A DNA stretch of 64,000 bases from Planctomycetaceae bacterium. Lineage in GTDB: Bacteria > Planctomycetota > Planctomycetia > Planctomycetales > Planctomycetaceae. The notes below the pieces were generated by a model, which saw only the letters and a program-made list of their open reading frames with translations, had not been told where the DNA came from and made no database searches. Shown here one piece after another: positions 1 through 64,000 of this stretch (position 1 is its first letter; each line of letters opens with the position of its first letter). Location: NCBI GenBank assembly GCA_002724315.1, contig PBOJ01000072.1, forward strand, positions 1-64,000, written 5' to 3'. The translations under genes were made by a program, and so were the position numbers.

Positions 1-68
1 AACCTCCACGGGAAATAAATCCCACTAGGTCCTGAACCTAGCGCGTCTGCCAATTCCGCCACTTGGGC
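1..68 (-). tRNA. tRNA-Leu (anticodon CAG), 3' part cut off by window edge
   Basis: Read on the minus strand from 68, the sequence begins with the acceptor arm GCCCAAG, then T-G and a D-arm containing GGCGGAATTGGCAGACGCG, which is typical of bacterial tRNA-Leu. The anticodon arm CTAGG-TTCAGGA-CCTAG gives anticodon CAG. A long class II variable arm (GGGATTTATTTCCC) follows. The T-arm and the 3' acceptor strand lie beyond base 1, so roughly 17-20 bases are missing. Confidence 0.9.
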
Positions 69-130
69 CCGTGAGGGTCCAAGAATACGCGTTGGCCGGG
101 GTGATGGCAAGTTGCCACCTCGGGGCCGGG

Positions 131-2380
131 TTACCGCTTCTGTACCAGGACGTTGACGCCCTTCTTGTTCGACAACGCGATGTCGGCCAGCCCGTCGCCG
201 TTGACGTCGGTCACCAGGAACTGTGTTCCCACGCCGGTTCCCAGTCCCTCGGTGATCTCGTGCGGCACGAACTTCGGGGACTGTCCCTTCTGTTTCCGGA
301 CCTCGTACCAGTACATCTTCACCGGATCCTTGCCACCGGGGTCTCCCCCGTTGTGAGCGAAGAACCGCTTGCCGGTGACCAGGTCGCGGGTGCCGTTGCC
401 GGTGATGTCGACCCACTCCATGGCGTGCGTCTGGGAGTAGGACTTGTCGATCAGGTGGTATTTGAACTTCGGCTGCTGGTTGCCCCCGGTGTTCTCGAAC
501 CACCAGACACCGAAGGTGTGAGCCGAACTCATCACCAGGTCGTTGTCGCCGTCGAGGTCGAAGTCGTCGACGTAGATGTTGGCCGCCTTGACCGGCGCGG
601 ACTTGGCGTCGGGGGCCAGGTGCAGCGGGTGGAATTCCCAGGTCGCATCGGTCGGCTTGGCCGGGGCCTCCCACCAGCCGTGCGGGATCACCACGTCGGC
701 CCGGCCGTCGCGGTTGACGTCACCGACGCCCAGCCCGTGGTAGTACTTGAACGTGCCGTTCTTCATCGGGTCGCCCTTGCGGCTGATTGCCCGGAAGGGC
801 CAGTTGCCGGCCGGTGGTTTCGATCCCGGCAGACGCACAAAGCCCATCTGGCTTTCCGGCTGCGATCCGAAGATCATCTCGGGCCACCCGTCGCCATCCA
901 GGTCCTCGAACTCGGGCGACTCGTTGCAGATGCTGCTCCAGACGGCGTGCTGTTTCCAGTGGCCGCCCTTCCGTCCGGGGTTCTGGTACCAGTGGAACGG
1001 GTCTCCGGGGAACCCGATGTAGAAGACATCCTGCCAGCCGTCGCGGTTGATGTCCCAGCCGAACATGGCAAAGCAGTTGCTGTAGCCCTTGCCGGCCACG
1101 AAGTTGCCCGGCTTGCGGATTTCGTGAACCGTCCACTTCGGTCCCCGGTACCAGACATCACCGGCGATCACGTCGTTGAACCCGTCCCGGTCGACGTCGA
1201 ACACGGCGACGCCTTCGGCCCGGAACCGCTCGTCCAGCTTCAGTCTCTGCCACTTCACCTGGGAGGCTTTCACGGCAGCGGAGTCCTCGAGTACTCGCAC
1301 GCGGTGGTTCGAACTGTCGCCGATGTAGACCCGGCTCTTGGCATCCACGAACACGCCGTGGGGACGGGCCAGCCGGCAGGTTTTCGGGTTGCCGTCGGGC
1401 CCGTCGGCCAGCTTGCCGTCACCGACCAGCGTGTGGATGGTGCCGGTCTTGCTGCGGATGACCCGGATCGTGTGACTCTCGGTGTCGGCCAGGTAGATGT
1501 CGCCGCCCGGTCCGGCGGCGATGCCCTTGGGACCGCTGAGCCTGGCCGTCTTGGCGTTGCCGCCGTCACCGGTGTAACCCTTCTGGCCGGTGCCGGCGAC
1601 GTGGTGGAGAGTCCGCTTGTCGAGGTCGATGCGGTAGACGGCGTTGCCCTCACGCAGGGCCAGCACCAGCTGCCCGTCGCCGGCGTAGTCGAGAGCCCGT
1701 GGACCGTTCAGCGGCGTTCCCTTCAGGGACGCTCCATCGGGGGTCGGTTTTTTTTCTCCCGTGCCGGCGAAGGTCGAGATCGTGCCGCTCTTGAGGTTCA
1801 CACGACGGATGCGGTGGTTGCCGATGTCGCAGATGTAGAGGTTGCCGCGGTCGTCGAGAGCGATCGAGTGCGGCACCTTGAGCCGGGCCCTGGTGGCCGG
1901 GCCGCCGTCACCGCTGAAACCCGGCTGGCCGGTTCCGGCGACGGTGCTGATGGTGTGTGTCTTTGCGTCCACTCGACGAACCAGGTGGTTCTTCATCTCG
2001 ACGAAGAACATGTTGCCGGCCCCGTCGAATCGCACCTCGTAGGGTTCGTTGCACACGGCCCTGGTGGCCGGGCCGCCGTCCCCGGCGTACCCCGGCTTGC
2101 CGGTGCCGGCGACTGTCGAGATCAATCCCGTGCGGCGGTCGATCCGCCGCACGCAGTGGTTGTCGATCTCGCAGACGTAGAGGGCTCCGTCGGGTCCGAG
2201 TGACACGCCGAAGGGGCCTCCGATGGTTGCCGCGGAGGCCGGTCCACCGTCGCCGGTGTACGACGATTTGCCGTTGCCGGCCCAGGTGACGACTCGGCCA
2301 GCAGCCTCGACGGTGACGGGGGCGGCCCAGAGCAGGGACAGGAACAGTGATGAGGCGACGAAGGCTCGGCGGTTGATCAT
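131..2380 (-). CDS. Secreted NHL-repeat and FG-GAP/VCBS-repeat protein
   Basis: A 749-residue protein is predicted from ATG 2380. It starts with a signal peptide (MINRRAFVASSLFLSLLWAA, cleavage near residue 26). Residues about 30-380 are NHL-type beta-propeller repeats, each marked by a TGDGGPA/SGDGGPA motif. Residues about 390-749 carry FG-GAP/VCBS-type calcium loops such as DVDRDGFNDV, DLDGDGWPEM and DVNGDGLADI. The fold suggests an exported binding or surface protein; no catalytic residues are visible. An in-frame ATG at 2422 would add 14 residues, but the signal peptide favours 2380. This architecture is common in planctomycetes and its role is unknown. Confidence 0.85.
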   Translation of the reverse strand: MINRRAFVASSLFLSLLWAAPVTVEAAGRVVTWAGNGKSSYTGDGGPASAATIGGPFGVSLGPDGALYVCEIDNHCVRRIDRRTGLISTVAGTGKPGYAGDGGPATRAVCNEPYEVRFDGAGNMFFVEMKNHLVRRVDAKTHTISTVAGTGQPGFSGDGGPATRARLKVPHSIALDDRGNLYICDIGNHRIRRVNLKSGTISTFAGTGEKKPTPDGASLKGTPLNGPRALDYAGDGQLVLALREGNAVYRIDLDKRTLHHVAGTGQKGYTGDGGNAKTARLSGPKGIAAGPGGDIYLADTESHTIRVIRSKTGTIHTLVGDGKLADGPDGNPKTCRLARPHGVFVDAKSRVYIGDSSNHRVRVLEDSAAVKASQVKWQRLKLDERFRAEGVAVFDVDRDGFNDVIAGDVWYRGPKWTVHEIRKPGNFVAGKGYSNCFAMFGWDINRDGWQDVFYIGFPGDPFHWYQNPGRKGGHWKQHAVWSSICNESPEFEDLDGDGWPEMIFGSQPESQMGFVRLPGSKPPAGNWPFRAISRKGDPMKNGTFKYYHGLGVGDVNRDGRADVVIPHGWWEAPAKPTDATWEFHPLHLAPDAKSAPVKAANIYVDDFDLDGDNDLVMSSAHTFGVWWFENTGGNQQPKFKYHLIDKSYSQTHAMEWVDITGNGTRDLVTGKRFFAHNGGDPGGKDPVKMYWYEVRKQKGQSPKFVPHEITEGLGTGVGTQFLVTDVNGDGLADIALSNKKGVNVLVQKR

Positions 2381-2463
2381 GGCGGGCTCGGACTGACGGG
2401 AAGACTCTCGAAAGGACACCATCGTGCATCCTATCGGTCCGACGATCGGTTCGCCACGCGAGG

Positions 2464-3390
2464 CTAAAGCGGTTCCCAGCCGAGGGGATGGTGGCCGAAT
2501 TCGTACCGGCCCGGGTGCAGGATCTCGGCCAGGATCTCGGCCGATTCGACCAGACGTGGTCCCGGACGGTTGAAGAACTGGTGTCCATCGGCGATGACGA
2601 CCCGTCCGTCGGCCACCGCCCGCAGTTGTTGCCACTCGGGTCGCGTGGACACCGAGGCCATTTCGGCGCGGGTCCGTGCGATGTCGAAACCGCAGGGCAT
2701 CAGCACGATCACGTCGGGGTCGGCGGCGGCGAGATCCGGCCAGTTGATCCACGGGGAATGGGTGCCGGCGGTTCCCAGCACGTCGATTCCCCCGGCCAGG
2801 GCGACCAGTTCGGGTACCCAGTTGCCGGCGACCATCAGCGGCTCGATCCACTCGATACAGGCCACCCGGGGACGATCTGCGGCTGGCTGTGAGTTGGCCG
2901 ACTCGGCGAGTGTCTGCAGTCGTGATTGGAGTTCCGCGATGACTTCCGCGGCCCGGTCGGATCGTTCCATGGCTTCGCCGACCAGGGCGATCGTCTGCCA
3001 GGCGTCGGCGAGATTGGCCGGCGCCAGTGACAGGACGCGAGTCGCGAGTCCCGTGGACCTTCCGAGGGCGGCTTCGACATCCGCCAGGCTCACCGCGCAG
3101 ACCTCGCACTGGTCCTGGGTCAGGACCAGGTCGGGCTGCAACTCAGAGAGTTGCCGGTGATCGATCTCGAAGATCGAAATCGCCTCGGCCAGGCGTTGCT
3201 TGACCTGTCGGTCGATCTCGTGTCCCGCGGCGTTGATGTCGATCCGCGGTCGGCAGCAGACCGGCAGGGCCTCGACACCGGGCGGGTGGTCGCACTCGTG
3301 CGAGCGTCCGACCAGCCGGTCCAGTCCATCCAGCGCGGCCACGATCTCGGTGGTGCTGGGCAGCAGCGAGACGATTCGCCGGCCGCTCAT
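2464..3390 (-). CDS. BtuF-like cobalamin/Fe-siderophore substrate-binding protein
   Basis: This 308-residue protein belongs to the periplasmic-binding-protein family used by cobalamin and ferric-siderophore ABC importers. It opens with RIVSLLPSTTEIVAALDGLD, the BtuF-type start of the mature fold, and contains the RSHECDHP segment seen in the cobalamin-binding subgroup. No signal peptide or lipobox is visible, which is odd for a binding protein and suggests a cytoplasmic location or an unrecognised export route. No permease or ATPase gene is nearby. The upstream neighbour on the same strand is a DUF6580 membrane protein 45 bases away, so the two may be co-transcribed. Substrate is inferred, not shown. 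Confidence 0.75.
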   Translation of the reverse strand: MSGRRIVSLLPSTTEIVAALDGLDRLVGRSHECDHPPGVEALPVCCRPRIDINAAGHEIDRQVKQRLAEAISIFEIDHRQLSELQPDLVLTQDQCEVCAVSLADVEAALGRSTGLATRVLSLAPANLADAWQTIALVGEAMERSDRAAEVIAELQSRLQTLAESANSQPAADRPRVACIEWIEPLMVAGNWVPELVALAGGIDVLGTAGTHSPWINWPDLAAADPDVIVLMPCGFDIARTRAEMASVSTRPEWQQLRAVADGRVVIADGHQFFNRPGPRLVESAEILAEILHPGRYEFGHHPLGWEPL

Positions 3391-3435
3391 CGATCGTGGC
3401 TCCGGGGACGAATCGGGATCGCAGTCGGTTGCCGA

Positions 3436-4035
3436 TCAACTGTCCTTCGGAACGACCACCGGCACCGGTTTCAGCTCCGGCAACAGGGCCAGCGAACTGA
3501 ACGCGATCGGTGTGAAGACCGCCGTGGCGATCACCGAGTTGCGGAAGAACGGCAGCGCCATTTCGTAACAGATCAGCAGGCCGCTGAGGTCATGGGTGTA
3601 CATGCCCATCGATGACCACACGCCGAAGTTGGTGACCAGGAAGAACAGGGTTTCGGCGGCCAGGGCCGTGCCGCCGATCATCCAGGCGGTGCGTCGGCCG
3701 CGAAGCAGCAGGCCCAGCGAGGTGCTGAGAACGAAGGCCGAGTAAACCACGAGCGTATTGCTGTGGAACGCGTTCTCGATGCTGCCGCTGAACAGGCCGA
3801 TCCCGATATCGGTAACCACCATCACCAGCAGGGGGCAGAGATAGGCCGCAACGTGGTGTCGGAAGTGGGCACCGGCGAACAGGCACAACACGGTCAACGG
3901 GACGAAGTTCCACGGGTAGACCATGCGGTCGAGCGGGAGTTCGACACCGGTGGCACGCAGCATCCAGGGCAACAGCCGCACGACGACGGCGTAGGCGACA
4001 AACGCCAACACAAACCAGGTACGGGGGCGACGCAT
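3436..4035 (-). CDS. DUF6580-like integral membrane protein
   Basis: A 199-residue hydrophobic protein with about five or six membrane segments is predicted. The features MVYPWNFVPL and LFAGAHF, followed by helices near YLCPLLVMVVTDIGIGLF, match my recollection of DUF6580 proteins. I chose ATG 4035 because a GAGG lies about 11 bases upstream; a TTG at 4053 would add six residues. Size and topology resemble the substrate-capturing S components of ECF vitamin transporters, and the gene lies just upstream of a BtuF-like protein, so a vitamin uptake role is possible but unproven. Confidence 0.65.
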   Translation of the reverse strand: MRRPRTWFVLAFVAYAVVVRLLPWMLRATGVELPLDRMVYPWNFVPLTVLCLFAGAHFRHHVAAYLCPLLVMVVTDIGIGLFSGSIENAFHSNTLVVYSAFVLSTSLGLLLRGRRTAWMIGGTALAAETLFFLVTNFGVWSSMGMYTHDLSGLLICYEMALPFFRNSVIATAVFTPIAFSSLALLPELKPVPVVVPKDS

Positions 4036-4175
4036 CAGCGGAAACCTCGTCAATCCAAGTCAAACGGCTCGGGTGGTGTTTTCAGCGGGCGCAATTACAC
4101 CACATCGACCGGACCAATGGAATCCAAGCTCCGGCGACTGCTAAACTGCCGCACCGATAGCAGGGGGTGGCGATC

Positions 4176-4904
4176 ATGAGTGAATCACTGGACGGGCGGG
4201 TGGCGATCGTGGTGGGAGCCACCAGCGGAATGGGGCGAGCGACCGCCTTGGCACTGGCTCGCAGTGGAGCCGTGGTGACCGCCGCCGGGCGGCGCGAGGA
4301 GCGGCTTGACGGGTTGGTCGAGGAGATCTCGGCCGAGGGCCTGTCCGTCGACACCTGTGTCTGCGACGTGATGGTCGAGGAGGATGTCGAGGGGCTGGTC
4401 GAGCAGGTGCAGGAGGCCCACGGCCGGGTGGACTTGCTGGTCTATTCGACCGGCACGAACATTGCCGATCGGAGCCTCGAGGTGCTGACACCCGAGACGT
4501 GGGACATGATGCTGGCGACCAATCTCAGCGGAGCGTTTCACGCGACCCGCAGCGTGTTGCCGGCGATGCGGGCCGGCGGTGGCGGCCTGATCATCTACCT
4601 GTCGACTGCCGCCGTGCAGCGACCCGACGTTTCCGGAGTGGCCTACCAGGCCAGCAAGCACGGGCTGACCGGGTTGGCACACGGGACGCGGGTTGAGGAG
4701 CAAGCCAACGGGATCCGCACCTGCGTGATTTTTCCCGGCCTGTGTGACACCGAGATTCTCGAGAAACGGCCGACACCCACTCCCCGGGAAGTCCTGGATC
4801 TCTCGCTCGATCCGCTCGACGTGGCCGAAGCGGTGCTGTTTGTTGCCCGCCTGCACCCTCGTGCGGTTGTGCCCGAGTTGCAGTTGCTGCCCAGCCGGTT
4901 GTGA
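4176..4904 (+). CDS. SDR-family NAD(P)-dependent oxidoreductase
   Basis: This 242-residue Rossmann-fold enzyme is a classical short-chain dehydrogenase/reductase. The nucleotide-binding motif GATSGMG is near residue 16 and the catalytic YQASK motif is near residue 157, with a preceding serine in YLSTAAV. The usual NNAG motif is replaced by YSTGTN. ATG 4176 is preceded by AGGGGG at a spacing of 8, which favours it over GTG 4167. The substrate cannot be deduced. The gene is divergent from the DUF6580 gene and convergent with sua5. Confidence 0.85.
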   Translation: MSESLDGRVAIVVGATSGMGRATALALARSGAVVTAAGRREERLDGLVEEISAEGLSVDTCVCDVMVEEDVEGLVEQVQEAHGRVDLLVYSTGTNIADRSLEVLTPETWDMMLATNLSGAFHATRSVLPAMRAGGGGLIIYLSTAAVQRPDVSGVAYQASKHGLTGLAHGTRVEEQANGIRTCVIFPGLCDTEILEKRPTPTPREVLDLSLDPLDVAEAVLFVARLHPRAVVPELQLLPSRL

Positions 4905-4911
4905 CGCCAGG

Positions 4912-5880
4912 TCAGCGGCCGGCGGCAGCGCGGCCGAGCCGGTTGTTCAATGCCCGGCCCAACCCGGTCTCGGGAAACGCGACAGCGACGATCTGGTCGA
5001 GTCCGGCGTCGTCGAGCCGATGCAACGCCGCGAAGAACCCGGCGGTGGCTTCGACCAGGTTACCGGTTTCCGAGAGCGTCTCGATCAACGACCAGCCGTC
5101 GATCGAGTCGGGCGGGGTGAACGTCAGCAGTCCCGATCCCGGTGGCGGCGGATCGTGTGGGGTCTCGACCAGCAGCAACGGGGTGTTGGGGGCGTAGTGC
5201 CGGGCGAGCATGCCCGGTGCGGCCGCGGCCTGGTCGATCGGCTGAGTTCCCTCGTGAATCTCGACGGTGCCCACCACCTCCTGCAGTTGTTCGTGGGTGA
5301 TTCCGCCGGGTCGCAGCAGGCGAGGGATCGGGCCGGTGAGATCCACGACGGTCGATTCGACACCCACCCGGCAGGGGCCACCATCGAGCACCATGTCGAG
5401 GCGGTCACCGAACTGTTGCCGGACGTGTTGGGCGGTGGTCGGGCTGATGTGACCGAACCGGTTGGCGCTGGGGGCGGCGATCGGCCGTCCACACATGTCG
5501 ATCAGGCGGCTGGCGATCGGGTGATCGGGCACCCGAACACCAACGGTCGGCAGGCCGGCCGAGACGATTGACGGGATCGACTCGTTTCGCGGGAGCACCA
5601 TTGTCAGCGGGCCCGGCCAGAAGGCCCGGGCGAGAGGTTCGGCCAGTTCAGGCGGTTCGGCGGCAACGGTAGGGAGCTGTCCGGCGTCTGCCAGATGAAC
5701 GATGATCGGGTCGAAACGGGGGCGGCCCTTGGCATCGAAAATGGCCGCCACCGCCGTGGTGTCGGTGGCGTCGGCACCCAGTCCGTAAACCGTCTCGGTC
5801 GGAAACGCGACGAGACCACCATCCTGTAAGGTCGCCGCGGCCTTCTCGAATTGCTCGTCGCTGATCACCGGTAGACTCAC
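4912..5880 (-). CDS. sua5: Threonylcarbamoyl-AMP synthase, Sua5 type
   Basis: The enzyme makes threonylcarbamoyl-adenylate from threonine, bicarbonate and ATP, the first step of the t6A37 tRNA modification. The YrdC-type catalytic domain occupies about the first 200 residues, with PTETVYGLGADA, KGRPRFDP and SANRFGHISPT motifs. A C-terminal Sua5 domain follows, giving 322 residues, which is the long form rather than the short TsaC form. The start is GTG 5880, whose GTGA overlaps the stop of the upstream Rieske gene, so translation is probably coupled. Confidence 0.92.
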   Translation of the reverse strand: MSLPVISDEQFEKAAATLQDGGLVAFPTETVYGLGADATDTTAVAAIFDAKGRPRFDPIIVHLADAGQLPTVAAEPPELAEPLARAFWPGPLTMVLPRNESIPSIVSAGLPTVGVRVPDHPIASRLIDMCGRPIAAPSANRFGHISPTTAQHVRQQFGDRLDMVLDGGPCRVGVESTVVDLTGPIPRLLRPGGITHEQLQEVVGTVEIHEGTQPIDQAAAAPGMLARHYAPNTPLLLVETPHDPPPPGSGLLTFTPPDSIDGWSLIETLSETGNLVEATAGFFAALHRLDDAGLDQIVAVAFPETGLGRALNNRLGRAAAGR

Positions 5881-6194
5881 GGCAGTTCGACCAGCACGTC
5901 GTCCCCCTCGACGATCACCGGAAACGACGTGTGCCGGATCGCCTCGGTCAGGCAATGTTGTCCACTGGTGACGTCGAATTGCCAGCCGTGCCAGGGGCAG
6001 GTGACAACGCAACCGTCGAGTTGGCCCTGTCCAAGCGGTCCGCCGGCGTGGGGGCAGACCCCGTCCAGGGCGTGAAGCGTACCGTCGACGTTGTAGAGGG
6101 CGATCACTCGTCCCGCGGCGGTGAACTCGTGAGAGGATCCGACGGGGATTTCCGACAATGCGGCGATTCGGACACGTTCTGTCATGCCGTCCAT
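5877..6194 (-). CDS. Rieske [2Fe-2S] ferredoxin-like protein
   Basis: A 105-residue single-domain Rieske protein is predicted. The cluster ligands are visible in CPHAGGPL and CPWHGWQFD, the two Cys-x-His/Cys-x-x-His boxes spaced as in NirD and dioxygenase ferredoxins. It probably transfers electrons to an unlinked partner; no oxygenase or nitrite reductase is adjacent. Start codons at 6194 and 6185 are both possible. Its stop codon overlaps the sua5 start by four bases. The functional link to tRNA modification, if any, is unknown. Confidence 0.85.
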   Translation of the reverse strand: MDGMTERVRIAALSEIPVGSSHEFTAAGRVIALYNVDGTLHALDGVCPHAGGPLGQGQLDGCVVTCPWHGWQFDVTSGQHCLTEAIRHTSFPVIVEGDDVLVELP

Positions 6195-6235
6195 GTTTGA
6201 CTCGGCCCGTTTTGCCGTCAACGCCGCCGGGATGC

Positions 6236-7189
6236 TCAGGCGGCCCAGGGCAGTGACCCGGTGCGGGCTCGCCGGCTGCGACGCTGCCCGGGTCGGGGTT
6301 TCGTTTTCCAGCGGCGGTGCAGCCAGAAATACTGTTCGGGGGCCCGTCGCACGATGCGTTCCAGGGCCGAGGTGTACGCCTGGGTTACGGTGCGGACCGG
6401 ATCGTCGTCGATCAACTCGGTGTCGATCAGTTCCTCGCAGCCGATTTCAAATCGCTCGGGGCCGTCCTCGCCGTCCAGCCGAATCGCGTAGCCGACGCAG
6501 ATCAGGGCCCGGTGCCGAAGGGCCAGCAGTGCGATCGACTTGAAGGTCGAGGCGGGATGTCCGAAGAAATTGACGAACAGGCCGTGCGTGCCCGCGTCCT
6601 GGTCGCCGAGCATCGCCAGGTGCCGGTTGGACTCGAGTCGCTCGATCATCTCGTTGCTGGCTCCATTCTTGTCGAGCAGGTCGTGGCCGGTATCGGATCG
6701 GAAATCGAGAAAGAACCGGTCGAGAAAGGGGTTGTCGAGTCGGCGGGCGACCACGCCCATCGAAAAACCGAACACGCCAAAGATCCAGACCGCCAGTTCC
6801 CAGTTGCCCACGTGGCCGCTGATCAGGATCACGGGTCGATCCGAGAGCAGGGCCGAGACGGCCTGCTGCTGATTGCGGAAACGGATCAGGCGACGAAAGT
6901 TGTTTCGCGTGAGTCGACGACGGAGATGCATCACCTCGCCGATGGTCTGGAACAGGTGCCGCCACATGCGGCCGATCATCCGATCGACATCGACCTCGTG
7001 GCCCAGGGCCTGTCGGATGTTCTCGGCGGCGACAGCGTGTCGGGTGATCCGCCGCGGAAGCAGGCGGTGGACGCAGAAGGCCGCGAAAGTGGATCCGATG
7101 TCGATGGCCCACATCGGCATCGCGTGCACCATCGCCACAATTGTGCGGAAGACGGCGAATTCAAGCAGGTGTCGGATGCGACGGGCCAT
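6236..7189 (-). CDS. LpxL/HtrB-family lysophospholipid (lipid A) acyltransferase
   Basis: This 317-residue membrane-associated acyltransferase contains the catalytic HVGNWE motif (H-x4-E) near residue 125 and a later GDQDAG block, both characteristic of the LpxL/LpxM late acyltransferases. An N-terminal hydrophobic anchor (FAVFRTIVAMVHAMPMWAI) precedes the catalytic domain. It likely transfers a secondary acyl chain to a lipid A precursor or related lipid, which fits a Gram-negative style outer membrane. AAGGA a few bases before ATG 7189 supports the start. Acceptor specificity cannot be read from sequence. Confidence 0.85.
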   Translation of the reverse strand: MARRIRHLLEFAVFRTIVAMVHAMPMWAIDIGSTFAAFCVHRLLPRRITRHAVAAENIRQALGHEVDVDRMIGRMWRHLFQTIGEVMHLRRRLTRNNFRRLIRFRNQQQAVSALLSDRPVILISGHVGNWELAVWIFGVFGFSMGVVARRLDNPFLDRFFLDFRSDTGHDLLDKNGASNEMIERLESNRHLAMLGDQDAGTHGLFVNFFGHPASTFKSIALLALRHRALICVGYAIRLDGEDGPERFEIGCEELIDTELIDDDPVRTVTQAYTSALERIVRRAPEQYFWLHRRWKTKPRPGQRRSRRARTGSLPWAA

Positions 7190-7281
7190 CCCGGCGTCCT
7201 TGCCGTGGTGGGGTGAGGGGCACGGGCGAGAGTGTGTCGGGGGTCGGGAGGTGGGTCAAGGGGGAAGCGTCGTGTCGGCGG

Positions 7282-8373
7282 TCACTTCTTCCGGCGGAAC
7301 TTCGCCGGGATTGTTGGATCCCGTTTCAGTGGCAGCGAGACCGTCTTGCCGGTCCACGACGACTGGTAGATCGCCAGGATGATCTCGACGCTCCGCCGAC
7401 CTTCCTTGGCATCGATCAGCGGTTTGCTTCCGGTTCGGATCGAGCTGATGAAGTCCTTGAGCTGGTGGGTGTGGCCGTCGTAGGAGATGGCCGACGGGTC
7501 ACTGGCCCCGGTGCCGCCGACGTCGTCGTTGCCGAAGCGGCGGCGAGTGGCATTGTCGTGGCTCTTGCCCTTGGCGAAGTCCCAGGTCACCAGTCGGTCT
7601 TCCTCGATGATCGCCGTACCCTCGGTCCCGTGGATCTCGACCTTCTTGGAGAAACCCGGGTAGACGGCGGTGGTGGCTTCGATCGTGCCCAGCGCGCCGT
7701 TGGCGAACCGCAACGCCGCCACGCCCACGTCCTCGACCTCGATTCTCTTGTGCGCCAGCGTGTCGGTCAGCGCGGTCACCTGGGACACGTTGCCCATCAG
7801 GTAGGCGATCAGGTCGACGCTGTGGATGGCCTGGTTCATGTACGCGCCACCGCCGTCGAGGTCCCAGGTGCCCCGCCAGCCGCCGCTGTCGTAGTATTCC
7901 TGGGTTCGCCACCACTTGACGTAGCTGTCGCCGAGCGTGAGCTTTCCGAAACGGCCGCTGTCGATGGCGGATTTCAGTGCCTGGGTCACGCCGTGGTACC
8001 GCGAGGGGAAGATGGTGGTCAGCTTGACCCGGTTCTTGCGGCAGGCGTCGATGATGGCGTCGCACCGCTTGAGCGTGATCTCCAGGGGCTTCTCGACGAC
8101 CACGTGCTTGCCGGCGTTGGCGGCGGCGACAGCGGGGTCGCGGTGCGCTCCGCTGGGCGTGCAGATGGTGACGATGTCGACCGACGGATCGGCGAGCATG
8201 TCATCGAGTGAATCGTAGGCGGTAACACCCGGGTTGGCCGCGGCGAACCGCTGGGCGGCTGCGGGGAAGGCGTCGAAGCAGGCCGTGATGTTTGCTCCGC
8301 GGATGTCGCCGACAGCCAGTGCGTGGAAATTGGCGATCATGCCGCAGCCGACGATCCCGAATCCGGTTGCCAT
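7282..8373 (-). CDS. Gfo/Idh/MocA-family oxidoreductase
   Basis: A 363-residue NAD(P)-dependent sugar or cyclitol dehydrogenase-like protein is predicted. The N-terminal Rossmann motif is GIVGCGMIANFHA, the second strand motif is VTICTPSGAH, and the EKPLE motif carries the lysine conserved in this family. The C-terminal alpha/beta domain follows with GGAYMNQAIHSVDL, containing the usual active-site Asp/His pair. It has no signal peptide, so it is likely cytoplasmic. Substrate is unknown; planctomycetes carry many paralogues and three are present in this window. Confidence 0.88.
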   Translation of the reverse strand: MATGFGIVGCGMIANFHALAVGDIRGANITACFDAFPAAAQRFAAANPGVTAYDSLDDMLADPSVDIVTICTPSGAHRDPAVAAANAGKHVVVEKPLEITLKRCDAIIDACRKNRVKLTTIFPSRYHGVTQALKSAIDSGRFGKLTLGDSYVKWWRTQEYYDSGGWRGTWDLDGGGAYMNQAIHSVDLIAYLMGNVSQVTALTDTLAHKRIEVEDVGVAALRFANGALGTIEATTAVYPGFSKKVEIHGTEGTAIIEEDRLVTWDFAKGKSHDNATRRRFGNDDVGGTGASDPSAISYDGHTHQLKDFISSIRTGSKPLIDAKEGRRSVEIILAIYQSSWTGKTVSLPLKRDPTIPAKFRRKK

Positions 8374-8395
8374 GATGATGTCTCTTCGAAGGGAA

Positions 8396-9619
8396 TCAGT
8401 TGTTCTGGATGGTCACTCGGCAGAAACGCTTCTTGCCGACCCACAGCATCAGACCGTCGGTGACTTCGACGGGGGTGTCGTGGCTGTCGAACCTCTGCTT
8501 GTCCTCGCCGAAATAGGCTCCGCCCTGGGAGATCGCCCGTCGGGCTTCACTGGTCGAGTTGCAGAGATTGGTGAGTTTCAGCAGTTGTGCGGCCGGCAGG
8601 TGGCCGTCCTGGAGATCGGCGGCAGCAACGACCACCTCGGGAATGTCCTGGGGACGTCCCCCTCCACCAATCTCTCGCTCCCAGCGTTCGATGGCTCCGG
8701 CAGCGTCCTCGGTCGAGTGGTACTCGGCGATGACCGATGCCGCCAGCCGCTGTTTGCACTGCTTGGCGTGACCGTTCATCAGCGATTCCACTTCCTCTTC
8801 GGGCACGTCGGTCAGGAGGTCGAAGTACATTTTCATGCAATCGTCGGGCAACTGCATGAATTTCTTGACCATCTCGAACGGCGAATCGGCGATCGCAATG
8901 TAGTTGTCCAGGCTCTTGCCCATCCGGCGGTGACCGTCGAGGCCGACGAGGATGGGCGACATCACGCCGACCTGGCCGGGTTGCCCGGCGTCCTTCTGCA
9001 GGTCGCGGGCCAACATGAAGCTGTAGAGTTGTTCGGTGCCGCCCAACTCGATGTCGGCGGTGACCTTGACCGAGTCCCACGCCTGCATGATTGGGTAGAG
9101 GCATTCGTGCAGGTAGATGGGGGACTCGGCCTTGTATCGTTTGGAGAAGTCGTCGCGGGTCAGCAACTGGGCGACGGTGACCTTGCTGGTCAATTCGAGC
9201 ATTTCCTGGAACGTCATCGGGGCGAACCAGTCGCCGTTGGGAACCACTTCGGCGGCGTCGAGATCGATGACCTTGCCGAGCTGGCCCAGGTAGTCGGCTG
9301 CGTTGGCCTCGACCTGTTCAGCCGTCAACCGCGCCCGTGTCTCATCTCGCCCACTGGGGTCTCCGACCAGGGCCGTGTAGTTGCCGAGGATGATCACGGC
9401 CTGGTGGCCCAGGGCCTGGAACTGCCGCATCTTTCTCATCGGCACCGTGTGACCCAGGTGCAGGTCGATGCCGGTGGGGTCGATGCCGTACTTGACCCGC
9501 AGGGGCGTGTCGGTGGCGAGGCTCTTTTCGAGCTTTTCGACCAGTTCCGGTTCGGGCACGATCTGCTCGGTGCCCCGGCGGATCACGGCCAGTTGTTCTT
9601 CGACGGGAGGAAACGGCAT
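8396..9619 (-). CDS. tyrS: Tyrosine--tRNA ligase
   Basis: The enzyme charges tRNA-Tyr. The 407-residue protein has the class I HIGH motif as HLGH (residues 54-57) after YGIDPTGID, and the KMSKS loop as MGKSLDN near residue 233. The C-terminal S4-like RNA-binding segment contains LLKLTNLCNSTSEARRAI and GGAYFGEDKQ. The start is ATG 9619, since the conserved N-terminus begins there and sequence further upstream in the same frame is unlike a protein. No clear Shine-Dalgarno is present. It lies 98 bases downstream of the CPBP gene on the same strand. Confidence 0.95.
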   Translation of the reverse strand: MPFPPVEEQLAVIRRGTEQIVPEPELVEKLEKSLATDTPLRVKYGIDPTGIDLHLGHTVPMRKMRQFQALGHQAVIILGNYTALVGDPSGRDETRARLTAEQVEANAADYLGQLGKVIDLDAAEVVPNGDWFAPMTFQEMLELTSKVTVAQLLTRDDFSKRYKAESPIYLHECLYPIMQAWDSVKVTADIELGGTEQLYSFMLARDLQKDAGQPGQVGVMSPILVGLDGHRRMGKSLDNYIAIADSPFEMVKKFMQLPDDCMKMYFDLLTDVPEEEVESLMNGHAKQCKQRLAASVIAEYHSTEDAAGAIERWEREIGGGGRPQDIPEVVVAAADLQDGHLPAAQLLKLTNLCNSTSEARRAISQGGAYFGEDKQRFDSHDTPVEVTDGLMLWVGKKRFCRVTIQNN

Positions 9620-9717
9620 CGGGGAGAATCCGCGGCGGACGGGAGTCGAGGCGTTCCCAAAACTACCAACCGATTCGACGGGGGGAAAGTGCTGGTCCGG
9701 CCCCGGTTCCCCATCGG

Positions 9718-10509
9718 TCAAGGCTCGGCCATCATCGACACGATGTTGACCGCGTTGAAGAGCATGTGGATCAACACGACAGCCAGGTAGCTGCCCGTGC
9801 GGTGGTAGGTCACGCCCAGCACGATGGCCAGGGGCAGCAGGGCAACCGCGTCCTGCCACGATGGATGAATGGCGCAGAAGGCGAACGCGGTCAGCAGGAT
9901 CGACAGTGAGGGGGAACAGTTCCGCAGCAACGACCTCTGCATGATCACCCGAAACGCCATTTCTTCGGTCCACGGTGCCACGAGCACGGCACTGACGGTT
10001 ACTGCCATCAGAAGTTGACCGGATGGGTCCCGTCCGATCAGTTGCAGCAACGGGTGCATGTCCGCGTCGGTGCGGTAAGGTTCGGTCAGGTTGAAGACGA
10101 TTGCTGTTGGCAACAGGCAGGTGAGGAAGCCGACCAGCCCGTAGACAAGCTGCCGGTGGATTGGAGAGCGGTCGGGTTCGGGAGCCGGAGATTTCCGGCG
10201 GGCCAGTGCGACCAGGCTCGCCAGCAACAGGAACAGGGTGGCGACCATCATCGTATTGTGGGTCAACGTCTCTGCGATCGCGTCGGTGTCTGCGCCGTCT
10301 TCGGGCAGCGTGCGTGAGAACACGATCGGCATTACCAGCCAGCAGAAGATGGCGACCGGCAACAGCCAGCCGGGCCAGGTAACGACCTGTCGGTTGTCGG
10401 CAGTCGGCAACGGTGGACCCTTGACGGCCCGCCACCCCAGCACGCCGCAGGTGGCCAGGCTGCCCAGCATCAACAACACGGTGAGAAGGAAATGTGCCTG
10501 AGACGACAT
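9718..10509 (-). CDS. CPBP-family intramembrane glutamic endopeptidase (CAAX-type)
   Basis: A 263-residue protein with about seven hydrophobic helices is predicted. The signature motifs of the CPBP (Abi/Rce1-like) family are present: EEMAFR near residue 181 (EExxxR), a histidine in AIHPSW, and HMLFNAVN near the C-terminus. Members cleave membrane-bound substrates or act in maturation and immunity of peptides; the substrate here is unknown. The gene is divergent from trpC, with only 75 bases between the two start codons. Confidence 0.88.
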   Translation of the reverse strand: MSSQAHFLLTVLLMLGSLATCGVLGWRAVKGPPLPTADNRQVVTWPGWLLPVAIFCWLVMPIVFSRTLPEDGADTDAIAETLTHNTMMVATLFLLLASLVALARRKSPAPEPDRSPIHRQLVYGLVGFLTCLLPTAIVFNLTEPYRTDADMHPLLQLIGRDPSGQLLMAVTVSAVLVAPWTEEMAFRVIMQRSLLRNCSPSLSILLTAFAFCAIHPSWQDAVALLPLAIVLGVTYHRTGSYLAVVLIHMLFNAVNIVSMMAEP

Positions 10510-10517
10510 GACGGGAG

Positions 10518-10523
10518 ATTGTA
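10518..10523 (-). promoter_or_regulatory. -10-like hexamer TACAAT just upstream of the CPBP start
   Basis: TACAAT on the minus strand ends 8 bases before ATG 10509, so a transcript from it would be leaderless or nearly so. The best -35 is poor (TTCAGA with an 18-base spacer). This is an inferred site. Confidence 0.3.
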
Positions 10524-10571
10524 CGGGATTGGGCAGCCGGATCTGAAGATGTCGTGATGAAGACGGGCTGC

Positions 10572-10577
10572 TATCAT
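10572..10577 (+). promoter_or_regulatory. -10-like hexamer TATCAT just upstream of trpC
   Basis: TATCAT ends 7 bases before the GTG start of trpC, which would place the transcription start at or near the first codon. No good -35 is visible and trpC lacks a clear Shine-Dalgarno, consistent with leaderless translation but not proof of it. Confidence 0.3.
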
Positions 10578-10584
10578 CGGCCGC

Positions 10585-11376
10585 GTGACGACCATTCTGG
10601 AATCGATTGTTGAGCGGAAGCGAGAGGAGATCGCCTCGCGGCAGGCCCAGTGCCCGGCGATTGAACTCGAGGCGAGACTGGCCGATTCGCCGGCCCCGCG
10701 GGGGTTCGTGGACGCGATCCGCGAGGCACGTGGGGTGGCGCTGATCGCCGAGATCAAGAAGGCGTCACCGTCGGCGGGGTTGATCCGTGAGGACTTCGAT
10801 CCGGTTGAACTGGCCGGGACGTACCAGCAGGCCGGGGCGACCTGCCTGAGTTGCCTGACTGACGAGCCGTTTTTCCAGGGGCGGCTTGAGCACCTGGAGT
10901 CGGTGCGGAAACACGTGGACCGGCCGGTGCTGCGGAAGGATTTTCTCCTGGATCGGTACCAGTTGCTCGAAGCTCGGGTCGCCGGTGCCGATGCGGTGCT
11001 ACTGATCGCCGAGTGCCTGGGGGCCTGCGAATTGCGGGAGCTGTATTTTTCGGCCGACGAACTGGGGCTCGATGTGCTGCTGGAGATTTACGAACCAGAG
11101 AATCTCGATCGGGCACTCGATCTCGATCCCGCATTGCTGGGCATCAACAATCGGAACCTGAAGACGTTCGAGACCGACCTGGGACACACGTTGCGTGTCG
11201 GGGCGGGTGTGCCCGAGTCAACGATGTTGGTGGCCGAGAGCGGGATCCGCAGTCGTGCGGATGTCGAATACCTTGCTGGAGGGGGCGTGAGTGCGATCCT
11301 GGTCGGCGAGACCCTGATGCGGTCCGAGTCGGTCCTGGAGAAGACAACTGAACTGGTCGGAGTGCCGCGGCGTTGA
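10585..11376 (+). CDS. trpC: Indole-3-glycerol phosphate synthase
   Basis: The enzyme closes the indole ring from CdRP in tryptophan synthesis. The 263-residue TIM-barrel protein shows the N-terminal ILESIVERKREEI segment, the catalytic EIKKASPSAG block, the RKDFLLDRYQ strand and NNRNLKTFETD, all diagnostic. The start codon is GTG 10585. Other tryptophan genes are not adjacent, although a trpG/pabA-like gene lies about 13 kb away, so the pathway is dispersed. A Nudix-like gene follows 30 bases downstream. Confidence 0.95.
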   Translation: MTTILESIVERKREEIASRQAQCPAIELEARLADSPAPRGFVDAIREARGVALIAEIKKASPSAGLIREDFDPVELAGTYQQAGATCLSCLTDEPFFQGRLEHLESVRKHVDRPVLRKDFLLDRYQLLEARVAGADAVLLIAECLGACELRELYFSADELGLDVLLEIYEPENLDRALDLDPALLGINNRNLKTFETDLGHTLRVGAGVPESTMLVAESGIRSRADVEYLAGGGVSAILVGETLMRSESVLEKTTELVGVPRR

Positions 11377-11406
11377 GCCGGGAGTCGACCGAGGGAGACA
11401 AAGAGG

Positions 11407-12030
11407 ATGACGAGCGATTTTCCGGTCGAACACGTTCTGGTGGTTCCCACCAGCCTGTTCCACGAGATCGGGCACTTCCAGGGGTTCTGCCCCGATATCG
11501 AAAACTACCTCGAGCGACTGCTCCATCCGGCCCAGATGAGCTTCCGGCCGAGAGATACGGTGGAAGAGGATCCGAGCCTGAAGCAGTTGATTCCCTACTG
11601 CGTGTTTCGGCACGAGGGCCGGGTGTTCCATTACCGTCGCGGGACCGAGCAGGGGGAGGGTCGGCTGCACAGCAAACGGTCCATCGGCATCGGCGGCCAC
11701 ATTTCCTCAGAGGACACCCAGGCCGGAAGGTCTCCCTACGAGGAAGGGATGCAGCGTGAGATTGCCGAGGAGGTGTTTCTGGAGACCGGGTACACAGAGC
11801 AGTGCGTGGGGCTGATCAACGACGATTTGACCGAGGTGGGACAGGTGCACCTTGGCGTGGTACACGTCTTCGATCTGGATGAGCCCAAAGTTCGTCCTCG
11901 CGAAGAGTCGATAATCGAAACAGGATTTGCCACTCCCGGCGACCTGGTCGACGATCGTGAGTCGTTCGAGACATGGTCGCAGATTTGCCTGGATCACCTG
12001 CTGGGCGAGTCGGATTCCGGGAGCGGCTAG
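11407..12030 (+). CDS. Nudix-like hydrolase/phosphoesterase
   Basis: The 207-residue protein carries a Nudix-box-like segment: GIGGHI followed, after an insertion, by [14 protein letters not shown], which matches the REUxEExGU core except that the final glycine position is displaced. A preceding region ([12 protein letters not shown]) resembles the strand leading into the box. It may hydrolyse a nucleoside-diphosphate-linked compound. An AGGGAGACAAAGAGG purine-rich tract precedes ATG 11407. The gene follows trpC closely and may share its transcript. The substrate is unknown. Confidence 0.65.
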
Positions 12031-12067
12031 GGGAATCAACGACGGCGTCGGCAAGGGAGTGCGGACG

Positions 12068-12652
12068 ATGGCGACTCGCGTAACGGTTGGTGTGACGGGA
12101 GTCCTGTTCGTGCTGGGCGCCTTTGCGGTCGACTGGTCCGATGCGGCCGATAGGTCAACCAGCACCGGGGCGATCGATTCCGAGGGACTGGGCCGGATGC
12201 TGCGATCCGTGGGCGTCAAGCCACGCGCGGCCGGGTCGCGGTACGACTTCGAGTTTCACTCCAAACAGGGTGGCCAGGAGTGGGATTTCGCCATGTCGGC
12301 TGTGATCAGCCAGAATGGCGGCACGATCTGGGTGATGGCGTGGCTGGAGGAAATGCCCGCCAAGGCGTCGAAGGTGCCGGCAGCGGCGTTGCTGAGAATG
12401 CTGTCGGAAAACGATCGGCTGGGAAACGGGAAGTTTTTTGCTTACGACCGACGGAACCGGCGGTTCCTGATGCAGCGCGTCGTCCAGAACCAACGGATCA
12501 CCCCGACAAGGTTGCGGGGGATTTTCGAGGATGTGGCCAAGGGGGTGATGGGCAGCCACTCGATCTGGTCGGTTGCGCGATGGAACAAGAAGCCTCCGGC
12601 ACGGCAGTCGGCGGTTCCGCCGGCACCTCCGGCTGAACGGCGTCGGCGTTAG
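12068..12652 (+). CDS. Small secreted protein, possibly YbjN/T3SS-chaperone-like fold
   Basis: This 194-residue protein begins with a hydrophobic export signal (VTVGVTGVLFVLGAFAVDW). ATG 12068 is preceded by AGGGAG at a workable spacing. The body has the pattern of alternating strands and helices seen in YbjN/CesT-like domains: EFHSKQGGQEWDFAMSAV, then a strand FFAYDRRNRRFLMQRVV, then a helix TPTRLRGIFEDVAKGV. That comparison is by eye only. The C-terminus is proline- and arginine-rich. No catalytic residues are evident. Confidence 0.6.
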   Translation: MATRVTVGVTGVLFVLGAFAVDWSDAADRSTSTGAIDSEGLGRMLRSVGVKPRAAGSRYDFEFHSKQGGQEWDFAMSAVISQNGGTIWVMAWLEEMPAKASKVPAAALLRMLSENDRLGNGKFFAYDRRNRRFLMQRVVQNQRITPTRLRGIFEDVAKGVMGSHSIWSVARWNKKPPARQSAVPPAPPAERRRR

Positions 12653-12717
12653 ACGTCGAAAACCGGTCGAACGCCTCCGGGGAATTGGCCGATTTGGACC
12701 GGCGTGCATCCTTGCCG

Positions 12718-12746
12718 TTGTTGGTGGTCACTCCACGCGGTAAAAT
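12718..12746 (+). promoter_or_regulatory. Predicted sigma70-type promoter for the DUF1549/DUF1501/WD40 genes
   Basis: TTGTTG (12718-12723), a 17-base spacer and TAAAAT (12741-12746) lie about 90 bases upstream of the DUF1549 start. It is the best promoter match in this 184-base gap and would drive the three downstream genes. Confidence 0.42.
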
Positions 12747-12836
12747 GGGAAACCGGCGGCCGGTTTGCGGCCGTTCCCGCCGACGTGCCCTCCCGGTACC
12801 GTCTCACAGCCCACTCCCTTCGTCACCACGGTTCTC

Positions 12837-14468
12837 ATGAGATTTCCCTGGTTTTTGGCCTGGTCTCTGTTGGTTCTGCCGGTGTCGGTCCCTGCGGCCG
12901 ACCTGTTGCCGGAAGATCGGCCGATCAATGTTGCAGTCGATCACTACCTTCGCGCGGGGTGGGTGGAAGCCGGGGTGAAGCCGGCCCCGTTGCTCTCTCG
13001 TGCCGGGCTGATCCGTCGCATGACACTTGACTTGGCCGGTCGAATTCCGACCCGGGGTGAGACGCGGGAGTTTGTCGAATCGTCGTCACCACTGAGATGG
13101 ACCCAGTTGGCCGATCGCCTGCTGGCCAGTCCGGATTTCGCCTACCACCATCGCAACGAGTTGGACCTGTTGTTGCTGGCTGCGAAGAAGAACGACGGTG
13201 AGTTCCGCAAGTACCTGCTCGCGGCGGCCCGGGAGAACCGGTCGTGGGACGAATTGTTCCGCCAGATGATGGTGGGCCGCGAGGGGGACGCGTCCGAGAA
13301 GCCGGCGTTGGCGTTCCTGAAGGCTCGGGCCGGCAGCCTGGACGACCTGACCGTCGACACCAGCGTGCTCTTCTTCGGGGTCAATGTCAGCTGTGCCAAG
13401 TGCCACGATCATCCCCTGGTCGACGACTGGAAGCAGGATCACTTTTACGGCATGGCCTCGTTCTTCACTCGCACATACATGACCAAGAAGAACACGTTGG
13501 CCGAGAAGTTCAGCGGATCGATCAAGTTCAAGACGACCGCGGGCAAGGAGAAGCAGGCCCGATTCATGTTCCTGACCGGGACCGAGGTGGCCGAACCCAA
13601 AGTCAAGAAAACGGCCAAGCAGCGCAAGGCCGAGGACGCCGAGGTCAAGCGGCAGATGAAGGACGCCAAGGCCCCCCCGGCCAAGGTCCCCGGATTCAGT
13701 CCTCGCGAGAAGCTGGTTGAGGTGGCATTGCAGACCAAGGACCGGCGATTTTTCTCGCGGGCGATCGTCAACCGGATCTGGCTGCGGCTGATGGGCCGGG
13801 GGATCGTCGATCCTCCTGACCAGATGCATTCGGCCAACGACCCCTCGCATCCCGAACTGCTCGACTGGCTCGCCCGGGACCTCGCCTCCAACGGGTATGA
13901 CCTCAAGCGGTTGATCCGTGGCATTGTGCTCAGCGACGCTTACGCGATCTCGAGCCGGTTCAGCGGCAAGGGTGAGGCTCCGCCGCCGGAGACGTTCGCG
14001 GTGGCCAGCGTGCGGCTGCTGACTCCGAGACAGTATTCCCTGTCGCTGCTGGTGGCGGCGTCGAATCCGGATCAGATCACCACCCAGGCGACGACGGCCG
14101 AATGGGCCAAACGCCGGGAGAGCCTGGAAAACGAGTCGAACGACCTGGCCGGCCAGATCGAGTTGCCCAGTGACAATTTCCAGGTCAGCGTCGACGAGGC
14201 CCTGCTGTTTTCCAACAACGACCGGATCCAGAACAACCTGCTCAGGGACTCGGCCGATCGACTGGTCGGGTCGCTGAAGTTGATCACCGATCGCCGCCAG
14301 TTGATCGCGCGGGCGTTCGAATCGACGTTGTCCAGGGCACCGGATGCCGACGAGATTGCGGTGTTCGAGGCGTTTTTGACGAAAAGAAAGAAAGACGGGC
14401 GTGTGGCGGCTATCCAGCAGATGGTCTGGGCGCTGCTGACAAGTCCCGAGTTGCGGTTCAACTACTGA
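12837..14468 (+). CDS. Secreted DUF1549/DUF1553 protein with a CxxCH motif
   Basis: This 543-residue exported protein has a signal peptide (RFPWFLAWSLLVLPVSVPAA). The DUF1549 half contains NVSCAKCHDHPLVDDW near residue 185, a c-type heme-like CxxCH site. The DUF1553 half contains AIVNRIWLRLMGRGIVDPPD and PELLDWLARDL. It is a short version of the family: the separate N-terminal cytochrome domain seen in longer planctomycete homologues is absent. A lysine-rich linker (about residues 260-285) separates the halves. It is followed by DUF1501 and WD40 genes, a recurring planctomycete set whose biochemical role is undefined. Confidence 0.92.
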   Translation: MRFPWFLAWSLLVLPVSVPAADLLPEDRPINVAVDHYLRAGWVEAGVKPAPLLSRAGLIRRMTLDLAGRIPTRGETREFVESSSPLRWTQLADRLLASPDFAYHHRNELDLLLLAAKKNDGEFRKYLLAAARENRSWDELFRQMMVGREGDASEKPALAFLKARAGSLDDLTVDTSVLFFGVNVSCAKCHDHPLVDDWKQDHFYGMASFFTRTYMTKKNTLAEKFSGSIKFKTTAGKEKQARFMFLTGTEVAEPKVKKTAKQRKAEDAEVKRQMKDAKAPPAKVPGFSPREKLVEVALQTKDRRFFSRAIVNRIWLRLMGRGIVDPPDQMHSANDPSHPELLDWLARDLASNGYDLKRLIRGIVLSDAYAISSRFSGKGEAPPPETFAVASVRLLTPRQYSLSLLVAASNPDQITTQATTAEWAKRRESLENESNDLAGQIELPSDNFQVSVDEALLFSNNDRIQNNLLRDSADRLVGSLKLITDRRQLIARAFESTLSRAPDADEIAVFEAFLTKRKKDGRVAAIQQMVWALLTSPELRFNY

Positions 14469-14520
14469 TAACCGACGATACCCCAGGCCCCGATCCCGTG
14501 GGCAATAAGGAGTGGTTGGA

Positions 14521-15837
14521 ATGACACGTTCGAAGAGCGATTCGATTCGCAACTTGTCCGCCGGAGTGAGCCGGCGCGGGTTCCTCGGTGCGGCGGCTGC
14601 CGGAGCTGCTGCGGGGGGATTTGCCCAGGACATGACGGTGCTGGACGTGCTGAAGAATCCGGCGATCGCCGCCGAGATCAAGAAGCAGCAGAAGCACGTG
14701 ATCCTGCTGTGGTTGGCCGGTGGAGCGAGCCAGCTCGAGACGTGGGATCCGAAGCCGGGTCGTCCGACCGGTGGCCCGTTCATGCCGATCTCGACAAACG
14801 TTCCCGGTGTCGAGATCAGTGAATTGTTGCCGAAGATGTCTCAGCGGATGCAGGACACCGCGATCATCCGCAGCCTGAGCACCGGTATCGGTGACCATGG
14901 TGGCGGGGCGGCCCTGATGGAGACCGGGCGACGCAAGGAGCAGGGCCTGCAGTACCCCGACCTGGGGGCGATCATCGCTCGCGAACTGGGTCGAGCTGAC
15001 AGCCAGGTGCCTGACTACGTCAGCTTCTATACCTCGACCGAAGGACGCCGGAAGGGCACCTCCGGTTTCCTCGGAGCCCGGTTCGCTCCGATGTTCCTCT
15101 CGGATAGCATGATCCCGCCCAACATCCGGCGTCTCGAGGCGGTCAGCGACATCGATCACAAGGAACGCGCCGACCTTCGCGATTTGCTCGCCCGCCGTTT
15201 CACTCAGGGCCGGCAGAGCCGCAACAACGTGCTGGGCAGTCACACCAGTGCCTACCAGCGGGTCCGCGGGATCATGGCCAGCGAGAAGCTGTTCAACATC
15301 GAAGACGAACCGACCCCGGTGCGGGAGAAGTACGGTCCGACCCAGTTCTCCCAGCAGTGTCTGGTCGCCAGGCGGCTGATCGAGGCCGGCGTTCCGTTCG
15401 TCAAGGTCGCCCGTGCGTGGTGGGATAGCCACGGTCAGAACTTCGAAACGCACCAGGAGTTGTGCGCCGATCTCGATCATTCGATGTCGGTCCTGCTCGA
15501 CGATCTCGACGAACGTGGGCTGCTGGAGAAGACGCTGGTGATCACACTGGCCGAGTTCGGCCGAACACCCAAGATCAATCCCAGCCTCGGACGCGATCAT
15601 TTCGCCAACGCCTGGAGCACCAGCCTCTCGGGCTGCGGCATCAAGGGCGGATCGGTCTATGGCAAGACCGACGCCGATGGCCAGACCGTGGCCGAGGGCA
15701 AGATCGGGGCCGGGCAGTTGTTCGCCACGATCTTCAAGGCACTGGGCATCGACCACGAGAAGGAATATTTCGTCGGTGCCCGTCCGTTGCCGATTTCCGA
15801 CTTTGGAGCGCAGCCGATCGACGAGGTACTCGCCTGA
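14521..15837 (+). CDS. DUF1501 protein, Tat-exported
   Basis: The 438-residue protein starts with a twin-arginine signal (SRRGFLGAAAAGAAAGG). The body has the DUF1501 fold related to sulfatase/alkaline phosphatases: HVILLWLAGGASQLETWDPK, the RSLSTGIGDHGGG segment, and LAEFGRTPKINPSLGRDH near the C-terminus, whose D/H residues resemble metal ligands. AAGGAG 8 bases before ATG 14521 fixes the start. It lies 52 bases after the DUF1549 gene and is presumed to act with it outside the cytoplasm. Its substrate is unknown. Confidence 0.92.
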   Translation: MTRSKSDSIRNLSAGVSRRGFLGAAAAGAAAGGFAQDMTVLDVLKNPAIAAEIKKQQKHVILLWLAGGASQLETWDPKPGRPTGGPFMPISTNVPGVEISELLPKMSQRMQDTAIIRSLSTGIGDHGGGAALMETGRRKEQGLQYPDLGAIIARELGRADSQVPDYVSFYTSTEGRRKGTSGFLGARFAPMFLSDSMIPPNIRRLEAVSDIDHKERADLRDLLARRFTQGRQSRNNVLGSHTSAYQRVRGIMASEKLFNIEDEPTPVREKYGPTQFSQQCLVARRLIEAGVPFVKVARAWWDSHGQNFETHQELCADLDHSMSVLLDDLDERGLLEKTLVITLAEFGRTPKINPSLGRDHFANAWSTSLSGCGIKGGSVYGKTDADGQTVAEGKIGAGQLFATIFKALGIDHEKEYFVGARPLPISDFGAQPIDEVLA

Positions 15838-15889
15838 GACCGCGCCGATCCACAACACGCGACACTCCTCCAACCGAAAGCCGTCTGAC

Positions 15890-16960
15890 ATGGCCGCCGA
15901 TCCCAAGCAGCTGAAACTCGCCAAGAACGTTGGGTCCCAGGGCATCGCCTTTGGCATTGACCGGGTTCCCGAGTCCGACCGGATCTACTACGGCAGTTCC
16001 GACTTCAAGGTTTATGAGTACGACTTCGGTGCCGAAAAGCCCGAGTCGAAGGTGTTCGAAGGCGAGGGACATCGCAGTTACGTGACCACGGTGGCCTTGG
16101 CCGGCAAGACGGTCGTCAGCGGCAGCTACGACCGCCGGCTGGTGTGGTGGGACGCCGAGACCCGCAAGCAGATCCGGATCGTCGCCGACGCTCACAAGAA
16201 ACGGATCCGCCGTGTGGCTGCCAGTCCGGACGGCAAGCTGGTTGCCAGCGTGTCGGACGACATGGACGTCAAGGTCTGGGATGTGGCCACCGGCAAGCTG
16301 AAGGCGACGCTCAAAGAGCACAAGCCGATGACGCCGAACAACTACCCCTCGATGCTCTACGCCGTCTCTTTCTCGTATGATGGTAAGTGGCTGGCGACCG
16401 CCGACAAGGTGGGTCACATCGTGGTGTGGGACGTGGCGACCGGCAAGATGCTGAAGACGCTCGAGTCCCCGGTGATGTACACCTGGGATCCTCGCCAGCG
16501 ACGTCACTCGATCGGCGGCATCCGCAGTGTCTCCTTCAGCCACGACGGCAAGCTGCTGGCCGTCGGCGGCATCGGCAAGATCGGCAACATCGATCACCTG
16601 GGCGGTCCCTCGCGGATCGAGGTCTTCGAGTGGCAGGCTGGCAAGAAGCTGCACCAGCTCGAGGACGGCAAGTTCAAGGGCCTGGTCGAGCAGATTGTGT
16701 TTTCTCCCGACGGTGCGTGGTTCATCGTTGCCGGCGGAGACCACAACGGCTTCATCTCGGTTTACGACACCAAGAGCGGGAAGCTGATCAAGCAGGAGAA
16801 GGCTCCCATGCACGTGCACCAGTTCGTTGTCAACGAGCCGCACGATACGGTTTACGCCGTCGGGCATCACCGGCTGGTGACTTGGGAACTGAAGGCTGCG
16901 AAGCCCAAGCCCAAGAAGAAGCCTGAAGACAAGAAGCCGGCGGAAAAGAAGAAGGCCTGA
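15890..16960 (+). CDS. WD40-repeat beta-propeller protein
   Basis: This 356-residue protein is built of WD40 repeats, with blades ending in DRRLVWWD, DMDVKVWDVATGK and GHIVVWDVATGK. No signal peptide is seen from ATG 15890, so it is likely cytoplasmic, unlike many longer cytochrome-fused planctomycete relatives. The C-terminus is a lysine/proline-rich tail (KPKKKPEDKK). It is the third gene of the DUF1549-DUF1501-WD40 set, 52 bases after DUF1501. It probably serves as a protein interaction scaffold. Confidence 0.9.
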   Translation: MAADPKQLKLAKNVGSQGIAFGIDRVPESDRIYYGSSDFKVYEYDFGAEKPESKVFEGEGHRSYVTTVALAGKTVVSGSYDRRLVWWDAETRKQIRIVADAHKKRIRRVAASPDGKLVASVSDDMDVKVWDVATGKLKATLKEHKPMTPNNYPSMLYAVSFSYDGKWLATADKVGHIVVWDVATGKMLKTLESPVMYTWDPRQRRHSIGGIRSVSFSHDGKLLAVGGIGKIGNIDHLGGPSRIEVFEWQAGKKLHQLEDGKFKGLVEQIVFSPDGAWFIVAGGDHNGFISVYDTKSGKLIKQEKAPMHVHQFVVNEPHDTVYAVGHHRLVTWELKAAKPKPKKKPEDKKPAEKKKA

Positions 16961-17024
16961 GGGTTGACCTCGGGCCGCCGCGGCCGGTTGGCTTCTCGAT
17001 CGCACCCAGCGGGTGTGTCGCACT

Positions 17025-18023
17025 CTACAATTGCACGACCTCGCCAGTGGTCGCGGATTGCTCGGCGGCCAGGCAGGCTTCGACGGCGGCCAGGGATTCC
17101 TCGGGTGTGATCACGTCCGGTTTCCGGCCCTCCTGGACGCAGGTGGCGAAGTAGGCCAGTTCGTCGACGAGTGCCCCTCGCAGTCTCCCGAAGTGGGTTG
17201 GCCAGTAGGTCGTATCGGGCGACCGCCAGCCATCGGCATCAACGACCGAGAAGTTGGGGTGCGTTTCCTGGACGTGAATGGACCCCTCGGTCCCGATGAT
17301 CTCCAGTCGTTCGTCGATCTGGAACGGTGTGTGGTCGGGCAGGCACCAGATGTTCTCGAGTACGCCGATGGCACCGGAGTCGAATCGGAACATGGTCCAG
17401 CCGAGGTCGGGGTGAGTTTTGTTTCGCCATGAGAGCGACTGGGCGTAGGCCGAGACGATCCGGTCTCCGGAGTACCACAGCATCAGGTCGGTGTCGTGGA
17501 CCCCGTCGCCGGTGATCGGGCCGATCTTCTCGAGTATCTCGGTGGTGACCGCCGCGGGGATGTTCCTGCGAGCGTACATCGAGACGATCCGCCCAATCTT
17601 TCCCTCGTCGATTTCCTGCTTCGCCGCGGCGTAACGGGGATTGAAGCGGCAGATGTGTCCGACCATGAAGGCCCGGTCACTGGCGTTCGCTGCTGCGACG
17701 ATCGCCCGACAGTCCTCGGTGGTGGAGGCCATCGGTTTTTCCAGGAAGACGTGCTTGCCGGCTGCCAGTGCGGCCAGGGCGGGTTCGGTGTGCTGGTCCC
17801 ACATGGTGACGATGCTGACGGCGTCGATGTCGGGATCGGCCAGCAACTGGGTGTAGTCGGTGTATGCGGAGGGCACGTCAAACGTGCCGGCGACCTCGGC
17901 CAGTCTCGACTCGGTCCGCGTGCAGACGGCAGCCAGTTCGACTTGCGGAATGGCGGCCAGGGCCTCGCAGTGTTTGACGCCGAACCAGCCCAACCCGATC
18001 ACACCCATCCGCACACGGTTCAT
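17025..18023 (-). CDS. Gfo/Idh/MocA-family oxidoreductase
   Basis: A 332-residue NAD(P)-dependent dehydrogenase-like protein is predicted, with the Rossmann motif GVIGLGWFGVKHCEAL, the strand VSIVTMWDQHTEPAL and the family lysine in EKPMAS. The catalytic-domain segment GDGVHDTDLMLWYSG carries the expected Asp/His residues. AGGAGA precedes ATG 18023 at a good spacing. A sialidase-like gene lies immediately upstream on the same strand, so the pair may process a sugar derivative; that link is inferred from position only. Confidence 0.88.
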   Translation of the reverse strand: MNRVRMGVIGLGWFGVKHCEALAAIPQVELAAVCTRTESRLAEVAGTFDVPSAYTDYTQLLADPDIDAVSIVTMWDQHTEPALAALAAGKHVFLEKPMASTTEDCRAIVAAANASDRAFMVGHICRFNPRYAAAKQEIDEGKIGRIVSMYARRNIPAAVTTEILEKIGPITGDGVHDTDLMLWYSGDRIVSAYAQSLSWRNKTHPDLGWTMFRFDSGAIGVLENIWCLPDHTPFQIDERLEIIGTEGSIHVQETHPNFSVVDADGWRSPDTTYWPTHFGRLRGALVDELAYFATCVQEGRKPDVITPEESLAAVEACLAAEQSATTGEVVQL

Positions 18024-18080
18024 CTGTCGGTCTCCTGGTTGTGTCGTCTCGTGATGTTGTCCGAATCCGTCCCCGGAGGG

Positions 18081-19238
18081 CTAACCCGTCAATTGCCACC
18101 TCGCCTGCCTGAGCACGGCCAACGACGAGCCCTTCATCTTCTCGTACCAGGCGGTGACCAGATGGCCGTTGTCGAGTTGGACCGTCGAGGGGTATCCCAG
18201 GTCGCCGCCGGCGCCATCCACCGAGAGCCCCCTGGGTTCCGACCAGGTCGTGCCGGCGTCGTCGCTGAGTCGCACCTGGTTGCCGAATGGCTTACGACGG
18301 TGTCCGTAACTCATCAGCAGTCGGCCGTCGGCCAGCTTCAGCAGGTGCGAGGGCAGTCCCCAGACCCCGATCTCGTGGGGAGTGGTCCAGGTCCGACCGC
18401 CGTCGGTCGACTCGCTCTGCAGCGTCTCGCCGGCACTCTTGGGGTTGTGGTTGCGGATGTGAGCGATCAGGCGGCCGGGAGCCGCCTCGACGGCGTGCAA
18501 TTCGTGGTACTGGTGGTGATCGTCACCTGGTCGGGTGGGGATGGTGCCCAGCCACTTCCAGGTGATGCCGTCGTCGGTGGAAACGGAGACTCCGATGCGG
18601 TTCTTGTCGTTGTAGAGTTCCTTGCCCGCGTAGAGCAGTCGTCCGTCGGAGAGTGCGACGGGGCCGTGGGGACTGTTGACTCCACAGCGGGAGGGGGATG
18701 ACCAGCTCTGGCCCCCGTCAGTCGAGCGGATGATCCATTCGCCGAGCATCTTTTTCCTCGTGGCTTCGGGCACGCGATCGCGGGCCGCTTTCCATCGAGC
18801 GATCCGTTGCTTGCCGGACCCGGCGAAGTAACTGGGTTGTTCGAAGGCCAGTGACGTGAAGGTGGTGACCAGCAGCGAACCCTTGGGAGTTTCCACCACC
18901 CCGGCGTCGCGGTCGTCGATGGCGGTGTCGATCAGGGTCTGTGGCCACGTCCAGTGAACGCCGCCGTCATCGCTGCGCATCAGTTCGACACGCCCGAAAG
19001 GGCAGACGTGGGATTCACGGCCACCCGAGCAGACCAGCAGCAGCTGGCCGTTCCTGCGGCGGGCCAACGTCGGCCAGCCGTGATAACGATGAGCCAGGTG
19101 GCTGATCACGCTGGTATCGTGGATCCGAATTTTCGGAGCCCTGGGCCGTGTTTGGCCAGCAAGGAGACTCGTCGAGAGCCCTCCGGCAAGACCGGCAGCG
19201 GTGGTGCGAATCATCGAGCGTCTTGAGTGTTCGGCCAT
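18081..19238 (-). CDS. Exported sialidase/BNR-repeat protein
   Basis: This 385-residue protein has a Tat-like N-terminus (RRSMIRTTAAGLAGGL). Five Asp-box (BNR) motifs of the form S-x-D-x-G-x-x-W are visible: SDDGGVHW, STDGGQSW, STDDGITW, STDGGRTW and SDDAGTTW, which indicates a six-bladed sialidase-type propeller. Planctomycete members are usually called exo-alpha-sialidase, but the arginine triad cannot be assigned by eye, so activity on sialic acid is uncertain. The downstream oxidoreductase is 57 bases away. Confidence 0.85.
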   Translation of the reverse strand: MAEHSRRSMIRTTAAGLAGGLSTSLLAGQTRPRAPKIRIHDTSVISHLAHRYHGWPTLARRRNGQLLLVCSGGRESHVCPFGRVELMRSDDGGVHWTWPQTLIDTAIDDRDAGVVETPKGSLLVTTFTSLAFEQPSYFAGSGKQRIARWKAARDRVPEATRKKMLGEWIIRSTDGGQSWSSPSRCGVNSPHGPVALSDGRLLYAGKELYNDKNRIGVSVSTDDGITWKWLGTIPTRPGDDHHQYHELHAVEAAPGRLIAHIRNHNPKSAGETLQSESTDGGRTWTTPHEIGVWGLPSHLLKLADGRLLMSYGHRRKPFGNQVRLSDDAGTTWSEPRGLSVDGAGGDLGYPSTVQLDNGHLVTAWYEKMKGSSLAVLRQARWQLTG

Positions 19239-19260
19239 GGTGGTGCCCTTGAGGGGGGGG

Positions 19261-20397
19261 TCACATCGCCCGTCGTCGTCGTCGGCCGGCGACGAAACTG
19301 TCGATGATCATGTTGCCCAGGTCATCCGCGTTGCAGTAGGCGGCGACGCCACCCGAGACGCGGGCCATTTGTTCGACGAAGTTCACCAGGTCCAGATAGA
19401 AGTAGTCTTCGATCAGGGCGAAGCTGGCCAGGTGGATGCCCTCGTTGGCACACCGACGGACTTCCTGGAGCGTGATCCGGGCGGTCTTTTCCGCAGGTGG
19501 ATAGACCAGTACCACCTCGCGTCCCTCGACATGGGCCGTCGGTTCGCCATCGGTGATCGTGATGATCTGCTTGTTCTGGGCTGGTTGTCGACGGAGAACG
19601 CGGCGTGCGAACTGGAGTCCGGCCTGGATGTTGGTGAAATGCTCGGGCACGAAGGATGGGGGATTGTCGAGCGGAATCCGAAGGTGGACTCGGGGGTCGA
19701 AGATGCTGACCGGCTTGGGAGCCGAGTAGAGGAGTTCCCGTTCGGAGAGCGGTGTGGCGTAGGTGTAGAAGCCCACCACCTGCAGAAAGTCGCCGCGGTA
19801 GCGATCCCGGACGAGCGAGTTCATTGCCAGGGCGACTTTCTTGGCCTGGCCGAACTTGCCGAAGCGGGACATGCTTCCGGACATGTCCAGCAGGACCACG
19901 GTGGCACACGCGGCCTGGTATTCGGTGTCGTAGACCTCGAGGTCGTCGTTGGTGATCCCGACTGGGGTTCCACCACCCTGTCGGGCCAGGGCATTTCGAA
20001 GTGTGCCGTGAAGGTCGAGGTTCGAAACGGGGTCGCCGTACTCGTAGGGACGGGATTCTTCGTGCTTGGTTTCCCCGGGGCCGCGGGTTGCCGTGTCGTG
20101 TTTGCCCAATTGTCCCTTTTCGCCCAGCAGAAACAGCTCCTCGAGCGCTTTGTTCTCGACCCGTCGCACTCCCCGGGGCGTGACATGAAACCGGCCCTCC
20201 TCGTCTTTCTCGACCAGTCCCCGCTTGATGAGCATCTCGATCACTTCCGGATGCTCCTCTTCCCAGTCCTCGAGGTTGGGCAGCAGGTGTTCGCCGTAGT
20301 CGAGCAGGTGCTCTCCGATCTGGTCGAAGATCCTGTCGGCCGACTGCGGTGTGAATTCCTGGGATCCGTCCCACTTGGAGTATTCGAAGCTGGTCAT
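19261..20397 (-). CDS. VWA-domain protein
   Basis: The 378-residue protein has a charged helical N-terminal part and a von Willebrand A domain from about residue 160. The MIDAS metal site is intact: DMSGSMS near residue 171 and ITDGEP further on. There is no signal peptide. Such proteins often work with a MoxR-type AAA ATPase, but none is encoded nearby. Its ATG overlaps the obg stop codon (ATGA), so it is translationally coupled to the ribosome-associated GTPase. The C-terminus is a run of arginines (GRRRRRAM). Confidence 0.85.
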   Translation of the reverse strand: MTSFEYSKWDGSQEFTPQSADRIFDQIGEHLLDYGEHLLPNLEDWEEEHPEVIEMLIKRGLVEKDEEGRFHVTPRGVRRVENKALEELFLLGEKGQLGKHDTATRGPGETKHEESRPYEYGDPVSNLDLHGTLRNALARQGGGTPVGITNDDLEVYDTEYQAACATVVLLDMSGSMSRFGKFGQAKKVALAMNSLVRDRYRGDFLQVVGFYTYATPLSERELLYSAPKPVSIFDPRVHLRIPLDNPPSFVPEHFTNIQAGLQFARRVLRRQPAQNKQIITITDGEPTAHVEGREVVLVYPPAEKTARITLQEVRRCANEGIHLASFALIEDYFYLDLVNFVEQMARVSGGVAAYCNADDLGNMIIDSFVAGRRRRRAM

Positions 20398-21392
20398 GCC
20401 GGTTTGGACTCCGCCAGGGCTCCAAGCGTGGCTCCGATCAGTTCACCGAGTCCGGTGCCGGTGACGGCCGAGATTCTTCGGACGGGGACGTCGAGTTCCT
20501 CGTCGAGTCGCGAGGCGGTCTCGTCGGCGGTTGGCAGTTCGCACTTGGTGACAACGACCAGTTCAGGTCGCAGGGCCAGTTCGGGGTTGTAGAGTCTGAG
20601 CTCGTCACGAATCGACCGGTAATTTTCGAGTGGATCGGTCTGGTCCATCGGCTCGGGTTCGACCAGGTGGACCAGAACCCGGGTCCGTTCGACGTGCCTG
20701 AGGAACTCGTGACCGAGTCCCACGCCCTGGTGAGCTCCTTCGATCAGCCCGGGGATGTCGGCGACGACGAACTGGTTGTCGAGGTCGACTCGAACGAGTC
20801 CGAGGTTGGGGTACTTGGTTGTGAACGGGTAATTGGCGATTTCGGGATTCGCCCGTGAGAGACGGCTCAGCAACGTCGACTTTCCCGCGTTCGGCTTGCC
20901 GATCAGGCCGACGTCAGCGATCAGTTTGAGTTCGAGCAAGACCCGGCGTTCCTGGCCGACACCGCCTTCCTCGAATTCCCGGGGCGCTCGATTGGTGGCT
21001 GTGGCGAATCTCTTGTTCCCCTGCCCTCCCTTGCCTCCCTTGGCGACGATGACTTGCTCGCCGGGTTCGACGAGATCCTTGAGCAGATGTCCGCGTCCGG
21101 CGTCACGCACCAGGGTTCCGGGCGGAACGCTGATGATGGCGTCCTCTCCCGAGCGTCCGGTCTTGAGTTGTCCCTGCCCGTGTTGACCGCGTTCGGCTCG
21201 CCAGTGGTGGTGGCCGGACAGGGCCGCCAGGCTGCCGATGTTCTCCTCGGCCCGGATGATCACGTGACCGCCCCGACCACCGTCGCCTCCGTCAGGCCCT
21301 CCCCGTGGAATGTGGGCCTCTCGTCGGAAGCTCATGGAGCCGCTTCCGCCGTCGCCGGCCAGGCAGTGGATCGTGACGCGGTCGAGGAACAT
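20394..21392 (-). CDS. obg: GTPase Obg/CgtA
   Basis: Obg is a ribosome-associated GTPase needed for large-subunit assembly. The glycine-rich Obg domain (GDGGSGSMSFRREAHIPRGG and GGKGGQGNKRFATATN) spans about residues 1-155. The G domain follows with GKPNAGKST near residue 162, DIPGLIEGA and a TKCE motif in place of the usual NKxD. The total of 332 residues matches the short Obg form without an OCT domain. ATG 21392 matches the conserved N-terminus MFLDRVTI. The TKCE reading is a notable variant of the guanine-specificity motif. Confidence 0.95.
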   Translation of the reverse strand: MFLDRVTIHCLAGDGGSGSMSFRREAHIPRGGPDGGDGGRGGHVIIRAEENIGSLAALSGHHHWRAERGQHGQGQLKTGRSGEDAIISVPPGTLVRDAGRGHLLKDLVEPGEQVIVAKGGKGGQGNKRFATATNRAPREFEEGGVGQERRVLLELKLIADVGLIGKPNAGKSTLLSRLSRANPEIANYPFTTKYPNLGLVRVDLDNQFVVADIPGLIEGAHQGVGLGHEFLRHVERTRVLVHLVEPEPMDQTDPLENYRSIRDELRLYNPELALRPELVVVTKCELPTADETASRLDEELDVPVRRISAVTGTGLGELIGATLGALAESKPA

Positions 21393-21475
21393 ACGGAGAG
21401 ATCCCGGGAGGAGGAGCCTCCATGATAGCACGAGTGAACCCGGGGGACCGTCATGGGCCACCACGTGAGGTCGGT

Positions 21476-23317
21476 TCACTGGCCGTTGGCGGTTGCCCGA
21501 CGGCGCCGCCAGGCTCCGGAGAGTCCGGCAACGATGATCACGATCGAGGCCAGCAGGCACAATGCGGCGAACCAGTCGCCCGTGCGGACATAGAGACTCT
21601 GCCGTGAGTCGAGTGGGACGACGTCGACCAGCACGGCGTTGAGTTGCCGCCGCCAGCGGCCGGTCATCGGGTTGCGGTGTCCGGTGCGACGGGCCCGTTC
21701 GATGCTCGTCTTCCGCTCCTCCCGCTCCACGTCACTCAGCGACGGGTCTCTCGCGGCCGTTTCCAGTGCGATTTCCGCATCACCGTCAATGAAGATTGTC
21801 GGTGTCCGGATCACTCCGTCGCCATCGATGATCGCCGAGATTCCCGTGTTCACTGCTCGGACCATCGGCGTGCGGCATTCGACCGATCGGAACACGGCGG
21901 TGACCAGGTGCTGATCGAGTTCACTGGATCCGTGGAACCAGCCGTCGTTGGTCAGGTTGACCAGCACGTCCGGAGCCCGTTTCTGTTGCCTGGCTCCGGC
22001 AACGACTCCCCGGACCAGGTGCGGCACGGTGTCCTCGAAACAGATCAATGGAGCCAGGTGCCACTCGCCGTGCTGGAACACGGTCGCGGAGTTGCCGGCA
22101 GAAATGCCGAAATCGGCGGGGAAGGGCGTGAGGCGGTGGAGCCAGGGCAGCGTGTCGGCAAGCGGGATGTATTCTCCGAAGGGCACGCGGTGGATCTTGT
22201 CGTAGTCGGCGGCCAGACCGTTTCCGGGTTGAACCAGGACAGCTGAGTTGAATACGCGGAGCTGCTTGCGGTCGGCCTGGAACCGTTCGAGTCCCACGAT
22301 GAGACCGGCGCCCGATTCGGCGGCGAGGTCTCCCAGCAGATCGCGGACGTCGGTCTTTTTCCAGTCGCCGGGGGGAATTCGCGGGGCGACCTCCCTGAGT
22401 TGTTCGTCGTCGAGTCCCTCGGCGGCCTCCAGCAACGGATAGCGGAACATCGTCTCGGGCCACACGATCACGTCGGGCTGTTCCTGTACGGCCAGTCCTG
22501 TCAGCCTGCGATGGACCCGGTAGATGTTGGCAAACGCTTCGGGGTCGTGTTTCAACGACGAGGTGAAGTTGCCCTGCACCAGCGCGACGCGCGGTCCGGC
22601 GGTGAACTGGGCCTGGCCACGTCTCAGGATCCCGTATCCCAGTGCCAGCCCGATCAATACGACGGTGGCGATGATCGTTGTCGACGTTTGCCGTGGCGAA
22701 ACCGATGGCGCGGGGTTCTCCTCGTCGGCAGGCCACCACCCGCATCGGGACAGCCAGCTTGCGGGAAGGGCCAGGGCGAGAGACGTAGCGGCGAGTGCGA
22801 CCAGAAAACTGACGCCGTAGGCACCGACGAGGTCACTGACCTGGATCAGCTCGACAAAACGGTATTGGGTGTGTCCCAGGAAGTACCACGCCAAGCCGGT
22901 CATGACGTGGGCCTTCGCGTACTCGGTGGCGACCCAGGCCAGGGGGACGGCCACTCCGATCGGGACTCTGAAACGGTGCACCGCGGTCCGGGCGACCGCG
23001 ACCAGCAGAGGCGTGTAGATGGCAAGGTAGGCCGACAGGGAGAGCCAGGCGGGGATCATCCAGGTATCGCCGAGACGCATCCACTGCAGCGATGCGGCGG
23101 TGCCCACCAGGGTGGTCAGGTAAAGCGGGAGGGAGATTCGGTGCGGGGGGACGGGGAGCCGGACGAGCACGATGAGTGGGACGGGAGCGATCCATCCGAG
23201 GACGCCCCAATCGAAGGGAAAGAACGCAGCCCAGGTGAGCAGCGCCGAGGCAGCTCCGGCCGTCCAGGCGGCCCGAGACGGCAGGCCGAGCGTTGTGGTG
23301 GGCTCGGTTGTGGACAT
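21476..23317 (-). CDS. lnt: Apolipoprotein N-acyltransferase
   Basis: Lnt adds the third acyl chain to the N-terminal cysteine of lipoproteins in the inner membrane. The 613-residue protein has several N-terminal membrane helices and then a nitrilase-like domain. The catalytic triad is visible: Glu in VWPETMFRYP (about residue 287), Lys in YDKIHRVPFGEYIP (about 372) and Cys in PLICFEDTVPH (about 426). It is longer than the E. coli enzyme, with an insert rich in charged residues before the last helix. Loss of the usual Tyr after the catalytic Cys (CF instead of CY) is a minor deviation. Confidence 0.93.
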   Translation of the reverse strand: MSTTEPTTTLGLPSRAAWTAGAASALLTWAAFFPFDWGVLGWIAPVPLIVLVRLPVPPHRISLPLYLTTLVGTAASLQWMRLGDTWMIPAWLSLSAYLAIYTPLLVAVARTAVHRFRVPIGVAVPLAWVATEYAKAHVMTGLAWYFLGHTQYRFVELIQVSDLVGAYGVSFLVALAATSLALALPASWLSRCGWWPADEENPAPSVSPRQTSTTIIATVVLIGLALGYGILRRGQAQFTAGPRVALVQGNFTSSLKHDPEAFANIYRVHRRLTGLAVQEQPDVIVWPETMFRYPLLEAAEGLDDEQLREVAPRIPPGDWKKTDVRDLLGDLAAESGAGLIVGLERFQADRKQLRVFNSAVLVQPGNGLAADYDKIHRVPFGEYIPLADTLPWLHRLTPFPADFGISAGNSATVFQHGEWHLAPLICFEDTVPHLVRGVVAGARQQKRAPDVLVNLTNDGWFHGSSELDQHLVTAVFRSVECRTPMVRAVNTGISAIIDGDGVIRTPTIFIDGDAEIALETAARDPSLSDVEREERKTSIERARRTGHRNPMTGRWRRQLNAVLVDVVPLDSRQSLYVRTGDWFAALCLLASIVIIVAGLSGAWRRRRATANGQ

Positions 23318-23375
23318 CGAGCCGGTCCTTCCATGGAGCCCGGGCAGTTGGGGATGTGGTCTGATGGTGTTGGAC

Positions 23376-24593
23376 TCAGCAGCGTCCGGCCCACGGGAAC
23401 ACTTCAATCCACTGGTCGGCCTGGTAGGTCCGGTCCCCTGCGGGGAAGTGGATCATGGCGTTGGCATCGGCGGTGCTGCGGAGGTCCGAGGATCCGTGCC
23501 AATCGACGGGGGCGACACGTGGTCCGTCGGGGTGGTCATCGAGTTGGCTGGGGAAGTAAGTCGGCCGATCTCCGCGAAACTCGAAATCAACGGTCAGACG
23601 AGCGGCCGAGGGGATGGGTCGTGCGGGGGCGAGTCCGGCGAGTCTTCGAAGTGCGGTGCGGACGAACAATTCGAAGCAGACCATACTACTGACCGGATTG
23701 CCCGGCAAGCCGAATACGATGGCGTGCCCGGAGGTGCCGAACCACACCGGTTTTCCCGGTTTGACCTTCACCTTGTGGAACACTTCGGCGACACCAGCGG
23801 CTTCGAGTTGTGCCGGAACGAGGTCGAGTCGGCCGGCGGAGACGCCTCCGGAGAGCAGCAGGATGTCACAGTCGAGTCCTGCGGTGATATGCTGAGCCAG
23901 GTCTTCGGGGGTGTCGCGGGCGATGCCCAGTTCGATGGCCTCACCGCCACAGGCCCGGACCTGGGCGGCAAGCATGGTCTCGTTCGAGTTGCGGATTTGC
24001 CCGGCACCGGGCTGTTGATCGATGGTGACCAGTTCGTCTCCGGTGGCGAGCACTCCGACCCGCACCCGGCGATGCACGGTGAGGGAGTGTTGGCCGAGTT
24101 CGGCGAGCAAACCCAGTTCCTGGGGCCTGAGCTGGCGTCCGGCCGGCATCACGGTATCGCCCCGTCGCATCGAGGTCGCCTGCCGGATCATGTCCTGGCC
24201 GGCGGTGACCGGTTGGGTGTCGATCGAGACCAGCACCTGGTCCCCGTTGTTTTCGGTCTGCGTGTCTTCGACTCTCACCACCGCGTCGGCGCCCTCGGGC
24301 ATCGGGGCTCCGGTCATGATCTGGATCGCCTGCCCCGAGGCGACGGTTTTGGAGGCGACCTGTCCGGCGGTCACCTCTTCGACGACCGTCAATCGCGCCG
24401 TCCCGTCGGCGAGATCATCGGCGCGAACGGCGAAGCCGTCCATCAGGGCCTTGTCGAAGGGAGGCGAATCGATGTCGCTGTCGATCGGTTGGGCGAGGAC
24501 ACGTCCGAGAGCCTCGGCCAGCGGAACCGACTCGGTCGGTCCGGGTTGTGCGTGCGATTCGATGGAGGCCAGGGCCTGGTCGACGGTGAACAT
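23376..24593 (-). CDS. moeA: Molybdopterin molybdotransferase MoeA
   Basis: The enzyme inserts molybdate into adenylated molybdopterin. The 405-residue protein shows PPFDKALMDGFAVRADD near the N-terminus, the ATGDELV motif of the MoeA/MogA catalytic domain, LLSGGVSAG and GLPGNPVSS. No other molybdenum-cofactor gene is in the window. The gene is 12 bases downstream of trpG on the same strand and the gap includes a G-run. The start is ATG 24593. Confidence 0.95.
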   Translation of the reverse strand: MFTVDQALASIESHAQPGPTESVPLAEALGRVLAQPIDSDIDSPPFDKALMDGFAVRADDLADGTARLTVVEEVTAGQVASKTVASGQAIQIMTGAPMPEGADAVVRVEDTQTENNGDQVLVSIDTQPVTAGQDMIRQATSMRRGDTVMPAGRQLRPQELGLLAELGQHSLTVHRRVRVGVLATGDELVTIDQQPGAGQIRNSNETMLAAQVRACGGEAIELGIARDTPEDLAQHITAGLDCDILLLSGGVSAGRLDLVPAQLEAAGVAEVFHKVKVKPGKPVWFGTSGHAIVFGLPGNPVSSMVCFELFVRTALRRLAGLAPARPIPSAARLTVDFEFRGDRPTYFPSQLDDHPDGPRVAPVDWHGSSDLRSTADANAMIHFPAGDRTYQADQWIEVFPWAGRC

Positions 24594-24605
24594 GGGGGGG
24601 GGCGT

Positions 24606-25205
<600 letters not shown>

Positions 25206-25271
25206 GGCGAGGGATCCACTCTAACAGCGCCCCCCGATGGCGGGAACTTGTGACGCTTGTCCGGGACGCCG

Positions 25272-25763
25272 TTACTTCTTTCCCAGGTCCCGCTGCTTCT
25301 GGAAGAACTCGCTGAGGATCGTGCCGCATTCGTGTTCGAGCACGCCGCCGATGACGATCGACCGGTGATTGAGTCGTTCGTCGTTGGTGATGGCGTACAG
25401 CGACTGGCATCCTCCGGCCTTGGGATCGGCGGCTCCGAAGATCACCGTTGGCAGGCGTGCCTGGACGATGGCCCCCGCGCACATCGGGCAGGGTTCGAGT
25501 GTGACGTAGAGCGTGCAGTCGGCCAGTCGCCAATCTCCCAGCGCCTCGGCTGCCTGTGTGATCGCGATCATTTCGGCGTGGGCCGTCGGGTCGTTGAGCA
25601 TCTCTCGCTGGTTAAACGCCTCGGCGATCACCTTGTCCTGATGAACCACCACCGCACCCACGGGCACCTCGTCTTTCTCGAACGCGGCCCGTGCCTGGGC
25701 GAGAGCCAGTCTCATCCAGTAATCGTGCGGCTGCAGCATGTTGTCGTGGGGATCGGTGGTCAT
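25272..25763 (-). CDS. tadA: tRNA-specific adenosine deaminase
   Basis: TadA converts adenosine 34 to inosine in tRNA-Arg(ACG). The 163-residue protein has the zinc-deaminase signature: HAEM (about residue 61) with the catalytic Glu, and PCPMCAGA (about residue 90) with the two zinc-binding Cys. The [11 protein letters not shown] segment is typical of TadA. ATG 25763 is chosen because the preceding in-frame sequence lies in the intergenic region and is unlike the family. Confidence 0.93.
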
Positions 25764-25797
25764 GGAATCGGTGGCCGGGATACGGGATGAGCGAGGA

Positions 25798-27045
25798 TCA
25801 GCGGCGCGGCGTGGTGGCGGGGGCCACCACCAGGGTGCCGGTCGTCTTGATCTTGGCGTGATCACTGGGGACATCGACCAGCACGTTGTCTCCGAAGAGC
25901 ACATGATGGCTGGGCTGGCCGGTGAGTGCGACGGCCTTGGGTCGCACGCTCGAGAAGAGGTTGCCGCTGACGGTGACGTCGCGGGTGCCTTCCAGGGTCA
26001 GTCCTGCGGCGGCCTCGTCGTTCTTCCTTCGCTTGATGCCGCCTTCGCCGATGTAACTGTTGGAGAAGTTGTTGCCGGTGATGGTGATCCGTCCACTGCC
26101 GGGTCCCACCCGCACCGCGTGGGTCTTCATGATGGTCAGCGTGTTGGCGCTGACCGTGCACCCATGAGCATCACGGAGATCGACGCCGCCGCCGTTGTGG
26201 GCAATGACGTTGGCCGAGATCGTGTTGCCATAACAGTCCCGATCGAGAATCACCGCGTACCCCTGGCACTCCTCGATCATGTTTCCCGAAAGAACCGAGC
26301 CGTAGGTGTTCTCGATGATCACTCCGTGTCGGAGGTGATCGTCCAGGCAGTTGCCGGTCAGGCAGAGATTGAAGCCGTCGGTGCAACTCAACGCATCGTT
26401 GTTCTCTTCGAACTGGTTGCTGGAGACGACGATGTCGTGGCAGCCGATCAGGTTGAGCCCCACCTGCTTGTTGTAGGTGATCAGGCTGTCGCTGATGCGA
26501 GGGTCCTCGTAGCAGTGGTCCAGCCTCAGACCGTCACCTCCGTGCTCGCTGACGGTCAGGCCCTGGACGAACAGTTCGTTGATCCAGAGGGCCACCACGC
26601 CGTGGCCACTTTTGGCCGTTCCGGTCAGCCGGAAGTCGGCCAGGCGCACCCGCCACAGCCGATCGGCACTCTTGACCTTTTCGCCGTCAGGGTGCTGAAC
26701 GACCAGGGCTGGCTTCCCCTGGACGTTCGCGTTGTGGATGTGCGTGGCGGTGCCGGCTCCGACCAGCGTGACGTCCGGTCGAGAGAGGACCAGGGGTTTG
26801 GTGATCTCGAAGTGTCCCGGAGGCAAGCGGACGATGCCCCCCTCGGGAGGAATCGCATCGAGGGCGGCCTGGAGAGTCGGAAAGCGACCAGCGTCGATCT
26901 CTGGACGTGCCCCCGGCAGGGTGTTCTTGGCGGCGGGGCCGGCCGCCAGTGGGGCCAGCGCCAAAGCGGCCAGTCCCGAGACGGTGATCACGGCGAGCAG
27001 ACGGGCGAATCCCGTCGGTGACAGACGGTGCAGGTAGCGAGTCAT
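25798..27045 (-). CDS. Secreted right-handed parallel beta-helix protein
   Basis: The 415-residue protein has an N-terminal export signal ([21 protein letters not shown]). The rest consists of short repeats of the parallel beta-helix type, such as [43 protein letters not shown] and [11 protein letters not shown]. The N-terminal [16 protein letters not shown] segment is common in pectate-lyase-like folds. Carbohydrate binding or cleavage is likely but no catalytic set can be assigned. GAGGA precedes ATG 27045 at about 8 bases. Confidence 0.85.
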
Positions 27046-27149
27046 CAGGAGATCCTCGGGCTATGTCCAACCGGTTTGAGTGAGGTGGTTGGCAGCCTAC
27101 GAGGGTCTCCAGAATGGGTCAAGCAGCCGGAATGGTGATGGCGGCGTGA

Positions 27150-27617
27150 TCAGGTCGGCTGGCAGTCGCCGTTGGGGAACAGTCTCAGTCCCGGTCCGGC
27201 ATTTTCCGGAGAGATCGAGAGCAGTCTCAGCGAGACGGGGTGGCCCTGGTAATGGGCCACAATAGAGATGTAAGAACGGTCGTTGTCGGACGGGTCGTTG
27301 CCGACCGGCAGGACCATCCACTGGATCTGTTGGACGTCCTCGAGCAGATCCAGCAGTCCGAGCAGATCGAAGCGGAATTCGAGGGGATCGAGTCGCCCAT
27401 CGTCGCGGCCCCCGACGATCTCGGTGTCGCCCAGGAACAGGAAGACCATCCAGTCTTTTTCGGTCGGCCAGCAATCGAAGCCGACCCGCGAAACACTCAT
27501 CAGAGGTTCGAAGAGATCGGCCGCCTGGTCAATCAGTTCGACCAGCCACGTCGGACGGGAGTCACCGGTGCGGCGTTCTCGATTCTCGAGATTCCGCAGC
27601 AGGTGGTTGATGGGCAT
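27150..27617 (-). CDS. Hypothetical protein
   Basis: A 155-residue acidic protein is predicted from ATG 27617; a GTG at 27632 would add five residues. It has no signal peptide or membrane segment. It begins MPINHLLRNLENRE and contains WMVFLFLGDTEIVGG and RSYISIVAHYQGHPVSLRLL, which look like beta-strands of a small alpha/beta protein. I do not recognise the family. Its clean frame and protein-like composition support it being real. It stands alone between the beta-helix gene and the long gap before argB. Confidence 0.6.
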   Translation of the reverse strand: MPINHLLRNLENRERRTGDSRPTWLVELIDQAADLFEPLMSVSRVGFDCWPTEKDWMVFLFLGDTEIVGGRDDGRLDPLEFRFDLLGLLDLLEDVQQIQWMVLPVGNDPSDNDRSYISIVAHYQGHPVSLRLLSISPENAGPGLRLFPNGDCQPT

Positions 27618-28050
27618 GTGCGAGTGGCTCACGGAAAACCCCGTAGGCGGCGTCTCTCGAAGAAGTCAATCAATCAGGGCAAGTGTGTGTATCGGGGAAT
27701 CCGGTCCGTGGCGCGCACCCGAAACGTCCTGGAGGGCCGAGATCCTGTGACTGGGTGTGGGAGGGTCGGAACGTAGCGAGAGTGCCAGTCGGTTGTGGAA
27801 GGAGACGTGGTGGGGCGATAGCGGGAGAGTGGCGGAGATGCTGGAGATGACGCGGTTTTTTTCGGCTTGGACCCAAGGCGTGGGAATGTCGCGCCGCAGG
27901 CCGCTCCGAAGATGCCAATTGCGCCGGAAAATCGGGCCAAGCTGCCACGGTTTGATTCGTCTTCAGCACCCTCTACAATCGGACGTTTCCCCCTTCAGAA
28001 CCCCCCGTCTTCCAGGTTGGGGTTTGTTCCGGAAGCACTCGAGGCCCCCC
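27618..28050. other. 433-base intergenic region upstream of argB
   Basis: No convincing gene was found here. The frame leading into argB stays open but its composition is not protein-like before GTG 28051. The region has the arg promoter near its right end (27952-27979) and a T-run around 27855 without a preceding stem. No RNA gene or riboswitch was recognised. Confidence 0.6.
27952..27979 (+). promoter_or_regulatory. Predicted promoter of the argBDF operon
   Basis: TTGATT (27952-27957), a 16-base spacer and TACAAT (27974-27979) form a good sigma70-type match about 70 bases before the argB start. No ARG-box palindrome was recognised. Confidence 0.5.
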
Positions 28051-28926
28051 GTGGACGACGCGATCCGCAAGGCCGGCGTGTTGATCGAGGCGATGGGCTG
28101 GATTCGCCAGTTCCGCGACCGGTACGTCGTGATCAAGCTCGGTGGCAGTGCCCTGGAGGCCCCCGAGAGTGTCAACAGCCTGTTGACCGATGTGATCTTC
28201 ATGGAGACGGTCGGCATGAAGCCGCTGCTGGTGCACGGCGGCGGCAAGTTGATCAGCCAGGCGATGGCCGCAGGAGGGATCGAGCCGAGGTTTGTCCAGG
28301 GGCGTCGGTACACTGACGAACCGACGCTGGAAATCGTTTCCCGGGTCCTGGGCGAGGAGATCCCCGCATCGTTGATCGGGGAGATCTCCAGGCAGGGGGG
28401 GCAGGCCGTGCGGCTGTCCGGACCCGGTTCGAATTGCCTGGTGGCTGAGCCCCTGAGGCTCGAAGGCGACGACGGCCACGAGGTGGACCTGGGTCGAGTC
28501 GGACACGTGGTGGAAGTGGACACGGGCATGATCGAGTCGGCCTGTGCGGAAGGGCGGATTCCGGTACTGCCCAGCGTGGCCAGAGGCCGTGACGGGGAGT
28601 TGTTCAACGTCAACGCCGACACGGCGGCAGCGGCGGTGGCCCGGATTCTTGGTGCCGAGAAGCTGGTGTTTCTCAGCGATGTGCCCGGCATCTACGCTGA
28701 CCGCGACAATCCCGACAGCCTGCTGGGACATCTTGACATGGCCTCGTGCCGGGGCCTGATTGCCGACGGTTCGATCGACAGCGGGATGGTGCCCAAGGTC
28801 GACGCGGCCCTGGAGGCATTGCAGGCGGGCGTGAAGAAGGTGCACATCGTTGACGGCCGAATGGCACATTCGGTCTTGTTGGAGATCTATTCGGACACCG
28901 GTGTGGGCACCGAGATTGTTCTGTGA
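28051..28926 (+). CDS. argB: Acetylglutamate kinase
   Basis: ArgB phosphorylates N-acetylglutamate in arginine synthesis. The 291-residue protein begins at GTG 28051 with the family-typical [17 protein letters not shown]. It has [10 protein letters not shown] (ATP site), VHGGGKLIS (substrate glycines), [12 protein letters not shown] and the C-terminal [12 protein letters not shown] motif. It is the first gene of argB-argD-argF, and argD follows after 32 bases. Whether it is arginine-inhibited cannot be decided by eye. Confidence 0.95.
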
Positions 28927-28958
28927 CACGCCGGCGGTTTCAGAGGGAGAAGTACGTG

Positions 28959-30338
28959 ATGGACATTTCGGCCAAACGTTCGAGTGAAGAGACGATTTCG
29001 CAGTTCCAGCAACACGTGATTCCCAATTACGGTCGCTATCCGATCAGCCTGGTTCGTGGCGAGGGGTCGCTGGTCTGGGACGCCGAGGGGAACGAGTACC
29101 TGGACCTGTTTCCCGGTTGGGGTTGCAACATCCTGGGCCACTGTCCACCCCGGGTGGTTTCCGCCCTGCAGGAACAGGCCTCGAAACTGGTCCACATTCC
29201 CAACACCTGGTACACCGAGCCACAGGGAGACTTTGCCGAGGCGTTGTGCACACGAGGATTCGGCCAGGCGTTCTTCTGCAACAGTGGTGCCGAATCGATC
29301 GAGGGCGCATTGAAACTGGTGCGTCTGCACGGTGCCGAAACCGGCCGGCACCGCGTCATTTCCTTCTATGACGGTTTCCACGGTCGAACGTTTGGTGCCA
29401 CCACCGCGACTGCTCAGCCCAAGTATCACGAGGGCGTGGGGCCATTGATGGCCGGCTTCGACTACGTTGCCTTCAACGATCTCGATGCTGTCCGCGACGT
29501 GGCCGGTTCGGAGACCTGTGCGATCCTGGTTGAGCCGATCCAGGGCGAGGGTGGTGTCAATCTGCCTGCGGAAGGGTTTCTCGAGGGGCTTCGGGAAATC
29601 GCCGATGCCTGCGGGGCTCTGCTGGTTTTCGATGAGGTGCAGACGGGGATGGCTCGTACCGGGACCTGGTACGGCTACCAGCAGTACGGGGTCCAGCCGG
29701 ACGTGATGACCGTGGCGAAGGGGCTGGCTGGCGGAGTGGCCTGCGGTGTGGTGATCGCCAAGCACGAGTTTGCTCCCAGTCTGAGACCAGGGATGCATGC
29801 CAGCACCTTTGGAGGCAACCCGTTGGCGATGGCTGCTGGCCTGGCGACCGTCGAGACGATTGAGGAAGACGGTCTGCTGGAGAACTGCCAGGTCATGTCG
29901 GACCGTTTCCGCGAGCGGTTTGAGGCCTTGCGGGCCGAGTTGCCGATTATCCGAGAATTGAGGGTCCAGGGGATGATGATCGGTGTCGACCTGTCGATTC
30001 CTGCCACGCCGGCAGTTGGCAAGTGCATGGAGCGAGGCGTGTTGGTCAATGCGACCCACGACACGGTGCTGAGACTGTTGCCGGCCCTGAACGTCACTGA
30101 CGCGGATGTTGACCGGGGCTGTGACGTGATCGCCGAAGTGCTCGGCGAGATGGCGGCCGAGTCGGAGGCCAGTAACGCCTCGGTGGCGGTGCCGGATGAG
30201 CTTGGTGAGTCGTTGGAGGACGACGGCGAAATCACCAGTGAAGGGGCCGAAGTCGAATCGGACGTGGAAGACTTGGAAGGGGGCGACCTGGAAGGGGGCG
30301 AAACGGATGAGGTGGAGGACGGAGAGGATGAGTCATGA
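28959..30338 (+). CDS. argD: Acetylornithine aminotransferase with acidic C-terminal tail
   Basis: This PLP enzyme converts N-acetylglutamate semialdehyde to N-acetylornithine. Landmarks are [37 protein letters not shown] and the PLP lysine in [13 protein letters not shown] 28959 follows AGAGGGAGA at a spacing of 8. The enzyme fold ends near residue 400, but the protein runs to 459. The last 55 or so residues are strongly acidic, with repeats such as [11 protein letters not shown], and have no counterpart in the normal family length. Its stop overlaps the argF start (ATGA). Confidence 0.93.
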
Positions 30339-31249
30339 GGCACTTGACGTCGTTGTTGGAAGTGACGGCTGAGGAGATCGGTGAGATCCTGGACTTGGCG
30401 TCGTCTTTGAAGACGGCGGCGGTCGGGGGTGACCGTCCTTCCCGGCTGGGTGGCCGGGTTTTGACCCAGATCTTCGAGAAGCCGTCGTTGAGAACTCGGG
30501 CGAGTTTTGATGCGGCGATGGCCCAATTGGGTGGCAGCAGCCAGTTCTTCTCGGCGGACGACGCCGGGTTGGGTGGCCGAGAATCCGTCGAGGACGTGGC
30601 GCGTGTGATCAGCGGGTACTCGGACGTCCTGGTCTTGAGGACGTTCTCGCAGCAGACGATCGAGCGGTTTGCCGAGTTGTCATCGTGCCCGGTCATCAAC
30701 GCGCTCTCCGATGATCGTCATCCCTGCCAGGCTCTGACCGATCTGTTGACGATCCGCGAGACATTCGGCGATCTGGCGGCACGCCGATTGGTGTTCGTCG
30801 GTGACGGCAACAATGTCGCGAAGTCGCTGGCGATCGCGTGTGGCCGGGTTGGGCTGTCGATGACGCTCTCGGCCCCGGACGGTTACGAGTTCGACAACGA
30901 ATTTCTGGAGTTGCTTGCCGTGGCGGTTCCCGACGCCGACTTGGTGGTGGAGACCGATCCGATGGCGGCAGTTGCCGAGGCTGACGTGATCTACACCGAT
31001 GTCTGGGCCAGCATGGGCCAGGAGTCGGAAAAGTCCGAGCGGGAGTCGGCGTTTGCCGGGCACCAGGTGAACGCCCGGTTGATGGCTGCCGCACCCGAAA
31101 CATGTCGGTTCATGCACGACCTGCCGGCCCGACGGGGGTTGGAGGTGACCGACGAGGTGATCGACGGGCCACAGAGCGTGGTGTTCACGCAGGCCGAGAA
31201 CAGGATGCACCTGGCCAAGGGGCTGTTGCTCTGGTTGCTGGGTGAGTGA
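30335..31249 (+). CDS. argF: Ornithine carbamoyltransferase
   Basis: ArgF makes citrulline from ornithine and carbamoyl phosphate. The 304-residue protein has the carbamoyl phosphate loop as SLRTRASF (about residue 51), HPCQALTD (about 129), [13 protein letters not shown] and DVWASMGQE. The usual SxRTR motif is kept, and the C-terminal catalytic HCLP is replaced by [10 protein letters not shown], which retains the DLP portion. ATG 30335 overlaps the argD stop, indicating coupled translation. Confidence 0.94.
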
Positions 31250-31256
31250 GGTGAGC

Positions 31257-31994
31257 ATGGCACGGCATGACGGGCGGGCGGCGGATCAGTTGCGGGCGAT
31301 CGAGGTGACACGCGGGTTCACCGGGTCCGCTCCGGGCAGCATCTACATTCGCGCAGGACAGACGACCGTGCTGTGCACGGCGAGCATTGAGGAGGGCGTG
31401 CCCCCCTGGAAGGATGACCCCGAGAATCCCTCGGGGTGGGTCACCGCCGAGTACAGCATGCTGCCGGGCAGTACGACTCCCCGGAAGCGTCGGGAACGTC
31501 AGAAGGTGGACGGGCGATCGAGTGAGATCCAGCGGCTGGTCGGTCGCAGCCTGCGGGCGGCCGTCGACTTTGTCGCCCTGGGACCGCGGACCATCACCGT
31601 CGATTGTGATGTCCTCGAAGCCGACGGAGGAACTCGGACGCTCTCGATCACCGGCGGGTTCATTGCGCTGGTCGATGCGGTGGCCAGTGTTCCGGATTTG
31701 TCAGGTCGGCTGGGTGAGGTCTTCGTCGACTCCGTGGCGGCCATCAGTGTGGGCGTCGTTGATGGCGAACCGGTACTCGATCTGGATTATCCCGAGGACA
31801 GTACGGCGGAAGTTGACCTGAACGTGGTGATGACCGGTTCGGGTGAGTTCGTCGAAGTGCAGGGGACCGCCGAGTCGCGGGCATTCGCCCGGGATGCGCT
31901 GGATCGGCAATTGGACCTGGCCACCAGCGGAATCGTGCAATTGACGGAGATCCAGAAGGATGTTCTCGGAGACCGATGGCCTCTGGACGCATAA
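31257..31994 (+). CDS. rph: Ribonuclease PH
   Basis: RNase PH trims tRNA 3' ends by phosphorolysis. The 245-residue protein starts [11 protein letters not shown], the typical N-terminus, and has [32 protein letters not shown] with the phosphate-binding Arg, [14 protein letters not shown] and [23 protein letters not shown] 31257 is 7 bases after the argF stop, and a GTG at 31251 is an alternative. It probably shares the arg transcript. Confidence 0.94.
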
Positions 31995-32088
31995 TCGGTC
32001 TCCTGCTAGTATCCCGCCCTCCCGGGTCCGATCCAACGGCCCGGTCTCTCGATCACTCGCATTTCGCACGGAACGAAGGGACTCGCTC

Positions 32089-33153
32089 GTGCGCCCCGCA
32101 TCCTTCTTTCAGTCGCAGCCTCGCCTGGTTGGCCCGGCTGTTGTCCTGGCCGTCACACTGCTGAGCCTGGTGGAGCTGCCCCGACCAGTTTCGGCGGCGC
32201 CCATCGAAGCGGTTCGCGGCAAACGGTACCGGATCACCACCCGGCATGGTCCCTGGATGATCTTCGTTGCCAGCCTGCACGGAAATACGGCCCGTGGTGC
32301 GGCCGATTCGCTGGTCTACGAACTCCGCAAGCTCGGCATCCCGGCCTACACCTTTTCGCAGGCTGAACGCACCGCCGGGGTTCGTGGGAATCGGCCGGGG
32401 CGTCGTCCACTGACCTTGCCGGGTTCGGCGATCTCGGTCATCGCAGGCAATTATCCCAGTATCAGTGACTGGCGGGCGCAGAAGACGTTGAAGTACATCA
32501 AGCGGTTCCATCCGGCATCGATCACCGGCGGGACTTACATGAAGACGCCGGGCCGCCCGAGTCCGTTCAGTGGAGCCTTCCTGGTCCGCAACCCGTTGTT
32601 GCCGGCTGGGGAGAAACCGGTCAGCAATCTTGTTCGACAGCTCAATCGCGGTGAACCGCACACCCTGTTCGGCAACCGTGGCCGTTACACACTGGTCGTT
32701 GCCACCATGACCGGGCGTTCCCAGACGGTACAGGAAAACGGTCTGCAGCGAGCCATGCAGTCGTTTCGGGTCGGCGACAGCCTGGACCAGGCGGCCGCGA
32801 AGGCTCGTCGAATGGTGAGGATTCTCAACGACCATCGTTACCTGGCCAAGCTCGCCAGGAGCAATCCCCAACTGGCCGAGATCCTGGCTCGTGATCAGTT
32901 TCGCGCCTTCGTGTTGCACGAACGCTACCGGTCGATCGTGACTGTCGGGGAATTCGGATCGCCTGAGGATCCGCAGATTCGTCCGTTGCTGGAACTGTTC
33001 CAGGCCAAGCAAAAGCCGGATCCGCGGACCGGAGCCAAGACGTTGACGCCCGAGTACATCCTCGTTCCAGGTGCGTCCCGGCGAAATCCGCTCGACCAGG
33101 TTCTTCCGTTTGATCCGGCTCCGCGTCTGATGCCGGTCGTGAAGTTGAAGTGA
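32089..33153 (+). CDS. Secreted protein of unknown function, possible SPOR-like domains
   Basis: This 354-residue protein starts at GTG 32089, preceded by GAAGGGA, and has a signal peptide (LVGPAVVLAVTLLSLVELP, cleavage near SAAP). Residues about 45-80 (GPWMIFVASLHGNTARGAAD, then a helix and LGIPAYTFSQ) follow the strand-helix-strand spacing of SPOR peptidoglycan-binding domains. A second similar unit may begin at RYTLVVATMTGRS. This assignment is weak. TAGTAT at 32007-32012 could be its own -10. It is placed between rph and rdgB, which are neighbours in some other bacteria. Confidence 0.65.
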   Translation: MRPASFFQSQPRLVGPAVVLAVTLLSLVELPRPVSAAPIEAVRGKRYRITTRHGPWMIFVASLHGNTARGAADSLVYELRKLGIPAYTFSQAERTAGVRGNRPGRRPLTLPGSAISVIAGNYPSISDWRAQKTLKYIKRFHPASITGGTYMKTPGRPSPFSGAFLVRNPLLPAGEKPVSNLVRQLNRGEPHTLFGNRGRYTLVVATMTGRSQTVQENGLQRAMQSFRVGDSLDQAAAKARRMVRILNDHRYLAKLARSNPQLAEILARDQFRAFVLHERYRSIVTVGEFGSPEDPQIRPLLELFQAKQKPDPRTGAKTLTPEYILVPGASRRNPLDQVLPFDPAPRLMPVVKLK

Positions 33154-33164
33154 GGGACTCGGGC

Positions 33165-33773
33165 GTGACGACCCCTCTGCTGGTGATTGCCAGTCGCAAC
33201 GTGAAGAAGGTCGGCGAGATTGCGGGGTTGTTGGCACCTCACGGAGTGACCGTCCAGAGTGTCAGCGAATTCGACGGTGTGCCGGAGGTGATTGAAGACG
33301 GCGAGACTTTCGGGGAGAACGCGGCCCTGAAGGCGACCCAGACCGCCGAATTCCTGGGGCAATGGACTCTTGGCGAGGACAGCGGTCTGTGTGTCGATGC
33401 CCTGGATGGCGCCCCCGGCATCTTCTCGGCGCGTTTCAGTGGCGAGAGCGCGACCGACGAGTCCAACAACCGCCTGTTGATCGAACGGCTTGAGGGCGTT
33501 CCTGACCAGCGGAGAGGGGCTCACTACGTTTGTCACGTCGCGATTTCGGATCCGCAAGGTGAGGTGCGGTTGAGCGTTGAAGCGACCTGCCGAGGCCGAA
33601 TCGTCGATGAGGCTCGAGGTGAAAACGGGTTCGGCTACGACCCGCATTTCCTGATTCGCGAATTCCACTGCACGTTTGGCGAATTGTCGCCGGTGGTCAA
33701 GCAGCATCTCAGTCACCGGGCCCGGGCGTTTGCCCGGTTGATGCCCGGGTTGGTGGGCCTGCTGCGGAGCTAA
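33165..33773 (+). CDS. rdgB: RdgB/HAM1-family non-canonical purine NTP pyrophosphatase
   Basis: The enzyme removes XTP and ITP from the nucleotide pool. The 202-residue protein shows VIASRNVKKVGEI (the SxNxxK substrate motif), GETFGENAALKA, GEDSGLCVDALDGAPGIFSA and GFGYDPHFL. GTG 33165 follows AGGGA at a good spacing. An earlier GTG at 33150 overlaps the previous stop and would add five residues. Its TAA stop shares two bases with the TAG stop of the convergent ribH-nusB gene. Confidence 0.94.
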   Translation: MTTPLLVIASRNVKKVGEIAGLLAPHGVTVQSVSEFDGVPEVIEDGETFGENAALKATQTAEFLGQWTLGEDSGLCVDALDGAPGIFSARFSGESATDESNNRLLIERLEGVPDQRRGAHYVCHVAISDPQGEVRLSVEATCRGRIVDEARGENGFGYDPHFLIREFHCTFGELSPVVKQHLSHRARAFARLMPGLVGLLRS

Positions 33774-34759
33774 ACGGCCACGCGGCGGTTTGCGGGAACC
33801 AGAGCGTCGAGTACGCCGTTGACGAAATCGGGGCTGCGGGCGTCACCGAAGGTCTTGGCCAGTTCGATGGCCTCGTCAAGCACCACCCGATAGGGAACGT
33901 CGCTGTGGAGCAGTTCCCAGGCGGCAAGCCGCAGGATATTCCGGTCGGTACCGGCCATGCGCGGCAACGACCAGTTGTCCGAGTTCGAATTGATGAGCTC
34001 GTCGAGTTCGACCTGTCGGGTCGAGACGCCTTTGACCAGTTGTCCGGCAAAGGCCCGGAGTTGCGGGTCTTCGAGTTCTCCATCGAGAAAATCGGTGAGA
34101 GCCGAAGTGGGCATGTCTGGGTTGAGGTCGACCTGGTAAAGCGCTTGAACCGCGGCCTGGCGGGCACTCCGCCGCTTGGGATCGGACTGGTCTTCGGCCA
34201 TCTCGCCGTCTTCCTCGTCCTTACTCTCGCTCTCGCTCTCGCTCTCGCTCTCGCTCTCGCCGCTGGCTTCCCGTGAGGCCTGCTCCGGCTTGCCGATCGC
34301 CCGCAGGGTGGCCAGGGTTTCCAGCGCGGCCATCGCCGCCTCGTGGCCCTTGTTCCCCATCTTGCCGCCGGCCCGGTCCAGGGCCAGTTCGAGGCTCTGG
34401 CAGGTCAGCACACCGAAGGCGACCGGGATTCCGGTCTGCTGTGCCGCCGTCCGGATTCCTTCGGCAACCTGGTGATTGATGTATTCGTGGTGAGTCGTAT
34501 CGCCCTGGATCACGGCTCCCAGGCAGACGATCGCGGCGTAGCGGCCGGACCGGGCGAGTTGTTCGGCGACGACGGGGATTTCGAACGATCCCGGCACCGG
34601 CACGACCAGGATCTTCTCGTCGGTGACCCCGTGTTGTCCCAGTGTTGTGACGGCGGCCTCACAGAGACGGTTGGTGACATCAGGGTTGTACTTCGAGACA
34701 ACCACGGCGAAACGGTCGTCGGGTCGTGCGATCGGCGAGACGTCAAGGTGTTGAGGCAT
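33770..34759 (-). CDS. RibH-NusB fusion: lumazine synthase plus antitermination factor
   Basis: One 329-residue frame encodes two proteins that are normally separate. Residues 1 to about 155 are lumazine synthase (riboflavin pathway): [31 protein letters not shown] and [12 protein letters not shown]. Residues about 156-186 are a linker with six Ser-Glu repeats and an acidic stretch. Residues 187-329 are NusB (rRNA antitermination): [32 protein letters not shown] and FVNGVLDAL. No stop separates the parts. An internal ATG at 34201 is preceded by GAGGAAG about 9 bases upstream, so free NusB may also be made. Confidence 0.9.
34224..34259 (-). repeat. Hexanucleotide microsatellite (CGAGAG)6 coding for (Ser-Glu)6
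   Basis: Six perfect copies of ctctcg on the plus strand form the linker between RibH and NusB. Because the unit is six bases, changes in copy number alter linker length without shifting the frame. Confidence 0.97.
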
Positions 34760-34802
34760 CGTGGTGCCGCGTGGTGGGGCGTGACAAGACATCCGGGGCG
34801 AC

Positions 34803-36164
34803 TCAGCCCAGGTTCATGCTCATCAGGAATTCATCGTTGGTTTCGGTTCGTCGCATCTTGTTGGTCAGCAGTTCCATTGCCTCGACGGGATTCATGTCGT
34901 TGAGCACACGGCGGAGTACCCAGACCAGCCGCAGTTCCTCCTCGTCCATCAGAAGTTCCTCGCGGCGGGTGCCGGACTTGTTGACATCGACGGCCGGCCA
35001 GATGCGTTTTTCCACGAGTCGCCGGTCGAGGTGCAACTCGGTGTTGCCGGTGCCCTTGAACTCCTCGAAGATCACGTCGTCCATGCGGCTGCCGGTGTCG
35101 ACCAGGGCGGTGGCGATCACCGTCAGGCTGCCACCGTCCTCGACATTGCGGGCCGCTCCGAAGAACCGCTTGGGGTGTTGCAGGGCGCCCGAATCGATGC
35201 CTCCGGAGAGCACCTTGCCCGAGTGCGGAACCTCGTTGTTCCAGGCTCGGGCCAGTCGGGTGATGGAATCCAGGAAAATCACGACGTCGTGACCGTGTTC
35301 GACCATCCGCTTGGCCTTCTCGATGACCATCTCCGAGACCTGGACGTGCCGACTGGAGGGTTCGTCGAACGTGCTGCTGATCACTTCACAGCCGGCCCCC
35401 TTGACCTGCCGCTCCATGTCGGTGACTTCCTCGGGCCGTTCGTCGATCAGCAGCACGATCACGTAGGCCTCGGGATGATTTTCGAGGACGCTGCGAGCCA
35501 TCTTCTGCAACAGGATTGTTTTGCCGGCACGTGGAGGCGAGACGATCAGAGCTCGCTGACCCATTCCGATCGGGGACATCATGTCGACCACACGGGTGGC
35601 CAGTTCGTCAGGAGTGGTGATCAGGTTGAGCCGTTGTTCGGGATGCAGGGGTGTGAGGTCGTCGAAACTGACCTTGCCCGTCCCCAGGTTGGGATCCTCG
35701 TTGTTGATGGCCTCGACCCGGAGCAGCGCGAAGTACCGCTCGTTCTCCTTCGGTGGCCGGATCTGGCCGGCGACGGTGGCTCCCTTCTTCAGTCCGAACC
35801 GGCGAATCTGGCTGGGCGACACGTAGATGTCGTCGGGGCAGGGCAGGTAGTGATAATCGGGACTGCGGAGAAAACCGAAGCCGTCGGGGAGGATCTCGAG
35901 CGTGCCCTCTCCGAACATCAGCCCGTTGAGCTTGGTCCGTTCCTTGAGGATGCGGAAGATCAGGTCCTGCTTTTTGAGGCCCGAGTAATCACTGACCTCC
36001 TCCTCACGGGCCAGGTCGAGCAGTTCCTTCATGGTCATCCGCTGGAGATCAGCGATGTGCATGTCACTTTGCTTGATCTCCTCGTAGCGCTCGTCGGCCG
36101 GAAACGCCGTGGCCGGCGCGGTGTCGACGGTGGCGTCGGGAGGTGTTGGGGACGGGGTGCTCAT
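34803..36164 (-). CDS. rho: Transcription termination factor Rho
   Basis: Rho is the hexameric RNA helicase of factor-dependent termination. The 453-residue protein has the N-terminal Rho domain ([20 protein letters not shown]), the cold-shock-like RNA-binding domain ([20 protein letters not shown]) and the ATPase core with PPRAGKT near residue 206, [16 protein letters not shown] and [11 protein letters not shown]. About 35 extra N-terminal residues are Pro/Thr/Ala-rich. The gene lies 34 bases downstream of coaE and 43 bases upstream of ribH-nusB. Confidence 0.96.
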
Positions 36165-36198
36165 GGGACTGTCTCGAGAAGAGATTTGTCGAAAGGGG

Positions 36199-36855
36199 TC
36201 ATAGGCAGGACGCGGAGGTCGTGCCGCGGAGGGAGTGGATGACTGACAGCAGGCGGGGCCCGGAGCTTTCCAGTGTTGTGCTGTTGTCGATGATCGTGTC
36301 GGAGCGGGCCTGTTTCCGTTCGAGCGACCACTGGCTGGACTGGCGGGCCAGGAAGTCGGAGCGTGTCCAGTTGCGTGTCGATGTCACCCGGGCCAGGCGA
36401 TCGGCCTCGGACACATCGACAAACACCACGTGATCGCACAGGTCGTCCCAGCCAGCTTCCAGCAATACGGCGGCATCGACGAGGATCCCCTCGCAATCGA
36501 TTCGGTTGCGGTGTTTTTGGATCAGGTCTTCAAGGCTCCTGCGGATGAAGGGATGGACGATGGCTTCGAGGTCGTTCCGAGCCGATTGCGATTCGGGGTC
36601 GTCTCCGAAAACGATCGCCGCCAGCGTGGGACGGCTGATTTCGGTCGCGGAGGATGTGTCTGAGGGGCCGGCCTGGGGAAATCGTTCGATGACCAATCCG
36701 GTGATGGTGGGCTCGGTGAGCGCCTGGTGTCCGAGTTGGTCGCCGTCCAGCACTTCGACGCGAGAATTCCGCGAGACCCATCTGGCCAGGGCACTTTTGC
36801 CCGACCCGATCCCGCCGACCAGTCCCACGACCGGAGCGCAATGATCCTGTGGCAC
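36199..36855 (-). CDS. coaE: Dephospho-CoA kinase
   Basis: CoaE carries out the last step of coenzyme A synthesis. The 218-residue P-loop kinase has GGIGSGKS (about residue 13), LDGDQLGH, a VHPFIRR segment and [19 protein letters not shown] 36855 is the only start that keeps the P-loop near the N-terminus. The gene lies between polA and rho on the same strand. Confidence 0.92.
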
Positions 36856-36898
36856 GGAGTTGTCTTGTAGGGGGAGAAAGTGTGTGAGGGTACGAAAT

Positions 36899-37002
36899 GG
36901 CCAAATGTGGCCTGAAGAAACCGGTCCATGGTCGAGGGGTTGGAGAGAGTTGAACGTGCGGATCCTTCGCACGGAAATCTGTCTGGAGAAAGGAGTTCTC
37001 CA
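36899..37002 (-). other. Three short hairpins in the leader between polA and coaE
   Basis: Three perfect inverted repeats lie in a row: GGCCA-AATG-TGGCC at 36899-36912, GTGCG-N7-CGCAC at 36956-36972, and TGGAGAA-N5-TTCTCCA at 36984-37002. All lie between the predicted coaE promoter and its start codon. None is followed by a T-run, so they are not simple terminators. Their role is unknown. Confidence 0.5.
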
Positions 37003-37016
37003 AGGGATGTGGCTTC

Positions 37017-37045
37017 ATGTTGAACGCTGTTGTGCAGGGTGTCAA
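37017..37045 (-). promoter_or_regulatory. Predicted promoter for coaE-rho-ribH/nusB
   Basis: On the minus strand, TTGACA (37045-37040), a 17-base spacer and CAACAT (37022-37017) lie just after the polA stop codon. The -35 is consensus and the -10 is weak. It would give a leader of about 150 bases. Confidence 0.37.
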
Positions 37046-37065
37046 TGAAAAACCCGGCCCCGCAA

Positions 37066-39834
37066 TCAGACAGCGGCGATCTCGTCGATTTCCAGCCAGT
37101 TGGCGCCCGCGGCACAGTCGACGACCAACGGCACGTCGAGAGTCAGTGCCGACTCCATCTCGTGCCGCACCAGTTCCACCAGCGACTGGAGATCGCCTTC
37201 GGGCACCTCGAACACCAGCTCGTCGTGGATCTGCAGGAGCATCCGGGCCGGGTGGTTGTCGCGTTTCAGCGCCCCGTCGACCCCGATCATCGCCTGCTTG
37301 ATCAGGTCAGCGGCGGAGCCCTGGATCACGCTGTTGATCGCCGTCCGTTCGGGCATGTTTCTTTGCCGATTCGGTTCCGGTCGAATCCCGTGGATCGGCC
37401 GTCTCCGTCCCCGGATCGTCTCGGCGTATCCCAGCTTGCGACATTCGTCGAGGACGCGGTCGAGGTAATCGGCAACACCGTGGTAGCGGGCGAAGTAGCC
37501 GTCGATGAACGAGGCGGCCTCCGACTGGGGGATCCCCAGGCTGGCGGCGAGCCCGAAGGGACTCTGGCCGTAGACCACACCAAAGTTGACCGCTTTGGCC
37601 ATCCGCCGCATGTCGCTGTCGACATCAGCGGCATCCACCCCGAACACCTCGGCGGCAACCGCCGCGTGGATGTCCACCCCGTCTCGGAACGCCGACTGCA
37701 TGGCCTCGTCGCCGCTGAAGTGGGCCAGTACGCGGAGTTCGACCTGGGAGTAATCGGCGCACAGCAGCACCATCCCGTCGTCTCCCGGGACGAATGCCCG
37801 ACGGACCTGCCGTCCTTCGGCGGTACGGATCGGGATGTTCTGCAGGTTCGGCTGCAGTGAACTCAGTCGGCCGGTCGAGGCGGCCACCTGGTTGAAGGAG
37901 GTGTGCAGCCGTCCGGTTTCGGCGTTCACCATCGCCGGCAGGGCGTCGAGGTATGTGTTCTTGAGCTTGCTCAACTGGCGATGACTGGTAATCCGTTCGG
38001 GCAGAGGGTGCATCGGTGCCAGTTTCTCGAGCACGCTCTGGTCGGTGCTTGGGCCGGTCTTGGTTCGTTTCTGGACCGGCAGGCCGAGCTCTTCGAAGAG
38101 GATTTCCCGCAATTGCTTGGGGGAGTCGATGTTGAATTCGCGGCCGGCCAACTCGTGGATTTCACCGACCAGGGCCTCCAGCCGTTCACCGACCGACTCG
38201 GCCTGCCGGCCCAGTTCGTCGGAATCGAGCCGGATGCCGGTGAATTCCATTTCGGCCAGGATCGGGATCAGCGGTCGTTCGAGTTCCCAGTAGAGGTCCC
38301 AGAGGTTGTCCCTTTCGAGTTCCTCGGTGACCATCCCGGCGATCTGCCACGAGACATCGGCGTCCTCGCTGGCATATTCGGCCACCTGCTCGACGTCGAT
38401 TTCGGCCATCGACTTCTGGTTCTTGCCTTTTCCGATCAGGTCGCTGATCGGAATCATGGTGTGGTTGAGGTACTTTTCCGAGAGAGCGGCCAGCGAGTGG
38501 CTGCGGGCTCCGGCATCGAGCAGGAAGTGTCCGATCATCGGGTCGACACCGATCCCGGCGAGCTCGAGTCCGGCCCGACGCAGCACGAGCATGTCGTACT
38601 TGATGTTCTGGTTGGTTTTCTCGATCTCGGGGTTTTCGATCACCGGACGCAGTGCGTCACGGACCGTGTCGGGGTCGAGCAGTTTCGATCCCTGGGGGCC
38701 TCGTACCGGCAGGTACCATCCGTGGCCGGGGTCCCAGCAGAACGCCCAGCCGACGATGTCGGCGGTCAGTTCGTCCAGGCCGGTGGTTTCCAGGTCGAAG
38801 CAGATCCTTGACTGGCTCCCGAGTTCCTCGAGAAACGTCTCGAACTGGCCGGGCGTGTCGACCAGTGTCCAACGACGGTCGGTTTGTCCGAAGAGCTGGC
38901 CCTGCAGCCCGGCGTCACGGCTGCCCGGTGTCTCCTCCTGTCCCTGCTTGCCGGATTGTCCGCCAACGTTGTCCTCCTCCAGCAAAGTCCTCACCTCGGC
39001 CGGGAACGACCGAAATCCGAGCTCGGCGAACAGGGTGTCGAGTCGTTCGATGTCAGGCGGACCGACCTTCTGGGCGTCCCAGTCGAGATCCAGTGGGAGG
39101 TCGTCATAGAGCGTCACCAGGCGACGGCTGAGCAGAGCTTGGTCGGCGAAGGTGACGAGGTTCTCCTTCAATTTCTTGCCGTTGACCTCGTCGGCATGAG
39201 CGAGCACTTCGTCGAGCGTCCCGAACTGTTCGAGCAGCGTGCGGGCTTTCTTGGGGCCGACCAGTGGCATGCCGGGAACGTTGTCGACGCTGTCACCGAC
39301 CAGGGACTGGAAGTCGATGACCTGGTCGGGACGCACCCCCCACGCCTCGGACAGGAAGGCCTCGTCCTGCATCGTGTTCTTGCGGATGTGGTAGAGCTGC
39401 ACGCTAGGGCCGATCAACTGTCGAGCGTCCTTGTCGCTGGTGACGATCCGGACCTCGTGTCCTGCCTCCACGGCCCGTCGGGCCAGGGTGGCGAAGATGT
39501 CATCGGCCTCCCAGCCGTCGAGTTTCAGTACCGGCAATCCGAAGCCGGCCATCACTTCCTCGATCAAGCCGATCTGCGGAACCAGGTCGGCCGGCATCTC
39601 GTCCCGGTTCGCCTTGTATTCGGGATACCAGTCGTTGCGGATGCCCTTGCCGGGCGAGTCCATGGCACAGAAAAGGTGTGAGGGCCGGTGGTCTCGCAGC
39701 AAGTTGATCACGTCTCTGGTGAAACCGTAGACGGCGTTGGTCGGTTGCCCGGCCGGTCCGGTCATCGGCGGCAGGCCGTGAAAAACCTGGAAGACCAGGG
39801 AGAACACGTCGAGAATGTAGACCGGATTGCTCAT
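37066..39834 (-). CDS. polA: DNA polymerase I
   Basis: The 922-residue enzyme has all three Pol I domains. The 5'-3' exonuclease is N-terminal (MDSPGKGIRNDWYPEYKANR, VTSDKDARQLI, SLVGDSVDNVPG). The 3'-5' proofreading domain keeps its acidic residues (FDLETTGLD, NIKYDMLVL, YASEDAD). The polymerase domain has LLCADYSQVELRVLAH, the O-helix RRMAKAVNFGVVYGQ and LLQIHDELVFE. A low-complexity segment rich in Gly and Gln separates the first two domains. ATG 39834 matches the conserved start. Confidence 0.96.
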   Translation of the reverse strand: MSNPVYILDVFSLVFQVFHGLPPMTGPAGQPTNAVYGFTRDVINLLRDHRPSHLFCAMDSPGKGIRNDWYPEYKANRDEMPADLVPQIGLIEEVMAGFGLPVLKLDGWEADDIFATLARRAVEAGHEVRIVTSDKDARQLIGPSVQLYHIRKNTMQDEAFLSEAWGVRPDQVIDFQSLVGDSVDNVPGMPLVGPKKARTLLEQFGTLDEVLAHADEVNGKKLKENLVTFADQALLSRRLVTLYDDLPLDLDWDAQKVGPPDIERLDTLFAELGFRSFPAEVRTLLEEDNVGGQSGKQGQEETPGSRDAGLQGQLFGQTDRRWTLVDTPGQFETFLEELGSQSRICFDLETTGLDELTADIVGWAFCWDPGHGWYLPVRGPQGSKLLDPDTVRDALRPVIENPEIEKTNQNIKYDMLVLRRAGLELAGIGVDPMIGHFLLDAGARSHSLAALSEKYLNHTMIPISDLIGKGKNQKSMAEIDVEQVAEYASEDADVSWQIAGMVTEELERDNLWDLYWELERPLIPILAEMEFTGIRLDSDELGRQAESVGERLEALVGEIHELAGREFNIDSPKQLREILFEELGLPVQKRTKTGPSTDQSVLEKLAPMHPLPERITSHRQLSKLKNTYLDALPAMVNAETGRLHTSFNQVAASTGRLSSLQPNLQNIPIRTAEGRQVRRAFVPGDDGMVLLCADYSQVELRVLAHFSGDEAMQSAFRDGVDIHAAVAAEVFGVDAADVDSDMRRMAKAVNFGVVYGQSPFGLAASLGIPQSEAASFIDGYFARYHGVADYLDRVLDECRKLGYAETIRGRRRPIHGIRPEPNRQRNMPERTAINSVIQGSAADLIKQAMIGVDGALKRDNHPARMLLQIHDELVFEVPEGDLQSLVELVRHEMESALTLDVPLVVDCAAGANWLEIDEIAAV

Positions 39835-39914
39835 CGCCGTTCTTTCACGCCACCGGTGGGACCGGAAAAATCGCCAAAACCGGTTACTGGAAAAGGTGTC
39901 CGTCGCGGGTTTTC

Positions 39915-39942
39915 TTGACTCCACTCTACCCCCGCCTAGAAT
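39915..39942 (+). promoter_or_regulatory. Predicted promoter for the membrane-anchored coiled-coil gene
   Basis: TTGACT (39915-39920), a 16-base spacer and TAGAAT (39937-39942) make one of the best sigma70-like matches in the window, about 95 bases upstream of ATG 40040 and divergent from polA. Confidence 0.55.
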
Positions 39943-40039
39943 TCAGAGACAGGGTGTCGGGATTCTCTCGATGCTCTCGCTGATCATCGTTGCCCGGTAT
40001 CAAGGCCGGGTGACCCAGTCATTCGACAGGGGACAGGTC

Positions 40040-41689
40040 ATGGCCTCCGGAAAATCCATGGGAATGCAGGTTGGTTTGATCATCAGCGTGATGCTGGTGT
40101 TGATCCTCGGTGTGGTGACCTACGTCCAGTTCGACGAAGGCGCCAAGATCCGTGCTGATCTCCAGGCCAAGACGGAAGAGGCCGGCAAGGAGAAGTCCCT
40201 CTCCCGGCAATACCTCGACGAGATCAACGAGTTGAAGTCGAAGGTCGGGTATCCCAGTGTCGCCAGTGTCGGTGCCGCAACCGACACCAGTCGTGATTCG
40301 GTGCTGGGCAGTATGGTCGACGACATCAAGACCCTGGGGGGGCCGGAACTGCAGCGTGATTCGTATGCCGAGACGCTTCGGGCGATGAAACAGAAGGTCG
40401 ACAACCTGTCCTCGGAGAACCGGAACCTGACCGAAAAGAACCAGCAGTTGTCGGTCGAGTTTCTGGCGGCGATGAAGCAGCACTATCAGAATGTTGCCAG
40501 TGGTCACGACACGGCTCGCAAGGCGGCCGAGGGCGAGCGTGACGACGCGAACCGGACCAAGGAGACCGAGATCCGCAAGCGGGACGACCAGATCGTGACC
40601 CTGCGGGGAGTCAACACCAACCTGCAGAACGACTTGAAGACGGAGAAGGACGCCCACGCCAAGCTCAAGAAGGATTCGGACTCGCAGATCGACCGACTCG
40701 AGGACATCAACGACTTTCTGACCGACGCGGTGCGGAAGCGTGAGCGGATCACTTACGACCGGCCCGACGGACTGATCCGCTGGGTGGACAATGACAGCGG
40801 CCTGGTCTGGATCAACCTCGGTCGTGACGACAAGTTGACCACCCGGACGCAGTTCAGCATCTACAGGCAGGACCATCGCGGTGTCGGTCGCCCCTCGGCT
40901 CCGGCCAACACGGGCGACGAGGAAGAGGCCGACGTGGCCGAAGGCGCCGACGACCGGTTCTCGCCCGGTTTCGAGGACATCAAGGGCTCGATCGAGGTGA
41001 CTCGCGTGATTGGTGCCCACCTGGCCGAAGCCCGCATTCTCAAGCAGGACATCTACGATCCGATCCAACCCGACGACCTGGTCTACACTCCGCTGTGGGC
41101 ACCGGGTCGTCCGGCTGCGTTCGCTTTCGTTGGGCTGGTTGACTTCGACCAGGACGGAGCCAGCAATCGGAAAGAGTTGCACGAGATGATCGCCGGGATC
41201 GGTGGTCGGATCATCCACGAGGTACTCGATGACGGACGACGGGTGTTCTACACCCAGTTTCCCGAGAAGAGCCACGACTTCACCGAGGACGATACGACGA
41301 TTGACCTCCAGATGAAGTACCTTGTCGTCGGCCGTATCCCCGATCTCAGCCAAGCCGCGTCCGACAATGAGAAACAGCAGTTCCGCCAGATCATCTCTCA
41401 CCACAAGAAGATGGTGGCCGAGGCTCGTGAGACGGCCGTTCGCCGCATCAACCTCAGCGACTTCCTGGCGCACATCGGTTACGTTCCCCGTCGCCGCCTG
41501 TTCGTTCCCGGGCTGGTCGATCGGCCCTTCAACCTGAAGTCCGGAGCCACCAGCGGATCGGTTGGCGGCAACATCGGTGACCGTGCATCCAGCGGTAAGG
41601 TGTCGAGCCTGTTCACCCGCAGCAAGCGGTTGAAGAAGCAGCCGGTTTCGTCCGGCAAGACCTCGGGACGATTCGGAGCCGGCAACTAG
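40040..41689 (+). CDS. Membrane-anchored coiled-coil protein of unknown function
   Basis: This 549-residue protein has one N-terminal membrane helix (GLIISVMLVLILGVVTYVQF). A long charged coiled coil follows, up to about residue 235. Next is a strand-rich module (GLVWINLGRDDKLTTRTQFS) resembling the small beta domains found after coiled coils in envelope proteins. Near residue 370, AFVGLVDFDQDG plus ELHEMIAGIGGRIIHEV has the spacing of a BRCT-like fold, which is tentative. The C-terminus is basic and Gly/Ser-rich. The predicted topology puts most of the protein outside the cytoplasm. I do not recognise the family. Confidence 0.75.
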   Translation: MASGKSMGMQVGLIISVMLVLILGVVTYVQFDEGAKIRADLQAKTEEAGKEKSLSRQYLDEINELKSKVGYPSVASVGAATDTSRDSVLGSMVDDIKTLGGPELQRDSYAETLRAMKQKVDNLSSENRNLTEKNQQLSVEFLAAMKQHYQNVASGHDTARKAAEGERDDANRTKETEIRKRDDQIVTLRGVNTNLQNDLKTEKDAHAKLKKDSDSQIDRLEDINDFLTDAVRKRERITYDRPDGLIRWVDNDSGLVWINLGRDDKLTTRTQFSIYRQDHRGVGRPSAPANTGDEEEADVAEGADDRFSPGFEDIKGSIEVTRVIGAHLAEARILKQDIYDPIQPDDLVYTPLWAPGRPAAFAFVGLVDFDQDGASNRKELHEMIAGIGGRIIHEVLDDGRRVFYTQFPEKSHDFTEDDTTIDLQMKYLVVGRIPDLSQAASDNEKQQFRQIISHHKKMVAEARETAVRRINLSDFLAHIGYVPRRRLFVPGLVDRPFNLKSGATSGSVGGNIGDRASSGKVSSLFTRSKRLKKQPVSSGKTSGRFGAGN

Positions 41690-41845
41690 GGTTCGTCGTC
41701 GGTTTCTCGTCGGCCCAGCGCGGTGCGTCGGCTTGTCTGTGGGCGGGCCGCGGTTGCGGACACTGCAGGACGTTGGCCGATCCTGTCCGGGTCGGCGGTG
41801 ATCCTTGGCCGGCGGCAGGGTGATCGATGGGTGCAAACCGGCCCC

Positions 41846-41875
41846 TTGCTCGGCCTTCTCCACATCCCCTAAAGT
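41846..41875 (+). promoter_or_regulatory. Predicted promoter of tRNA-Val
   Basis: TTGCTC (41846-41851), an 18-base spacer and TAAAGT (41870-41875) lie 11 bases before the mature tRNA 5' end. Confidence 0.4.
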
Positions 41876-41886
41876 GGTCCCGCACC

Positions 41887-41962
<76 letters not shown>

Positions 41963-42029
41963 TTCATCAGTTGGATGTCCGGGCTGGGCACACAGGCTGG
42001 TACAGGTGATCCGTGTCGTGAGGAAACCC

Positions 42030-42902
42030 ATGACGAAAATCGTTTCCCTGGCCACCGTCCTGTTGCCGCTGGTATCGGCTGTGGCATTGGCGTTTGATCG
42101 GCATGACAACGACGGGTCGTCGGCGAAATCCGCCGTGCGGGCCAATGCCCAGCAGGAGCGGCGACCCGGCCCGCTGGTGATTGGCGGTGGCGGTGGGACA
42201 CCCGACTCGGTCGGGCGTCACTTCGTGAAACTCTCCGGCGGCAGGCAGGCTCGCATTGCGGTGTTGCCGCAGGCGTCGAGTCGACCGGATCGCGGGGCAT
42301 CGTCGGTGAAGATGTTCCAGTCGTTGGGCTGCCAATCGTTCATCGTCAACCTGGCGGATCTGCGGAGTGCTCGTGAACGGATCGAGAGTGCGACAGCAAT
42401 CTGGTTTCCCGGCGGAAGCCAGTCGGCATTGTACAAGGCACTCGACACGGCGGGTCTGGTCGCGGTGATCCGCCGCCGACACGCCCAGGGACTGGTTGTC
42501 GGAGGGACCAGTGCGGGCGCGGCGGTGATGTCGGCGGTCATGATCTCCCGGTCACCCGAGACACAGACTCTGCGGTCCGGCAACACTCCCTCCGCTAGTG
42601 GGCTCGGCCTCGTCCCCAACCTGATCATCGATCAGCATTTCGTGCGTCGTCGTCGGATGAACCGCCTGGTTGGGATTGTGCTCGACCAACCCGGCCGGAT
42701 CGGAGTTGGCATCGGAGAGGCCACGGCCATCGTTGTTAGCGAGGGGCGTTTTCGTGTCCTGGGACGGAACAGCGTGATTGTGGTTGATCCGCGGGAGGCC
42801 CGTGTCGACAGGCCGGCCGTGAAAGGACTTCAGTCGGCCACGGGACTCCAACTCCATGTGCTCAAGGCTGGACAGGAATTTCGGTTTCAGAAGGAAGACT
42901 AG
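42030..42902 (+). CDS. Secreted cyanophycinase-like peptidase S51
   Basis: This 290-residue protein begins with an export signal (IVSLATVLLPLVSAVALAF). The peptidase S51 fold is shown by LVIGGGGGTPDSVG, IWFPGGSQSALY and the nucleophile elbow VVGGTSAGAAVMS with Ser near residue 160; a His follows in LIIDQHFVRRRRMNRL. The family includes cyanophycinases and dipeptidase E. An extracytoplasmic location suggests degradation of an external peptide or polymer. AGGA lies 5 bases before ATG 42030. No cyanophycin synthetase is nearby. Confidence 0.88.
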   Translation: MTKIVSLATVLLPLVSAVALAFDRHDNDGSSAKSAVRANAQQERRPGPLVIGGGGGTPDSVGRHFVKLSGGRQARIAVLPQASSRPDRGASSVKMFQSLGCQSFIVNLADLRSARERIESATAIWFPGGSQSALYKALDTAGLVAVIRRRHAQGLVVGGTSAGAAVMSAVMISRSPETQTLRSGNTPSASGLGLVPNLIIDQHFVRRRRMNRLVGIVLDQPGRIGVGIGEATAIVVSEGRFRVLGRNSVIVVDPREARVDRPAVKGLQSATGLQLHVLKAGQEFRFQKED

Positions 42903-43045
42903 GTTGCGGATGCGTGCAGGCGGGAGCATGAAACCGGCGAACGTCCGAGTGCCCGGTGGAACGGGCAACCGTGGCCTTCAGCCGATCGGGGCTGCGGCCA
43001 CCTGGCCGATGACAAGGTCCAGTCAATCAACCCGGAGCCACTCGA

Positions 43046-43969
43046 GTGACGTTTGACATGAAGCCGGCGTCGGCCGATTGGGAGCCGTTGTCTCTGGATG
43101 GTTCAGGAAACTGCCACGGTTGGGCCTGGTTCCGGCCACCGGCTGCTCCTCAGGGGGTGGTGTGCCGGTTGGCTGATGGTCAGACCCCGACACTGAGAGG
43201 GTTGGCGTTGGCGACCGGGGTTGATCCGGCGAAGGTGTCCATGTGGGTGGTGTTCGGGACACCGTGTGCCGGTCCGGCGACTGGTGGACCACTGGCGATG
43301 CTCGACCAACCACTCGTTTTGCCCCCGGCCGGGTCCGACACCAGCATCGTGATTCACACGGCTGTGATGCCGGCTGTGATGCCGGGTGTGATGCCGGGTG
43401 TGATGCCGGGTGTGATGCCGGGTGTTCCGATGGCGATGCCGAACCAGGGAAATCCGGCAGGTGGCGGACTGGTCAACGAGGGGCTCTATACGGCCATCGA
43501 AGTGCACTGGTCCGCCATCCAGGCCGAGATCGTCAAGATCGACATGCTTCGCAAGCAGGTCGATGGAATGATGTCGGAACTCAGCGGGCTCAACCGTGAT
43601 CTCAACTATGAGGAGAACACTCACACGAGCCGACAGGACAAGGATGCCTGGGACGATGCGCGTCGAATGATGCGGAATGCCCACATGCAGTTGTCCCGGT
43701 GTCAGAAAGCTTGTGATGTCGGTGACACGCAGTCGGCCGGGAAGAAGGAATGGATGAAGGAGTTGCATGACACGCAGATCCTGCCGCGCCGCCCGATCGA
43801 GAACCCGACGGCGATCGAGGGAGAATTCCAGCACTTCCGCAAGATGCTGATCACCCTGGAAAATCAGGTCAACGCTGCGTTGGCCTCGGCTGCGACCGAA
43901 GGTGTCGGTCGGGCGCGGCGGGTATTGGCCGAAATCGCCACCAAGGTCCGCAAGGCCAAGAAGGTGTGA
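43046..43969 (+). CDS. Unknown protein with a VMPG tandem repeat and helical C-terminus
   Basis: The 307-residue protein starts at GTG 43046 with GGAG 8 bases upstream; ATG 43058 is an alternative. The N-terminal 100 residues look globular (GNCHGWAWFRPPAAP, VSMWVVFGTPCAG). Residues about 107-126 are five VMPA/VMPG repeats encoded by a 12-base tandem repeat. The C-terminal half is helical and charged (VHWSAIQAEIVKIDMLRKQV and later segments), probably a coiled coil. There is no signal peptide. I do not recognise the family. It converges on the RTX gene with nine bases between the stops. Confidence 0.7.
   Translation: MTFDMKPASADWEPLSLDGSGNCHGWAWFRPPAAPQGVVCRLADGQTPTLRGLALATGVDPAKVSMWVVFGTPCAGPATGGPLAMLDQPLVLPPAGSDTSIVIHTAVMPAVMPGVMPGVMPGVMPGVPMAMPNQGNPAGGGLVNEGLYTAIEVHWSAIQAEIVKIDMLRKQVDGMMSELSGLNRDLNYEENTHTSRQDKDAWDDARRMMRNAHMQLSRCQKACDVGDTQSAGKKEWMKELHDTQILPRRPIENPTAIEGEFQHFRKMLITLENQVNAALASAATEGVGRARRVLAEIATKVRKAKKV
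43364..43423 (+). repeat. Five tandem copies of a 12-base unit (gtgatgccggg/ct)
   Basis: Five head-to-tail 12-base units encode VMPA followed by four VMPG. The last four copies are identical, which suggests recent expansion. The unit length preserves the reading frame. Confidence 0.97.
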
Positions 43970-43978
43970 CGGCCGGTC

Positions 43979-46537
43979 CTACGTGTCGATCCAGTCGGGT
44001 AGGAACTCGTACAGCTCGTCGATGATTGCCGTCTCGTCATCCACGACGTCCTGTCCGTCGCCGGCGGCAATCGTGTCGTCCCCACCTTGTCCTCGCAACG
44101 TGTCGTCCCCTTGGTTCCCCAGGGCCACGTCGTTGCCAGATCCTCCCAGCAGCCGATCGTTGCCGGATCCACCGATCAACGAATCCGTTCCCGAGGCGCC
44201 GATCAGTATGTCGTCGCCGAACAGGCCGACAAGTTGGTCGTTTCCGATGCCGCCATCGATCCGATCGTTCCCGGCTCCACCACTCAGCGAATCGTCGCCG
44301 GTTCGGCCCAGCAACGAATCGTCGTCGTTGCCACCGTCGAGCAGGTCGTTTCCGGTGCCACCGATCAGCGTGTCGTTCCCGGCGGTGCCCAGCAGACTGT
44401 CGCTGCCGCCGCCGCCAGAGAGCCAGTCGGCTCCGCCGCCACCCTCGAGCAGATCTTGGCCTGACCGACCGTGCAACTGGTCGGCCGCTGTTCCACCCCG
44501 CAGGGTGTCGTTCCCGGACCCGCCGATCAGCGTGACCGGACCCGAGAATCCCGAGGCGTCGAGAATGTCGTCGCCGTCGCCGGTCTTGATCCTCGCGGTT
44601 TCGACGCTGACCAGGTCGCGGATCCCGGCTCCCTGAAGTTCTCCGTCGATCAGTACAGCGTTGCCGTCAATCAGTTCATCAACGCGATCAAGGCCGGGTC
44701 CGCCGTCGAGATGGTCGCTGCCGGAGTGTCCCCGAAGGCGGTCGTCGCCGTCGCCGGCTTCAAGCTGGTCGTTGCCGGCGCCGCCGTCGAGTTGGTCATT
44801 GCCGTCCCCGGCGGCCAGCGTGTCGTGTCCGGCTTGTCCACGGAGCACGTCGGATCCGTGTCCGGAACTGATCAAGTCATTGCCTCCGCCTCCGAAGATC
44901 CGGTCCGCACCGCTTCCGGATCGCAGCGTGTCGTTGCCGCCGGATCCGTTGATGGTCACGGCCCAGTCGACCGCTTCGGTGTTGATGAGGTTGGGCGAGG
45001 AGCCACCGCTCAGCTGAGCCGACTCGATTCCGATGAGTTGATCGATTCCGAGACCATCGAGGGAATCGGGCTCGAGCGTGAAGTCGGTGTCGGCCCATTC
45101 GTAGACGCGATCGTACCCCGATCCGCCGTTGAGCGTGTCGAGACCGGGGCCGCCCTGCAGCACGTCGCCGCTGCTGCCCTGTCCATGGACGGAATCGTTG
45201 CCCAGCGATCCGTCGAGGGTGTCACTGCCTCCGCCTCCCCGCAGCGTGTCCTGGCCATCCCCGGCAGACAGTACGTCATCGCCGGAGTTGCCATTGAGAA
45301 CGTCGGAACCGGAACCGGTCATCAGCGTGTCGGAGCCGGCGCCACCGACCAGCGTGACGTTGCCGGTGAAGCCGGTGGTGTCGATCCGGTTTCCATCGAC
45401 GCCTCCACTCAGCTGTGCGTATTCGAAACCGACCAGCAGATCGTTGCCGAGGCCTGTCATCAGCGAGTCGGACAGCGTGAAATCGATGTTGGCCGTTTCC
45501 GAGACGACGTCCAGGTCGTTTCCTCCGACCAGCAAATCGTCACCATCGCCACCGGTGACCGAGTCGTGTCCGGCTTGTCCATCGATGGAATCGTTTCCGG
45601 ACAGGCCGTCGAGCGAATCTTGTCCGTCTCCACCCTCGATGTGATCGTTTCCGTCGTCACCGGTGACGGCGTCGTCACCGGAACCGCCCAGCAACACGTC
45701 GTCTCCACCGTTGCCCGAGATCGAATCGTGTCCGCTGCCACCGTCGATGGCGTCCGCTCCCTCAGTGTCCGGGACACAGGAGGTTTCCGGAATGCACTCA
45801 TCGTCGGAGACGCCACCGCGGAGAGTGTCGTTGCCCGCATCGCCCAGGATGGTGTCGTCATCCAGGCCCCCGTGTGCCAGGTCGCGGCCGGTGCCTCCCT
45901 CGATTCGGTCGTTACCACCACCACCAAGCAGTGAGTCCTCGCCGGCGTCCCCGTAGATCAGGTCGTCGCCGTTGCCGCCGAAGATGCGGTCGTCGCCGTC
46001 GTTGCCGTAGATCAGGTCATCGCCGGAACCGCCGTCGGTGCGATCGCCGTAGATCAGGTCGTCTCCCGGGCCTCCGGAGATCGCGTCGATTCCGTTGCCG
46101 GCCTCGATGGTGTCATCGAAGCCACTGCCGACGATCGTGTCGTGGCCGCTGCCGGTCGTGATGACCAGGCTGTCGGGCTCGCCGGAGAAGGACGGGAACG
46201 TGAGTTCGTTGACGTTGGAGAGGTTGATCGCGTCGTCACCGCCCCCGGTGGTGATCGACATGGTGTTCACCAGTTCAGCCGAGACTACTTCACCCGTATC
46301 TGTGACTAACGTACCCCAGCCAACGACTCCGACCACCCCGTTGGAGCCAACCTGAACGACGATCGTGGTTGCGGCGTCGTCAGTGGTGAACTCCAGGTGG
46401 CCGGTCCCGGAATCGTAAGCCCAGAGCAGGGACAGGAGCGTGCGATCTTCGAGCGATTCGATGACCGGAACCAGCGGCAGGCGACGACGGTTTCGCCGCG
46501 CGCGACGAGAGAGTGTCAGCCAGGACGGCAACTGCAT
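43979..46537 (-). CDS. RTX-like calcium-binding repeat protein with LEPR-XLL-type N-terminus
   Basis: The 852-residue protein has a basic N-terminus (RRARRNRRRL) followed by VIESLEDRTLLS, an LEPR-XLL-like motif found at the start of many planctomycete surface proteins. From about residue 150 to the end it is almost entirely nonapeptide RTX repeats of the GGxGxDxLx type (for example GGSGNDTLRGG), which bind calcium and form beta-rolls. Four spacer segments with an E(T/Y)AQLSGG-like pattern interrupt the repeats. There is no C-terminal enzyme domain and no type I secretion gene nearby. It is likely a secreted adhesin or surface structural protein. Confidence 0.9.
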   Translation of the reverse strand: MQLPSWLTLSRRARRNRRRLPLVPVIESLEDRTLLSLLWAYDSGTGHLEFTTDDAATTIVVQVGSNGVVGVVGWGTLVTDTGEVVSAELVNTMSITTGGGDDAINLSNVNELTFPSFSGEPDSLVITTGSGHDTIVGSGFDDTIEAGNGIDAISGGPGDDLIYGDRTDGGSGDDLIYGNDGDDRIFGGNGDDLIYGDAGEDSLLGGGGNDRIEGGTGRDLAHGGLDDDTILGDAGNDTLRGGVSDDECIPETSCVPDTEGADAIDGGSGHDSISGNGGDDVLLGGSGDDAVTGDDGNDHIEGGDGQDSLDGLSGNDSIDGQAGHDSVTGGDGDDLLVGGNDLDVVSETANIDFTLSDSLMTGLGNDLLVGFEYAQLSGGVDGNRIDTTGFTGNVTLVGGAGSDTLMTGSGSDVLNGNSGDDVLSAGDGQDTLRGGGGSDTLDGSLGNDSVHGQGSSGDVLQGGPGLDTLNGGSGYDRVYEWADTDFTLEPDSLDGLGIDQLIGIESAQLSGGSSPNLINTEAVDWAVTINGSGGNDTLRSGSGADRIFGGGGNDLISSGHGSDVLRGQAGHDTLAAGDGNDQLDGGAGNDQLEAGDGDDRLRGHSGSDHLDGGPGLDRVDELIDGNAVLIDGELQGAGIRDLVSVETARIKTGDGDDILDASGFSGPVTLIGGSGNDTLRGGTAADQLHGRSGQDLLEGGGGADWLSGGGGSDSLLGTAGNDTLIGGTGNDLLDGGNDDDSLLGRTGDDSLSGGAGNDRIDGGIGNDQLVGLFGDDILIGASGTDSLIGGSGNDRLLGGSGNDVALGNQGDDTLRGQGGDDTIAAGDGQDVVDDETAIIDELYEFLPDWIDT

Positions 46538-46629
46538 GGGAGAGTCTCCGGAGCCCGACGTGCGAGAGTGAGAGGGGGCGCGCGGATGATCTGAGAATCT
46601 CGGAGATCGTGCAAGACGAGTCCGGGTGA

Positions 46630-47421
46630 CTAGATCACGAAGTCGGTTTCGCGACCAAGCACCTTGTCGATCAGCTGCTGGGGCAGTTCGACGGCCGTCT
46701 CGGTGTCGGAATCCAGGTCGGTTGGATTGATTCCGCAGTAGGCCTGCCAGGGACCCAGGTGACGCCAGCGACCGGCACGACGCGGCTCGTTCTCCAGCAC
46801 CGGGGTCGTGCAGCGGTTGCAGCTGATCGTGGGATATCCCTGGGCCAACAGGGGGTTGAGGATCACCGAGTGTTCATCGATGTATCCGCTGAGCCGCTCG
46901 TCTCCGAAATTGACCAGCGGATTGACTCGTACCACGTTCATCTCGGGGTCGGCTGCCAGGATCGGGCAGTACGAGCGTTGCCCTCCCTCGCTGCGTCGCA
47001 GGCTGCCGATCAAGCAGTCGAACTGGTCAGCGACCGCTCGCAAGGGCTCGATTTTCCTCAGGCGACAGCACTCCTTTTGTCCGTCAGGAGTGACGTAGAG
47101 CACGCCCAGTTGGGTCGTCTGCTCGTCCATCGTCTGCGAGGGATGCAACGTGCGGATGTCCAGTCCGTATGACTCGCCGATGGCATCCCGGGTCGCCAGC
47201 GTTTCCGGAAAGTTGACCCCGGTGTCAACGAACAGGACGGGGATGTCCAGGCCGAGTTGGCCGATCATGTGGCACACGACCGAACCGGCAGCTTGCAGTG
47301 CCGAGATGGCCGCAACGCGACCGGAGAACGTGTCGGCTGCCCATTGCAGCAGGTCCTGGGGTTCGCTCGACTCGAAAGCCTTGTTTCGTTCGGCAAGGTC
47401 GGACTGGGAAAGGCGGGGCAT
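46630..47421 (-). CDS. cysH: CysH-type APS/PAPS reductase
   Basis: The enzyme reduces adenylyl sulfate to sulfite in sulfate assimilation. The 263-residue protein has the substrate-binding region VLFVDTGVNFPET and the iron-sulfur cysteines as a CC pair in KECCRLRK (about residue 115) and SCNRC (about 200), which indicates the [4Fe-4S] APS-reductase subtype. The C-terminal catalytic motif, normally ECGLH/ECGIH, reads YCGIN: the Cys is kept but the flanking Glu and His are replaced. No other sulfate-assimilation gene is adjacent. Confidence 0.88.
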   Translation of the reverse strand: MPRLSQSDLAERNKAFESSEPQDLLQWAADTFSGRVAAISALQAAGSVVCHMIGQLGLDIPVLFVDTGVNFPETLATRDAIGESYGLDIRTLHPSQTMDEQTTQLGVLYVTPDGQKECCRLRKIEPLRAVADQFDCLIGSLRRSEGGQRSYCPILAADPEMNVVRVNPLVNFGDERLSGYIDEHSVILNPLLAQGYPTISCNRCTTPVLENEPRRAGRWRHLGPWQAYCGINPTDLDSDTETAVELPQQLIDKVLGRETDFVI

Positions 47422-47478
47422 GATCGCGAGGCGCAGGTTCGGAGAGTGAGGGGAAGGAGCCGTGGTTGTCTCGATTCG

Positions 47479-47507
47479 GTTGTACGGGGCGGTGCGGTGA
47501 GCGTCAA
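47479..47507 (-). promoter_or_regulatory. Predicted cysH promoter
   Basis: On the minus strand, TTGACG (47507-47502), a 17-base spacer and TACAAC (47484-47479) lie about 58 bases upstream of the cysH ATG and just past the terminator of the preceding gene. Confidence 0.5.
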
Positions 47508-47528
47508 CGAAGCGTGTGACCGGATACG

Positions 47529-47563
47529 AAAAACGCCGACCACCCGCGAAGGAGTGGACGGCG
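47529..47563 (-). terminator. Rho-independent terminator after the DUF1598 gene
   Basis: A ten-base stem (CGCCGTCCAC/GTGGTCGGCG on the minus strand, one mismatch) with a ten-base loop is followed by TTTTT. It lies 36 bases after the DUF1598 stop codon and separates that gene from cysH. Confidence 0.8.
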
Positions 47564-47598
47564 TCGAAGGAGATGTCGATCGCAACCGTGGGTGGCGG

Positions 47599-49308
47599 CT
47601 ACTTGTTGGTTGGTTTGACCACCACGTCCCACCACCAGCGGTCGGCGGCGAGGTCGGATGGACGAGCGGCCGGGGCAACGCCGTTGAGCCGCGAGTTGGT
47701 TTTCACGGTCCGGCGATCGGCCAGCAGCCCGCCGATGTCGGCCCGGACACCGCCGGCCACCTGCACGACCACGTCGCGGCCGTTGAAGACCCGGTGATTG
47801 ACCACCGAGTCGACGGTGCGGGGCACCGGGTGAGCGGCCGGATGGAAGTCGCCGTGGTTGCCAAAGACGCCCATGTCCCAGCCGACCTGGTCGGCCAGCC
47901 CGTGGCGGTTGACCAGCGCGGCGACCAGGGCCAAGTCGAAGATGTTCTGCAGATCCGAGAAAACACGATCCTGCCTGGACAGCGACGCGTAGTGATCGGT
48001 GAAGTTCTGTGCGAACGTCCGGTTCGATCCGGCCGCCTGGCCCGTGGCCACCCGTTCGCCCCTGGTGTTGACGAACTCGTTCTCTGACTGGCAGAGCACG
48101 GCCGAGCCGACCAGTTGGAAGGCATCACCAGCTGTGCTGTGCAACACCTGGCTGTACTTCATTGACAGCCACCATCGCAGGGCGTCGAGAGAACTGTCTT
48201 TCCGCTCGTCGGCGGTCATCAACTTGAAGATGCCCGGCACGTCTTTGCCGGCGTCGAGTTGTCCGATACCGATCAGCTTCATCTTGTAGTCGGCTTCGAC
48301 CAGCACGCGGGCGACCCGGGAATCGGCGGGAACACCGGTGATGGTGATCTTCTGTCGACCCAGGGCGTTGCCCAGCTGGGTGGTCCAGTTCCTGACCTGG
48401 CCGGGTGAGAGCGAACCCTTCTTGTTCGACCGAGCGACCAGGTCGTTGATCTGCTTGAGACCCTCGGGACGCGGGTCGATCGAACAACCGATCACACCAC
48501 CACCCTCGGCCGTGAAGGCGCGGAGGACGGTGACCAGATCGTCGAGCTGCAACACGGGATGGCCGCTGGTGGCTCCGATCGCGGTACCGGTCTTGCTGAC
48601 CTTGAAGCCCTCGGCCGGACCGCCGATCACGATGTCGCCGGTCTCGGGGTAGGTGAAGACAAAACGCACCTGCTGCAGGCCGGCCAGGTGCCGGATGTCG
48701 GCCGGCAGGGGCTCGCCAGCGTCGAGGCGACGGGCGACTTCCTGCTCGAGACGCGACAGCGAGACCAGTCGGAGTCGGCTGCGGTGGGCGAGGTTGGCGT
48801 TGTTCGAGGCCGAGGAGACGACCTGGCTGAGTTGTTCGAGTCGACCGGTGGTGTCGATCCGTGCCACGCGAGTCAAAAGACCGTTGGGATCGACGTGGAT
48901 TCCGGCCATTTCTCCGGTGTCGGAAATCGTTCCACCCGAACCGTCGACATCTTCCCACGGACCCGCGGTTTCATTCTGGATCAGTTCGGTCAGTGATTCG
49001 AAATCGGCTTCGGCACCACCGGCGACGGTCGGCTGAGGTTCGGCGGAGACGGCGGGCTTGGTGACCGGGCTGGCCACCGGCTGCTCGGTCGGACGAGCAG
49101 CCAGGGGGGCCTGGACGTCACGGCTTTCCGGCTGTGACGGGACCACCGCCGCGATCGCGTTGTTCGCCGGTTGGGGCGGAGTGGTACGGGCCATTACGGC
49201 CAGGGCGCCGACAACCACGAGGAACCCGGTGACCGCGACCCACATCGGGGTGCGACGGACGGGGCGACGACGGTTGAGATAGGTCTGTCTGGGATCTCGG
49301 GTGGACAT
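47599..49308 (-). CDS. DUF1598 protein, membrane-anchored
   Basis: The 569-residue protein has one N-terminal membrane helix (MWVAVTGFLVVVGALAVMA) after a basic segment, then a long Pro/Ala-rich linker to about residue 95. The DUF1598 region is recognised from RFVFTYPETGDIVIGGPAEG and surrounding strands, a family I know mainly from planctomycetes and which has no assigned function. ATG 49308 is preceded by GGAGA 8 bases upstream. It is likely periplasmic and anchored to the cytoplasmic membrane. It stands as a single gene with its own terminator. Confidence 0.8.
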   Translation of the reverse strand: MSTRDPRQTYLNRRRPVRRTPMWVAVTGFLVVVGALAVMARTTPPQPANNAIAAVVPSQPESRDVQAPLAARPTEQPVASPVTKPAVSAEPQPTVAGGAEADFESLTELIQNETAGPWEDVDGSGGTISDTGEMAGIHVDPNGLLTRVARIDTTGRLEQLSQVVSSASNNANLAHRSRLRLVSLSRLEQEVARRLDAGEPLPADIRHLAGLQQVRFVFTYPETGDIVIGGPAEGFKVSKTGTAIGATSGHPVLQLDDLVTVLRAFTAEGGGVIGCSIDPRPEGLKQINDLVARSNKKGSLSPGQVRNWTTQLGNALGRQKITITGVPADSRVARVLVEADYKMKLIGIGQLDAGKDVPGIFKLMTADERKDSSLDALRWWLSMKYSQVLHSTAGDAFQLVGSAVLCQSENEFVNTRGERVATGQAAGSNRTFAQNFTDHYASLSRQDRVFSDLQNIFDLALVAALVNRHGLADQVGWDMGVFGNHGDFHPAAHPVPRTVDSVVNHRVFNGRDVVVQVAGGVRADIGGLLADRRTVKTNSRLNGVAPAARPSDLAADRWWWDVVVKPTNK

Positions 49309-49548
49309 GGCTGAGTCTCCACTGGTCCGGCGGAAGCCGGTGAGTTCATCCCACACGAGGGATGCGATATTCTTTGTACGGTGTAACTAGAGCATTGTGC
49401 AGCTTCGGCAAGCCGTCAAACAAATTCCCCACTATGGCCCCTCGGCCACGGGGCCGACAACCAGAACATCCCTCACGGACTGCACAAATCCCTACAATCT
49501 GAATCTCCGGTCGAATGGTGGCCGGACACTTCCGAACAGGACAAACCC

Positions 49549-50415
49549 GTGCCCGAACTGCCCGAAGTCGAGACGATGGTGAGAGGGATCGCCCGGCACG
49601 TGACCGGACGTCGGTTGCTGGAAGTCCGTCGCTACCCGTGCCGGTTCCGACCGATCGAGATCACGCCCTCGTCGCGACAGATCCGGCGGCGGGTCGAGGG
49701 GACAGCCGTTTCGGGGGTCCGGCGGATCGGCAAAAGGGTGATCCTGGATCTCGACTCTGACGATTCGTTCGTGATCGAACCGCGGATGACCGGATTGATG
49801 CTGGTCACTGATCCTCCCGATCGGGGCCACCTGAGGTATCAGTGGAGGTTCGTGCCCGACCGGTCGGCGGATCTTGTCGACGATCTCTATTTCTGGGACC
49901 GTCGCGGGTTGGGCACGATCCGGTTGCTGACTGCCGAGGAACTGTCTGAACGGCTCGGGCCGCCGCGACTGGGGCCTGATGCTTTGGCACTGGCGGCGGC
50001 CGACTGGAGGCGGTTGTGTGGCCGGACCGGTCGGGCGATCAAGGTGGCGATGCTTGACCAGTCCCTGGTTGCCGGCATCGGCAATCTCTATGCGAGCGAA
50101 ATTCTGTTCCGGGCCCGGATCGACCCGGCTTGTCCGGCTGACCGGATTGCCGACAACGAGGCTGCCAGATTGTCCCGGGCTGCCAGGGCTGTTCTCAACG
50201 AGGCGATTCGTCACGAGGGCTCGACACTCTCTGACGGGACCTATCGCAATGCTCTGAATCAGGATGGTGGATACCAGAATTCTCACCGTGTCTACGATCG
50301 GGCCGGCGAGCCGTGTCGTCGGTGCGAGGCTCCGATCCGTCGGGTGGTCCAGGCCCAGCGGTCGACGTTCTTCTGCCCGTCGTGCCAGCCGTCGCGTGAA
50401 GCGGAGGTCGGGTGA
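49549..50415 (+). CDS. mutM: Formamidopyrimidine-DNA glycosylase
   Basis: MutM excises 8-oxoguanine and formamidopyrimidines. The 288-residue protein starts at GTG 49549 so that the catalytic Pro-Glu (PELPEVETM) follows the initiator; AGGA lies upstream. It also has the helix-two-turn-helix (KVAMLDQSLVAGIGNLYASE) and a complete C-terminal zinc finger (CRRCEAP to FFCPSCQ). The stop overlaps the rnd start. A TACAAT box at 49493-49498 may be its -10. Confidence 0.95.
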   Translation: MPELPEVETMVRGIARHVTGRRLLEVRRYPCRFRPIEITPSSRQIRRRVEGTAVSGVRRIGKRVILDLDSDDSFVIEPRMTGLMLVTDPPDRGHLRYQWRFVPDRSADLVDDLYFWDRRGLGTIRLLTAEELSERLGPPRLGPDALALAAADWRRLCGRTGRAIKVAMLDQSLVAGIGNLYASEILFRARIDPACPADRIADNEAARLSRAARAVLNEAIRHEGSTLSDGTYRNALNQDGGYQNSHRVYDRAGEPCRRCEAPIRRVVQAQRSTFFCPSCQPSREAEVG

Positions 50416-51698
50416 TGTCCCAGGGGCTGGTGACACAGCAGGCGGACTTCGAGGCGGTGTGCGACGAGATCCGCAGTGCGGGGATCGTGGCGATGGACAC
50501 GGAATTCGTCTCGGAGGGAAGTTACCGGCCGGAGTTGTGCCTGCTGCAACTGGCCGTCCCCGGTCGAGAGGTCGTCGTCGATCCACTGGCGGTCCCCGAT
50601 CTTTCCGACTGGTGGCAGATCATGGCTGACGATGAGGTGACCGTGGTTGCCCATGCGGCTCGGCAGGAAGCCCGATTCTGTCTCGACTTCGTGTCTCGTC
50701 GACCGGGGCGATTGTGGGACGTGCAGATTGCCGAGGGGATGAGGACTCGCAGCTATCCGTTGAATCACGAACGGCTTGTCGCGCGGGTCCTGGGTAAAAA
50801 AGTCCCCGGGACTCAGTCTCGAACCGATTGGCGTCGTCGTCCTTTGAGTGATCGCCAGGTCGAGTACGCTCGTGACGATGTCCGCTTCCTGTTGGCGATT
50901 CACCAGAGGCAGGAGCAGGCATTGTCGTCACTCGGACGTCGAGAGTGGGCCGAGGCGGAATTCGAGCGGATGATCGACGAAGTCGAAGCCGAAAGGGGAG
51001 AGGAGAGTTGGCGGCGTCTCTCGGGTGTCAACCGGCTGGACCGCACCGGGCTGGCCGTCGCCCGGGCTGTGTTCTGGTGGCGCGACCGTTGCGGGGAAGA
51101 ACTCAATCAACCGGTTCGACGCGTCCTGCGAGACGACCTGCTGATCGATCTGGCCAAGCGGAAACCCAAGACCACCGAGGAAGTGCTGGCCACACGTGAC
51201 ATGACCCGACGCAATTTCAAGCGGCATGCCGAGGCATTGGCGGCAACTGTTCGCGAGGTCCTGGCCGGGCCTGAAGAGGACTTCCCCGAACGGATTCGCC
51301 GAAGGGGTGAGATTCACGACGACGATCATGTGTTGGGCCAGTTGTTGGCCATCGCGTTGGCCAATCGTTGCGCCGAGCTGGACGTGGCTGTGTCCCTGGT
51401 GGGGACCAGCGACGAACTGAAGAGGCTCGTTCGCTGGCACGTTCATGGCGATCGTGATGGGGATCCTCCAAGATTGTGCACCGGTTGGCGGTCGGAGGTG
51501 TGCGGTGACCTGCTGACCGATGTGCTTGACGGGAAGATCTCGATGAGAGTGTCCCCGGAACGAGACACGCCACTGGCCTTCGAACGGGCCGAAGGCGATG
51601 AGGAGCCGGGGGCGGAGACCGGGCGAGCTGGTGATCCGGTCGGGGGTGACGTTCCGGACGGCGATCCGGCCGAGAGCCCATTCGGTTTTGGCCTGTAG
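50415..51698 (+). CDS. rnd: Ribonuclease D-like 3'-5' exonuclease
   Basis: RNase D trims the 3' ends of stable RNAs. The 427-residue protein has the DEDD exonuclease residues in AMDTEFVSEGSY (about residue 29), VVAHAARQEARFCLD and EYARDDVRFL (about 151). An HRDC-type helical domain follows (about 200-290) with TTEEVLATRDMTRRNFKRHA. The last 35 residues are acidic and glycine-rich. ATG 50415 overlaps the mutM stop (TGATG), so the two are coupled. Confidence 0.9.
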   Translation: MSQGLVTQQADFEAVCDEIRSAGIVAMDTEFVSEGSYRPELCLLQLAVPGREVVVDPLAVPDLSDWWQIMADDEVTVVAHAARQEARFCLDFVSRRPGRLWDVQIAEGMRTRSYPLNHERLVARVLGKKVPGTQSRTDWRRRPLSDRQVEYARDDVRFLLAIHQRQEQALSSLGRREWAEAEFERMIDEVEAERGEESWRRLSGVNRLDRTGLAVARAVFWWRDRCGEELNQPVRRVLRDDLLIDLAKRKPKTTEEVLATRDMTRRNFKRHAEALAATVREVLAGPEEDFPERIRRRGEIHDDDHVLGQLLAIALANRCAELDVAVSLVGTSDELKRLVRWHVHGDRDGDPPRLCTGWRSEVCGDLLTDVLDGKISMRVSPERDTPLAFERAEGDEEPGAETGRAGDPVGGDVPDGDPAESPFGFGL

Positions 51699-51707
51699 GC
51701 GAGGCAC

Positions 51708-52445
51708 TCAGTCCGGAAGAAGTGACCCGTCATGCAGGGCCGACGCGACCAGTACGGCGTCGGCACCGGCGCGGGTGGCATCGGAAATGTCTTGGGGCCC
51801 GCGAATGCCGCCACCGGTGATCAGTTCGATCCCGCCATGACGACTGCGAATCCGCCGACACAGCTCCAGCGTGGGGGGGCCACTGCCGGTGCCGACCCCC
51901 GCCAAATCGAGCACGATCAGGCGAACCACGCCCGCGTCGATCACCGAATCGGCGATCTCGACCGGTGTGGATTCGGACCAGTCGCCCGGATGGGCCATCG
52001 GAACGCCCTGTTTCAGGTCCAGGCTGAAGACCAACGTCTCGTTGCCCACGGCCTGCACCAGCTCCCGCACGAGTTCGGGACCGGGCACGGTCTCGAGCCC
52101 GGCGACGACCGTCTCGACTCCCCGTTCGACGAGGTCACGGGCTCGATCGACGTCACGGAGGCCCGCGTCGACCATCAGCCGGTGCCCGGCCCCGGTCAGC
52201 CGTTCTATCTCGTTCCACGCGGGCTGGTTGTTCTCGATTGCGTCGAGGTCGGCGAGGTAGATGCGGTCGAGGCCCAGTTGGCTGGCGAAGGCGTCGGCGA
52301 TTTGGAGCGGATCAGACGAGTCGGCCAGACGGCTGGTGATCGGCTGGTATGACTCTCGTTGGCCGGCGATGCCACGAACCACCCGTCCTCGCATCAGGTC
52401 GAGCACCGGGATGATCTCGGCTGTCGACCGCGCCGGAGAAGTCAC
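51708..52445 (-). CDS. HisA/HisF-related TIM-barrel protein
   Basis: The 245-residue protein is a paralogue of HisA: IIPVLDLMRGRVVRGIAG at the N-terminus, LYLADLDAI-like strand (RIYLADLDAIEN) and GGGIRGPQDI with a phosphate-binding loop later. The GQRESYQPI segment replaces the usual HisA sequence and resembles the HisA/HisF-related family known from methanogens and methylotrophic or planctomycete genomes. No histidine gene is nearby, so it is probably not the histidine enzyme. It starts at GTG 52445, overlapping the kinase stop by four bases. Confidence 0.75.
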   Translation of the reverse strand: MTSPARSTAEIIPVLDLMRGRVVRGIAGQRESYQPITSRLADSSDPLQIADAFASQLGLDRIYLADLDAIENNQPAWNEIERLTGAGHRLMVDAGLRDVDRARDLVERGVETVVAGLETVPGPELVRELVQAVGNETLVFSLDLKQGVPMAHPGDWSESTPVEIADSVIDAGVVRLIVLDLAGVGTGSGPPTLELCRRIRSRHGGIELITGGGIRGPQDISDATRAGADAVLVASALHDGSLLPD

Positions 52446-54175
52446 GGGCTGACCTGTTGCTGAGGAGGTGAGCCGGAGGTGCGGTGGAGTCCGACCTGAC
52501 GATTCTCGGAGGAGGGATCGGGCACGGATGCCTCGACCGGATCGGTGTGTTGCACCGGGATGCGGATGGTGAACGTGCTGCCTTTGCCGAATTCGCTCTC
52601 CAATAGCACGCTGCCACCCAACAGCCGGGTGAGTTCCTTGACGATGGAAAGTCCGAGTCCGGTGCCTCCGTACTCGCGGGTCATCGCATCCTGCTGCCCG
52701 GGGAGTCCACTCCCCTGGCGGAACTTCTCGAAGATCGCCTCCTGGTCGTCCAGTGGGATCCCCACGCCGTTGTCTTCAACCAGCAGGTCGACCTGGCGGG
52801 CGTCGTGAGACTGGCCGCTGACACGGACCCTCCCCCCCTCGGGGGTGAACTTGATGGCATTGGAGAGCAGGTTCAGCAGGATCTGTTCGAGCTTGCCGAT
52901 GTCCTGGAACAGCAGGGGGCAGTCGGGATCGAAGGCGGACACCACGTCGATGTTCTTCTTTTCGGCCAACGGAGCAATCGAGTTGACCAGTCGATCGATC
53001 AGGTCACCAAGCGAGAATTCCACGGCGTGGACCTCCATCCGTCCACTCTCGATCTTGGCCAGGTCGAGAACGTCGTTGATCATCGTCAGCAAGCTCTGTC
53101 CCGAGGACTGGATGTTTGAGACGTACCGGTGCTGTCGATCGTCCAGGTTGACGGCTGCGGCCAACACGTCGCTGAAACCCAGGATGCTGTTGAGCGGAGT
53201 CCGCAACTCGTGGCTCATCGTGGCCAGGAACTCGTTCTTGAGGTTGTTCAATTCGTAGAGTCGCAGGTTGACCTGGGCCAACTGGTCGATCTTGTTGTCC
53301 AGGTCGTTGTTGACGTCCTGGAGTTCGTCCTGGATCGTCACCAGGTGGCGGAGCATCCGGTTGAACGCATGGCTGAGTTCTTCGAATTCGTCCCCGGTAC
53401 GAATCTCGGCCCGCATGTCGAGATTGCCCTGGGCAATGGCGTCGCTGACTTTCTTCAGGTGCATCACCGGTTTGGTGATCACGTAACGGACGATCACGTA
53501 GATGGCCAAAATCGCCAGCACGACCTTGACGAACTCGGCCGAGATCACGAACGCGAAAACGCGGTGGATCGAGGCCCGGGCCTGTTCGAGCGGCATGCTG
53601 ATCTTGACCACCCCGATCAGGTCGCCGACCTGAAGGTTGGCGACTTTTGAGAGCGACCGGTGGCATTCGATACAGGACTTTTCGGCGACGATGCCGGAAT
53701 AGAATTGGTACTCGCTCTGTTCCGACGATTCTCTCTCGACCTCGCGAACGATCTCCAGGGGCTGGTCGGGAGCCTCCTTGAACATCCGGTTGAGCTCGCG
53801 CGCCATCTCGTACCCCTTGGGATCGATCGGGCGATCGGTGGGTGAGCCGGCGGTCGACGGATCGGGGCTGAACAGCTCGAACCGAAAGTCGGACAACTGC
53901 TCGGGAAGCGTGTCCTGGACCATCTCTTCGATGGTCTCGCCAAACGGTTTCATCTCCTCGTCCTGGTCCCATTTCCAGTGGTGGGCCAGGATGATGGCGG
54001 GGATCATCTGTCGGGCGGCCTGGCGGTTGCCTTCCGAGACCAGGTCGGATGTTTGCCACCAGTAGAGGGCAAAGGTGATGGTGGCCAGGACGGTCAACCC
54101 GAGACCGAAAAGCACCAGGCTCTTCAACTCGAAGTTCGTTTCGCCCATCAGGCGTTTGATCGTCCGGTACGACAT
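52442..54175 (-). CDS. Heme-sensor histidine kinase (Tll0287-like sensor, HAMP, HisKA, HATPase)
   Basis: This 577-residue membrane kinase has a first helix at about 20-42 and a periplasmic sensor with a CxxCH heme site (KSCIECHRS, about residue 168), fitting the DUF3365/Tll0287-like family. A second helix at about 205-232 leads to HAMP (about 235-290) and a coiled coil. The phospho-acceptor is in SHELRTPLNS (about residue 321), and the ATPase has NLLSNAIKFTPEGG, VEDNGVGI and YGGTGLGLSI. There is no receiver domain and no response regulator beside it. It is translationally coupled to the HisA-like gene. Confidence 0.9.
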   Translation of the reverse strand: MSYRTIKRLMGETNFELKSLVLFGLGLTVLATITFALYWWQTSDLVSEGNRQAARQMIPAIILAHHWKWDQDEEMKPFGETIEEMVQDTLPEQLSDFRFELFSPDPSTAGSPTDRPIDPKGYEMARELNRMFKEAPDQPLEIVREVERESSEQSEYQFYSGIVAEKSCIECHRSLSKVANLQVGDLIGVVKISMPLEQARASIHRVFAFVISAEFVKVVLAILAIYVIVRYVITKPVMHLKKVSDAIAQGNLDMRAEIRTGDEFEELSHAFNRMLRHLVTIQDELQDVNNDLDNKIDQLAQVNLRLYELNNLKNEFLATMSHELRTPLNSILGFSDVLAAAVNLDDRQHRYVSNIQSSGQSLLTMINDVLDLAKIESGRMEVHAVEFSLGDLIDRLVNSIAPLAEKKNIDVVSAFDPDCPLLFQDIGKLEQILLNLLSNAIKFTPEGGRVRVSGQSHDARQVDLLVEDNGVGIPLDDQEAIFEKFRQGSGLPGQQDAMTREYGGTGLGLSIVKELTRLLGGSVLLESEFGKGSTFTIRIPVQHTDPVEASVPDPSSENRQVGLHRTSGSPPQQQVSP

Positions 54176-54182
54176 CGCCGCT

Positions 54183-54188
54183 ATACTA
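54183..54188 (-). promoter_or_regulatory. -10-like hexamer TAGTAT just upstream of the histidine kinase
   Basis: TAGTAT on the minus strand ends 7 bases before ATG 54175, so the transcript may be leaderless. No clear -35 is seen. Confidence 0.3.
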
Positions 54189-54250
54189 CACCAAGCCGGG
54201 CGAGGCGAGGATACCGGGTTGGGTCGACAGTGAAAGAAGGGAACCGAGCG

Positions 54251-55087
54251 GTGGCGAAGGCAGCGGGAAATGCGATGCTCGTGTCATGCGTGCTGGTGCT
54301 GGCCGGAGGATGTGAGGCAGATCCGGTTGAGCCCGATGGTGGGACCCGGTCAGCGAAGCCTTCGAGGTCGAGTTCGGCGGCGGAAGATGTCGTCGTCGAA
54401 GAACCGCAGCCCAGTCAGGCCGCGCGGCGACAGGCGGCAGCGATCGAGTCGCTCCGGGAAGCGGGATGGACCGTGGAGACCAACGGCTTGGAGGAGGCGG
54501 TGGTGGCGTCCCTGGAGGATGGTCCGGTCGGTACGGACAACGGGGTGAAGCTGGCCGGGTTGAAGACCCTCGAACAGGTCCGCCTCTGGAGTTGCCCGGA
54601 TGTCGACGACTCCCTGGTCGGTCGCTTGGTCGAGTTGCCGAAGTTGAGAGTACTGGCGGTGCGGGGAGGAAAACTGACCGACGGCTGCTTGGAGTTCCTG
54701 GCGCGGGCGGGCTCGCTCGAATCCCTCAACGTGGGGGACACGCCCGGCCTGACCGGGCAGGGACTCGATCGGCTGTTGACCTCGGATCGGTTCAAGAGAC
54801 TGTACCTGGACCGCACGGGCGTCACCGACAAGGTGGTCACTGGCTGGCCGGTCAACAACGCGTTGGAGATGCTCAACGTCAACCAGACCGGGCTCGGCTC
54901 GGCCGCGGCCGGGGCGATGTCGAAGTTCCAGACCCTGCGGAGTGCGTTCGTCGTGGGGACGAAGATCTCGCCGGAGGCCGTGGCGAAATGGCGGATGGCC
55001 CGTCCGTCTTGCCTGGTCTACGACGGTCGCGAGCGGCCCGGGGACTCTGATCCGAAGGCTACTCGACCACGCCCAGAGAGTCGTTGA
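54251..55087 (+). CDS. Leucine-rich-repeat lipoprotein
   Basis: The 278-residue protein has a lipoprotein signal ([13 protein letters not shown]) with the lipid-accepting Cys near residue 20. A Ser/Glu-rich linker follows, then leucine-rich repeats such as [37 protein letters not shown] and [20 protein letters not shown] 54251 follows AGAAGGGA at a spacing of 8. It is probably a protein-interaction module on a membrane surface. The gene is divergent from the histidine kinase, and its 3' end overlaps that of the LOG gene by 29 bases on the opposite strand. Confidence 0.75.
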
Positions 55088-56105
55088 TCAGGTCGACCAT
55101 CTGTCGGAGCCGTCCGGCGCTTCTGCGGTTGAAGCGGAAGGCCAGCCTGGGCAGGTGGCGGAGGTGCCTGTCGTCGGATTCGAGCCGATGCATCTGGGTC
55201 ATCTCGATCCGACCCGTCTCGACGATATCACTGAATTCGTCGTTGAGGCGTTCGATGAATTCGTTGTCGGGAGTGAAGTGCAGCCGCAGCACCAGCTTGC
55301 CGCTGACGTATCTCATGCTGTTGTACACGCTGTAGAAGGTCATGATCTCTTCGGTCGCTTCCTCGACGCTGTTGGTCAGCGTGAACAGCGAGAGGTCCTC
55401 GGGGGAGATGAGTTGACGATCGAAGAGCTGATCGCGGACGAAGTCGAGCCACTGGCTCCAGTAGTTGCTGCCGGGCGGATCGATCAGAACGATCGGCATC
55501 AGGTCCCTTTTGCCGGTTTGGACCAGGGTCAGCGTCTCGAAGGCCTCGTCCTGTGTGCCGAACCCGCCGGGGAACAGCACCACCCCGTGCACTTCCTTGA
55601 TGAACATCAGCTTGCGGGTGAAGAAGTACTTGAAGTTGACCAGCTTGCGGTCGCCGGCGATGACCGGGTTGGCCTCCTGTTCGAAGGGGAGCAGGATGTT
55701 GGCGCCCATGGCCCGGGTTCGGCCGCAGCCCTCGTGGGCTCCTTCCATGATGCCGCCGCCTGCTCCGGTCAGCACCATCCAGCCCTCCTCGGCCATTCTC
55801 CGGCCGAAGTCAACCGACTGCAGGTAGGTGGGGTCATCGTGCGGGGTGCGGGCGCTGCCGAAGACACTGACCTTTCTCTGGCGGCGAAAGGGGGCGAAGA
55901 CCTTGAACGCGTAGCGCAGCTCACGGAGAGCACGGCTGAGGATCTTCAGATCGCCGCGGGATGTCTTGTCCTGCTTGAGCCCGTCGGCGGTCTGCTTGAT
56001 CTGGTCGATCAACGTCGGATGCCGCGTCAGCACCGAGTCGTGCTCGGTGAACATCACGTCCGATTCGGACAGGTCGGGCGCCGCCCGTCGTCGTTTTTTC
56101 GCCAT
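55059..56105 (-). CDS. LOG-family protein (TIGR00730-like)
   Basis: The 348-residue protein has the Rossmann-like LOG core: [24 protein letters not shown] and the PGGFGTQDE motif (about residue 177). Members include cytokinin riboside phosphoribohydrolases, often misnamed lysine decarboxylases. This is a long version with an 85-residue N-terminal helical extension and a C-terminal extension. It follows the STAS gene after 8 bases at the end of the sdh gene run. AGAGGGGG precedes the ATG. Confidence 0.85.
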
Positions 56106-56113
56106 GGCCCCCT

Positions 56114-56479
56114 CTAGCTGGCCAACGCCTCGATCGCCTCTTCGCGTGTCGAGTAGATCGCCCAGAGTGTATCCAATGCGGTGACCTGAAGCAGTTCACT
56201 GGCCATCGGGCTGGCCCCGCACAGCACCAGTTCGCCCCCACGCGGCTTGACCGCCTTGTGACAGCGAAGCATCAGTGAGAGAAACACGCTGCCGAAGTAG
56301 TCGACGGAACTGAGGTCAAAGATCACCAGTGGCACCTCGGTCTCCTCGAGAGGCCTCATCACGATTTCGGCGGCCTGCTCAATCAGATCCCATTTCATCG
56401 ACTCGATGTCACCGCCGGGAATCACGACCAATGTGTCGCCGTGCCACTTGATCTGGAAGTTCTCGGATTCGCCGGACAT
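56114..56479 (-). CDS. STAS-domain protein (anti-anti-sigma-like)
   Basis: The 121-residue single STAS domain has [31 protein letters not shown] and [11 protein letters not shown]. In SpoIIAA-type proteins the loop after the third strand is D-S-S-G with a phosphorylatable Ser; here it is YFGSV, so a Ser is present but the Asp is missing. No anti-sigma kinase or sigma factor is adjacent. It is positioned after sdhB, 61 bases downstream. Confidence 0.85.
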
Positions 56480-56540
56480 CTTGTCGCCTTCCTGAATGTC
56501 AGCATGAGTCCCGGGGGCCAGGACGCGACTGAGACCCCCG

Positions 56541-57290
56541 CTATTTCTGGCCGGTCAGTTTCCGCCAGATCCAGGCCACCGGATCATAGTGCCTGTCGAC
56601 GATTCGCTCCTTGAGCGGAATGATCGCGTTGTCGGTGATCGTGATGGACTCGGGACAGACCTCGGTGCAGCACTTGGTGATGTTGCAGTAACCGATGCCG
56701 TACTCGTCCTTGATCTCATCAAGCCGGTCGCCGTCGTCCAGCGGGTGCATCTCCAGGGAGGCCAGCCGCACCAGGAATCGGGGGCCGACGAAGTCGTCCT
56801 TGCGGTCGTGGTCTCGCAGGACGTGGCAGACGTTCTGGCACAGGAAGCATTCAATGCACTTGCGGAATTCCTGGACCCGGTCGGCTTCTCTCTGGGTGAA
56901 CAGCCAGTCGGTGCCCTGGCGAGGCTGCAGTTGTCCGATCCGACTGTTTTGTTCGAAGTTCCAGGAGACGTCACAGACGAGGTCCTTGATGACCGGGAAC
57001 GTCTTCAGTGGCCGCACCGAGATGGTCTCGCCGGCCTCGTAGTTGTCCAGCCGATCCATGCACATCAGCTTCGGGTGTCCGTTGACCTCGGCACTGCACG
57101 ATCCGCATTTGCCGGCTTTGCAGTTCCAGCGGCAGGCCATTTCGGGGGCGTGCTGGGCCTGGACCGCGTGGACGGCGTCCAGGACCACCATCCCCTCCTG
57201 CACCTCAACGGTGTACTCGGTCATCTCCCCGCCGTCGTCATCGCCGCGGAAGATCTCGAGGGTCACCTGCTGGTTTGTCGCCTCTATCAC
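56541..57290 (-). CDS. sdhB: Succinate dehydrogenase/fumarate reductase iron-sulfur subunit
   Basis: SdhB relays electrons from FAD to quinone. The 249-residue protein has the plant-type [2Fe-2S] cysteines ([13 protein letters not shown], then C in LMCMD) and the C-terminal clusters in [11 protein letters not shown] and [15 protein letters not shown]. It starts at GTG 57290. It is third in the sdhC-sdhA-sdhB order. Confidence 0.95.
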
Positions 57291-57348
57291 TGTGCCGGTC
57301 CTTGATCGTGCTGTGAAGATCGGGGCCCTTCGTCTTCGAAGAAGCGTG

Positions 57349-59163
57349 TCATTCCTTGATCAGTTCCTTGAGTTCGTCGGGCATCTCCGGCAGCGGTTCG
57401 GCCCGCACCGCGATCTCTCCTGATTCTTCCCGGGTCGTCACAAGGTTCTGTTGTCCCCACGTCTCGTCGTCGGTTTCCGGAAAGTCTTCTCGGGTGTGGG
57501 CACCGCGACTCTCTTCGCGGAGCAGTGCCGAACGAGTGACGGCCTCGGAGATGTCCAGCATGTTCTCGAGATCCAGTGCCAGGTGCCAACCGGGGTTGAA
57601 ACCGATGTTGCCGCCGATCTTGACGGTGGCGGCGCGTTCTCTCAGGCGACCGATGTCTTCGAGGGCAGAGACCAGGTCGTCCTCGGTTCGGACGATGCCC
57701 ACCTTCTCCTGCATCATGTTTCGCAGGTCGTTATGAACGGTGTAGGGGTTTTCTCCCTGTTCACGGCCGAATGGCGCGAGCATCTTCTCTGCCTGCTGCT
57801 CCACCTCGTTGTCGTCGAAAGACGATGCTGCGGACCGTTCGGCGGCATGTTGAGCGGCGAATTCGCCTGCCCGCTTCCCGAAGACGATCAGGTCGGAGAG
57901 CGAGTTGCCACCGAGACGGTTGGCACCGTGCATGCCCCCGGCGACTTCCCCGGCGGCAAAAAGTCCCGGGACACCGGTCTCCTGGCTGTCGGCATCGACA
58001 CGAACTCCGCCCATCGTGTAATGGCACGTCGGGCCGACTTCCATCGGCTGGGCGGTGATGTCGACGTTGGCCAGCTCTTTGAACTGGTGGTACATCGATG
58101 GCAGTTTTCGCTTGATCGCCTCGGGGCTTCGCTTGCTGGCAATGTCCAGGAATACGCCTCCATGTGGTGATCCTCGCCCGGCCCGAACTTCACGGCGAAT
58201 CGCCCGTGCGACCACATCGCGGGTCAGCAGTTCGGGGGGACGACGGGCATCGGGACGCTGGTCGGAGACCACGGCCTCGACCCACCGCGTTGCTTCTTCC
58301 TCGGTTTCGGCGTACTCGCCCTGGAACATCTCCGGGATGTTGTCGAACATGAACCGTTCCTGTTCGCTGTTCTTCAGCACCCCGCCCTCACCACGAACAC
58401 CCTCGGTGATCAGCGTTCCCTTGACGCTGGGAGGCCAGACCATCCCGGTCGGGTGGAACTGGACAAACTCGCTGTCGATCAACTCGCCGCCGGCCCACAG
58501 TGCCAATGCGTGTCCGTCGGCAGTGTATTCCCAGCTGTTGGAGGTGATGTCCCAGCAGCGGCCGATGCCGCCGGTGGCCAGCACGATCGACTTGCCGCGG
58601 AAGATGACGAATCGGCCGCTCTCCCGCCAGTACCCCAGGGCTCCGGCAACATGGCCGTCGTCGTCCTTGAGGATGTGGCGGACGGTGGCTTCCATGAAGA
58701 CGTCGATGCCCTGGTGCACGCCCTGGTCCTGAAGCGTACGGATCATTTCCAGGCCCGTCCGGTCACCGACATGGGCCAGGCGGGGGTAGGTGTGGCCACC
58801 GAAATTCCGCTGGTTGAGTCCACCCCTGTGAGTGCGGTCGAAGACAGCACCCCATTCCTGGAGTTCCCGGACCCGCTCGGGAGCTTCCTGCGCGTGAAGC
58901 TCGGCCATGCGGTACTGGTTGAGGTACTTGCCGCCCTTCATGGTGTCGCGGAAATGTGTCTGCCAGCTGTCCCGGTTGTCGGCGCTGGCCAGGGCGGCGG
59001 CAACACCGCCCTCGGCCATCACCGTGTGGGCCTTGCCCAGAAGCGACTTGCAGACCAGGGCCGTTTTGGCACCGGCGGCCGACGCTTCAATTGCAGCTCG
59101 GAGTCCGGCCCCGCCGGCCCCGATCACCACCACGTCGTGTTCATGGGTCTCGTACTTGTCCAT
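57349..59163 (-). CDS. sdhA: Succinate dehydrogenase/fumarate reductase flavoprotein subunit
   Basis: The 604-residue subunit oxidises succinate. It has the FAD-binding motif VVIGAGGAGLRAAIEA, the covalent-flavin His in KAHTVMAEGGV, the NQRNFGGHTYPR segment, and the active-site loop VQFHPTGMVWPP. The Arg-containing TRDVVARAIRREV region and the C-terminal domain RNMMQEKVGIVRTEDDL are also typical. It lies 36 bases after sdhC and 58 bases before sdhB. Confidence 0.95.
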   Translation of the reverse strand: MDKYETHEHDVVVIGAGGAGLRAAIEASAAGAKTALVCKSLLGKAHTVMAEGGVAAALASADNRDSWQTHFRDTMKGGKYLNQYRMAELHAQEAPERVRELQEWGAVFDRTHRGGLNQRNFGGHTYPRLAHVGDRTGLEMIRTLQDQGVHQGIDVFMEATVRHILKDDDGHVAGALGYWRESGRFVIFRGKSIVLATGGIGRCWDITSNSWEYTADGHALALWAGGELIDSEFVQFHPTGMVWPPSVKGTLITEGVRGEGGVLKNSEQERFMFDNIPEMFQGEYAETEEEATRWVEAVVSDQRPDARRPPELLTRDVVARAIRREVRAGRGSPHGGVFLDIASKRSPEAIKRKLPSMYHQFKELANVDITAQPMEVGPTCHYTMGGVRVDADSQETGVPGLFAAGEVAGGMHGANRLGGNSLSDLIVFGKRAGEFAAQHAAERSAASSFDDNEVEQQAEKMLAPFGREQGENPYTVHNDLRNMMQEKVGIVRTEDDLVSALEDIGRLRERAATVKIGGNIGFNPGWHLALDLENMLDISEAVTRSALLREESRGAHTREDFPETDDETWGQQNLVTTREESGEIAVRAEPLPEMPDELKELIKE

Positions 59164-59199
59164 TGCCGTTGTCTGGAGAGTGCTGATTGGAAGAAGTGA

Positions 59200-60087
59200 C
59201 TAGAACAGGGGGGTATCGGGAAGGCCGCGAGCGACCATCCAGACGTAGAAGTCGGAAAATCCGACCATGAACAGACTCAGCCACGCGAACAACATGTGAT
59301 TGCGGTTCAGCGAGGAGACCCACATCCAGAGACGATGCCGGAGATTGCCGGCCGCGGTGTCGGGGAAACAGTTCAGCTTGCCTCCGACCAGGTGCCGCAG
59401 CGAATGGCACGAGAAGGTGTAGCAGGCCAGCAGGGTGGTCGTGGTGAACAGGACCAGGGAACTGACGCTGATGTTGAAACGGTGCCCGGTCACTTGCCCG
59501 GATTCGTCCAGCACTGGCCACATGCACGAACGGACCACGTCGATGTAGAGCAGAACGATGAATGCCAGGGCGACATACAGGAAGTACCGGTGCAGGTTCT
59601 GGAAGACGAGCATCCGCGTCTCGCCCTTGTAGTCACGGCCGCGCTTGAACCCGCACAATCCGGATGGCTCGCCGACGGCACAGCCGGCCGGGTCCAGGAA
59701 AAAGGCCCGGTAGTAGGCCTTGCGGTAGTAGTAACAGGTCAAACGGAATCCACCGGGTGCCCAGAGAATCAGGAATGCCGGGGACAGCCATTTGGGCATC
59801 CCGGGCCAGATGATGGTGGGAGAGTAGAACGGGCTGAGCAAGTGTGCGTGACTGGCGACCTTGTCGGTCGGCTGGTTGGCGGCCTCCAGGCCGGCCAGAA
59901 GTTGGCTGGCTTCCCCGAAATCGTATTCGCCGTTGTACAGCGCGCGAAAAGTCGAGTAGACGATGAACGCTCCCAGGCCCAATGCCGTTGCGAGGGAACC
60001 AGCCCACCAGCTGTCGGTACGTCCGGTCTGACCGAATCGGTCGAGAACGCGGTCTTTCGTTGTCGTGCTCAGGTCGGCCTGTGCCAT
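59200..60087 (-). CDS. sdhC: Succinate dehydrogenase membrane cytochrome b subunit
   Basis: This 295-residue protein has five or so membrane helices, including SLATALGLGAFIVYSTFRAL, YFLYVALAFIVLLYIDVV and a helix near FTTTTLLACYTFSCHSLRHL, with histidines suited to heme b. One large subunit replaces the separate SdhC and SdhD of proteobacteria, as in other single-anchor complexes. It is the first gene of the operon, and the promoter at 60166-60194 lies about 80 bases upstream. No Shine-Dalgarno is evident. Confidence 0.88.
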   Translation of the reverse strand: MAQADLSTTTKDRVLDRFGQTGRTDSWWAGSLATALGLGAFIVYSTFRALYNGEYDFGEASQLLAGLEAANQPTDKVASHAHLLSPFYSPTIIWPGMPKWLSPAFLILWAPGGFRLTCYYYRKAYYRAFFLDPAGCAVGEPSGLCGFKRGRDYKGETRMLVFQNLHRYFLYVALAFIVLLYIDVVRSCMWPVLDESGQVTGHRFNISVSSLVLFTTTTLLACYTFSCHSLRHLVGGKLNCFPDTAAGNLRHRLWMWVSSLNRNHMLFAWLSLFMVGFSDFYVWMVARGLPDTPLF

Positions 60088-60165
60088 GGGGGACCATCCA
60101 CTGCGGGAAGCGTCTTGGGGCAGAGTGAATCCAGTGAAGGCCCTGCCGGTGACGTCGAGAGGTAG

Positions 60166-60194
60166 GAATTACCGGTTCGTCGGCCGATTGTCAA
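60166..60194 (-). promoter_or_regulatory. Predicted promoter of the sdhCAB operon
   Basis: On the minus strand, TTGACA (60194-60189), a 17-base spacer and TAATTC (60171-60166) give a near-consensus sigma70-type promoter with a leader of about 70 bases. Confidence 0.58.
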
Positions 60195-60197
60195 CGT

Positions 60198-60209
60198 AGC
60201 GAATTCGCT
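60198..60209. promoter_or_regulatory. 12-base perfect palindrome beside the sdh -35 box
   Basis: AGCGAATTCGCT is a perfect palindrome three bases upstream of the sdh -35 element and outside coding sequence. Its position suits an activator or repressor site. The binding protein is unknown. Confidence 0.35.
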
Positions 60210-60214
60210 GCGAC

Positions 60215-61339
60215 CTACAACAGCGTTAGCGGATTCTTTCGATTTTCCAGTGGCATCTCCACCGGCTGTCCCTGGCGGTGAGACTCGAAACAGGCCGCGA
60301 TCATCTCGACCACTCCTCGCCCCTCCAGCATCCCACACTTGGGTTCGCGGCCGTCCTGGATTGCTTCGAGCAGGTCGAGGATGCCGAGTGTGTGCCGGGC
60401 CTTGTACTGCGGGCCTTTCAGCGGTTCGGGTTTGCCGATGCCGGCCGAAGAGACGTGTTGCCACTTGGCGCCGCTGCGGCCCGGTGACCACGACGGGTCG
60501 CCCAGGTACTGCACCGGCGGCAGGGTGTCTTCGATCAGTTCGATCACGCCCTTGGACCCGAAGATCTGCAGGCCGTACCGTCGCGGGTTTCCCGCCTGGT
60601 TGCGGACACTGGCGAAGTGGGCGGTGACGTTGTCCTTCATCTGGTAGACCGCCTGCAGGTTGTCGCCGGTCAACGGTCCGATACCCTCGGGACCGTCGAA
60701 GACGTCGTCAGCGGTCACCGGGTGGCCCTTCCAGCCGACGCGGGCGAAGCACGAACTGGGAGCCCCGTGGATGGCACGGATCATGTCCAGGATGTGAGAA
60801 CCCAGGACCCACAGGTCCTCGCCACCACCCCGCCGGTCCTCCTTTCCGCGACCGCGGAATTCCAGCAGCTTGCCGATCGCGCCATCGGCGATCAGCCGTC
60901 GGATGGTGTCGATCATCGGCGAGAAGCGTGTCGGGTGAGCGATCTGGACCTTCGCGTGGGTTTTTTCGCAGGTGGCCACGATCCGGTCGGCCTCCTCCAA
61001 GGTTCGGCAAAACGGCTTCTCCATGTAGACGTGGATTCCCCGTTCGGCTGCTGCCAGCACCATCGCGGCGTGCTGGTCAACCCACCGGGGGCAGATCGCC
61101 ACGATGTCCGGCTTGGCCTCGTCGAGCATCTTGCGGTAGTCGAGGAAGGCGCGGTTGACCTTCAGTTTTCGTGCCGCCGCTCCCAGGCCGCTCTTGTTGT
61201 CGTCGGAGACGGCGACCACGCGGGTTTGGGGAACCGCCGACCAGGCGGTATCCAGCGCGTGCCCGTACCCCCCCTTGCCGGTGCGACCGATAATGCCCAC
61301 CCGATAGGTCTTCTTGTCGTCCGCTGCCGTTTTGGCCAT
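60215..61339 (-). CDS. Gfo/Idh/MocA-family oxidoreductase
   Basis: The 374-residue protein has the Rossmann motif VGIIGRTGKGGYGHAL (an atypical glycine loop with Arg-Thr-Gly), VAICPRWVDQHAAM and the family lysine in EKPFCR. The region LWVLGSHILDMIRAIHG has the catalytic-domain Asp/His features. ATG 61339 follows GGAGA at about 8 bases and is preferred over the start at 61360. The substrate is unknown. It ends just five bases before the palindrome at the sdh promoter. Confidence 0.87.
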   Translation of the reverse strand: MAKTAADDKKTYRVGIIGRTGKGGYGHALDTAWSAVPQTRVVAVSDDNKSGLGAAARKLKVNRAFLDYRKMLDEAKPDIVAICPRWVDQHAAMVLAAAERGIHVYMEKPFCRTLEEADRIVATCEKTHAKVQIAHPTRFSPMIDTIRRLIADGAIGKLLEFRGRGKEDRRGGGEDLWVLGSHILDMIRAIHGAPSSCFARVGWKGHPVTADDVFDGPEGIGPLTGDNLQAVYQMKDNVTAHFASVRNQAGNPRRYGLQIFGSKGVIELIEDTLPPVQYLGDPSWSPGRSGAKWQHVSSAGIGKPEPLKGPQYKARHTLGILDLLEAIQDGREPKCGMLEGRGVVEMIAACFESHRQGQPVEMPLENRKNPLTLL

Positions 61340-61644
61340 CTGTGAGATCTCCCCGGTCATGACCGTTCGCGTTCCGATGGCTCATCCTAACCTACCGGAG
61401 AAACTCCTGCCCGGTTCCGACCAACAAAAAACTCCCACCGGCTGCCGGAGCAACCGGTGGGAGCGATGTGCGCGGTGGGGATTACGAAAAGTGCCGGCAG
61501 ATCGATGCCCAAGACCGGCGCACGAATGAACTTTCTCTAAACCGAGTCTTGACCGATTTTCCGTCTGGAGTCAAATCCGGAATGAGTGGAATCGGAAAGA
61601 TTTTATGCGTTTGTTGAACGGTGTTTGGCACCATCGCCGGCGGC
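61340..61644. other. 305-base intergenic region between the flavoprotein and oxidoreductase genes
   Basis: No protein-coding gene was found. On the minus strand it holds the 3' end of the flavoprotein transcript, a stem (GCCGG/CCGGC) around 61494-61520, and a strong terminator at 61426-61463. The terminator is about 180 bases after the stop codon, so a structured 3' UTR or a small RNA is possible. Confidence 0.5.
61426..61463 (-). terminator. Rho-independent terminator
   Basis: A perfect ten-base stem (CTCCCACCGG/CCGGTGGGAG) with a 12-base loop is followed on the minus strand by six T residues. It serves the minus-strand flavoprotein gene upstream. Confidence 0.88.
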
Positions 61645-63078
61645 TCACTCGGCTTTTCCGGTCAGTTTCGGTTCGGCCTCCTTCCACAACGGCCCGTAGG
61701 TCTCTTTGTCGAAGGGCGGGCAGCCGGTGGGGAACTGTCCCAGGGGGTGGTCCTTGGTCCGCATCAGGTTGGTGCAGTAGCTGAAGGTGCGGCAGACCTG
61801 CTTGCGATTGAGTTGTCCGGTTTCGGTCAGCGACCGCGCGAAGTCGGGGTGCGAAAGCGTTCCGCGGCCCAGGCCGACCAGGGCCACCGACCCACCGGCA
61901 ACGTTGGCGGCCGCCGCGTGCGGTGCGTAGTCCTGCAGCCAACTGTAGCCGCTGCCGACGACCGGCACGTCGGGGACCGCCTGCTGGATGGCTCGTGCGA
62001 GCCGGAACTGTCGATCGACTCCGACCAGAGGATGCTCGGGAGCGTGGTAGCCGTCGATCGGAGGAAACTCGGCCGGTCGGACGACGTGCGGATTCGAGTA
62101 GGGGTTTCCGGCCGAGACGTTGATCATGGCGACTCCCAACTCGGCCAGCGTCCTGGCCACTTCCAGCGGCTCGTCGAGCGCCAGGACGAGGTGGTCGTCG
62201 GGGTCGGTGCCGAAGGCGGTTTGCAGCGGCAACCGGTGAGGGCAGGGGGCCCCGACGAAGTCGTCTCCTTCTCCTCGGTAGGGGATGCCGTCGTAGGCGT
62301 TCATCCGGGTGACGACCACCAGGTCGGGAAGCTCGTCGCGGATCCGTCCGATGACATTGCGGACCAGCCGCGTGCGGTTCTCCAACGATCCTCCGTAACG
62401 TCCCGGACGGGTGCGGGCGGCCAGCAGTTCGCTGAGCAGGTAGCGATGGCACTGCTTGATGTCGACGAAATCGACTCCGATCGCCGCCGCCCGCCGGGCG
62501 GCTTCCAGGTACTGGTCCTCGATTCGCTGGAGGTCATCGTCGGTGAGCAGCGGCCAGTCGTCTCCGATCGGTTTTCCGGTCGAACGGTCGACGGTCAAGG
62601 GATCAAGGACCGGATCGTGAACGGCCAGTTGTGGTCGAAGATGGCTGTAGCGGCCCGAATGGGTCAGTTGCAGTCCGACCAGCAGCCCCTGCTCGGTACC
62701 GTTGGCCTGCCGATGGCTCCGGCGACAGGTCTCGATCATCTCGCCGATGGCCCGCTGGGTGTGGTCGGCCAACCACAACTGTCTCGGGTTCATCCGCCCG
62801 TCTTCGGCGATCGCGGTCGCCTCGGCCCAGACCACCGCCGCACCCCCGTCTCCGAAACGCTCGTACCGCCGCACGGTCAGTTCGTCGGGGGCTCCCGCGA
62901 GTGTCCCGTCGCATCCTTCCATCGGTTGCACCAGCAGACGGTTCTTGGCTGACAGGGGGCCGATGGCACAGGGGGTGAGCAGTACCGAGAAGTCCTCGGA
63001 GGTCGAGATCTCCAGTCCCATTGACCTGGCGTCGGTCTCGACATCCTCGGGCGAACGGTACTTGTAGTATCGGGCCAT
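61645..63078 (-). CDS. Old-yellow-enzyme-family NADH:flavin oxidoreductase
   Basis: The 477-residue protein is an FMN-dependent TIM-barrel reductase: KNRLLVQPMEGCDG, LQLTHSGRYS (flavin-contacting His), FVDIKQCHRYLLSELLAART, RYGGSLENRTRLVRNVI (diagnostic of the family) and VGLGRGTLSHPDFA. It is longer than xenobiotic reductases but lacks the second FAD/NADH domain of 2,4-dienoyl-CoA reductase. Cysteines near the C-terminus (CRTFSYCTNL) could hold a cluster but do not match the usual CxxCxxxC set exactly. ATG 63078 is preferred. Confidence 0.88.
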   Translation of the reverse strand: MARYYKYRSPEDVETDARSMGLEISTSEDFSVLLTPCAIGPLSAKNRLLVQPMEGCDGTLAGAPDELTVRRYERFGDGGAAVVWAEATAIAEDGRMNPRQLWLADHTQRAIGEMIETCRRSHRQANGTEQGLLVGLQLTHSGRYSHLRPQLAVHDPVLDPLTVDRSTGKPIGDDWPLLTDDDLQRIEDQYLEAARRAAAIGVDFVDIKQCHRYLLSELLAARTRPGRYGGSLENRTRLVRNVIGRIRDELPDLVVVTRMNAYDGIPYRGEGDDFVGAPCPHRLPLQTAFGTDPDDHLVLALDEPLEVARTLAELGVAMINVSAGNPYSNPHVVRPAEFPPIDGYHAPEHPLVGVDRQFRLARAIQQAVPDVPVVGSGYSWLQDYAPHAAAANVAGGSVALVGLGRGTLSHPDFARSLTETGQLNRKQVCRTFSYCTNLMRTKDHPLGQFPTGCPPFDKETYGPLWKEAEPKLTGKAE

Positions 63079-63164
63079 GGAATGGGTGTCGCGGACGTGG
63101 AGAGGTGGTGATACCACCGGCTAGTATAGACTCTGGTCTGGATTGCTCTATCGAAAGCCACCCG

Positions 63165-64000
63165 ATGCAGTTGGGACACCTGACGCTTGAGACGATTTCC
63201 GGCGGTCGCTTCAAGACCGACGGTGGCACGATGTTCGGCGTGGTGCCACGGGAACTCTGGTCGAGGGTCTTTCCGCCGGATGACCGGAACATGGTCGACC
63301 AGGCGACCAACTGCCTGCTGATCCGTGACGGCGAAGAGCTGATCCTGGTGGACACCGGATACGGTTCGCGGATTCCGGACTCCCAGCGTCGTCGAACGGC
63401 CTCGGAGGAGGGGGAGCCGTTGCGGGTGAGTCTCGAGGCGGCGGGGGTGTCGCCGGAGGACATCGGCACGGTGATTCTGACCCACCTGCACTACGACCAC
63501 GTCGGCGGGGCGCTGAGTGAGGACGAGTCGGGCGAGGTGGTGCCGGTGTTCCCCAACGCCACCCATGTTGTTCAGGAGGGAGAATTCGAACGCGCCACTT
63601 CGGGGCGAAAGGAACTGCGGGCGGCCTACTCGGCCGACTGGGTCACCCCGTTGGCCGACGCCGGGTTGCTGGAACTGGTCTCCGGCGACACCGAGCTTCG
63701 ACCGGGGATCCACTCGATTGTCACCGGCGGCCACTCGCGTCATCACCAGGCCCTGTTCCTGGAAAGCGACGGCCAGCAGGCTCTCTACATCGCCGATCTC
63801 TGCCCGACGACCAGGCATCTGAAGAGCCTCTGGTGCATGGGTTATGATGAGGAGGTGCTGGTGACCCGTCGGCGGAAAGCCGAGTTGCTGGGGCAAGCCG
63901 CGGACGGGGGGTGGTGGGTGCTGTTCGACCACGATCCGGATACCGCGGCGGCACGGTTGGAACGGGATCCGCGGAAGGAGTTCACGGTTGCGGAGGCGCT
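63165..64000 (+). CDS. MBL-fold metallo-hydrolase, 3' end cut by window
   Basis: The frame opens at ATG 63165 and is still open at the window end, giving at least 278 residues. The metal-binding motif is THLHYDHVGG (His107, His109, Asp111, His112), and later ligands are a His in GGHSRHHQ, an Asp in YIADLCPTT and a His in FDHDPD. This is the typical metallo-beta-lactamase superfamily set. It is divergent from the flavoprotein gene. TATAGA at 63125-63130 may be its -10. The substrate is unknown; lactonases and related esterases share this layout. Confidence 0.88.
   Translation, partial: MQLGHLTLETISGGRFKTDGGTMFGVVPRELWSRVFPPDDRNMVDQATNCLLIRDGEELILVDTGYGSRIPDSQRRRTASEEGEPLRVSLEAAGVSPEDIGTVILTHLHYDHVGGALSEDESGEVVPVFPNATHVVQEGEFERATSGRKELRAAYSADWVTPLADAGLLELVSGDTELRPGIHSIVTGGHSRHHQALFLESDGQQALYIADLCPTTRHLKSLWCMGYDEEVLVTRRRKAELLGQAADGGWWVLFDHDPDTAAARLERDPRKEFTVAEA

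Follow-up and report, generated by a model that had tools for sequence, protein, structure and literature searches.

An Orf17-type HisA paralogue, predicted to act in methylofuran biosynthesis, overlaps a predicted heme-sensor kinase gene in a planctomycete

Results and discussion

A kinase gene and a HisA-like gene overlap by four bases

The window, that is, the whole 64,000-nucleotide stretch of Planctomycetaceae DNA analyzed here, contains two overlapping genes on its minus strand. The upstream member, which is read first, encodes a CxxCH sensor histidine kinase of 577 amino acids (52442..54175, minus strand; ATG start, from the list of open reading frames), and the downstream member encodes a HisA-like protein of 245 amino acids (51708..52445, minus strand; GTG start) that matches PF00977 with 141 bits. 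The overlap is a GTGA (52442..52445, minus strand), in which the stop codon of the kinase gene and the GTG start codon of the downstream gene share bases. The original prediction, which was made from the DNA alone, had described a CxxCH kinase overlapping a HisA paralogue by four bases, and the open reading frames, their coordinates and the GTGA agree with it. It had further stated that no response regulator is adjacent; consistent with this, Pfam scans of 18 proteins encoded from 42.0 to 64.0 kb of the window (8 proteins at E<=1e-3 and 10 at E<=1e-4) found no response-regulator or receiver domain. The same region encodes an 852-aa protein (43979-46537) with 15 stretches that match RTX calcium-binding repeats.

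The HisA-like protein belongs to the Orf17 family

The PF00977 match, the clade into which it falls, the gene order in relatives and the predicted fold all identify the HisA-like protein as an Orf17-type HisA paralogue, predicted to function in methylofuran biosynthesis. The source genome encodes four strong PF00977 proteins, and the tree and family scans assign the three outside the window to HisF (contig C102), HisA (contig C37) and an AglZ/HisF2-WbuZ-like protein (contig C83); HisA and HisF are, therefore, encoded by separate genes. The AglZ/HisF2-WbuZ-like protein (L003:1501-2178) scores 288 bits on its model, for which the cut-off is 310. The best NCBIfam model for the window protein is TIGR00734 (hisAF_rel), with 115.2 bits, which is under the curated cut-off of 179.85 and within the range of six proteobacterial members of its clade (81.7-117.1 bits); this cut-off is passed by one of 14 control genomes. 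On the HisA model TIGR00007 the window protein reaches 99.6 bits, far under the cut-off of 228.95.

In a tree of 77 sequences, 37 planctomycete and eight proteobacterial Orf17-type proteins group in a single clade (100/99) that excludes HisA and HisF, with a warning from the program that long branches meet between the planctomycete and proteobacterial sides. The tree and the residue count below take 37 of the 38 planctomycete sequences, that of G009 being left out since it was not called as a gene; the A1 alignment uses 27 of the 38, and L105 gave no HisA/HisF row. The predicted fold is a HisA barrel (model pLDDT 95.2), which superposes on the HisA-type isomerase 4u28 with a Z score of 28.8 and an rmsd of 1.9 over 222 residues.

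The active site is altered throughout the family

Residues were counted in 45 Orf17-type sequences against 11 HisA and 20 HisF sequences, with one AglZ/HisF2-like row excluded. The window protein resembles HisA/PriA in its fold, in D16 and D143, both of which are kept in the 45 aligned Orf17-type proteins as in HisA, and in the GG of the C-terminal phosphate loop, but it differs at several positions of the active site. Among these is the column of the catalytic aspartate, given as D176 for Salmonella HisA in PMC9088769. This column is Asp in all 31 HisA and HisF sequences (11 of 11 for HisA alone), and it is Val in 44 and Ile in one of the 45 Orf17-type proteins, the residue in the window being Val184 (codon 51894..51896, minus strand). 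The same match of Val184 to the catalytic aspartate is seen in the alignments, where it corresponds to position 179 of chain 5g4e; this we take to be D176 plus a three-residue duplication, from the relatives of that entry.

The remaining differences lie in and around the loops. Asp93 (codon 52167..52169, minus strand) replaces the first glycine of the GGG loop, being present in 45/45 Orf17-type proteins where HisA and HisF have Gly in 31/31, and Glu118 (codon 52092..52094, minus strand) is a family-specific acidic residue in the next loop (45/45 Orf17-type proteins and 0/31 HisA/HisF). Arg30 and Tyr33 are likewise invariant in the family and new relative to HisA and HisF, whereas positions 234-238 are partly HisF-like (A234-S/T235 and H238). 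D93, E118, R30 and Y33, which are invariant, and V184, which occurs in all but one protein, are the residues that separate the Orf17 family from HisA and HisF. The loops that carry Asp93 and Glu118 are presumably, from structural work, the N-terminal phosphate-holding loops of HisA and HisF. Judged from the sequences, the Orf17-type proteins would retain one phosphate site and have turned the other one acidic.

Genomic and genetic links to methylofuran

Methylofuran carries the formyl group in H4MPT-linked formaldehyde oxidation. In Methylorubrum extorquens, deletion of orf17 abolishes methylofuran and a plasmid copy restores it, while methenyl-dH4MPT remains in the mutant (PMC8141765). Orf17 is thus essential for methylofuran in that organism and yet has so far no place in the pathway proposed in PMC8141765, and this is why the planctomycete data matter; our literature search found no later assignment beyond that article. 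H4MPT genes of planctomycetes have been published since 2004, as indicated by a title cited in PMC8141765.

M. extorquens Orf17, a PF00977 protein with the archaeal homologue MJ_0703, occurs alongside separate HisA and HisF proteins, as does the window protein, which likewise co-occurs with mch, mfnB, mfnE and mfnF and shares its clade with proteobacterial cluster proteins; the link to M. extorquens Orf17 runs via these related proteobacterial genes and not via its own sequence. In Azoarcus, Azospirillum, Aquabacterium and Thiodictyon, the Orf17-type gene is plasmid-borne and points away from an ATP-grasp gene, which is followed by an mfnF-type hydantoinase gene, and fae, mch, a RimK-type ligase gene or mfnB is located nearby. 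This order is found in four of the five proteobacterial regions (8-10 kb flank), the ATP-grasp gene being absent from the Phyllobacterium region, and it recurs in 3 of 38 planctomycete contexts; two further contexts have only the divergent ATP-grasp gene. The window gene differs in having no C1 cluster around it and a kinase gene directly upstream. Most planctomycete orthologues, like the window gene, are beside no C1 gene. Location in a C1 cluster, which is usual for the proteobacterial genes, is treated here as typical rather than defining.

The original prediction had proposed a search of the genome for tetrahydromethanopterin genes, and both mch and methylofuran genes are indeed present elsewhere in the source genome. 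mch, mfnB and mfnF score over their curated cut-offs and mfnE-, mfnD- and myfB-like genes under theirs; mch and the myfB-like gene lie at a contig end, the mfnE-like gene is convergent with mfnB, and mfnF lies with the mfnD-like gene. On contig C17 (L143:6791-9414), hisI and hisG directly precede the mfnE-like gene, and the 3' ends of the mfnE-like gene and mfnB overlap. This his-mfn neighborhood occurs in 6 of 21 loci (the source genome, G001, G002, G011, G017 and G009), although in the G009 locus hisG is more distant and hisI was not detected. It may link histidine genes to methylofuran genes in a way that goes beyond the HisA paralogue, or it may be chance.

Orf17 follows mch and mfnB, with exceptions

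Among 40 relatives, the source genome included, the HisA-like gene was found in 38 (E below 1e-19), mch in 38 and mfnB in 36. A search of 393 planctomycete genomes (minimum completeness 90) for Orf17, mch and mfnB found all three genes in 89, Orf17 and mch in one (G290, in 360 contigs, where mfnB was not found), Orf17 alone in one (G236), mfnB and mch without Orf17 in 12, mfnB alone in five, mch alone in one (G015) and none of the three in 284. The Orf17 carriers number at least 91, seven candidates having been scored in each genome and all candidates in 22 genomes, mostly those without Orf17 or with discordant gene content. The match in G236, which has neither mch nor mfnB, is weak (99 bits) and may be a false positive. 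A third PF00977 protein is present in G403 and G238, and the third PF00977 match in G289 may stem from a single gene split in two. Next to mch in G157 lies a protein with a GXGXG domain, which we read as FhcC-like.

mch is present in 90 of these 91 carriers, and the proposed tie between the HisA-like family and methanopterin-type C1 metabolism is to that extent borne out; it can be drawn more sharply, however, because the known requirement in PMC8141765 is for methylofuran and not for methanopterin. In G015, a single-contig genome (loci L126:4299-5936 and L083), mch is present and mfnB, mfnF and Orf17 were not found, a pattern of gene loss that fits a methylofuran role for Orf17. Conversely, Orf17 was not found in 12 of the 101 genomes with mch and mfnB, and mfnF is present in each of the 12. 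Around mfnF in these genomes (L166-L177), no Orf17-like gene was detected with a fresh Orf17 profile, whose single match was the known copy in the control genome G370, and no candidate for a replacement enzyme was found. These 12 genomes are the chief result against a strict need for Orf17; the protein is dispensable or replaced there, and a strict co-dependence with mfnB is ruled out. G015 and the twelve genomes with mch, mfnB and mfnF but no recognizable Orf17 provide handles on the role of this protein.

The kinase is a predicted member of the heme-Cache family

Pfam scans characterize the kinase as a membrane histidine kinase of the sCache_heme type (Tll0287-like), with an N-terminal sensor, HAMP, HisKA and HATPase_c, and no receiver domain. 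The match to PF11845 (Tll0287-like) is close to the cut-off of 24.1, with 22.6 bits for the full-length protein and 24.5 for residues 1-232, and the kinases of 22 of 23 relatives match PF11845 at E<=0.01. The sensor contains a CIECH motif at residues 168-172 (53660..53674, minus strand, as calculated from the residue numbers), which is a predicted site of heme c attachment. CxxCH is found in 24 of 25 relatives and the sensors contain no other cysteine in 24 of 25; the kinase of G015 has CFRSCH (CxxxCH) in place of CxxCH. A second histidine of the sensor, His66 (codon 53978..53980, minus strand), is invariant in all 23 kinases of the A2 alignment, which uses 23 of the 25. From these residues we infer a covalently bound heme c with His172 as the proximal ligand and, possibly, His66 as the distal one. 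The original prediction of a heme sensor thus stands as a prediction, which the CIECH motif and the near-threshold PF11845 score favor.

The domain has been defined as sCache_heme (DUF3365/Tll0287, PF11845) in a preprint, which describes a signaling member without an axial cysteine that binds NO tightly (PMC12889525). The window kinase is similar to this family in its CxxCH, in its membrane sensor with HAMP and kinase modules and in the absence of a third cysteine from the sensor, but differs in its weak Pfam score, its invariant His66 and its longer sensor, and NO binding is a prediction in its case. With the kinase, the family of this February 2026 preprint gains a planctomycete branch that is marked by an invariant second histidine. 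For the structural model of the sensor (pLDDT 79.4), Foldseek ranks GSU0935 (3b42) third with an E value of 0.011, which does no more than suggest the Cache/PAS-like fold known from GSU0935 and Tll0287; the heme ligands of GSU0935 are Met60 and His144 (PMC8396549).

The pairing is confined to two genera

Although the kinase gene occurs in 38 of the 40 relatives, it touches the HisA-like gene in only four (G000, G001, G002 and G011), which belong to two genera. The GTGA overlap is kept in all four and is, therefore, no quirk of one assembly; the flanking sequence has diverged, and identity across the touching pairs is as low as 61% for the Orf17 proteins and 79% for the kinases. That four genomes have retained the GTGA may point to a benefit of the coupling. 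G020 has one opposite-strand gene between the kinase gene and the HisA-like gene, with the RNase D gene next in line, as it is in the window; the pair may have come about when an intervening gene was lost.

Elsewhere the kinase gene keeps other company. fpg (mutM) is within 5.5 kb of the kinase gene in 9 of 25 loci, a count that includes the window and the related loci L045 and L055. It lies directly upstream of the kinase gene and on the same strand in five loci (L123, L125, L130, L131 and L134), and in a sixth with one small predicted open reading frame in between; in the window it is on the opposite strand, beyond the RNase D gene. The overlap is thus a genuine trait of this lineage, while neither family as a whole shows it. 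A general sensor-enzyme pair is ruled out beyond the two genera. The original prediction had named lack of conservation in relatives as an outcome that would refute it, and this is what is seen outside these genera. The further suggestion of redox or gas sensing linked to a small-molecule pathway has the shared gene order as its one supporting observation. Since it is restricted to a few close relatives, the pairing looks recent rather than like a general sensing circuit.

Proposed roles and alternative explanations

Taken together, we consider it likely that the HisA-like gene is the planctomycete orthologue of Orf17 and not a ProFAR isomerase, that its product acts in the synthesis of the methylofuran core, and that its pairing with the kinase gene is an accident of gene order. 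The kinase would most likely sense NO or the redox state outside the cytoplasmic membrane via its covalent heme c and signal to a response regulator encoded elsewhere. A rearrangement in the ancestor of the two genera would have made the kinase and Orf17 genes neighbors, and, given the GTGA overlap, the two genes are probably co-transcribed, with translation of the HisA-derived barrel enzyme coupled to that of the kinase. The orthology, the gene content, the phyletic link with its exceptions, the residue changes and the limited conservation of the pair are results of the comparisons made here; the enzymatic step, the heme ligation, the signal, co-transcription and translational coupling are proposals. 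The HisA-like protein enlarges a methylofuran family that has been described but not yet explained, the kinase is a new addition to the recently described heme-Cache family, and the pairing is local.

The reaction of Orf17 can be proposed only tentatively, and the following scheme has a low probability. The HisA barrel may have turned to a substrate with one phosphate and an amine, in which case the retained C-terminal site would bind the phosphate and the Asp93/Glu118 pair would hold the amine, and Val184, with the acid lost, would rule out the HisA reaction. Of the compounds in the pathway, [5-(aminomethyl)furan-3-yl]methyl phosphate or the aldehyde from which it is made matches this description, and Orf17 would therefore carry out or assist the step between MfnB and MfnE. 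We know of no bacterial enzyme identified for this step.

Two other functions can be considered for the HisA-like protein. The shared fold (Z 28.8) and the conserved D16 and D143 would be in keeping with a further ProFAR isomerase in this genome, or with a HisA that has gained another activity. However, the source genome already has HisA and HisF, the score on the HisA model is less than half the cut-off, the catalytic aspartate is a valine and acidic residues occupy phosphate-loop positions, all of which make such an isomerase extremely improbable. A role in methanopterin synthesis, or in some other ancillary task of C1 metabolism that is dispensable in certain lineages, would account for the 12 genomes in which mfnB is not accompanied by Orf17 and for an occurrence of Orf17 that tracks mch almost as well as mfnB. 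Against it, M. extorquens without orf17 makes methenyl-dH4MPT but no methylofuran (PMC8141765), and G015 keeps mch and has lost Orf17 together with mfnB and mfnF, so we regard this role as unlikely, and a function in methylofuran synthesis as the better reading.

A similar weighing applies to the gene pair. In a dedicated circuit, the heme kinase would sense NO or redox state and coupled translation would keep the methylofuran enzyme in step with it, so that formaldehyde oxidation tracks the supply of electron acceptors. Such a circuit would explain why the GTGA has survived in four of four genomes despite the sequence divergence of both proteins, and the NO-sensor properties reported for the sensor family (PMC12889525, preprint) would suit it. 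But the pair is limited to 4 of 40 relatives, the kinase and Orf17 genes each have other neighbors elsewhere, no receiver gene is found among the 18 scanned proteins around the pair, and the kinase is also encoded in G033, a genome for which the searches detected neither mch nor mfnB nor Orf17. A dedicated circuit is, accordingly, improbable, and an accident of gene order that was kept by the overlap is the more likely origin of the pairing. Elsewhere in the source genome, contig C160 encodes a single-domain response regulator (L145:11995-12396; PF00072, 83 bits) about 2.7 kb from mfnF and the mfnD-like gene, which is a possible partner for an orphan kinase.
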